Assembly (NCBI GenBank): GCA_018302205.1
Contig: JAGVZZ010000040.1
Coordinates: 1 to 32,151 of the forward strand
Length of the DNA: 32,151 bases
Origin: Candidatus Woesearchaeota archaeon
GTDB lineage: Archaea; Nanobdellota; Nanobdellia; SCGC-AAA011-G17; GW2011-AR17
Direction: 5' to 3'
In this document: piece by piece, positions 1 through 32,151 of the stretch
How the letters are laid out: every line of letters starts with the position of its first letter
Position numbering within the stretch: position 1 is the first letter of the stretch
Translations under genes and position numbers: made by a program
The notes under the pieces: generated by a model
The model's input: only the letters and a program-made list of their open reading frames with translations
The model's database searches: none
What the model was told of the DNA's origin: nothing

Positions 1-198
1 ATTAGAATCTTTCTTAGCTTGCTCAATATGAGCTACTGCTTGATGAGACTCAGCTTCAAGATGTTCAATTGTAGCTTTTATTCTAGGATCCATTGAAATA
101 TGGGACATCATCTCAAGTTTTATACAAATTGCATGACCTGCAACAGCAGCAAGAGCTGGAACAAAATATTTAATTATCCAAGAAGACTCATTTCTCAT
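1..198 (-). CDS. Hypothetical protein, N-terminal part (C-terminus beyond window)
   Basis: Reverse-strand frame open from ATG at 196-198 to the window edge: MRNESSWIIKYFVPALAAVAGHAICIKLEMMSHISMDPRIKATIEHLEAESHQAVAHIEQAKKDSN; N-terminal hydrophobic helix then a charged helix. Confidence 0.6.
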   Translation of the reverse strand, partial: MRNESSWIIKYFVPALAAVAGHAICIKLEMMSHISMDPRIKATIEHLEAESHQAVAHIEQAKKDSN

Positions 199-223
199 GA
201 TGAATCTAAATTGGACTTACTAT

Positions 224-1072
224 TTAAATTTTGTTTTCCCAAATATCCCCAGCTTTATAGAACGCTAATTTTCTTTGGTATTTGGAAGATTTAACATAAA
301 TTTGAGTAGTTCCGATATCTGAATGACCTGCATAAGACTTTATTGCAAATGAATCAACACCTTCATCAGCCATGTGTTGTAACCTTGAATGTCTAAACAT
401 ATGGGGATGTAAATCTCTAGAAAGCAATTCTTTACCATATTTTTTTAAATTGTACCAAACAGTCATTGGTTTGATTTTGAAGATTAAATCATTTGGATTT
501 GCAACAGGATTTTCAACCAAGTATTCTTTAAGCATATTTGCTGTGGCCTGTTGAAAAAATACACTTCTTGGTTTTTTGCCCTTCCCCAATAAATGTGCTT
601 CCCTTGCTGTCATATCAATATCTTTTAATTTTAAATTAGTCATTTCTGAAACTCTTGCCGCTGTGTCATACAAAAATCTGACAATTAAATTATCCCTTTT
701 ATTTTTGATATTGTCAACCAAGAAAAAAAGCTCTTTCTTTGAAAGTATGGAATTGCTCAAACGTTCTTCATCATTTATTGCGGAACTAAATTTTCTTTTG
801 AAAGTCAAAACCTCTTTTATTGTTTTTTCATCATACCCCACAAAAATTAAGTAAAGCCATAATGCGTATGATGCCAACGGATATTTTCTAGTTTCTAAAT
901 AATTCTTATGTAAAAGCTTTAGGTAATCTACTGTACCACCTGGAGAAGTATCTTGGATATACTTTGCTAAAGTCATAGCACCCGAAATTGTTTTTTCGCC
1001 AAGAGGCTTTCCATTCTTCTTAGGAAAGGTTTGAAGATATTGTTCAAATTCCAGAAGAACTTCTTTTTTCAT
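224..1072 (-). CDS. Tyrosine recombinase/integrase, XerC/D (XerA)-like
   Basis: Catalytic-domain motifs: LYDTAARVSEMTNLKLKDID (first Arg), LHPHMFRHSRLQHMADEGVD (HxxR), YAGHSDIGTTQIYVKSS (H and Tyr nucleophile). Confidence 0.92.
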   Translation of the reverse strand: MKKEVLLEFEQYLQTFPKKNGKPLGEKTISGAMTLAKYIQDTSPGGTVDYLKLLHKNYLETRKYPLASYALWLYLIFVGYDEKTIKEVLTFKRKFSSAINDEERLSNSILSKKELFFLVDNIKNKRDNLIVRFLYDTAARVSEMTNLKLKDIDMTAREAHLLGKGKKPRSVFFQQATANMLKEYLVENPVANPNDLIFKIKPMTVWYNLKKYGKELLSRDLHPHMFRHSRLQHMADEGVDSFAIKSYAGHSDIGTTQIYVKSSKYQRKLAFYKAGDIWENKI

Positions 1073-1274
1073 GAAGAATATGAGGTAAAAACAACATATA
1101 ATGATTTTGTTTTTGTAGATAGAGTGTTGTAGGGTAAGATTAAACTATATAACGTATATAATTTAATGATTTATCGACGATAAAATGAGAATATTTAATC
1201 AATGATTAAAGGTTTTGTGCAATAAAAAATTGGATTAAAAATTAAAGGTTTTAAGCATAAAAGATATAAAGAGT

Positions 1275-1853
1275 TTGGGAAAAAATATTATAATGAATAA
1301 TAAAATCATATTCCTAAGACATGCCGAAACAAAGAAAGACGAAAATGTTCTTGTGAGTAGGTGGATATTAACACTTGAAGGAAAGAGGAAAAGCCAAAGA
1401 TTGGTTGATACAGGGATATTTGATGATGTAGATATAATCATTGCATCAAAGGAAATTAAAGCCTATCAAACAGTATTACCATTAGCAAAAAGACTGAATA
1501 AAAAAATAATTAGAATTAAGGAATTGGGAGAAATTAATAGAGATCAAGGTAAAGTAATGGCAAAGGATGAATATGACAAACTTAAAATAAGAATATTCGA
1601 GGATCTTTCTCTTTCTGTAGAAGGTTGGGAAACTTGTGAACAAGCATTAAAAAGATTTGAAAGAATAATTAATAAAATCAATGGAAAATATAGTTCTAAA
1701 CGAATACTAATCGCCTCTCATGGTACAGTTATGACATTGTATTTTGCAAATAAGCAAAATAAACTAAAGGAACTAATGAGCAGATGGAAAAAATTAAAGT
1801 TCCTGGACTACGGAATCATCAAAGATAATAAAATTATCAAAGATATTAATTAA
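1275..1853 (+). CDS. Histidine phosphatase family protein (phosphoglycerate mutase-like)
   Basis: RHAET near N-terminus (IIFLRHAETKKDE) and second catalytic His in LIASHGTVMTLYF. Confidence 0.85.
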   Translation: MGKNIIMNNKIIFLRHAETKKDENVLVSRWILTLEGKRKSQRLVDTGIFDDVDIIIASKEIKAYQTVLPLAKRLNKKIIRIKELGEINRDQGKVMAKDEYDKLKIRIFEDLSLSVEGWETCEQALKRFERIINKINGKYSSKRILIASHGTVMTLYFANKQNKLKELMSRWKKLKFLDYGIIKDNKIIKDIN

Positions 1854-2449
1854 GCCTTCTTAGATTTCTTTGGGACCTCCTCAGGACATTTAACTCCTTG
1901 AGAAAAAAGAATTACTTTTTCTTTTCTAAGGTAAACGTATACAGATTTACGAACCTTTTTTTTAGCTAAGTAACCTTCTGCCTCTAAGACATTTACAAGT
2001 TGTAAAATTGCTGACCGCACTTGTTCATATTCTCTTCCAGGGTAAACTTCGGCAGCAAGTTTGGGAAGAGACGACCAACTATTTGGTTCCTCTCTTTGAA
2101 GTGCAGCTAGGCATTCACAAACTCTCATTTGGGCTTCGGGAAGTTCTTTTTCAGTACCAATTTCAGGTAATTCTTCTTCAAATTCTTCTAAATTATCACT
2201 TTTAACTCTCACTTTTGCGGGAATTTGGTGCGAAATAGCACTTTTTACGGCTAAAAGATCCTCTAAAACCTTAACTCTTGTATGTAATTCTTCAAATTTG
2301 ATGTGATGTTCATCATGTTTTGTTTTGAAATGTGAAATCCACTTTGAAACGTGGGACATATCACTTTTCATATTTTGAAAAGAACTTTTGATTGTAGATT
2401 CTAATTCTTCAACCCTTTTATCATCCTTTTTTTTGAACCAACCAAACAT
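1850..2449 (-). CDS. Coiled-coil protein with C-terminal winged-helix-like domain (putative DNA-binding protein)
   Basis: N-terminal heptad-rich MFGWFKKKDDKRVEELESTIKSSFQNMKSDMSHVSKWI...; C-terminal ACLAALQREEPNSWSSLPKLAAEVYPGREYEQVRSAILQLVNVLEAEGYLAKKKVRKSVYVYL resembles a wHTH. TATA-like TTAATAAA upstream (minus strand). Confidence 0.75.
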   Translation of the reverse strand: MFGWFKKKDDKRVEELESTIKSSFQNMKSDMSHVSKWISHFKTKHDEHHIKFEELHTRVKVLEDLLAVKSAISHQIPAKVRVKSDNLEEFEEELPEIGTEKELPEAQMRVCECLAALQREEPNSWSSLPKLAAEVYPGREYEQVRSAILQLVNVLEAEGYLAKKKVRKSVYVYLRKEKVILFSQGVKCPEEVPKKSKKA

Positions 2450-2490
2450 AATTATTTTCTAAACCTTTTTCATTTATTAATCTTTTGTTT

Positions 2491-2611
2491 GTAAAGATTA
2501 TGTTAAGATCATGTTAAGACAACGTAAAGATACATGTGTGGTTTGTTAATATTAACGTAGTCTTAACGTAATCTTTACAACGTCTTAACAATGTCTTAAC
2601 AATGTCTTAAC
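2491..2611. repeat. 11-bp iteron array, family A: dyad of 4 forward (GTWAAGAY) and 6 reverse (RTCTTAAC-type) boxes
   Basis: Forward boxes at 2491, 2502, 2513, 2524; reverse boxes at 2549, 2560, 2571, 2582, 2593, 2604; exact 11-bp step in each run. Centre holds the perfect palindrome GTTAATATTAAC (2545-2556). Confidence 0.93.
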
Positions 2612-2662
2612 AATAATTATCGACGGTATCTAAAAATATTTATAAAAAAATGAAAATAAGTG

Positions 2663-2714
2663 ATCTTAACTCAATATTAACAAGGTCTTAACAAAGTCTT
2701 AACAATATCTTAAC
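2663..2714. repeat. 11-bp iteron array, family A, third run of 5 reverse boxes
   Basis: atcttaac 2663, atattaac 2674, gtcttaac 2685, gtcttaac 2696, atcttaac 2707; exact 11-bp step. Confidence 0.92.
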
Positions 2715-2735
2715 AAAACTCGGCATGACGGATCT

Positions 2736-2751
2736 GTGTCGGAGTGTCGAA
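2736..2751. repeat. Family B box pair GTGTCGGA-GTGTCGAA
   Basis: gtgtcgga (2736-2743) followed directly by gtgtcgaa (2744-2751), 8-bp step. Confidence 0.75.
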
Positions 2752-2776
2752 ATTAGAATTTTTAGATAAAAAATCT

Positions 2777-2937
2777 AAAGTGAGAACTAATAATACGTGA
2801 GAAATGATAAAAATGAAAAAAAAGGGCTAATATATGCTCAAAAAGGTAAAAGTGAGAGTTAATAATATAATTAAATGATAAAAACTAATGAAAAAAGAGC
2901 TAAAAAAGGCTAAAAACTGCAAAAATGAGAGTTAATT
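2777..2937. repeat. Degenerate ~72-bp tandem repeat, about 2.2 copies
   Basis: aaagtgagaactaataata... / aaaagtgagagttaataata... / aaaaatgagagttaatta...; the tgaga anchor recurs at 2781, 2853 and 2926, with shared aaatgataaaaa...aatgaaaaaa...agggcta/agagcta. Confidence 0.6.
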
Positions 2938-3663
2938 AAAGGGATCAAAAAGAGATTTTTGATCATTTGATAAACTTCTAAGAGATAAAAGCTTAGACAT
3001 TAGGTTTAAAGAACGAAATTCCTTAGAAATTGAGACATAAACCATACCATTCCTATTTTTTTCTTTAACAATAGGGGTGCCTTTTCGGATTAATTCTGAG
3101 ATATAATCCCTAATTGAACTTGAGGAAAGATCTAAAAATTGAGCTAATTCTTGGTATGTAGCAGGGGCTTTATTCTGTTCTTCAAGGCTATAAATAGCTG
3201 AAAACACCTTAAATTCTCTATTTGTAAGAGAGAAAAAGGTCTTATTTAGGTCTGCTTTTAACTCCTCAAAATCAATATTATGAAGGGTGCCGGAGTGTCG
3301 AAGGGGTGTCGAAGGGGTGTCGAGGTGTCGTTGAGGTGTCGCAAGGAACCCCTTTGTTTCCTTTGGAGATACTCTGTCGGAGTTACGAACAAGGGTTTTT
3401 TCCTCTGAAATTGATCCATTTTGGTCTAATTCTTCTAATAATGGCTTATTTACCTTATCTAGAAACTCTTTCTCTATTAAATCCTCTTTTTTTTCTAATT
3501 TGTCTTCTAAATCTGATACCCTCTTGTTTAAAAGTTCTATTTTGGAATTAAGGGTTATAATAAACTCTCTGTCTGCTCTTAACTCCTTTTCTAGAAGGGC
3601 TATATGATCTTTAACTCTACGAAATGATTCCTTTATAGCCTCATCATTATGAAGAATACTCAT
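2932..3663 (-). CDS. Coiled-coil protein with C-terminal winged-helix domain (putative DNA-binding protein)
   Basis: N-terminal coiled coil (RVKDHIALLEKELRADREFIITLNSKIELLNKRVSDLEDKLEKKEDL), low-complexity linker (TPQRHLDTPSTPLRHSGT), C-terminal wHTH (LTNREFKVFSAIYSLEEQNKAPATYQELAQFLDLSSSSIRDYISELIRKG). Confidence 0.85.
   Translation of the reverse strand: MSILHNDEAIKESFRRVKDHIALLEKELRADREFIITLNSKIELLNKRVSDLEDKLEKKEDLIEKEFLDKVNKPLLEELDQNGSISEEKTLVRNSDRVSPKETKGFLATPQRHLDTPSTPLRHSGTLHNIDFEELKADLNKTFFSLTNREFKVFSAIYSLEEQNKAPATYQELAQFLDLSSSSIRDYISELIRKGTPIVKEKNRNGMVYVSISKEFRSLNLMSKLLSLRSLSNDQKSLFDPFN
3287..3341. repeat. Family B boxes (GTGYCG) inside the CDS 2932..3663
   Basis: GTGCCG 3287; GTGTCG 3295, 3306, 3317, 3325, 3336; steps 8, 11, 11, 8, 11 bp; boxes fall in all three codon phases. 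Confidence 0.9.
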
Positions 3664-3714
3664 AAAATATAAAATAGAATAAGGATTTAAAAGATTTTAT
3701 AGATAATAATATGT

Positions 3715-3780
3715 GTGTCGGAACAATGCCGGAACCCCGTCGAAAGGTTGTCGAAGGGGTGTCGGAATAGTGCCGGAACT
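3715..3780. repeat. 11-bp iteron array, family B (GTGYCGGAANN), 6 boxes
   Basis: gtgtcggaaca 3715, atgccggaacc 3726, ccgtcgaaagg 3737, ttgtcgaaggg 3748, gtgtcggaata 3759, gtgccggaact 3770; exact 11-bp step, about 52 bp upstream of the ATG at 3663. Confidence 0.93.
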
Positions 3781-3783
3781 AAT

Positions 3784-4227
3784 TTATCCTATGTAATCCC
3801 CAGCTTTTCTTTTCTTAACGGCAGTATTAACCGCAGCCTGTTGCAGTCTCGGTAATACAATATGTGGTGGAAGATTAGCTTCTTGTTCAAAGAATAAAGC
3901 TTTTACGTTACACCTAATGAATATGTTATTCAAAACATCCTTACTTATCTCTGGACTGAACTTTTTAGTCTTCTTCCATTCTTTGTAAATCTTCTCAAGC
4001 TCATCACGAGGACCTGCATATAATAAATCTCCTCCAAGAGTTATGCTACCTTGATCAGTTTCATAATCAACGTTATATTCAAAGGAGAACTTTAGAAATA
4101 GATCTTTCTTGATTTCCTCTTCTTTAAGGTTACTAATCTTAATAGAAGTTTTGACTTTTAATGGAGCCTCGATGGCTTTCTTTTTTTCAACATTTATTTT
4201 ATTGAAAGCAAATGATATTATTGGCAT
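3784..4227 (-). CDS. Conserved-looking hypothetical protein, possibly SecB-like fold (weak)
   Basis: 147 aa, beta-rich N-terminal half (KFSFEYNVDYETDQGSITLGGDLLYAG), EWKKTKKFSPEISKDVLNNIFIRCNVKALFFEQEANLPPHIVLPRLQ; the LPP.I.LPR ending is reminiscent of SecB-like proteins. Confidence 0.6.
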   Translation of the reverse strand: MPIISFAFNKINVEKKKAIEAPLKVKTSIKISNLKEEEIKKDLFLKFSFEYNVDYETDQGSITLGGDLLYAGPRDELEKIYKEWKKTKKFSPEISKDVLNNIFIRCNVKALFFEQEANLPPHIVLPRLQQAAVNTAVKKRKAGDYIG

Positions 4228-4350
4228 GACTATATGGTTTAAGTTTTTTTATATAAATGTTATGGTGTTTAATATCACATTTGGACTATAGTTTATATTA
4301 GCGTTTTAACGCCATAAGATTTTTAAAGCTTATTCACTTTAATTTAGAAT

Positions 4351-4605
4351 ATGAGTAGGTGTTCAAAAGAAAATCTTGAAAAAATCAAAGCTAATATTTT
4401 AAGGATTATTTATGATGAATCTCCAAAGGCTATAAGCGCACTTGAAATAGCTAATATTGAAGTAAGAGATAAGGAATTTGTTTTAAAATTACTCAGAGAA
4501 ATGGAGATGAGTAATTTAGTAAAAAATGTAACAAATAAGTTTTCACGAAAAAGTTACTGGGCTATGACTGATCAAACTTATAACAAATATAAAGAATTAT
4601 TGTGA
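4351..4605 (+). CDS. Small winged-helix-like protein
   Basis: 84 aa: [44 protein letters not shown]; helix pattern of a wHTH. Confidence 0.6.
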
Positions 4606-6477
4606 TTTTTTAAGAATATTATTTAATATTGATTCTTTTCCTTTCCAATCTAAAGCTTCTTTTACTACTTGTTCAATTCTAGTTACAGGTATAATTTTAA
4701 TCTTTGAAAGTCTTTCTTTTGAAATAACAATATCCTTTTCATTGGATTTAGGAATTATTACTCTTTTAATACCAGCATCAATAGCTGCTTCTACTTTTGC
4801 AGTAACACCACCGACAGCTAATACCTCTCCTCTTACAGATAATGAACCTGTCATTGCTGTATCTTGTCTAATTGGAACATTCTTCAAAGAGGATATGATA
4901 GAGGTTGCAACTGCAATTGAAGCTGAGTCACCTTCAACACCTTCTGTGGATTGAACAAACTGTATGTAAACATCATATTTTTCTCTAATATCTTCACCAA
5001 AGTATTTTAAGATTAATGCTGAAACATTCTTTACTGCTTCTTTTGCAATCTCACCAAGTTTACCTGTTGCAACGAATTCTGTTTTTTTGCCACCAGGAGT
5101 AACTTCTGATTCGATTGGAAGAACAATACCTGAGTGTGCTGAATCAGTCCCAATTACTGCTAAACCATTTACTCTACCAACTCTTGTTCCTTTGACTACA
5201 ATAACATCATACTTTTTCTTTGCTTCAATATACTTATCTGCCATCTGTTGTTCTAAAGTTTTAGATATCTTTTTTGCGTTAACAATATGTATTGGTTCAA
5301 CGAACTCTGCATTTTCTTCAACAGCCAAATCTCCAGCAGCTCTAATTAAACCCCCAAGTTCTCTTAATCTTACTGTTAGTTTACCAGAAGTAGAAGCCAT
5401 TTTTCTTGCTTCAATAACTATTGAATCAACTGCTGCTTTTGTGAAATGAGGAATTTTCCCATCCTTTTGAACTTCTCTAGCAACAAATAATGCCAATTTA
5501 TCTTGATTCTCTGGAGTGTCATCCATTGTGTTATTCATGTAAACTTCATAACCATAACCTCTAATCCTAGATCTTAAAGCTGGATGCATATGTTGGAGAG
5601 TTTCTAAGTTACCCGCAGCTACCAAAATAAAATCTGTTGGAACTGGTTCTGATCTTGTCATTGCACCACTTGATCTCTCAGATTGGCCCGTTATTGGATA
5701 TTTTTTTTCCTGTAATGCCGTTAACAGCTCTTGTTGAGAATGAGGTTGTAATGTTGAAATCTCATCAATGAATAAAACACCACCAGATGCTCTATGAACT
5801 AAACCAGCAATTAATCTCTCATGTGCAGGAGTACCTAAACCCCCAGACTGTAATGGATCATGAAGTACATCTCCTAATAATGCACCAGCATGAGCACCAG
5901 TAGCATCATGGAAAGGAGAAGTCTTAACTTCTGAATTATCAATCAATAATTTTGGTACCACTTGTGTTCCACCTAATTTTGTTATTTTTTTATTTAAGTT
6001 TAAGAAAAGCATTAATCCAATAATGAATACCACACTTGTCATCATTGAAGCTGCATAAATTATTGGTGAATCAAAAGGAAATATGTTTTTAGCATAAAAA
6101 TAGTAAGGTAATGCCGTTGCTATGATTACAAAAATAATTAATAAAATATTTTGATTTCTGAATGAACCTAAAGTTTCTAATTTTGCACGATTTACAATAA
6201 CTTTACCTTCACCTTTTGGAACTGTTTTGATTAAAGGAAAATTTTCATCAGTTGGATTAGGTAAAGACATTACATCTATTAATTTTTCTTTGGGTAATAA
6301 TTCTGCTAAACCTTGACCTAATAAAGATTTACCAGTACCAGGAGAACCTATCAATAAAACATTTCTTCTTTTGAGAGCTGCTTTCTTAATTATATTAACA
6401 GCATGTTCCTGACCAATTACTTGGTCTACAATAATTTTTGGAACTTCAATATCTTTAGTAGTTTTGAAGGTTAACAC
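4597..6477 (-). CDS. lonB: Archaeal ATP-dependent protease LonB (membrane-anchored)
   Basis: Walker [12 protein letters not shown], Walker [11 protein letters not shown] segments inserted in the AAA domain, Lon catalytic Ser in GDSAS and Lys in [10 protein letters not shown]. Confidence 0.96.
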
Positions 6478-6538
6478 GGTCTTTTTGAGAATGTTGACTA
6501 TTTATAAAACTAATGGAACAAAAAATTAATCAAAAAAA

Positions 6539-6811
6539 CTAAAGAATATCTTCTTCAGCTACTACTACAAAATCACCAACAGCAACAACTGAAGAGAAGG
6601 GGATTAACCAGTTACCTTCTTTGTCTTGTTCAATTTCTAAGTGATCTATATATGATGTAGGATCTTTTAAAATAATTTGCATTAATTCACCAGATCTTGT
6701 TTCGAAAGTCATATTACCTACAACACCGAACTTTTTACCTGATTTTGATACGACAGTTTTACCCATTAAGGATCTTGAATTCCTTTTATCATCATTTTTA
6801 GCATCTACCAT
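6539..6811 (-). CDS. PRC-barrel domain protein
   Basis: 90 aa: MGKTVVSKSGKKFGVVGNMTFETRSGELMQIIL...WLIPFSSVVAVGDFVVV. Confidence 0.8.
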   Translation of the reverse strand: MVDAKNDDKRNSRSLMGKTVVSKSGKKFGVVGNMTFETRSGELMQIILKDPTSYIDHLEIEQDKEGNWLIPFSSVVAVGDFVVVAEEDIL

Positions 6812-6878
6812 TATATATTCCTCCCAATTAATATGAATAACATCATTAGTAGGGGATTGTTTATATAATTTTCTAAAC

Positions 6879-7193
6879 TTAATTGTCTATAATATTATTG
6901 AACAATTCACCAACCTTGTCAGAAATAACATTTACTGTCTCACTTTCTTTAATGGAACTTGTATCATCAGATATACCATCAACTATTACTGCACCTGTTT
7001 TTGAGAAAGTACTGTCTTTACCAATAAGATCTCCTAAGTCAATATAAGCTGAAATTACTAATAGAGTAACAATGATAATAATTAATACAATAAAATATTT
7101 GAAAATGTTTTTGGTAAATTGGTGTTTTAATAGCTCTACTATAAGAAATAATGCCAAAATGACTGCTATTATTATCAGGAAGTTCATAATCAA
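6879..7193 (-). CDS. Small membrane protein, unknown function
   Basis: 104 aa with two N-terminal hydrophobic segments. Confidence 0.6.
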   Translation of the reverse strand: MIMNFLIIIAVILALFLIVELLKHQFTKNIFKYFIVLIIIIVTLLVISAYIDLGDLIGKDSTFSKTGAVIVDGISDDTSSIKESETVNVISDKVGELFNNIIDN

Positions 7194-7230
7194 TTAATAA
7201 TCTAATTAGTATAAATATTTTTGGGTTATA

Positions 7231-7650
7231 CCCTCCCCCTCACCATGATTTCCTATGGAACTCTAATAATAAAATATGTCATATACTTACTTTTATTTAT
7301 ATAATTTAATTTCCTATGGAAAAAAGAATAATAAAGAAGATTAATAGACGACAAAATGGGCTTGTTTAAGGTTAGTTTTTTTGAAAAAAAGTTATAATAC
7401 TCAATTGTATTGAATTCAATGGTTTTAAGCTCTATTATTATTATTATTATTATTATTTATATTATATATATTATATGTTTTTTGGTATTATATTATATTA
7501 TATTATATTATAACATATCATAATATATATATTACTTAAACTACTTTTTTCTTATTCTACTCGAAATAAAGGGGTAGATTTATAAATAAGCCAAGTCTAA
7601 ACATATCATATTCGAGTTAGAATGAGTTCCATTGGAAATAGAGGGCTGGG
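7231..7650. other. Predicted replication origin (oriC): ORB-like boxes flanking an A/T-only unwinding region
   Basis: ORB-like sites in inverted orientation: minus strand gagTTCCATAGGAAATcatggtgaGGGGGaggg (7231-7263) and plus strand gagTTCCATTGGAAATagaGGGctGGG (7624-7650); mini-box atTTCCTATGGAA (7309-7321); A/T-rich 7434-7540; immediately upstream of orc1/cdc6. Confidence 0.85.
7434..7540. repeat. A/T-only low-complexity region with (TTA)n and (TATTA)5 microrepeats, candidate duplex unwinding element
   Basis: tattattattattattattattattta... and tatta x5 (about 7487-7511); almost no G/C over ~100 bp. Confidence 0.8.
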
Positions 7651-7673
7651 TGTTTATTTCGTTGAATATTAAT

Positions 7674-7704
7674 GCTTATATAAGATTAATATTAAGAGGG
7701 AGAT
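7674..7704 (+). promoter_or_regulatory. Putative promoter/RBS of orc1/cdc6
   Basis: TATA-like gcttatataag, then agaggga shortly before the ATG at 7705. Confidence 0.5.
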
Positions 7705-8922
7705 ATGGAAAAAGAGGAAAGTAAACTTACAGGGTATTTTGAGAATTATTTAAAACAAGAACCCTTATTTATTGATAAAAAAGTTTTACAATCTAATTAT
7801 TATCCTGAAACTATTTTACATAGAGAAGAACAAATTCAAAAAGTTGCTGCTATAATGGCTCCTGCATTAAGAGGAGAGAAACCTTCTAATATGTTTATTT
7901 ATGGAAAAACAGGAAGTGGTAAGACTCTTACTATCAAACATGTTACAGAAAATATGATGGAAATAGCTAAGAGGAATGATTTAAAGGTTAAAATTTTTTA
8001 TTTGAATTGTAAGTTAAAGAGAGTTTCTGATACTGAATATAGGTTAATAGCTGAGTTAGCAAGGGGATTGAATACTGAAATTCCTGCAACAGGTTTGCCA
8101 ACTGATGAAGTTTATAAAATGTTTATTGATACTTTAGAAAAACAAAATATATTAATGATAATTATTTTGGACGAGATTGATCAGTTAGTTTCAAAGGCCG
8201 GTGATCAGATACTTTATAGTTTGACTAGAATCAATTCTGAACTTAAACAAAGTCAAATATCTATTGTTGGAATTTCAAACGATTTAATGTTTACAAATTA
8301 TTTAGATCCAAGAGTTAAAAGTTCATTATCTGAAGAAGAGTTAGTGTTTCCTCCATATAATGCTATTCAACTTAAAGCAATTTTAAACGGAAGAGCTGAG
8401 AAAGCTTTTAGGCCTTCAGCAATTGATCAGGGTGTTTTAGAAAAGTGTGCTGCATTTGCTGCAAGAGAACATGGGGATGCAAGAAGGGCTTTAGAACTTT
8501 TGAGAGTTGCTGGAGAATTAGCTGAAAGAAATGGGTTCACAAAAATTACTATTAATTCTTTAGATGAAGCTGAAGAAAAAATTGAGAAGGATAGAGTTCA
8601 TGAAATTATCACAACTCAACCAAAACAATCACAAGTTGCATTGTTAGCAATCTTTGAAACTGTTAAGGCTGCTGGGGCTAGGCCAGTATTTACTGGGGAT
8701 ATTTATGAATTGTATAAGGATTTATGTAATCGAACAAAGATTAGACCTTTAACTCAAAGAAGGATTTCTGATTTGATTGCTGAATTGGATATGTTAGGGA
8801 TTATTAATGCTAAAGTGATTAGTAAAGGAAGATATGGTAGAACAAGGCAGATTGGTTTAGGAATACCATTATCTGCTGTTCCTCAACTTGAAGGTATTTT
8901 AAGGGAATCTTTAACATTATAA
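7705..8922 (+). CDS. cdc6: Orc1/Cdc6 replication initiator
   Basis: AAA+ with Walker A GKTGSGKTLT, Walker B IIILDEIDQL, sensor 1 IVGISND, sensor 2 GDARRAL, C-terminal wHTH. Confidence 0.97.
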   Translation: MEKEESKLTGYFENYLKQEPLFIDKKVLQSNYYPETILHREEQIQKVAAIMAPALRGEKPSNMFIYGKTGSGKTLTIKHVTENMMEIAKRNDLKVKIFYLNCKLKRVSDTEYRLIAELARGLNTEIPATGLPTDEVYKMFIDTLEKQNILMIIILDEIDQLVSKAGDQILYSLTRINSELKQSQISIVGISNDLMFTNYLDPRVKSSLSEEELVFPPYNAIQLKAILNGRAEKAFRPSAIDQGVLEKCAAFAAREHGDARRALELLRVAGELAERNGFTKITINSLDEAEEKIEKDRVHEIITTQPKQSQVALLAIFETVKAAGARPVFTGDIYELYKDLCNRTKIRPLTQRRISDLIAELDMLGIINAKVISKGRYGRTRQIGLGIPLSAVPQLEGILRESLTL

Positions 8923-8968
8923 TTTGATTATAGTAATTCTTTTAATTGGAGGTTAATTACAATCTAAT

Positions 8969-10444
8969 ATGACAAAGGAGAGATTAATCAGTTATTTTTT
9001 TGAAAGGAATTATATGATTGCACCAGATTTATTTAAAAAAATTCCTGATGATTTTGATTATGATGAATTTGTAAAAAAGAATAATTTACAGAAAGCTGGC
9101 AATGTGGTGTCTTTAAGTGAAGAAATGTTTAATAATTTTGTATACAAATCTAACATTAATCTTAATAATGAAATAATTACCAAAGTTGAAGTTATTGATC
9201 CTTATGTTGATAAACCTAAAAAAAGGGAAGTTAAAGATTTTGTTTTGTATATGAAAGCAAGGTATCATGCTTTGAAAACAATTTTATTACAAAGGAATGA
9301 ATTGAGTACTGCTGTTTCAATAAGTAAAGTACATTCAAAAAAACCTAAAGAAGCTGTTGCTATTATTGGATTAATTTATAAAATTGATAAAACTAAAAAT
9401 GGAAATTATATTCTTGAAATGGAAGATCCTACTGGTATGATTAAAGTAATTATAACTCAAAAGAATGAAGATTTAATTGAAATTATGAATGAATTAGTAC
9501 TTGATGAAGTAGTTGGGATTGTTGGTACTGTTGCAGAGAATGCTATTTTTGTAAAAGAGATTATTTTTCCTGATTTACCTTTAAAGGAATATAAAAAATG
9601 TAGGGATGATGTTTCTGTAGTTTTTCTTTCTGACTTGCATATTGGGAGTAATTTGTTTGCAAAGGAAGAATTTGAAAGATTTATTGATTGGATAAACTTG
9701 GATTTTGGGACTGATGAACAAAAGGAGTATGCTGCAAAAGTTAGATATTTGATTGTATCTGGAGATTTGATTGATGGGGTTGGTATTTATCCTGGGCAAG
9801 AAAAAGAATTGACATTCAAAGATGTTTATGAACAATATAATGAAGTTGCAAGATATTTTTCTAAGATTAGAAAAGATATTACTATTGTTATGGCTGCTGG
9901 TAATCATGATGCATTAAGACTTTCAGAGCCTCAACCTCCATTAAACAGAGATTTTGCAAAAAAGTTATATCAAATAGAGAATGTAATGTTAGTTAATAAT
10001 CCAGCGTTTGTAAGAATTCATAATATGTTTGATATTTTAATTTATCATGGTGCTTCGTTTGATTATTATTTAAATAATATTGATATCTTAAGAAAAGCTG
10101 GTTCGTACGATGCTAGTGATAAAATGATGGAGTTTATTCTTAAAAAAAGGCATTTAACACCTACACACATTTCAAGTATGTATATTCCTGATGTTGAAAA
10201 AGATCCTTTGGTTATTAATAGAATTCCAGATTTTTTTGTAACCGGGCATATTCATCATGATATTAAGATTAGTTCTTATAAGAATATTACTTTGATTGGA
10301 TGTTCTGCTTTTCAGAATATAACTGCATATCAAGAAAAATTGGGGCATACGAATGTTATTCCAGCAAAAGTGCCAGTTGTAAATTTAAAAACAAGAGAAA
10401 TAAAAATAATGGATTTTAGGAATCAAGAAGATCAAGATTCCTGA
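8969..10444 (+). CDS. polB: DNA polymerase D (Pol II) small subunit DP1
   Basis: OB domain then calcineurin-like phosphoesterase motifs SDLHIGS, SGDLIDG, AAGNHDALR, GHIHHD. Confidence 0.96.
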   Translation: MTKERLISYFFERNYMIAPDLFKKIPDDFDYDEFVKKNNLQKAGNVVSLSEEMFNNFVYKSNINLNNEIITKVEVIDPYVDKPKKREVKDFVLYMKARYHALKTILLQRNELSTAVSISKVHSKKPKEAVAIIGLIYKIDKTKNGNYILEMEDPTGMIKVIITQKNEDLIEIMNELVLDEVVGIVGTVAENAIFVKEIIFPDLPLKEYKKCRDDVSVVFLSDLHIGSNLFAKEEFERFIDWINLDFGTDEQKEYAAKVRYLIVSGDLIDGVGIYPGQEKELTFKDVYEQYNEVARYFSKIRKDITIVMAAGNHDALRLSEPQPPLNRDFAKKLYQIENVMLVNNPAFVRIHNMFDILIYHGASFDYYLNNIDILRKAGSYDASDKMMEFILKKRHLTPTHISSMYIPDVEKDPLVINRIPDFFVTGHIHHDIKISSYKNITLIGCSAFQNITAYQEKLGHTNVIPAKVPVVNLKTREIKIMDFRNQEDQDS

Positions 10445-11058
10445 ACTGAAACTAATGCATATTGGCTTATTCTATAGTAATTTTCTATATTTGTTATAGT
10501 TAATCCATAAATCTCTACTGTTTCGCCACTTGCAATTCGTGTTTCGTCACCTTTTGTTGTACCTTTATCATAGATTGTTACTTCAATATTTCCACTACTT
10601 CTACTTTCAGTTAAAAAAACATCTTTGTTTCTAATTGTTGTCTTAGTGTTTTTTGTTAAAATATATTGATTATTTTCAATATGAATATCTTCAATTTTTA
10701 ATGTTACTTTCTGATTATTAATATCTGTAAGATCAATTTTATTTATGCTTATTCTCAAATAATTAACAATTTCTTCTTTTTTTGTTTCGAGTAATTTTCC
10801 TGAAACTTCATCGACTAGTAATATTACTTCTGGAGTTTGTTGAATATCTGAAATAGTAATGCTTCTACCCAAAATTGTTTTAGTTTCACCTTCTGTAAAA
10901 TCGTAATATGGCACTGTGTCTTCTTCTGTAGGTTCAGCAACAGTCATTCCAGTGATATCTACATTACTAATTTCTTCTAGAATTATTGTTTCTGTGCTAC
11001 ATCCTGCTAATAACAGGAATAAAAGAGCTAGGATCATTTTTTTCATATTTTTAGGCAA
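10432..11058 (-). CDS. Putative lipoprotein/secreted protein, unknown function
   Basis: Signal peptide with lipobox MKKMILALLFLLLAGCSTE; beta-rich remainder; 3' end overlaps the DP1 gene by 13 bp. Confidence 0.75.
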   Translation of the reverse strand: MPKNMKKMILALLFLLLAGCSTETIILEEISNVDITGMTVAEPTEEDTVPYYDFTEGETKTILGRSITISDIQQTPEVILLVDEVSGKLLETKKEEIVNYLRISINKIDLTDINNQKVTLKIEDIHIENNQYILTKNTKTTIRNKDVFLTESRSSGNIEVTIYDKGTTKGDETRIASGETVEIYGLTITNIENYYRISQYALVSVQES

Positions 11059-11153
11059 TATTATGCCTTATTTAAGCTTTTTGAAATAGGTTCTTTAAAA
11101 GCTATTTCTAAGTAATATAAAACTTTAATTAAGGTTAATTCTAATTTTTTCAT

Positions 11154-14100
11154 ATGGCTGTATGTAGCACTAGAGTGGAGAATATTTTTTCAAAGATTAA
11201 TGAGGATGTTATGGCTTGTTATGATCTTGCTAATCATGTTAAAAAATTAGGATATGATCCTGATGATTCTGTAAAAATTCCACTTGCAAGAAATATGGCT
11301 GAAAGGGTAGAAGGTTTAATTTCTTCAGTTGCACCAGAAGTTTTAGGTAAGGGGATTCCAGCAAGAATTCAAGAATTAGAACAGCAATTTGGAAGCCAAG
11401 ATTGGAGAGTTGCTTTAGTTATTGCTGAAGAAGTTGCTAGAGAAAAATTTTGTAAATTTAGTGATAAGAAAAAAGCAATTGAAATTGGAATCAGAACTGG
11501 GTTTGCTTATGTTACTGTAGGTGTAGTATCTTCACCATTAGAAGGGTTTATTGAAGTGAAGTTTAGACAGAGGAGAGATAATAGTAAAGAATATTTTGCT
11601 TTAGTTTATGGTGGGCCAATTAGGAGTGCTGGTGGAACTGGTGCTTCTGTTTCTGTATTAATCGCTGATTATGTTAGAAAAAAATTAGGGTATGATCAAT
11701 ATGATGCTACTGAAAAAGAAACTAAACGTGCGTATGCTGAACTTTGTGATTATCATGAGAGAGTTACTAATCTACAATATTTTCCTTCTGAAGAAGAGAT
11801 TGCGTTTTTGATGCAGAACTTGCCTGTGCAGATTGATGGGGATCCTTCTGAAAAATTTGATGTGAGTAATTATAAAGATCTTGATAGGAGAAATTCTAAT
11901 CGGATTAGTAATGGTTTTTGTTTGGTTATGGCTGAATGTTTGTCTTTGAAAGCGCCAAAGGTTTGGAAGCAATTAGCAAAATGGGGTAAAGATATGGATT
12001 TGGAGCAGTGGATGTTCTTTGATGGTTTTGTTAAGTTGCAGAAGGAAGTTAAAGCGCGTGGTGCGAAGGTTGATACAAATGCTGGAGTTAATGTAGCAAA
12101 AGTTTTGCCGGATACAACTTTTATTAAAGATTTAGTTGCGGGTAGGCCTATTTTTACATATCCAATGAGGAATGGTGGTTTTAGGTTAAGATATGGTCGT
12201 GGAAGAGTTTCTGGATTTTCAGCTGATTGTGTTAGTCCTGCTACGATGGTTGCTGTAAATAATTTTATTGCTTGTGGAACACAGTTTAAAACTGAAAGAC
12301 CAGGAAAATCTACAACATTGAATGTTTGTGATACTATTGATGGACCTATTGTTAGATTAAAAAATGGAAATGTTTTACAATTGAATACTTTTGAGGAAGC
12401 AAAAAAACATTTTAAAGAAATTGATGAAATTATTTATATTGGTGATCTTCTGATTAATTGGGGAGATTTTTTAAATCGGGCTCATAAATTATTGCCTTGT
12501 GGGTTTGTAGAAGAATGGTGGATTCATTATGCTAAATTAGTTTTTGAAAAGATTGATTTAGATAAAGGTTATTTAGAAGAATTAGCAAAAGCACCATTAA
12601 AAGTTCATGTGAGTTTTGATTATGCAATTAAATTTTCGGAATTAGGTGTACCATTGTATCCTAGGTATATTTATTACTGGAATACATTGAAGATTGATGA
12701 TTTTTTGAATTTATTTAATACCTTGAAGAATTCTGTTGTAAAAGAAGATAAAATTTTAATTAGCGATTTTTCTGCGAAAAGAAGTTTAGAATTAATTGGT
12801 TGTCCACACGAAGTTGTTACAAATGAGTATATTGTTATTTCTGGAATTCCTGTAAAAGTTTTGAAAGTTAATCTTGGGGATTTTTTAGGGAAGCCTGTTG
12901 GTGAAACGGCCTTGGAAATGGTAAATTCTATTTCTAAATATAAAATTAAAGACAAGGGCGGATATTATATTGGTGCGAGAATGGGACGTCCAGAAAAAGC
13001 TAAAATGCGTAAGATGATTGGGAATCCTCATGTATTATTTCCGGTTGGTGAGGAGGGCGGACGTTTACGAAGTTTTCAAAGTGCATTAGAAGTTGGTAGG
13101 ATTAGTTCACAATTTCCTACTTTTTTATGTGAGAAATGTTCATTAGATACTATACTTAGAGTTTGTGAAAAATGTGGAAGTAGGACTGTTAGAAAATATT
13201 ATTGTCCAGGTTGTGGGAAGTTTGTTATGACTGAACTTTGTGAAATTCATGGTAAAACTAAGAATTCAATTTCTAAATCTATTGATATCAAACATTATTT
13301 TTACAAAAGTTTAGAGCAAATGGGTAGCCGGCAGTATCCTGATTTGGTTAAAGGAATTAGGAGTTTGAGTAGTGTTGAACAAATTCCAGAAAATTTGATG
13401 AAAGGTATTATTAGAGCTAAGTATAATCTTCACGTCAATAAAGATGGAACAGTTAGATATGATATGACTGAGTTACCTTGTACACATTTTAAACCCAAGG
13501 AAGTTGGGACCTCAATAGAGAAACTAAAAGAGATGAGTTATTTTTATGATGTTTATGGTAAAGAGTTAGTAGATGATGATCAAATATTGGAATTATTTGC
13601 GCAAGATGTAATCTTACCTGCGTGTCCAGAATCTCCTGAAGAGGGGGCTGATGAAATTTTGTTTAGGGTTGCTGGGTTTATTGATGAAACTTTAGAAAAG
13701 TTGTACAAAGAAAAACCATTCTATAATTTGAAAACAAAAAGGGATCTTGTGAATCATTTGATTGTTGCAATGAGTCCTCACACTTCCGCGGGGATTGTTT
13801 GTCGGATTGTTGGGTTCTCTAAAATTCAAGGATTGTATGCGCATCCATTATTACATAGTATTATGAGAAGAGATGCTGATGGTGATGAAGCAGGATGTAT
13901 GTTGTTGTTGGATACTTTATTGAATTTTTCTAGAAAATATTTACCAAATTCTCGGGGGATTACACAAGATGCACCATTAGTTTTGACGGGTAGATTAATT
14001 CCATCAGAGGTTGATGATATGGTATTTGATATGGATATAGTTGATAAGTATCCTTTAGAACTTTATGAGGCTGCTGAACAATATAAAAATCCTTGGGATG

Positions 14101-14618
14101 TTAAGGTGAAAAAGCTTGGGGATGTTTTGAATACCGAATGTCAATATGAAGGAATGATGTTTACGCATGATACTGATGATTTCAATAAAGGTGTTTTATG
14201 TAGTTCGTATAAGATTTTACCAACAATGGCAGAAAAAGTTATTGGACAAATGGAAGTTGCTAGAAAATTAAGGGCTGTGGATGAGAATGATGTTGCACGT
14301 TTGATTATCGAAAGACATTTCTTGAGAGATATCAAAGGTAATTTGCGGAAGTTCTCACAGCAATCTTTTAGGTGTGGAAAATGTAATGAGATTTATCGTC
14401 GACCACCGTTAACTGGGATTTGTAAATGTAGTGGGAAGTTAATCTTTACTATTTCTGAAGGTTCGATTACAAAATATATGGACCCTGCTATGGATTTGGC
14501 TGAGAAATATAATTTGCCCCCATATTTGAAACAAACTTTGATGCTTTTGAGAGATAGAATAGAAAGTGTTTTTGGGAAAGAAGAAGCTAAGCAAACGGGT
14601 TTGGGCAAATGGTTCTAG
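11154..14618 (+). CDS. polC: DNA polymerase D (Pol II) large subunit DP2
   Basis: 1154 aa with DP2 hallmarks: FALVYGGPIRSAGGTGASVSVLIADYVR, RRDADGDEAGCMLLLD, Cys-rich zinc modules, C-terminal CGKCNEIYRRPPLTGICKC. Confidence 0.97.
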   Translation: MAVCSTRVENIFSKINEDVMACYDLANHVKKLGYDPDDSVKIPLARNMAERVEGLISSVAPEVLGKGIPARIQELEQQFGSQDWRVALVIAEEVAREKFCKFSDKKKAIEIGIRTGFAYVTVGVVSSPLEGFIEVKFRQRRDNSKEYFALVYGGPIRSAGGTGASVSVLIADYVRKKLGYDQYDATEKETKRAYAELCDYHERVTNLQYFPSEEEIAFLMQNLPVQIDGDPSEKFDVSNYKDLDRRNSNRISNGFCLVMAECLSLKAPKVWKQLAKWGKDMDLEQWMFFDGFVKLQKEVKARGAKVDTNAGVNVAKVLPDTTFIKDLVAGRPIFTYPMRNGGFRLRYGRGRVSGFSADCVSPATMVAVNNFIACGTQFKTERPGKSTTLNVCDTIDGPIVRLKNGNVLQLNTFEEAKKHFKEIDEIIYIGDLLINWGDFLNRAHKLLPCGFVEEWWIHYAKLVFEKIDLDKGYLEELAKAPLKVHVSFDYAIKFSELGVPLYPRYIYYWNTLKIDDFLNLFNTLKNSVVKEDKILISDFSAKRSLELIGCPHEVVTNEYIVISGIPVKVLKVNLGDFLGKPVGETALEMVNSISKYKIKDKGGYYIGARMGRPEKAKMRKMIGNPHVLFPVGEEGGRLRSFQSALEVGRISSQFPTFLCEKCSLDTILRVCEKCGSRTVRKYYCPGCGKFVMTELCEIHGKTKNSISKSIDIKHYFYKSLEQMGSRQYPDLVKGIRSLSSVEQIPENLMKGIIRAKYNLHVNKDGTVRYDMTELPCTHFKPKEVGTSIEKLKEMSYFYDVYGKELVDDDQILELFAQDVILPACPESPEEGADEILFRVAGFIDETLEKLYKEKPFYNLKTKRDLVNHLIVAMSPHTSAGIVCRIVGFSKIQGLYAHPLLHSIMRRDADGDEAGCMLLLDTLLNFSRKYLPNSRGITQDAPLVLTGRLIPSEVDDMVFDMDIVDKYPLELYEAAEQYKNPWDVKVKKLGDVLNTECQYEGMMFTHDTDDFNKGVLCSSYKILPTMAEKVIGQMEVARKLRAVDENDVARLIIERHFLRDIKGNLRKFSQQSFRCGKCNEIYRRPPLTGICKCSGKLIFTISEGSITKYMDPAMDLAEKYNLPPYLKQTLMLLRDRIESVFGKEEAKQTGLGKWF

Positions 14619-15016
14619 AGTAATTTTCTATGCATACTAACATCGTCTTCCATTACAACTTCTTCTTTTGGAATTTGTTGAAATGTTTTTGATTCAATAA
14701 TCTTGAAATATTTTATGGGTTTGCGTTGTTCCTTTGCTTGTTTAATTTCTGCTAAAACTCCGTCTGAGACTTCTCCAAATATCCAAAGTTCGGCTGCAAT
14801 ACCTACCAATGTATTGTTTGCTCTTCGAATAATATTTCTGTCTACAGTATCATTAAGAAAATAGCCAAAAGCTTGAAATGGATTTAGTGGTGTATAACCT
14901 TGTTTTAATGTAAATGTGCAAATTTGTTCTTTCATAAAAAAATTTCTTTTTGAAAGTGCTGTAAATGCTATTGGCATTTGTTCTTTTTGTTCTAAAGCAA
15001 TATGGTTGAATGTCAT
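14615..15016 (-). CDS. Hypothetical protein, possibly nucleoside 2-deoxyribosyltransferase-like fold
   Basis: 133 aa; ELWIFGEVSDGVLAEIKQAKEQRKPIKYFKI resembles the C-terminal motif of that fold; stop overlaps the DP2 stop (CTAG). Confidence 0.6.
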   Translation of the reverse strand: MTFNHIALEQKEQMPIAFTALSKRNFFMKEQICTFTLKQGYTPLNPFQAFGYFLNDTVDRNIIRRANNTLVGIAAELWIFGEVSDGVLAEIKQAKEQRKPIKYFKIIESKTFQQIPKEEVVMEDDVSMHRKLL

Positions 15017-15056
15017 AATGAAATTAAAGTTAGTTTATTATTAAGTATTATTATAG

Positions 15057-16196
15057 TTAAGACTGCATTTCTTTTAATTTTTGTTCTAGTTTTTGATATC
15101 TTTTGGGATCGAATATATCTTGAGTTAATGAACCATGGCCAGTTGTAATACAATGTAATGTTACCCCTAATATTGTTGAAATATCCACTACGTGTATATT
15201 ACTTGGAGGATTTGTTAAAGGTATTGAGTTTGAAACAACCATTTCTAAATTTAATTCTTTAGTTAAGTTTACAGCATACAGTCTTTCCATTGCCCCATCA
15301 CTAAAAACTGGGTGGGCTGCGACTCCAATTATTTTTGGAATTCCTAATGCTTTTAATGCTCTTGCACATTTTTCCATTGTACCACAAGAATCAGCAATGT
15401 CATCATAAATTATTGCGAGTTCTGTTTCTGAAGGTTTTATTCCCTCTTCAAAATAAACTTTCATGTCTCCTATTACTCCAGCTCTTGGACGTCTTTTTCT
15501 ACATAGGCCTAAGAATAATGATTCTAAATCTTTAGCAGTTATTTCTGCACGTTCACCACCACCAAAATCTGGTGATACAACTCCGAATTTTAAATTTCCT
15601 TCTGGGTTGAATTTTCTTTGTAAGTAACTTGTTAGTGCTACTCTTGATGTCGGGGTTTCTGTATACATTCCTCTGGGAATAAATCCTTTGTATTGTTGAA
15701 AATGTGGATCTACAGTTACTAATTGTTTGTATCCTGCGGCTTGTAAAAGACTTAATGTTAATCTTGCTGAGATTGGTTCTCTTTTTTCTGCTCCGGTTTT
15801 TTTATCTGTGGTTCTTCTATCTTGTCTTTGATAAGGCATATGGGGCATAACTAAATTAATTCTATCGGCACCAGCTTCTCTACAGGCATCAGCAATTAAA
15901 CAAGCTCTCATAATTGGAACATTTGCATCATAAACTATTATTCCCTCTCTGGAAACTACAGGGCTTACAAAAACATATACATCTCTTCCTCTAACTGTCG
16001 TTTTTATTTCTGGTGTTAACTCTCCATTTCTTTGGATTGTTGTTACTAAATCAGATGGATAGAATTCTCTTAATCCTCCAGGAATTCTTAATCTTTTTAT
16101 TTTAGAATAATCTCCTAAAACTTTATGAGTATCTTTAGCTAGTTGTGTAGAAAATTCATCAGGAAGAAAAACTACCTTTTTGAATGGGTCAACCAT
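15057..16196 (-). CDS. prs: Ribose-phosphate pyrophosphokinase (PRPP synthetase)-like
   Basis: DACREAGADRINLVMPHMPYQRQDRRTTDKKTGAEKREPISARLTLSLLQAAGYKQLVTVDPHFQQ; PRPP loop-like VIYDDIADSCGTMEKCARALKALG. Confidence 0.92.
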   Translation of the reverse strand: MVDPFKKVVFLPDEFSTQLAKDTHKVLGDYSKIKRLRIPGGLREFYPSDLVTTIQRNGELTPEIKTTVRGRDVYVFVSPVVSREGIIVYDANVPIMRACLIADACREAGADRINLVMPHMPYQRQDRRTTDKKTGAEKREPISARLTLSLLQAAGYKQLVTVDPHFQQYKGFIPRGMYTETPTSRVALTSYLQRKFNPEGNLKFGVVSPDFGGGERAEITAKDLESLFLGLCRKRRPRAGVIGDMKVYFEEGIKPSETELAIIYDDIADSCGTMEKCARALKALGIPKIIGVAAHPVFSDGAMERLYAVNLTKELNLEMVVSNSIPLTNPPSNIHVVDISTILGVTLHCITTGHGSLTQDIFDPKRYQKLEQKLKEMQS

Positions 16197-16267
16197 AATT
16201 TAATTTTTGTATTTCTGTTTATATTCTTTTTGTAGTTTTAGAATTCAATTAAAAAAATAAAATAATT

Positions 16268-16543
16268 TTATAGTAAAGTTTTAATCTTTTCAATGTGTTC
16301 AGCAATTCTGTTTCCACATTCTGTTAGTTCAATTGTTTTAATTCTTCCATTTTTTTGGAATGAAACTAACTTTGACTTTTCCATTTCTTGTAATATTTTA
16401 ACCGCATGTGAGTATGTACAATCAACTTCCTTCGCAAGCACGCTTCCGTATTTGTTTCTTGTGTTTTGTCTAAGTGCGACTAAAATCATAGCAGGTTTTC
16501 TTCTGAAGAAAACTTCGAAAATTTCTTTGTCCTTTTTTGGCAT
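16268..16543 (-). CDS. Winged-helix (MarR-like) transcriptional regulator
   Basis: 91 aa: GSVLAKEVDCTYSHAVKILQEMEKSKLVSFQKNGRIKTIELTECGNRIAEHI. Confidence 0.75.
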   Translation of the reverse strand: MPKKDKEIFEVFFRRKPAMILVALRQNTRNKYGSVLAKEVDCTYSHAVKILQEMEKSKLVSFQKNGRIKTIELTECGNRIAEHIEKIKTLL

Positions 16544-16742
16544 TTTACTTCTCTCCCATTCACTCTCTTTTTCTCTATTTTATCGATAATATAATGGTTG
16601 TATTTAAACATTGTGCTGTAGCTATTGTAAAGTGGTTTTTCGAGAGTATAATTTCGATTACAATCATTCGGTTGAAAAGGGTAAACTGTTATGCTTCGAA
16701 ATTTTGGAAATGTTTTTAAGGAAATGGGTTTTATTTAAGAGT

Positions 16743-18058
16743 ATGATTGATATCAGACTTGTTAGGGAGCATCCTGAGTTGTTCTTGAAATGTTATAAGT
16801 TTATGAAAAAACCTCAGTTGATCGATTCTTTTAATGAACTTGTTGATAAAGATAAAAAATTAAGAAGTATTAAGGGGGATTTGGATCTGCTAAGGAGTTC
16901 TAGGAATACTTTATCTGAAGAGATTAACAAGTTGAAGAAGGTTGGAAAGGATATTGCTGGTGTTATTAAGAAAGTCAAGTCATTACCAGAGGATATTAAG
17001 AAGAAAGAAGAGGAATATAGTTCTGTTGAAAACAGAATGAATGAGATTCTGTTGATATTACCAAACTTGATTCATGAAAATGTGCCTTATGGTGAATCTG
17101 AGAAGAATAATGTTCAAATTAAGAAGTCTGGGAAGTTGCCTAAGTTTGATTTCCCTGTAAAGAATCATGTTGAAATCCTTGAGAATTTGGGGTTAGTTGA
17201 TTTTGAAGCTTCATCTAAAGTAATTGGAAATGGTTTTTATTATTTGAAAGGGGATTTAGGATTATTGAATCAAGCATTGATACGGTTTGCTATTGATTAT
17301 ATGGCTGAGAAGGGGTATGAGTATATTGAACCCCCATTAATGTTGAAGAAAGAAATATTGATGGCTGCTGTGGATAAGAATGTTTTTGAGAATTCTGTTT
17401 ATCAAATTGAAAATGAGAATGCTGCGTTGATTGGGACTAGTGAGTTTGCAGTCTTAGGGATGCATGTGAATGAAGTTATTGATGTTCCAAAGAAATATTT
17501 TGCATATTCTATGTGTTTCAGACAAGAAATTGGGGCGCATGGGATTAATGAGAAGGGATTATGGAGAACGCATCAGTTCAATAAAGTTGAGCAGTTTATT
17601 TTTTGTTCAAAAGAGCAATCATGGAAGTTTTATGATGAGTTGTTGAAGAATACTGAAGGGATCTTTCAAGCTTTAGAATTGCCTTACAGAGTTATTGAAA
17701 TATGTACTGGTGATTTGGCTCTGTGGAAAGCTAGGAGTGCGGATGTTGAAGTTTGGAGGCCTACATTGAATGCTTATGGTGAAGTTGCTTCATTATCTAA
17801 TTGTACTGATTATCAAGCTAGGAACTTGAATATTCGTTATGAAGGGAAAGAAGGAAGAGAAAAGCTAGGAACTTGAATATTCGTTATGAAGGGAAAGAAG
17901 GAAGAGAAGTTGTGCATACTTTGAATAATACTGCTTTGGCCACTTCACGGGCTATGGTTGCAATCGTTGAAAATAATCAGCAAAAAGATGGGACTGTTTT
18001 AATTCCGAAAGTTTTGCAGAAGTATATGGGTGGAAAGAAAGTTTTGAAGAAAGTTTAG
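16743..18058 (+). pseudogene. serS: Seryl-tRNA synthetase, disrupted by a 47-bp tandem duplication (frameshift)
   Basis: MIDIRLVREHPELF N-terminal coiled coil; motif 2 FRQEIGAHGINEKGLWRTHQFNKVEQF; motif 3 [37 protein letters not shown] lies in another frame after the duplication. Removing 47 bp leaves 1269 nt, exactly 423 in-frame codons including stop. Confidence 0.93.
17815..17908. repeat. Perfect 47-bp tandem direct duplication
   Basis: aagctaggaacttgaatattcgttatgaagggaaagaaggaagagaa at 17815-17861 and again at 17862-17908. Confidence 0.98.
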
Positions 18059-18100
18059 CTGTTTTTAGAAAGGTTTATATAGGTATATTTTTCTTTTTTT

Positions 18101-18346
18101 GTGATGGTAGATTATGAGTTATCTAGAAGAGAATTTGGTTCGGCTCCTTTGTATGATCTTGCAAGGGTTGTTTTATGGGGTGCATATAAATTCTGCGAGA
18201 ATTTGGATTTGACTAGTATAGTAGAAAGAAGAGGGTTATTAGTGGGTTCTAAGGATAATAGTTCAATTGATGTTTTGTGTTATGTTCCTGAAGAATCACC
18301 TGTCTTGGATAGAAGAGCCTTTTTATGTTTTAGATCAAAAGATTAG
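18101..18346 (+). CDS. Small hypothetical protein
   Basis: 81 aa (GTG 18101 or ATG 18104); TATA-like tttatata about 30 bp upstream. Confidence 0.5.
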   Translation: MMVDYELSRREFGSAPLYDLARVVLWGAYKFCENLDLTSIVERRGLLVGSKDNSSIDVLCYVPEESPVLDRRAFLCFRSKD

Positions 18347-18407
18347 AAAGGTTAGTGTTTGGATGTTGAAGAAAGTTTTATAATCTTTGATTGTTTATTT
18401 GATTATT

Positions 18408-18995
18408 ATGGGTTTTAGATTTAATCAATTAGAATTCGAAACAAGAGCTGTTACTAAAATTAATAATATTTTGCTTGAAGCTTATGGGAATTATTTTCGT
18501 GAGAAGGGTTTTATGGTTAATATCACCTATGACAAAGTTAAATTTTTTAAAAATGGGCTCCCAGCGGAGGCAAATGAGTTACACTTTTTTTTCAATAATC
18601 TTAGATATAATTTTAGAAAAAAAGTGATCGGTGGTGGATATATAGTTAAATGTCCTGTGAAAATAAGGGTTGAATTGAGTTCTTATTCTTCCATTGATAA
18701 AAGTGGTGTTGCTCAAGTTAATCCCTTTTTTTCTAAATTATTCATTAATGTCCGTAAATCTAATTGGGGTTATGAGTGTACTTTAGGTTGGGAATGGGAT
18801 TTTCAAATTGATGTAAATATTGGTCTGACTGAAATTAATGATTTTGATTCTGAGAAAGAAATGTTTGAGGCTTTAATTTTAAAAGAATTTGCTGTAATTA
18901 TAATGAATTTGTTTATGCAAAGTGTTCGAGGATTTGAAATCTTATTTAATAAAGATAATAATTATGTTGATTGGAGATTAAATTTTTTTAAATAG
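18408..18995 (+). CDS. Hypothetical protein
   Basis: Open from ATG 18408 (MGFRFNQLEFETRAVTKINNILLEAYGNYFREKG...), within ORF 18387-18995; no family recognised. Confidence 0.6.
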   Translation: MGFRFNQLEFETRAVTKINNILLEAYGNYFREKGFMVNITYDKVKFFKNGLPAEANELHFFFNNLRYNFRKKVIGGGYIVKCPVKIRVELSSYSSIDKSGVAQVNPFFSKLFINVRKSNWGYECTLGWEWDFQIDVNIGLTEINDFDSEKEMFEALILKEFAVIIMNLFMQSVRGFEILFNKDNNYVDWRLNFFK

Positions 18996-19008
18996 TTTTA
19001 GTTGATGA

Positions 19009-20160
19009 TTATACTAATAATATCCCTATCCCTTCTTTATCTATACTATCGTCAGCTTTGTATAGAGGATTCGTGTTGTCTATTCTATAAATCTTTGCGT
19101 CAAAACAGCTCATATATCCATAGGAGTAATTTTGTCTGTCTAATATGAATACGCGTTTTTGGAGAAGATAAACATTAATAAAAATTAGGTGTTCTTTTTT
19201 CTGGTGATAAATGAAAATTTTATTATTTATATTTGGATATTCGGTTGGTGGAAATAAGGCTATTAAAAATAAATTAAAATGGGAGGGGTTTGCTATGAGA
19301 TAATTGAAGATTTTAAGAAGGATTTGGTCTTTTCCCCAAAGGTCTCCATAAATAATTATAATTCCGCCAAGGCCGCCAGATCTTCCATTTGGGATTTCAT
19401 CAACTTTTGGAGAAAATATTGCAAATCCTTTGTCATTTGAAATTCTCCCATAAAAAATAATTGGACAGGGAGCATAGCTTGGGGTTGATGCATAATTGGG
19501 GCTTTTTAATTGTTGGTTGATTATCTGATTTGTTATGTCATTAACTTTAGTTTCATTGGCATTTTTCCATAATCCTCCCTTTGCTCGGAGTTGGTGGGTT
19601 CTAACTAATTCTTGGTTTGAAATCCCGTCACATGCATCATTATATTTGTCATCTAAACCTATTTTATACGCATAACCAATATTCCTTTTTATTAAATCTA
19701 TAATTTTTTGTAGGGCTATTGGAATCTTTGGAGGTATTGATTCTTGTTGTGCAAGGGTTTGGATTCTGTTTTGAATCTCAGTTAGAAATTTCGTAAAAGG
19801 GATTAATGAGTTAGTTTTAATTTGTTCTGAATAGGGTAAGCTTCCCGTTTTTATCTTTTGGAATAACTTGATTATTTCTGATAATAATGAGATTGTAGTT
19901 TCAATAAGTCTTTTAAGGTCTATTACTTTTGATAAATGATTATTAGGGTTATTTTGGAGTTCAGTTATTTCTTGGTCTAGTTGGGTAATAAAATTTCTTT
20001 GTCCTTGATTTAAGTAAAAGAGAATATCCTCATAATTATTTTTAAGGGTATCTAATTCTTGAGAGTTTAGTTGAGCCTTAGGGAGTAATTCTTGGATACT
20101 GTTTAATTTTATTTCAAAACTTCTATATATAACACTCTCAATGAACGCTGAAAATGACAT
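19009..20160 (-). CDS. Hypothetical protein with N-terminal helical region and a Gly-rich C-terminal domain
   Basis: 383 aa; DACDGISNQELVRTHQLRAKGGLWKNANETKVND...GRSGGLGGIIIIYGDLWGKDQILLKIFNYLI; no family recognised. Confidence 0.65.
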   Translation of the reverse strand: MSFSAFIESVIYRSFEIKLNSIQELLPKAQLNSQELDTLKNNYEDILFYLNQGQRNFITQLDQEITELQNNPNNHLSKVIDLKRLIETTISLLSEIIKLFQKIKTGSLPYSEQIKTNSLIPFTKFLTEIQNRIQTLAQQESIPPKIPIALQKIIDLIKRNIGYAYKIGLDDKYNDACDGISNQELVRTHQLRAKGGLWKNANETKVNDITNQIINQQLKSPNYASTPSYAPCPIIFYGRISNDKGFAIFSPKVDEIPNGRSGGLGGIIIIYGDLWGKDQILLKIFNYLIANPSHFNLFLIALFPPTEYPNINNKIFIYHQKKEHLIFINVYLLQKRVFILDRQNYSYGYMSCFDAKIYRIDNTNPLYKADDSIDKEGIGILLV

Positions 20161-20232
20161 AATATTATTCTTGGGAGATGGTTTATATATATTTTGTGTG
20201 TAATGAGGCCTTGAAGAAAGTTTAATCGTTTG

Positions 20233-20400
20233 TTAATTTTTTATATCTAAATGATTCTCTTGACTGATTATTGGTTTTCTTGTTTGGTGTTCAAGTTCTT
20301 TTCTAGCATTACCTGCGACTTTACCACCCCTAATTGCAATATTTTTACTTTCTTCCAATTGTTTGGGATTTTCAGTTTTTGAGATCTCTTTTGTTGCAAC
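20233..20400 (-). pseudogene. dinD: C-terminal remnant of a DinD-like (DNA-damage-inducible protein D) gene
   Basis: Reverse-strand frame without start: VATKEISKTENPKQLEESKNIAIRGGKVAGNARKELEHQTRKPIISQENHLDIKN*; preceded by in-frame TAA (20401-20403). The G(G)xVAGNARKELE...T.xxxxS.xN pattern matches the DinD C-terminus. Confidence 0.7.
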
Positions 20401-20636
20401 TTATACTGGTAATGGTGATGATGCATTTACTCCTGATGTTGTAATTTCTACTGGTGGAGATAGTGGTGGTGATGCTTCCTCTAGTTCTTCTGACGTTTTA
20501 GCTCCCGAGGTTACAATAGATGATCCAGATGGAGAGCCAACGAATGATATAGCTCCTTAATTATTTTTTATTTTAATATTGTATATATGATTAATTTCCC
20601 TAAATTCTTTTAAATGAAATATTGATTCTTTTTGAG

Positions 20637-23033
20637 ATGGATCCTGAAAATTTAACGCCTGCTATGAGGCAGTTTGCTGAATTGAAGAAAGAGTATGGTG
20701 ATTGTATAATTATGTTTAGGATGGGTGATTTTTATGAAATGTTTTATGAGGATGCAGAAATCGCTGCGAGAGAATTAGAGATAACATTAACCTCTAGAGG
20801 GAAAGGTGAGAAGAAAGCACCATTAGCTGGAATTCCTCATCATGCTTTAGATCCATATTTGATTAGGTTTGTAAAAAAAGGTTATAAGGTTGCGATTTGC
20901 GAGCAACTTGAGGATCCGAAGAAAGCTAAAGGGTTGGTTAAGCGGGGGATTGTTAGAATTGTTACACCCGGAACTTTGTATGAGCAAGATTCTAAATCTA
21001 ATTCTTATATTTTAAGTTTGTTTGCGTATGGGGACAAATATTATTCTGCAATTTGTGATTTGTCTACGGGAGAGTTTTTTGTTTCTGAGGGGATTGATTT
21101 TGGGATTGCTGATGAGTGTTTAATCCCTGAAAGTTTGTTTGTGAATAAAGAGTTGATTGAACAGTTGAAATCTAGAGGGTTGTTTATTTCTAAACTTGAA
21201 GATAAATATTTTTCTTTTGAGGTTTCATATAAAATTTTGATTGATCATTTTAATTTATTATCCTTAGAAGGGTTTGGATTGTATAGGGATGATATGAGAA
21301 TACGTGCTGCTGGGGCTCTGATGTATTATCTGAAAGATATGCAGATGAATTCTGTTTCGCATATAAAAAAGATTTCTTTGAGAGAGAATCATGAGTATAT
21401 GGTTTTGGATTCTGTGTCTTTGCGTAACCTAGAAATTTTTGAAAATTTAAGAGATGGGAGCTTGCGTGGAAGTTTGGTTTCAGTATTGGATAAAACTCAG
21501 ACGGCGATGGGATCAAGATTATTAAGGCGGTGGTTGAGTGAGCCCCTGTATAATGTTGAAGAGATTAATTATCGTTTAAGTAAAGTTGAATATCTGACAA
21601 AGAATTTAATGTTGAGAGAGAATCTTAAAAAAATTCTAAAAGGTATTGCGGATATTGAAAGATTGATTGCGCGTTCGAATTTGAATAAAATTAATGCTAG
21701 AGATTTACTAGCGTTGAAGAATTCATTGTTGCGTATTAAGCAAATACAACTGGATGATTTTGGGGAATTAAGTAAGTTTGAGGGGTTTGATGATTTAATT
21801 ATAATTTTAGAGAACGCGATTCGTGAAGATGCGTCTGCGATGTTGAAAGACGGGGGGATGATTAAATGGAATTTTGATCCGATGCTTAAGGATCTGCATG
21901 AGATTAGGACTAATAGTAAACATTATCTGTCGTCTTTGGAAGCTAAAGAACGGGAGAAGAGTGGGATTAGAAATCTGCGTATTGGTTATAATAAAGTATT
22001 TGGATATTATTTTGAAGTGTCCGCGGGGAATCTAAGTGCTGTGCCTGATTATTTTATCCGAAAACAAACCTTAGCGAATTGTGAGAGGTATATTACACAA
22101 GAGTTGAAAGAAGAAGAAGAGAAGATATTGACTGCACAAGAGAAGATTGGAGAATTAGAGTATGATCTATTCTTGAAAGTTTTGGATGAAGTAAAAATTT
22201 ATACTGAAAAAATTCAAGAGGTTGCATTGAAGGTTGCACAGATTGATGTATTATGTTCGTTTGCACAAGTTAGTGAAGAAAATAATTATGTTAAGCCTTT
22301 AGTTGATGATTCAAATGTATTACAAATTTTTGAAGGAAGGCATCCTGTTGTTGAGTTGAATGAAGATTTTATTCCGAATGATACTTTGTTTAATGAGTTT
22401 GAGATTATGATTATTACTGGGCCTAATTTTGCTGGAAAAAGTTGTTATATGAAACAAGTTGCGTTGATTGCTATAATGGCTCAAGTTGGATGTTTTGTTC
22501 CTGCAAAAGATGCAAGAATTGGAGTTGTGGATAGGGTGTTTACTAGAATTGGTGCATATGATGATTTGATCTCAGGGCAAAGTACGTTTATGGTAGAGAT
22601 GAATGAGACTGCAAATATTTTGAATAATGCTACTTCTCGGAGTTTGATATTATTAGATGAGATTGGGCGTGGAACTAGTACGTATGATGGGGTGTCTATT
22701 GCATGGGCGGTTGTTGAGCATATTTATAATCATGTTAAAGCGAAGACTTTGTTTGCGACACATTACCATGTATTGAATAAGTTATCTGCGACTTTTTCTA
22801 AAATCAAAAATTATAACATTGCTGTGAAAGAAACGGGTGATGAGATTATTTTTTTGCGTAAATTGTTAGAGGGTGGGACGGATAAGAGTTTTGGGGTGTA
22901 TGTAGCAAAGCTTGCTGGGTTGCCTGAATCTGTGATTAACAGGGCTAGGGAAGTGCAAAGTGAGTTAGAAGATAAAGATAAATTAGACCGAATAAATGCT
23001 AAAAAATTAGAAGAGCAGAAGAGATTGTTTTAA
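20637..23033 (+). CDS. mutS: DNA mismatch repair protein MutS (MutS1, bacterial type)
   Basis: Mismatch-reading FxE-type motif IIMFRMGDFYEMFYEDA; Walker A TGPNFAGKSCYMKQ; Walker B LILLDEIGRGTSTYDG; ATG at 20637. Confidence 0.97.
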   Translation: MDPENLTPAMRQFAELKKEYGDCIIMFRMGDFYEMFYEDAEIAARELEITLTSRGKGEKKAPLAGIPHHALDPYLIRFVKKGYKVAICEQLEDPKKAKGLVKRGIVRIVTPGTLYEQDSKSNSYILSLFAYGDKYYSAICDLSTGEFFVSEGIDFGIADECLIPESLFVNKELIEQLKSRGLFISKLEDKYFSFEVSYKILIDHFNLLSLEGFGLYRDDMRIRAAGALMYYLKDMQMNSVSHIKKISLRENHEYMVLDSVSLRNLEIFENLRDGSLRGSLVSVLDKTQTAMGSRLLRRWLSEPLYNVEEINYRLSKVEYLTKNLMLRENLKKILKGIADIERLIARSNLNKINARDLLALKNSLLRIKQIQLDDFGELSKFEGFDDLIIILENAIREDASAMLKDGGMIKWNFDPMLKDLHEIRTNSKHYLSSLEAKEREKSGIRNLRIGYNKVFGYYFEVSAGNLSAVPDYFIRKQTLANCERYITQELKEEEEKILTAQEKIGELEYDLFLKVLDEVKIYTEKIQEVALKVAQIDVLCSFAQVSEENNYVKPLVDDSNVLQIFEGRHPVVELNEDFIPNDTLFNEFEIMIITGPNFAGKSCYMKQVALIAIMAQVGCFVPAKDARIGVVDRVFTRIGAYDDLISGQSTFMVEMNETANILNNATSRSLILLDEIGRGTSTYDGVSIAWAVVEHIYNHVKAKTLFATHYHVLNKLSATFSKIKNYNIAVKETGDEIIFLRKLLEGGTDKSFGVYVAKLAGLPESVINRAREVQSELEDKDKLDRINAKKLEEQKRLF

Positions 23034-23100
23034 GTTACTATTTTAATTATTCTTTTAGAGTTGATATATTCTTTTAAAGCATATTTTGATACAGATTGGT

Positions 23101-24768
23101 ATGATTAATATTTTGGATCAGAAGCTTGTTAATCGGATTGCTGCCGGAGAGGTAATTGAGAGACCTATTAATGTAGTTAAGGAGTTAGTTGAAAATGCGA
23201 TTGATGCTAGTGCGAAGCATATTACTGTTGAGGTTACTGATCATTTGATTAGTGTTTCTGATGATGGGGACGGGATGTCCAAAGAGGATCTTGAGAAATG
23301 TGTTTTGAGGCATGCAACAAGTAAAATTTTAAATTATGATGATTTAGAAACTGTGAATAGTTTTGGGTTCAGAGGTGAAGCACTTTCTAGTATTGCTGCT
23401 GTTTCGCAGATGACAATTACAACTAAGTTCAAAGGTGATATTGAAGGTTATGAATTGCAAATTAATGGTGGAATGATAATTTCATTGAAACCTATAGCTT
23501 GTTCCCAAGGGACTTCTGTTGAGATTAGGGATTTATTTTTTAATACACCTGTAAGAAAGAAATTTTTGGATATTAATGAGAATGAGAGGATTGTTGAATT
23601 TTTAGAAAAGTTCGCATTAGGGACTAATGTTTCAATTCGTTTAAAGTTTAAGGATTGGGTAGTGTTGGATGTTTATGCACAAGATTTGATGGATAGGATT
23701 GCACAAGTCTATGGAATTGAGTTACCTAAAAATCTGGTTAAGATTGAGTTTGCTAATGAGGATGTTAAAATTTCGGGTTATGTTTCTAAGCCTTCGTTAG
23801 TTAGGAAAGATAAGAGTATGCAGGCGTTGTTTGTTAATGGGCGGTTAGTTGAGAATGAAGAGATAAGTTTAGGTTTATACGAAGCATACAAGAGTCTGTT
23901 GTTTGTGAATAAGCATCCAATTGTTGCATTGAATTTGGAGGTACAAGACGTTGATGTGAATGTGCATCCAACAAAGAAGATTGTTAAGTTTACTGATTCA
24001 ACAAAAATAACTAAAGGGATATTCGAGGCTATTCGAGGTGCGTTTAGAGAAGAAAGGTTAGAATTCCAAGTGCAAGATAATGTTTTGGTGAGGGAGTTTT
24101 TACCGCGTGAGATTAGAACTTATCCTAAAGAAGAGAATAAAAGGTTTGTTAGAGAAATACAAAAGAGTTTAGGATCACAAAAAGTTGATGATAAAAGGTA
24201 TAATCATTTTCCTGAAATAAAGATTTTAGGGCAAGTTGCTAAGACTTTTTTCTTGGCTGAGACAGATGAAGGGTTGTTAATAATTGATCAGCATGTTGTT
24301 GAAGAGAGAATTAATTATGAGAAGTTTATGAAACAGTATATGGGGAATAATGTTGCTGTGCAGGATTTGTTGATGCCCGAAGTATTAGAATTTAAAGCTA
24401 GTGAAGCTATGGCTTTGAAAAGGAATCTGGAGAAGTTGAAAGAGTATGGGTTCCATGTTGATGAGTTTGGTGAGAATACTTTTAGATTATTGAAAGTGCC
24501 AGTTATATTTAGTAAAGTAAAAGGTTCTGAACTTTTGAAAGAGTTGATGGTTGATTTTAAGGATACTGAGAGAGAGGATATTATTACTAGGATGTCTTGT
24601 AAGAAGTCTATCAAAGCTGGGGATACTGTTACTAATTTTGAGATGATGAATTTGATTAAAGAGTTAGATAAGTGTGATTATCCGTTTACTTGTCCACATG
24701 GACGACCAACAATAGTTAAGTTTTCATTATCTGATTTAGAGAAATTGTTTAGAAGGAAGGGGTTCTAG
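23101..24768 (+). CDS. mutL: DNA mismatch repair protein MutL with endonuclease motif
   Basis: RIAAGEVIERP, NAIDAS, DDGDGM, GFRGEAL; C-terminal DQHVVEERINYE matches DQHA(x)2E(x)4E-type metal site and CPHGRP; ATG at 23101. Confidence 0.97.
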   Translation: MINILDQKLVNRIAAGEVIERPINVVKELVENAIDASAKHITVEVTDHLISVSDDGDGMSKEDLEKCVLRHATSKILNYDDLETVNSFGFRGEALSSIAAVSQMTITTKFKGDIEGYELQINGGMIISLKPIACSQGTSVEIRDLFFNTPVRKKFLDINENERIVEFLEKFALGTNVSIRLKFKDWVVLDVYAQDLMDRIAQVYGIELPKNLVKIEFANEDVKISGYVSKPSLVRKDKSMQALFVNGRLVENEEISLGLYEAYKSLLFVNKHPIVALNLEVQDVDVNVHPTKKIVKFTDSTKITKGIFEAIRGAFREERLEFQVQDNVLVREFLPREIRTYPKEENKRFVREIQKSLGSQKVDDKRYNHFPEIKILGQVAKTFFLAETDEGLLIIDQHVVEERINYEKFMKQYMGNNVAVQDLLMPEVLEFKASEAMALKRNLEKLKEYGFHVDEFGENTFRLLKVPVIFSKVKGSELLKELMVDFKDTEREDIITRMSCKKSIKAGDTVTNFEMMNLIKELDKCDYPFTCPHGRPTIVKFSLSDLEKLFRRKGF

Positions 24769-24769
24769 A

Positions 24770-25042
24770 ATGAGTTTACAAATGTTGCTTTATGATTCTA
24801 ATACTAACTTATGTGTTGGTGAAGAAGCTACTTATAATGAAGGTCATGATTCCTATAGGGTTAAAGTTAGAGGGCTGTGGGAAGAGAGAGTTGGTAATTC
24901 TTTAGGTATGAGCTTTGATTTAGAATTATTAGGTGTTGATTCTCTGGATAGGGTTGTGTTTGAAGTTGGTGCAAGAAGAGAAGCTTGGAGAGCAAATTTT
25001 TCTAATGGTTATGGTATGTTTTCTTTGAGAAAATTGAAATAA
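24770..25042 (+). CDS. Small hypothetical protein, likely cotranscribed with mutL
   Basis: 90 aa; ATG starts 1 nt after the MutL ORF end. Confidence 0.55.
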   Translation: MSLQMLLYDSNTNLCVGEEATYNEGHDSYRVKVRGLWEERVGNSLGMSFDLELLGVDSLDRVVFEVGARREAWRANFSNGYGMFSLRKLK

Positions 25043-26017
25043 TTAATTTTTTATAAATTCTTTATACCCTGGTAACCATTCTTCGTGGATTATGATTAAG
25101 TGTTCATGATTTCTGATGACTTTTGGGAATTTCTCTCTTAATTCATTAATTATTTTATTAAACTCTAAATAATTTTCAACAACAAATTCAAATTCTACTT
25201 CCCATGGAGCGAGACTTCTAATATAGTATAAAGATTGAGGGTGATTTTTCATCCATTCAAATAAGGCCATTTCTTCTTTTCTAGTTAGAGTTCGAAAATA
25301 TATAATTGCTTTAAAATATTCCAAACCTAACTTATTATAATCCACAGAAATTCTATATCCTAATATTATTCCTTCTTTTTCTAATTTTTTGATTCTAGTT
25401 CTAACTATTTCTATCGTTGAATTAACTTTTCTAGATAGTTCAGTAATCGGAATTCTAGCCTCGTTAGCTAATATATTCAAAATTTTTGAATCTAATGTAT
25501 CCATTTTATTATTAATTATATCTCCTCCAAAAATTGCAAGGGTGCCTTTTTTTTCGTTTAGGAAGAATTTTTTATTATATTGCCTTGTATCTACCATGGT
25601 GCCGAGAACTTTACTTATAATCAAATGTTCCCATTGAGATAATAGCTCATTAATCATATCAAAATATCTTATTATTTCTTTTGATAAAATTGCAAACACA
25701 CAGTCAAATGCACCATCAGAAATACAATACCAATAAATATTTTTGTTTGTTTTTAAAAATTTGTAGAATTTTTCTTTTTCTTTTGGAATGTTTTCTAACT
25801 TAAGATAAACTTTGAACATATAATATCCTAATTTGTTTGGATTTAGTGAAGTGATATAATCGATTATGATTCCTTTTTCTTCTAATTGTTTTATCCTATA
25901 TTTAACGGCTTCTCTTGATCTTCCTACTTTCTTTGCTAATTGGGTCTCGGTTATTCTACAATTTTTATCTAATTCGGATAGGATTTTTTTATCTATTAAA
26001 TCTATCTTATTTACCAT
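25043..26017 (-). CDS. Tandem Lrp/AsnC-family regulator (two HTH + ligand-binding modules in one chain)
   Basis: Two repeats: IDLIDKKILSELDKNCRITETQLAKKVGRSREAVKYRIKQLEEKGIIIDY and MDTLDSKILNILANEARIPITELSRKVNSTIEIVRTRIKKLEKEGIILGY. Confidence 0.9.
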   Translation of the reverse strand: MVNKIDLIDKKILSELDKNCRITETQLAKKVGRSREAVKYRIKQLEEKGIIIDYITSLNPNKLGYYMFKVYLKLENIPKEKEKFYKFLKTNKNIYWYCISDGAFDCVFAILSKEIIRYFDMINELLSQWEHLIISKVLGTMVDTRQYNKKFFLNEKKGTLAIFGGDIINNKMDTLDSKILNILANEARIPITELSRKVNSTIEIVRTRIKKLEKEGIILGYRISVDYNKLGLEYFKAIIYFRTLTRKEEMALFEWMKNHPQSLYYIRSLAPWEVEFEFVVENYLEFNKIINELREKFPKVIRNHEHLIIIHEEWLPGYKEFIKN

Positions 26018-26118
26018 ATTTGACCAGAATATAGTTTTTCTTATATACTTTCCTATTTTTCGGTTAAAATTAGATAAATACTTTTAGATACATCCCTTTG
26101 TAACCTCTTAGTAATAAA

Positions 26119-26262
26119 ATGAGAATTGGCGAAGAAACAAAGTATGGAACTATGGTTGGAAATCCTATGGATTTTTTCAGATTATATGGTGCAACAGGTT
26201 ATTCTTTATTTCATGAAAGAAAACAATTAAGGGGGGTTAGATGGTTAAGGGAATTACGTTAA
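26119..26262 (+). CDS. Putative 47-aa peptide overlapping the start of the radical SAM gene
   Basis: ATG 26119: MRIGEETKYGTMVGNPMDFFRLYGATGYSLFHERKQLRGVRWLRELR*; 22-nt overlap with CDS at 26241; promoter-like gataaatacttt about 40 bp upstream. Confidence 0.4.
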   Translation: MRIGEETKYGTMVGNPMDFFRLYGATGYSLFHERKQLRGVRWLRELR

Positions 26263-27611
26263 TTCAACCTCGGCATAATCTAGCTCCTAAAATGGGCATG
26301 GGACATATTTACATGCCTACCCCATTATTATGTGTAGCTTCTAGATTAATTGGGGCTGGTGTTGATGTATTATTGAATGATGAAAACTTTGAACAATATT
26401 TTCGTCCTACTAATTTAGTCGGAATCCATTTAGGGGGTGTTTCTTATATCCCTTTAGCTAGGGAGATTATTAATGAGAGATATCTAGGTCATAAATATTT
26501 TATTGGGGGGCCTGTTGTAAATGGATTAAGTGAAGGGCAGTTTAGGAAACTTTTTGGAAATAATGCTTTTAATGGAAATTTAGATTCAGTATTAGAAAGA
26601 GAATTAAATATTTTTAGGGGAGATTTAAAAAGGCCTGAAGAAACTTCATTAATTGAGGGTTATGAGTTAATTTGTGATGAAGTTATGTTTGAATACTTAG
26701 CAAGAGAATCTTCTTTATATGTTTCTCAGGGTTGTAAATTTGCATGTAATTTTTGTGCTGCAGATAGAACTTGTAAGGATCCGGTTACTGGAAAAATGAA
26801 AATTGTTAGAGAAAGATATAGAGATCTGGATGTATTAAGAGAAGATTTGGTTTACTTAGCAAATAGAGCTAAAAGGTTAGGCTTAAGTGAGCTTTCATTT
26901 TATATGTCAAATTTGGATGTATTCCAGACACCAGGTAAATTATTAGAATTTGTGAATGTAGTTGAAGAAGTTAGATCTAAAGAAAATGTAGAATTTAAAC
27001 TTAGGGGATTATCAACAGTTGATTCTTTTTTGAGAACAGATGATGATATTATTGGACAATTAGTTGATGTTGGTTTTTATTCTGTTGGTTTTGGAGTTGA
27101 TGGGATGACTGCAGAGGTTTGGAATAAAGTAAAAAAGGGGCATAACACTGAAGATAAATGTTTGAATGCAATCAAAAGAGCATATGAATCTAGAATTACT
27201 CCCGAGCTCTTAATGGTTTTTGGGCATAATGGTGCAGATACTGAAGGCTCTTTAAGAAAAGCTTATGATTTTTCTAAGGATATGGTTGAAGTTTTTGGGG
27301 CAATTCCTAGGCCACATGTTGCTAAGGCTTTTCTTCCAGGTAATGACGGTTGGACTGATTTAAAATATCAAAGTAGTGTAAGAACATTATTAGATCATCC
27401 AGAGCTATTTCATAATTTAGATTTTACTACATTGCCAACTGAATTAACACATCCAAATCGAGAGTTAAGATTATTAACCATCAAATATTTTTTGGAAATA
27501 TGTAATCTTCCTGGAAATACTACTAAATATTTATTACCTATTGAAGAAGGAATGACCAGTGAACAACAAAAAAATGTTGTTGATTTTAATCGTGGGAGAT
27601 ATGATCATTAG
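26241..27611 (+). CDS. Radical SAM enzyme (B12-binding-like N-terminal region)
   Basis: CKFACNFC (CxxxCxxC) after an N-terminal Rossmann-like region (LIQPRHNLAPKMGMGHIYMPTPLLCVASRLIGAGVDVLLNDE); FGVDGMTAEVWNKVKKGHN. Confidence 0.9.
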   Translation: MVKGITLIQPRHNLAPKMGMGHIYMPTPLLCVASRLIGAGVDVLLNDENFEQYFRPTNLVGIHLGGVSYIPLAREIINERYLGHKYFIGGPVVNGLSEGQFRKLFGNNAFNGNLDSVLERELNIFRGDLKRPEETSLIEGYELICDEVMFEYLARESSLYVSQGCKFACNFCAADRTCKDPVTGKMKIVRERYRDLDVLREDLVYLANRAKRLGLSELSFYMSNLDVFQTPGKLLEFVNVVEEVRSKENVEFKLRGLSTVDSFLRTDDDIIGQLVDVGFYSVGFGVDGMTAEVWNKVKKGHNTEDKCLNAIKRAYESRITPELLMVFGHNGADTEGSLRKAYDFSKDMVEVFGAIPRPHVAKAFLPGNDGWTDLKYQSSVRTLLDHPELFHNLDFTTLPTELTHPNRELRLLTIKYFLEICNLPGNTTKYLLPIEEGMTSEQQKNVVDFNRGRYDH

Positions 27612-28265
27612 TTATCTTTTTTTTGATAAATGTGAATTTATTTTTATAAATTTTTCAATTAAACTTTCAATGAGGGGAATTTTACTTTTTCTTTTGATAT
27701 AGAAATAGGTTATTATGGATAATATTAATGCGCTTAGTCCGTCAGTGATTAAATCCCACATCGTGTCTATTAAACCACTCTTTTGCATATTAAATCCAAA
27801 TATCTGATCCATTCCGAATTCGAATATTTCCCATGAAGCACCAATTGCTAAAGCGAATGTAAACATGAATAATGCAATGAATTTTGGAGTGGTTTTAATT
27901 CTCTTTTCTGTGTATAAAATATAAGGAATAAGTAAACCTACGAAGCCTAATAATATTGCTGAGAAACTGTGTAAGAAAATATCCCACCACCAGTAAGTTT
28001 CATAAAAGTTTCTTATTTCGCCAAAGGTTAATGATAAGGAAATAAATAATACGAATAAGAATTCCATTTCTGTTGGTAAAGTTATTTTGTAATTCTTTTT
28101 TAATAGAGATGGTATGAACGTTAAAATTAAAATTCCTATACCTGCAAATAGTGTAAGCAAATCTTTTTGCCATGCCGCGCTGACAACTTCAATTAAAATG
28201 ATGAATCTGAATACATATGATAACCAAAATAGGACCTTTTGGATCCTGTCTTTTTTTTGTAGCAT
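27612..28265 (-). CDS. Multi-TM membrane protein, YjdF/DUF2238-like
   Basis: Several hydrophobic helices; YETYWWWDIFLHSFSAILLGFVG and SWEIFEFGMDQIFGFNMQKSGLIDTMWDLITDGLSALI typical of that group. Confidence 0.7.
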   Translation of the reverse strand: MLQKKDRIQKVLFWLSYVFRFIILIEVVSAAWQKDLLTLFAGIGILILTFIPSLLKKNYKITLPTEMEFLFVLFISLSLTFGEIRNFYETYWWWDIFLHSFSAILLGFVGLLIPYILYTEKRIKTTPKFIALFMFTFALAIGASWEIFEFGMDQIFGFNMQKSGLIDTMWDLITDGLSALILSIITYFYIKRKSKIPLIESLIEKFIKINSHLSKKR

Positions 28266-28306
28266 AAGTGTTTTAGGTGTAGGTTATTTTTAATTGTTTC
28301 TGAAAA

Positions 28307-29335
28307 TTAGATTGCTCTTAGGAGTGCTTGGTAGTCTGTATTTCTGTTTACTGAATCTACGAATGCTACTAATTCATCATTTCCTTCTGACTTTGTAGAG
28401 TATTTATGATCATCTAATAGTTGTTTTAATTTTCCGATGGCTGTTCTTAAATCCGAAGTTGCATTTCCGTCATCTAAACTAATTAATTCTGTTAATTCGG
28501 GTGGAATAAATCCGCTTTTGTCTATAGCTAAGTATAAATCTCTTCTTTGGATCTGTTTGTGGGTTATTATATATAGGTCTCTAAATATGCTATCTTCTTC
28601 TAATTGAACCAATATATCCTGGCCCTTTTCTAATAAAGTTTTTAAATCCCCTGGGAAAGTTTCTTGTGCAACTCTTTCTGGAGAAATATCTATTCCGAGG
28701 GATAATCCACAATCATTTTTATTTAATTGTTCTATACGAGCTTGAAGGTAGAATGTTCCATCTAATAATCTATTCTTTGCTAGTTCTAAAGTCTCATATA
28801 ATGCTTTTATTCTTTGAAGAGAATCTTGGCGAGGCTGGTTTTTTATGCCCATTAAATTCAGAAGATTTCCAAGCTTCATTCCAAAAGTTGCACTTACCCT
28901 TAATAGATGTTCATTTAGATCTGGATGAGAATTTATTCTTAATATTCCTCCTTCTCTTACAACACCACCTTCCTTTGTGGACAATGGCCAATATTGTGAT
29001 GGATGAGAATTGTAACAACTCTGATTGTTGGAAGGATGATCAAAATCTCTTTTTTCTAAACCAACTTCTATTAATCTTAAATCTCCTCTCTCTGCAAAAA
29101 CTCTCCAAGCATCATTTTTGGGGAACCATCTATTTCCTAATTTTGGCGGGTTGTCTGCTCCTGCAATAAAATATGAGTATGGGACTCCATTTGTTCTATA
29201 TACTCTTTCTAATCGAGAAGAAAGTTCTGGATCTAAAACATAACGTCTGCCGCTTAGAATATCTGGGATTAGATTAGGTCCGTTATCGTTAGTAAAATAA
29301 TCGTTTTGCATAATTCCTGAATGTGCTTGTCCCAT
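28307..29335 (-). CDS. Hypothetical protein
   Basis: 342-aa long ORF with ordinary composition; no family recognised. Confidence 0.6.
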   Translation of the reverse strand: MGQAHSGIMQNDYFTNDNGPNLIPDILSGRRYVLDPELSSRLERVYRTNGVPYSYFIAGADNPPKLGNRWFPKNDAWRVFAERGDLRLIEVGLEKRDFDHPSNNQSCYNSHPSQYWPLSTKEGGVVREGGILRINSHPDLNEHLLRVSATFGMKLGNLLNLMGIKNQPRQDSLQRIKALYETLELAKNRLLDGTFYLQARIEQLNKNDCGLSLGIDISPERVAQETFPGDLKTLLEKGQDILVQLEEDSIFRDLYIITHKQIQRRDLYLAIDKSGFIPPELTELISLDDGNATSDLRTAIGKLKQLLDDHKYSTKSEGNDELVAFVDSVNRNTDYQALLRAI

Positions 29336-29427
29336 CCATTTTGTTTTTTATTTACGGTATTTAAGCTTTACCAAACAAAATTGTATATAGCAAAAGGATT
29401 ATAAATAGAATTTTTTTCAGGAGTATT

Positions 29428-29793
29428 ATGAGAAATGCATTAATATTAGGATTAGGACTTTTGGTTTCAAATGCTGAAGCTAATTCCTTAGATAAATTAC
29501 CTAAGCCAGATGGATATAATGGGTTTACTGTGACTGTTGAATATGATCCTAATGGAAAGACGGATGTTATAGAAAGATTTTATGGAGATATTATGGATTT
29601 AAGGCCTGAATTACATTATTATAAGATTGATGATTCTCGTTTGCCTTCTAATAAATTACCTGCTGTAATTGTGCGTTGTAATGAAGATATCGTCTATGAT
29701 TCATATGGCCGGACACCTCCAAGTTTGTTTTGGAATGTTGCTTTGAATTATTTTACAAGCGTTCTGGATAAAGAAAAGACAAAGTGTTTTTGA
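29428..29793 (+). CDS. Small secreted/hypothetical protein
   Basis: 121 aa with signal-peptide-like MRNALILGLGLLVSNAEA. Confidence 0.6.
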   Translation: MRNALILGLGLLVSNAEANSLDKLPKPDGYNGFTVTVEYDPNGKTDVIERFYGDIMDLRPELHYYKIDDSRLPSNKLPAVIVRCNEDIVYDSYGRTPPSLFWNVALNYFTSVLDKEKTKCF

Positions 29794-29834
29794 GTTAGAA
29801 ACTTTTAAATAGCCCCTTTTTTTCCTTTTGAGGT

Positions 29835-31961
29835 ATGACAACTTTGATTTTAGCTGAAAAGCCGTCCGCTGCGCAAAAGATAGCGGAAGCTCTGGCTGAT
29901 AAGGGTGCGAAGAAGTCTGTGTATCTGAAAAAGATCCCTTATTATGAATTAACACATAATGGTGAGGAAATAAAAGTTGTGTGTGCTGTTGGTCATTTGT
30001 TTACTGTAGCTGAAAAAGATAAGAAAGGGTGGAAGTATCCTGTTTTTAGTATGGAATGGAAGCCTTCTTATGAAGTTTCTAAAGGGGCTGCATTCACTAA
30101 GCCGTATGTTGCGTTGATTAAGAGTGCGTGTAAGGGTGTTAAGAAAATTATTGTAGCTACTGATTATGATATTGAAGGTGAAGTTATTGGGTTTAATATT
30201 GTTAGGTTTATTTGTGGGAAAAAAGATGCTTCAAGGATGAAGTTCTCTACAACTACTAAAGAAGATTTGAGGGAAGCGTTTGATAAAGTTCTGAATCATA
30301 TGGATATGGGACAAGCAGAAGCGGGAATTACTAGGCATGAATTAGATTGGTTGTTCGGGATTAATCTTTCTCGAGCGTTAACATTGTCTGTGAAGAATGC
30401 TACTGGTATGTTTAAGATCTTGAGTTCAGGTAGAGTACAAGGACCTGCATTAAAAATTCTCGCAACAAGAGAATTGGATATTCAAAAATTTATTCCGGTG
30501 CCTTATTGGGAATTGGCATTAGATACAAAAGAGTTAGATGCGTTACATGAGCATGGAAAATTTGATGATAGAAAGACTGTTGAAAAGATTTATGAGAAAT
30601 GTAAGGGGCATAAAGCAATTGTTAAGAAAGTTGATAGGGATAGATTTAATCAAGATGCGCCGCATCCGTTTGATTTGACTGCGTTACAAGTCGAAGCGTA
30701 TAAAGTTTTGAGGATTCAACCTTCTGAAACATTAAGCCTTGCACAAGTGTTGTATACTAATTCGTATATCTCTTATCCGCGTACATCTTCTAATCAATTG
30801 CCTGAAAGTATTGGGTACAAAAAAATTATGGATAAGCTGAAGGCACAATTACCATACAAAGCTTTTTGTGAAGAATTAATGAAAGGACCTTTGAAACCGA
30901 ATAATGGGAAGAAGACCGATGAAGCACACCCTGCTATTTATCCGACTGGGGAGATTCCAGAAGATTTGGATGAGAGAGAAAGGAAGCTTTATGATTTGAT
31001 TGTTAAAAGATTCTTGGCTACATTTGCTAAGGCTGCTATCAGAGAGACTGTTAATATTATTATTGATGTAAATAAAGAAAATTTCTTGGTGAAAGGAACT
31101 AGGACTGTTGAGGAAAATTGGCATAAATTTTATCATCCGTATGTGAAACTTCAAGAGGAAGAAATTAATGTTGATGAAAAACAAGAATTGAAAGTTAATT
31201 CTTTGGATATACTAGATAAACAAACTGCGCCACCACGTCGTTATACTCCAGCTTCTATAATTAAAGAACTTGAGAAGAGGAAACTTGGGACTAAAGCAAC
31301 ACGTTCTGAGATTATTGAAAATCTTTTTGATAGAAATTATCTGAAGAAAGGTGATTCTATTGAAGTGACTGGGTTAGGGTTGAAAGCGATTGAAGTTTTG
31401 GATAAGTATTGTCCGGATATCTTGGATGAGAAGCTTACTAGAGATTTTGAGAAGGATATGGAGAATATTAGAAAAGGGAAGAGTAATGAAAAAGAAACTC
31501 TTGAGCATGCTGAGAAATTCTTGACTAAAGTACTAGGTGAATTCAAAGCTAAAGAACTTGAAATCGGGAAAGAACTGGCTGGGTCATATCAAGAGACTAT
31601 GAGGTTAGATAGTTTTGTTGAGAAGTGTACTTGTGGAGGGGATTTGCAGATTCGTTATACTCCAAAATTCAAAAGTTATTTTATTGCATGTTCGAAATAT
31701 CCTGAGTGTAAGATTACACGTTCGTTACCTCGAGGGTTTTTAGCAAAAGGTACTGGTGGTAAAAAATGTGATGCTTGTGATTCCCCAGAAGTGTTGTTGA
31801 TTAAGAAAGGTAAAAGGCCTTGGGTGTTTTGTATTAATCCAGATTGTCCAAAGAAGGATGAATATAAGAAAAAAATTGAAAAGAAAAATAATGCTACTTT
31901 TGAAGGTGTTGATGATTCTAAACCTTCAGCTTTTGATCAGACATTTACTGATTTGCCTTAG
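29835..31961 (+). CDS. topA: DNA topoisomerase I (type IA, archaeal TopA)
   Basis: TOPRIM LILAEKPSAAQKIAEAL and ATDYDIEGEVIG; SSGRVQGPALKILA; active-site SYPRTSSNQLP; C-terminal Cys zinc modules. Confidence 0.97.
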   Translation: MTTLILAEKPSAAQKIAEALADKGAKKSVYLKKIPYYELTHNGEEIKVVCAVGHLFTVAEKDKKGWKYPVFSMEWKPSYEVSKGAAFTKPYVALIKSACKGVKKIIVATDYDIEGEVIGFNIVRFICGKKDASRMKFSTTTKEDLREAFDKVLNHMDMGQAEAGITRHELDWLFGINLSRALTLSVKNATGMFKILSSGRVQGPALKILATRELDIQKFIPVPYWELALDTKELDALHEHGKFDDRKTVEKIYEKCKGHKAIVKKVDRDRFNQDAPHPFDLTALQVEAYKVLRIQPSETLSLAQVLYTNSYISYPRTSSNQLPESIGYKKIMDKLKAQLPYKAFCEELMKGPLKPNNGKKTDEAHPAIYPTGEIPEDLDERERKLYDLIVKRFLATFAKAAIRETVNIIIDVNKENFLVKGTRTVEENWHKFYHPYVKLQEEEINVDEKQELKVNSLDILDKQTAPPRRYTPASIIKELEKRKLGTKATRSEIIENLFDRNYLKKGDSIEVTGLGLKAIEVLDKYCPDILDEKLTRDFEKDMENIRKGKSNEKETLEHAEKFLTKVLGEFKAKELEIGKELAGSYQETMRLDSFVEKCTCGGDLQIRYTPKFKSYFIACSKYPECKITRSLPRGFLAKGTGGKKCDACDSPEVLLIKKGKRPWVFCINPDCPKKDEYKKKIEKKNNATFEGVDDSKPSAFDQTFTDLP

Positions 31962-32151
31962 TATTTTGTATATGTAGCTCCTAAATTGAGCAATTCTTTT
32001 CCTGTTTCATTTAATGCAGCAGTTTCTAAAAATACATGGCTTGAGGTTAAATCATCAATTTCATCAAGTGCAGCTCTACAAATATTGTCTTCACATCTTC
32101 TTGGAATAAATCCGATTAAATAAGTTGAATCTTTATCAAATTCTGGGTCTT
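31958..32151 (-). CDS. Hypothetical protein, C-terminal part (partial at window edge)
   Basis: Reverse frame open from the edge: DPEFDKDSTYLIGFIPRRCEDNICRAALDEIDDLTSSHVFLETAALNETGKELLNLGATYTKY*; stop overlaps the topA stop. Confidence 0.6.
   Translation of the reverse strand, partial: DPEFDKDSTYLIGFIPRRCEDNICRAALDEIDDLTSSHVFLETAALNETGKELLNLGATYTKY

Follow-up and report, generated by a model that had tools for sequence, protein, structure and literature searches.

The adjacent genes A and B, which encode paralogous proteins of a coiled-coil/winged helix-turn-helix (wHTH) family, are supported by the evidence below as a conserved, origin-linked system and not a chance pair, and gene B carries within its reading frame an origin recognition box (ORB) beside an array of 11-bp repeats. 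The pair is best explained as a system for chromosome maintenance that has been passed on vertically within a DPANN (Pacearchaeota-related) class. We see about an even chance that it is an Orc1/Cdc6-coupled nucleoprotein locus, which controls replication initiation or couples replication to chromosome maintenance or origin organisation. The window analysed is a complete contig of 32,151 bases from an archaeal MAG (645 kb, 71% complete), and its features are collected in Table 1.

Table 1. Features of the A-B locus and its surroundings (positions in the window)
Feature	Position	Strand	Remarks
XerA-like tyrosine recombinase	224..1072	-	belongs to conserved neighbourhood
Gene A	1850..2449	-	199 aa; coiled-coil/wHTH family protein, paralog of B
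A-type array, part 1	2491..2611	both	GTTAAGACA-like sites, 11 bp apart; four + sites at 2491-2532, six - sites at 2548-2611
A-type array, part 2	2662..2714	-	five sites, 11 bp apart
Isolated pair of B-type sites	2736..2752	-	beside the A array
AAAGTGAG element, copy 1	2777..2788	+	
AAAGTGAGAGTT element, copy 2 (exact)	2849..2860	+	
AAAATGAGAGTT element, copy 3	2922..2933	+	abuts B stop codon
Gene B	2932..3663	-	243 aa; long helix, disordered linker, wHTH
Intragenic B-type array	3287..3344	-	five sites; codes for disordered linker
ORB in gene B (ATCTCCAAAGGAAACAAAGGGGT)	3348..3370	-	sense strand of B; abuts intragenic array
B-promoter array	3715..3778	-	six B-type sites (TTCCGACAC/TTTCGACAA), 11-bp spacing
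Conventional oriC	7240..7647		weaker ORBs at 7240 (-), 7553 (+) and 7625 (+) flank AT-rich repeat
AT-rich repeat of conventional oriC	7433-7534		
Orc1/Cdc6 initiator gene	7705..8922	+	

The initial annotation had described two co-oriented genes next to a Xer-type recombinase, and all three are found as described. It had further assigned a coiled coil and a wHTH to both proteins, which holds for B, whereas for A the wHTH is seen at the family level only. The C-terminal wHTH of B matches HTH_11 above the cut-off (E 4.5e-07), and in a single-sequence AlphaFold2 model residues 4-82 form one long helix, residues 83-130 a linker without order and residues 132-229 the wHTH (pLDDT ~85). The structure model of A, built from two sequences, is poor (pLDDT 45). 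Profile-profile comparison unites A and B as full-length paralogs (probability 97.9%, E 4e-13); further paralogous copies of A were considered and rejected for its own genome, the 645-kb, 71%-complete MAG. Simple regulators of the MarR/Lrs14 type are short proteins that dimerize via helices flanking the wHTH. The wHTH of B is closest to such MarR-like regulators and folds, and its 80-residue helix and linker are additions to the MarR-like unit. In 10 of 55 members it also bears a weak resemblance to DnaD_N, and the A profile shows a weak match (E 0.003, ~42 residues of the wing) to AspA of the pNOB8 partition system. Searches of Pfam, NCBIfam and PHROGs recovered no significant family match for A of the window and generic HTH families only for B, and the matches in PHROGs and PADLOC were all of a generic HTH or coiled-coil kind. 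Neither protein is covered over its full length by a solved structure, and Rfam found no RNA in window 1000-8000.

When the whole window was scanned without bias for an 11-bp period, the A promoter ranked highest (z 9.1, start 2548). Second came a segment within gene B (z 7.9, start 3282), and third the B promoter (z 6.8, start 3714). Thus, the separate arrays originally proposed upstream of A and of B are both real; the intragenic B array, the ORB, the isolated pair of B-type sites and the three AAAGTGAG elements are additions to that account. The promoter arrays sit 30-200 bp 5' of the start codons. A scan of the window for A-type and B-type sites revealed no cluster at the cdc6-side origin and no dispersed sites outside the locus, so that any effect at that origin would have to act at a distance. 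Among relatives the array sequence varies strongly between genera (TTCGACA, AATCATCAAC, TTCATTCA, GCACT and others), with a period of 10, 11 or 12. The B-promoter and intragenic arrays of the same genome share a mean of 11.9 7-mers, as against 2.7 across genomes (permutation maximum 4.4), and the A-promoter array shares 1.2 with the B intragenic array. Such a genome-specific motif common to both B arrays is what would be expected if B reads both. Arrays recur in relatives, where a lack of conservation would have spoken against the system; loci with A and B in convergent orientation have no array at the A promoter. The B-promoter array is weak in about half of the genomes, and in the second order studied the intragenic array is kept with promoter arrays weak or absent. 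In two genomes the entire module of ORB and array is duplicated in the B promoter.

The ORB is the binding site of the Orc1/Cdc6 initiator. In the sense of B, AGTTCCAYAGGAAATRAAGGGGT directly precedes the intragenic array and fits the published common archaeal motif TCCA[CG]T[TG]GAAA[TC][GA]AAGGGGT of Ori-Finder 2, including the G-string (PMC4164010). Scoring relied on this published motif, which is independent of the present loci (PMC4164010). With up to four mismatches, a sense-strand ORB is present in B in all 61 loci of the first order (53 with up to three) and an antisense one in 0/61; a shuffled control of the same size (~1 Mb) gave a single match. All 20 loci of the second order likewise carry a sense-strand ORB in B under this threshold. 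An ORB is defined by the core TCCA-N2-GGAAAC/T plus a G-string, and scoring with the published motif places the elements of 61/61 and 20/20 loci in this class. A scan of genome contigs added one true relative that has the ORB in B, the MAG Ca. Pacearchaeota archaeon RBG_13_36_9; another candidate from that scan (L003) proved spurious. Genome-wide searches of 104 genomes with the ORB pattern returned one to three matches for most genomes. By our count, ~62 of 67 exact matches lie in B and three more just upstream of it, and the B-borne ORB is usually the best in its genome.

The constraint on this element acts on the DNA. Depending on the locus, translation runs through the ORB in one of two frames (46 versus 8 loci), and in the peptide motif S-S-x-G-N-x-G-V, which was found by protein sequence, the rare codons TCC and GGG are each used in 27/27 cases against backgrounds of 7% and 15%, respectively. 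Two reading frames and rare codons are the basis for this statement and, together with the independent published motif and its shuffled control, lead us to reject a chance or protein-driven motif. In the model of B from the window, the DNA of the ORB and array codes for the disordered linker, which joins the coiled coil to the wHTH. Binding of Orc1/Cdc6 to the intragenic ORB is a prediction from sequence.

The conventional origin lies elsewhere. In the window the cumulative GC skew has its minimum near 7.0 kb, and in loci with both genes the averaged GC-skew switch and the A+T peak fall at the cdc6 promoter and not at B. The ORBs of the cdc6 promoter are weaker and opposed, and the origin defined there by GC skew is 4-8 kb from the B-borne ORB. 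For the window itself, the distance of 4-5 kb given in the initial annotation was of the right order, with a wider range of 3.5-5 kb to the conventional origin (~7.2-7.7 kb). A GC-skew switch and an AT-rich unwinding element were both sought at B; neither is found there, and both are at the cdc6 promoter. The GC skew thus rejects the B locus as the main origin, and the B-borne ORB is an accessory site.

Both genes are widely retained. Within the family, 16 of 18 genomes have A; for B, the count in the order is 86 of 104 genomes (44 of the 47 high-quality ones), mostly in single copy. Nearly all loci have A next to B, either in tandem or convergent. Hence the genes are not sporadic or unlinked to oriC, a circumstance that would have spoken against the system. 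The phylogenetic profile places the pair near cdc6 across two orders, with B-profile matches class-wide in 269 of 385 genomes. The neighbourhood kept throughout the order reads XerA-A-B-C-(ArgRS)-D-LonB-PRC-Cdc6-DP1-DP2, where D is a small wHTH-like protein and C an uncharacterised one. XerA is found less than 2 kb from A in 29 of the 42 first-order loci in which it was found. The second order shows the same arrangement, with A and B convergent and B ~2-7 kb from Cdc6. A third, distant lineage has A and B as a tandem operon, mostly with an 11-bp array upstream of A (of the ATTCCCATAAC type) and with XerA nearby; it lacks the ORB and a neighbouring Cdc6, which implies that coupling to Orc1/Cdc6 was not the ancestral function. 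At one distant locus (L195, 8300-9037) the gene beside B resembles a serine recombinase and no XerA match is nearby, a hint that the system may be functionally connected with site-specific recombination.

Natural losses provide further information. Family f11 is represented by four genomes, one of them a two-contig assembly at 97% completeness. All four lack Cdc6 and B as well as the near-perfect ORB, while A is kept in unchanged synteny; the search for B there returned one weak match (6e-7, in G071). This amounts to a clade-wide natural experiment, in which Cdc6, its box and B were lost together and A stayed. It is nevertheless one evolutionary event, and deletion of linked genes could contribute to it, B and cdc6 being only kilobases apart. 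Genome G006 has a deletion of B and retains Cdc6 and A, indicating that B is dispensable there. On the present genomes, then, B tracks Cdc6 in one clade yet can be lost alone. In f11 (L187-L190) A-type repeats (CGTTCAATCGTTCATGAAC) lie inside the A gene and not upstream of it.

A third, oriented element is typified by AAAGTGAG. Elements of this type are ~20-fold enriched in the A-B region and biased in orientation (85 versus 10; 56 versus 2 in the second order), and by our count ~31 of 38 exact AAAGTGAGAGTT matches, genome-wide in 50 genomes, fall within the locus. Distances between neighbours (n 99) peak at 52, 63, 73, 94, 104, 115 and 125. They fit a period of 10.5 bp with R 0.49, a value that not one of 2000 jittered controls reached; the non-coding subset gives R 0.50. 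The analytical p-value of 4e-11 is an overstatement because related genomes are not independent; the many different multiples of 10.5 bp nonetheless speak for genuine helical phasing. A weaker replicate comes from the second order, where one 95-bp spacing dominates. Since the element persists in f11, which has neither B nor Cdc6, neither protein is required for it. In the window, positions 2802-2936 show a 73-bp period with 1.9 copies, which holds elements 2 and 3 at a distance of seven helical turns.

We infer from these elements a scheme in which A and B would each bind their own helically phased array through the wHTH and multimerise through the coiled coil. In the two ORB-bearing orders the locus would have been wired into replication: Orc1/Cdc6 may dock on the ORB in gene B, directly beside the intragenic array, so that the initiator and B could assemble jointly, or compete, on a nucleoprotein complex close to the origin, which may also bridge to the B-promoter array. 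Synthesis of B and the state of the origin region would thereby be made dependent on Orc1/Cdc6, and the predicted output is an element controlling replication initiation, a coupler of initiation to origin organisation, or both. A more specific proposal, to which we give somewhat less than an even chance, is that Orc1/Cdc6 and a lineage-specific coiled-coil/wHTH protein co-assemble, at a locus separate from oriC, on that protein's own coding DNA together with a helically phased third element. Such a locus would combine a site of initiator regulation with a centromere, unlike known archaeal or bacterial systems. The initial annotation had offered segregation or origin tethering and replication control side by side; the system it proposed is supported as conserved and origin-linked, and the decisive addition, the Orc1/Cdc6 box within B, shifts the balance to replication control or to a coupling of replication with segregation.

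A centromere-like role, with A and B forming partition complexes on the arrays for segregation or origin tethering and the ORB reporting origin proximity or coupling segregation to initiation, is suggested by the 11-bp (10-12) arrays with cognate coiled-coil/wHTH proteins, by the proximity of XerA in most first-order loci and in the third lineage, where one locus has a serine recombinase near the A-B operon, by the weak match of A to AspA and by the presence of SMC in 49 of 50 genomes. We consider it unlikely, if worth serious weight, because no NTPase is encoded beside the pair, dispersed sites are lacking in the window outside the locus, and the loss of B tracks that of Cdc6 in f11. Reading of the ORFs recognised no ParM or TubZ gene in the window or the conserved neighbourhood, in line with the statement of the initial annotation on such NTPases. 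A Walker ATPase partner of the ParA/SegA kind is likewise not adjacent, and six B-bearing genomes that are at least 90% complete have no AAA_31 match, which rejects a simple ParA-dependent system.

The idea that A and B are paralogous autoregulated transcription factors, with the arrays as operators and Orc1/Cdc6 in B as a roadblock regulating B, draws on the position of the arrays relative to the start codons and on the affinity of the wHTH to MarR-like regulators. It appears quite improbable, as it explains neither the oriented third element with its 10.5-bp phasing, nor the fact that the pair is kept at the origin almost everywhere and has no further predicted targets, nor an intragenic array that the second order keeps where promoter arrays are weak or absent. 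Its simplest form, the two autorepressors of the initial annotation, similarly leaves the ORB, the frame-independent conservation and the phased element unaccounted for. That the ORB and array in gene B constitute a second active replication origin is very doubtful: most genomes have their best ORB there, beside iteron-like arrays and the A+T-rich A-B intergenic region, and the wHTH of B has its faint likeness to DnaD_N, but the ORB is single where the cdc6 promoter has an opposed pair, and it is at that promoter that the averaged skew switches and A+T peaks. Iterons and a recombinase also recall plasmid maintenance loci, yet the remnant of a plasmid or virus that integrated together with a replication module of its own is scarcely credible as a reading of a locus that is mostly single copy, syntenic with core genes across the order, present class-wide and devoid of any strong phage-family match. 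The core chromosomal neighbourhood (LonB, ArgRS, Cdc6, DP1, DP2) rejects an integrated plasmid, the circumstance that would have undermined the original proposal.

In the ParR/parC and TubR/tubC systems, iterons of the 11-bp type are bound by an adjacently encoded small DNA-binding protein. A-B resembles them in having such iterons beside the genes of small, predicted DNA-binding proteins, but is chromosomal, lacks the ParM or TubZ NTPase, comprises two paralogs with separate arrays, and has an embedded ORB. In bacteria, parS sites occur inside parB genes and DnaA-box clusters occur outside oriC. These too are sites in or near the gene of their binder and close to the origin; they involve other protein families, however, and in the present locus a box for one protein stands side by side with an array for another within a single reading frame. 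Compared with AspA of pNOB8, A has no ParA/ParB partner beside it and possesses a long N-terminal helix and a site array. SegB of the Sulfolobales SegAB system acts on sites scattered over the chromosome and works with the ATPase SegA (PMC12284271). The likeness lies in a chromosomal protein whose DNA sites, predicted ones in A-B, are mostly intragenic and cluster around the locus itself (PMC12284271); the A-B locus differs in having no adjacent SegA-like gene and no scattered sites within the window. UBP of Sulfolobus oriC1 is a saddle-shaped protein of 111 aa with hundreds of genomic sites, and ucm is a short (11-bp) element between ORBs inside oriC (PMC12141716). Both cases combine a sequence-specific accessory DNA-binding protein, predicted in that of B, with a short ORB-associated element (PMC12141716), but B belongs to a coiled-coil/wHTH family and has its arrays within the locus that encodes it, and the published description of the UBP fold differs. 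The B element resembles the ORBs of archaeal oriC in fitting the published motif with its G-string (PMC4164010); those ORBs are opposed and at the cdc6 promoter, whereas that of B is single, in sense orientation, intragenic and kilobases from the GC-skew switch.

As A-B lacks defining features of ParMR, TubZR, ParABS/SegAB and an origin proper, we cautiously regard A-B as new as a system, each of its component motifs having precedents; a limited literature search found no published description of the pair or of an ORB inside a conserved gene. To our knowledge, initiation control and chromosome segregation are essentially unstudied in DPANN. The locus offers a conserved, small and testable object with defined cis elements and two proteins, in which a replication-initiator box has been kept inside a reading frame across two orders.

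Several observations concern other genes of the window and its relatives. In the relatives L070, L081, L082, L093, L095, L108 and L189, LonB is divided between two ORFs that lie 0.7-3 kb apart, and in L189 the sequence looks like an intein end. In G012 and G058 (L074, 17206-19527) the Cdc6 open frames are ~780 aa long as against 410, suggesting an intein or a fusion. Members of genus g8 (L078, L105, L106 and L107) have a shorter Cdc6-like gene beside A and XerA, which in L106 is additional to the origin copy. A perfect 47-bp tandem duplication at 17815-17908 of the window shifts the frame of the seryl-tRNA synthetase ORF and is either a real lesion or an assembly artefact. Finally, the stretch 20622-24768 contains adjacent MutS- and MutL-like ORFs, named from their sequence alone.

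Follow-up and report, generated by a model that had tools for sequence, protein, structure and literature searches.

The stretch of DNA analysed here (the window; 32,151 bp, GC content 32%) makes up an entire contig of a 645-kb, 71%-complete genome (G000) of a Candidatus Woesearchaeota archaeon. On its reverse strand it carries a XerA-like tyrosine recombinase gene, a conserved neighbour recognised by domain match and synteny (224-1072), the gene of a 199-residue protein, P1 (1850-2449), that of a 243-residue protein, P2 (2932-3663), and that of P3 (147 residues, 3784-4227), a further conserved neighbour to which synteny and a structure model assign a SecB-like fold. On the forward strand, a gene for Cdc6/Orc1 (7705-8922; open reading frame and synteny), followed by those for the small and large subunits of PolD, marks replication initiation in the same conserved block; Cdc6/Orc1, the PolD subunits and LonB are presumed identities, named from their sequences in the window. 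The block Cdc6 - PRC - LonB - (wHTH) - P3 - P2 - P1 - recombinase persists throughout the order, and the same Cdc6-to-recombinase block, with inversions, is found in more distant families of the class. In the relative G007 the assembly breaks inside P1, and the two contigs involved (L035 and L036) otherwise continue the conserved block. The model of P3 is of low confidence and resembles SecB (Foldseek E 8e-4), with no match in Pfam; a SecB-like chaperone adjoining a replication block is unexpected. Elsewhere in the window, a perfect 47-bp tandem duplication (17815-17908), which is either recent or an assembly error, divides the gene for seryl-tRNA synthetase between two frames (16740-17876 and 17873-18058).

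Upstream of P1 lies an array of short boxes (array A, total extent 2491-2717, 227 bp) with the consensus RT(C13/A2)TT(A12/T3)AC (n=15). Read toward P1, it is composed of five direct boxes, a 48-bp AT-rich spacer, six direct boxes, a short spacer and four inverted boxes, after which come the BRE/TATA and the start codon. The inverted boxes adjoining the P1 promoter form run 1 (2491-2534, reverse strand; GTWAAGAY on the forward strand), with starts at 2491, 2502, 2513 and 2524. Run 2 (2549-2614, forward strand) contains the six direct RTCTTAAC boxes, starting at 2549, 2560, 2571, 2582, 2593 and 2604, and run 3 (2663-2717, forward strand), beyond the AT-rich spacer, contains the five that start at 2663, 2674, 2685, 2696 and 2707, the final box unit ending at 2717. 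Orientation switches at a pivot palindrome, GTTAATATTAAC (2545-2556), which contains the last run 2 box in the direction of P1 and is also present in G007, G011 and G012. The spacer between runs 2 and 3 holds TTATCGACGGTA (2617-2628), a copy of a conserved palindrome, TTTATCGWCGATAAA. The original prediction, made from the bare sequence, had described fifteen boxes in three runs with an exact 11-bp period, located between two coiled-coil/winged-helix genes and abutting the core promoter of the gene at 1850-2449. Scanning with a box matrix located all fifteen where they had been placed, each step being exactly 11 bp, and the array is indeed intergenic, between P1 and P2, and abuts the BRE/TATA of the 199-residue protein's gene.

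Chance is most unlikely to produce such a pattern. For the 482-bp intergenic region the lag-11 score reaches 37, whereas 200 dinucleotide shuffles averaged 0.6 at lag 11 and peaked at 11 when all lags were considered. The box-matrix scan of the window returned 16 matches in array A, the sixteenth being the palindromic partner at 2545-2556, and 14 lone matches outside it, and each of the 12 same-strand pairs of boxes spaced by 11 bp falls within array A. Likewise, a search of the 645-kb genome for 11-bp box pairs (at most two mismatches) found 12, all in array A and none outside, although the absence of further sites is provisional because the genome is 71% complete. A regulon-type operator was rejected as an explanation, as no second site was found in the genome. 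Regarding geometry, the claim that every site faces the same side of the DNA stands roughly for boxes inside a run and fails between runs. At 10.5 bp per turn, each 11-bp step adds about 17 degrees of rotation, the opening box of run 3 comes 59 bp (about 5.6 turns) after the closing box of run 2 and run 1 is inverted, so that a common DNA face exists within a run only. The cooperative loading or filament formation envisaged in the original prediction is plausible, and such a slowly winding array would fit a superhelical protein-DNA complex like that of ParR/parC (PMC5016525).

The position of the array suggests a first role for it. Array A starts at the base next to the presumed BRE position of P1 (2481-2490, reverse strand), which is followed by the presumed TATA box TTAATAAAT (2472-2480). 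TTAATAAAT is kept in G007, G011, G012, G003 and G004, and three inverted boxes are likewise found in G011, G012 and G007. Because the array ends at these presumed promoter elements, P1 is likely to autoregulate through it. Autoregulation might also be all there is to the array: P1, bound to a large cooperative operator, would keep its own level steady and otherwise act in an unrelated membrane process. In relatives, too, the array directly adjoins the P1 promoter, and this position is equally expected of a simple autoregulator. However, the only detectable sites of P1 are at its own promoter, so that nothing else would be regulated, and fifteen boxes over 227 bp, two runs of which lie more than 60 bp upstream of the TATA box, are more than repression needs. 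An ordinary regulator would also not be expected to stay linked to the Cdc6/PolD block in many families, and we regard a plain operator as an unlikely explanation of the locus.

Phased arrays are not restricted to this genome. In the regions upstream of P1 from 74 genomes, the pooled lag-11 score amounts to 478, against 20-211 at other lags (next-best lags 21-22, about 210; flanking lags 10 and 12, about 100), and the mean lag-11 score is 6.5, compared with 0.36 for 3494 control windows taken at these loci. Individually, lag 11 reaches p<0.01 in 35 of the 74 genomes; the other 39 regions miss this threshold, many of them peaking at 19-22 bp or having palindromic boxes. The boxes themselves are spelled differently in different lineages (GTTAAGAT, GTTACTAAC, AACTTAACAAT, AACTAAACAAT, TGTCTATAAAC, CGTCGGTAACG, CGTCTACGAAC, CGTTCGGTAAA and others). 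Across the order, array geometry is thus conserved while box spelling changes. It had been anticipated that the syntenic locus of relatives might keep the phasing while its spacers drift; the 11-bp phasing does recur across the order, but it is the whole box, and not the spacers alone, that drifts. Phased boxes away from the P1 upstream region were found neither in G092, G093 and G095 nor in the 660 kb read of G078, and since this agrees with the result for G000, P1 appears to have no detectable regulon.

In many genomes the palindrome TTTATCGWCGATAAA is kept upstream of P1, usually between about -50 and -180, and it is more conserved than the boxes. Of 95 regions upstream of P1, 28 contain YCGWCGRWAA and 18 contain TCGWCGRTAA, where chance predicts 0.017 and 0.009 occurrences per 450 bp, respectively. 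Another copy of TTTATCGWCGATAAA is located at 1171-1183, upstream of the XerA-like gene. Moreover, copies of another element, AAARTGAGAGTT (AACTCTCAYTTT), lie between P2 and array A in roughly 73-bp repeats (about 2771-2935 in the window) and recur near the same spot in many families of the order. This element is possibly the site of a third protein or terminator-like.

P1 is single-copy in this genome and is present in 15 of the 18 genomes of the family and in 91 of the 104 genomes of the order, including 46 of the 47 high-quality ones. It is therefore a core gene of its archaeal order. Remote relatives occur in 185 of 382 genomes sampled across the phylum, and a distant homologue lies in a Pacearchaeota record, from which a DPANN-type archaeon is presumed here. 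A contig scan gave two weak loci, one of them probably spurious. Iterons of a mobile element were rejected as a description of array A, because the P1 gene is core and single-copy and its fixed chromosomal block includes the XerA-like recombinase itself. Sequence and profile comparison divides P1, the presumed array-binding protein, into an N-terminal patch (MFGWFKKK), a coiled coil and a C-terminal winged helix. In the patch, which reads e.g. MVWWLFKKK in another P1 protein, W/F make up 36% of residues 2-8, compared with 5% overall, and K/R-rich residues follow; 66 of 74 P1 proteins have at least two W/F among their first 12 residues, and the corresponding N-terminal W/F figure for P2 is 3%. 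This composition suggests that the patch, although short, resembles a membrane anchor. The C-terminal winged helix aligns with that of P2 (hhalign probability 95%, E 4e-8), and where P1 relatives match DNA-binding models, these are models of winged helices. Family assignments for P1 were found in none of Pfam, NCBIfam and PHROGs, and neither Pfam nor NCBIfam gave a match to a replication-initiator family. The AlphaFold model of P1, made without a deep alignment, is poor (pLDDT 46). AspA is among the few PDB sequences that match the P1 profile at E<0.01, a marginal match (E about 0.007) over 43 residues only. In P1 relatives from distant families of the class (L212-L229) and in L011, repeats inside the gene encode KQTAVQ.VQTAVQTAVQT, and their DNA seems similar to upstream repeats of the GTTTGGACAGC type, with a best lag that is sometimes 12 bp. 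In these distant relatives, binding sites may be written into linker-coding DNA.

P2 has an array of its own. The protein combines a coiled coil with a winged helix (HTH_11, 4.5e-7), and upstream of its gene lies a second set of boxes at an 11-bp step (array B, 3716-3781, reverse strand; TGTCGGAAnnn/TGCCGGAAnnn); lag 11 also leads upstream of P2 in several relatives. Boxes of the P2 type are found within the P2 coding region as well (3288-3345, reverse strand; steps of 11, 11, 8 and 11 bp), and there encode the repeat ATPQRHLDTPSTPLRHSGT. The upstream P2 boxes and the encoded peptide repeat both differ in other lineages (GGACACACTCT / GYSLPGYSLDGYSL). With its array, P2 would be a parallel element of the locus with a specificity of its own. 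In G006 (L040) no P2 gene separates P3 from P1, yet P1 and box-like upstream repeats are there, so that P1 and its sites do not always come with P2.

Which protein binds array A is best indicated by the comparison of close relatives. G000 and G009 mostly show 70-97% DNA identity as far as the P2 stop codon and, further on, in the recombinase gene; from just after that stop codon through array A and P1 they are much less alike. The winged helices of P1 are 29% identical between the two genomes and those of P2 89%. In the tree of P2 and P3, G000 groups with G009 and G007 with G010, whereas the tree of the P1 winged helix places G009 with G010 and G000 with G007, G011 and G012. AU tests reject the opposite arrangement in both data sets (p 9e-5 and 2e-4). 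The type of box follows P1, being GTTAAGAT-type in G000, G007, G011 and G012 and GTTACTAAC-type in G009 and G010. In two sister pairs, P1 and box type thus differ jointly and the flanking genes do not. In a set of 42 genomes, boxes show almost no similarity where winged-helix identity is below 50% and grow more similar beyond that value, and a partial Mantel test of box similarity against winged-helix identity, given coiled-coil identity, yields p 0.0005. Box similarity correlates with coiled-coil identity too, the co-variation of whole P1 being partly phylogenetic, and the argument therefore rests on the sister-pair trees. By co-variation, the 199-residue protein, one of the two neighbours considered in the original prediction, emerges as the best candidate binder, and these comparisons make it very probable that P1 binds array A. 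The simplest account would be that P1 and array A are inherited and exchanged as one cassette. A plain operator would agree with these observations as well, as autoregulator-operator pairs can co-evolve and be swapped as a cassette. P2, which adjoins array A and has a winged helix related to that of P1, was rejected as the binder: its own upstream box family, TTTCGACAC-type, is the same in G000 and G009 despite their different array A, and box-like repeats precede P1 in G006 without P2. That P2 or another neighbouring winged-helix protein binds array A in place of P1 is consequently highly improbable.

The chromosomal position of the locus must also be considered. Archaeal origins are usually located upstream of cdc6, and array A lies within about 5 kb of this gene. 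The GC skew of this contig and of three relatives switches to positive values at cdc6 or close to it, a moderately informative signal, and in G078 (nearly complete, single contig; 660 of 737 kb read) the hand-detrended cumulative skew has its minimum near cdc6. The array, together with its AT-rich spacer, might thus constitute the replication origin or part of it, with P1 as an accessory initiator or a handcuffing copy-number regulator, as in iteron plasmids. The proximity to cdc6, the change in skew in the region, the presence of iterons on both sides of an AT-rich spacer and the conserved TTTATCGWCGATAAA element between the runs all agree with this. However, upstream of cdc6, in the usual place, there is a separate AT-rich TATTA tract (7433-7534, 20 imperfect copies) that is a candidate origin unwinding element, and P1 combines a membrane-anchor-like N-terminus with the lack of any initiator family match in Pfam and NCBIfam. 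An origin made of these iterons is therefore improbable in our judgement.

A related possibility is a partition complex dependent on SMC or ParA, in which P1 or P2 would play the role of ParB by loading SMC or by stimulating a MinD/ParA-like ATPase encoded elsewhere. Such proteins are available, since SMC-family matches were obtained in 12 of the 12 genomes tested and MinD/ParA-like matches, outside the block, in 11 of the 12. The origin-proximal position and the weak similarity to AspA point in the same direction. Against it, the conserved block contains no recognised ParA or SMC gene, and domain searches of P1 and P2 found no ParB or CTPase domain. We give this arrangement little weight as a separate explanation; it is also compatible, as a variant, with the origin-linked tether favoured here.

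P1 has no other detectable site, is a core protein encoded beside an initiation gene and has an N-terminus that looks like a membrane anchor, and the nucleoprotein array is therefore taken to be the functional object itself. A protein that regulated nothing but itself would be functionless, from which we infer a tether. The preferred explanation is a centromere-like, origin-linked chromosome tether, drawn from architecture, location and conservation and held with about even confidence; that chromosome tethering or segregation is the main function of P1 is, on the same kind of evidence, close to a balanced proposition. Against this reading stand the lack of an NTPase gene beside P1 and the presence elsewhere in the genomes of SMC and usually a MinD/ParA-like ATPase, so that the chromosome may be segregated by another system. 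In the proposed mechanism, the C-terminal winged helix of P1 would recognise RTCTTAAC boxes, a step strongly supported by the comparison of relatives, and this binding would also control P1 transcription, in keeping with the position of the array at the BRE/TATA. The 11-bp step would then let many P1 dimers align side by side via their coiled coils, producing a continuous nucleoprotein array at a single origin-proximal locus. Finally, the clustered N-terminal W/F-K/R patches would bind the cell membrane by avidity, and newly replicated origin regions would thereby be tethered and kept apart. Such a complex would be a centromere-like chromosome anchor, either motor-free or motor-assisted.

In its logic, the P1 array resembles RocS, pSK1 Par, ParR/parC and AspA, but it is a demonstrated member of none of these systems, each having at least one defining feature that is lacking here. 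RocS of Streptococcus pneumoniae contains an HTH, a coiled coil and a membrane-binding amphipathic helix, and its membrane binding needs oligomerisation (PMC11500499). Like P1, RocS and pSK1 Par join a DNA-binding HTH/wHTH to a coiled coil in a single protein without an NTPase of its own. HTH, coiled coil and membrane-helix-like segments are all suggested in P1 by sequence; however, their order is reversed, the membrane patch being N-terminal and the winged helix C-terminal, and among 27 P1 members no Pfam match indicated DUF536 or MerR-type wHTH homology, nor was any other homology to these proteins detected. P1 differs further in being archaeal and in having a discrete 11-bp iteron array at one locus. 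In type II systems (plasmids R1 and pB171), 10-11-bp direct repeats are arranged in sets near the promoter of the binding protein, as in array A; in R1, parC has 11-bp repeats in two groups of five, which flank the promoter (PMC4949242; PMC9426499). Specificity types that act as incompatibility groups would be another feature shared between ParR/parC and the P1 system. In contrast, ParR is a ribbon-helix-helix protein that works with the actin-like ParM, whereas P1 is a winged-helix protein and no ParM gene was recognised next to it, its conserved neighbours being P2, P3, XerA-like, LonB, Cdc6 and PolD.

Systems based on winged helices come closer in fold. TubR is a small protein, without an N-terminal patch and coiled coil of the P1 kind. 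In the type III TubR/tubC system, this winged-helix protein binds clustered direct repeats upstream of its own operon and is also a repressor (PMC5016525). A winged-helix protein and clustered direct repeats upstream, which P1 is predicted to bind, are features of the P1 system too; no gene for a tubulin-like TubZ GTPase was recognised next to P1 in the conserved block. AspA of the archaeal plasmid pNOB8 is a centromere-binding winged-helix protein with a site upstream of its own gene, and forms a continuous helix on DNA (PMC5120986). Like P1 it is an archaeal winged-helix protein, and the P1 profile matches it marginally, as noted above. However, AspA binds one 23-bp palindrome and then spreads, is about 95 residues long without coiled coil or membrane patch, and is encoded in an operon with ParB and ParA, and an aspA-parB-parA-type operon was not found in the conserved block around P1. 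Lastly, SegAB of Sulfolobus is, as proposed here for P1, an archaeal chromosomal segregation system with sites upstream of its own genes. It differs in that the ATPase SegA is encoded in the operon and SegB is unrelated to P1 in sequence; genes for SegA, SegB or a ParA-type ATPase were not recognised adjacent to P1 in the conserved block, the MinD/ParA-like genes being elsewhere.

In the literature searched, no comparable system is described for this archaeal group. We tentatively propose that the locus may represent a chromosomal centromere-and-tether system not described before, conserved across a DPANN order and with related genes through the wider class, in which a membrane-anchored coiled-coil winged-helix protein would build a one-turn-phased array beside the origin. 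Protein and array would exist in many mutually exclusive specificity types, swapped as cassettes between close genomes, like plasmid incompatibility groups but chromosomal. With a protein, a site and a location, the locus is a concrete and consistently placed candidate, small enough for in vitro work with a 199-residue protein and a 230-bp fragment. Moreover, with its fixed 11-bp geometry, its freely changing boxes and its two sister-pair swaps, it would provide a natural series of protein-DNA specificity switches.
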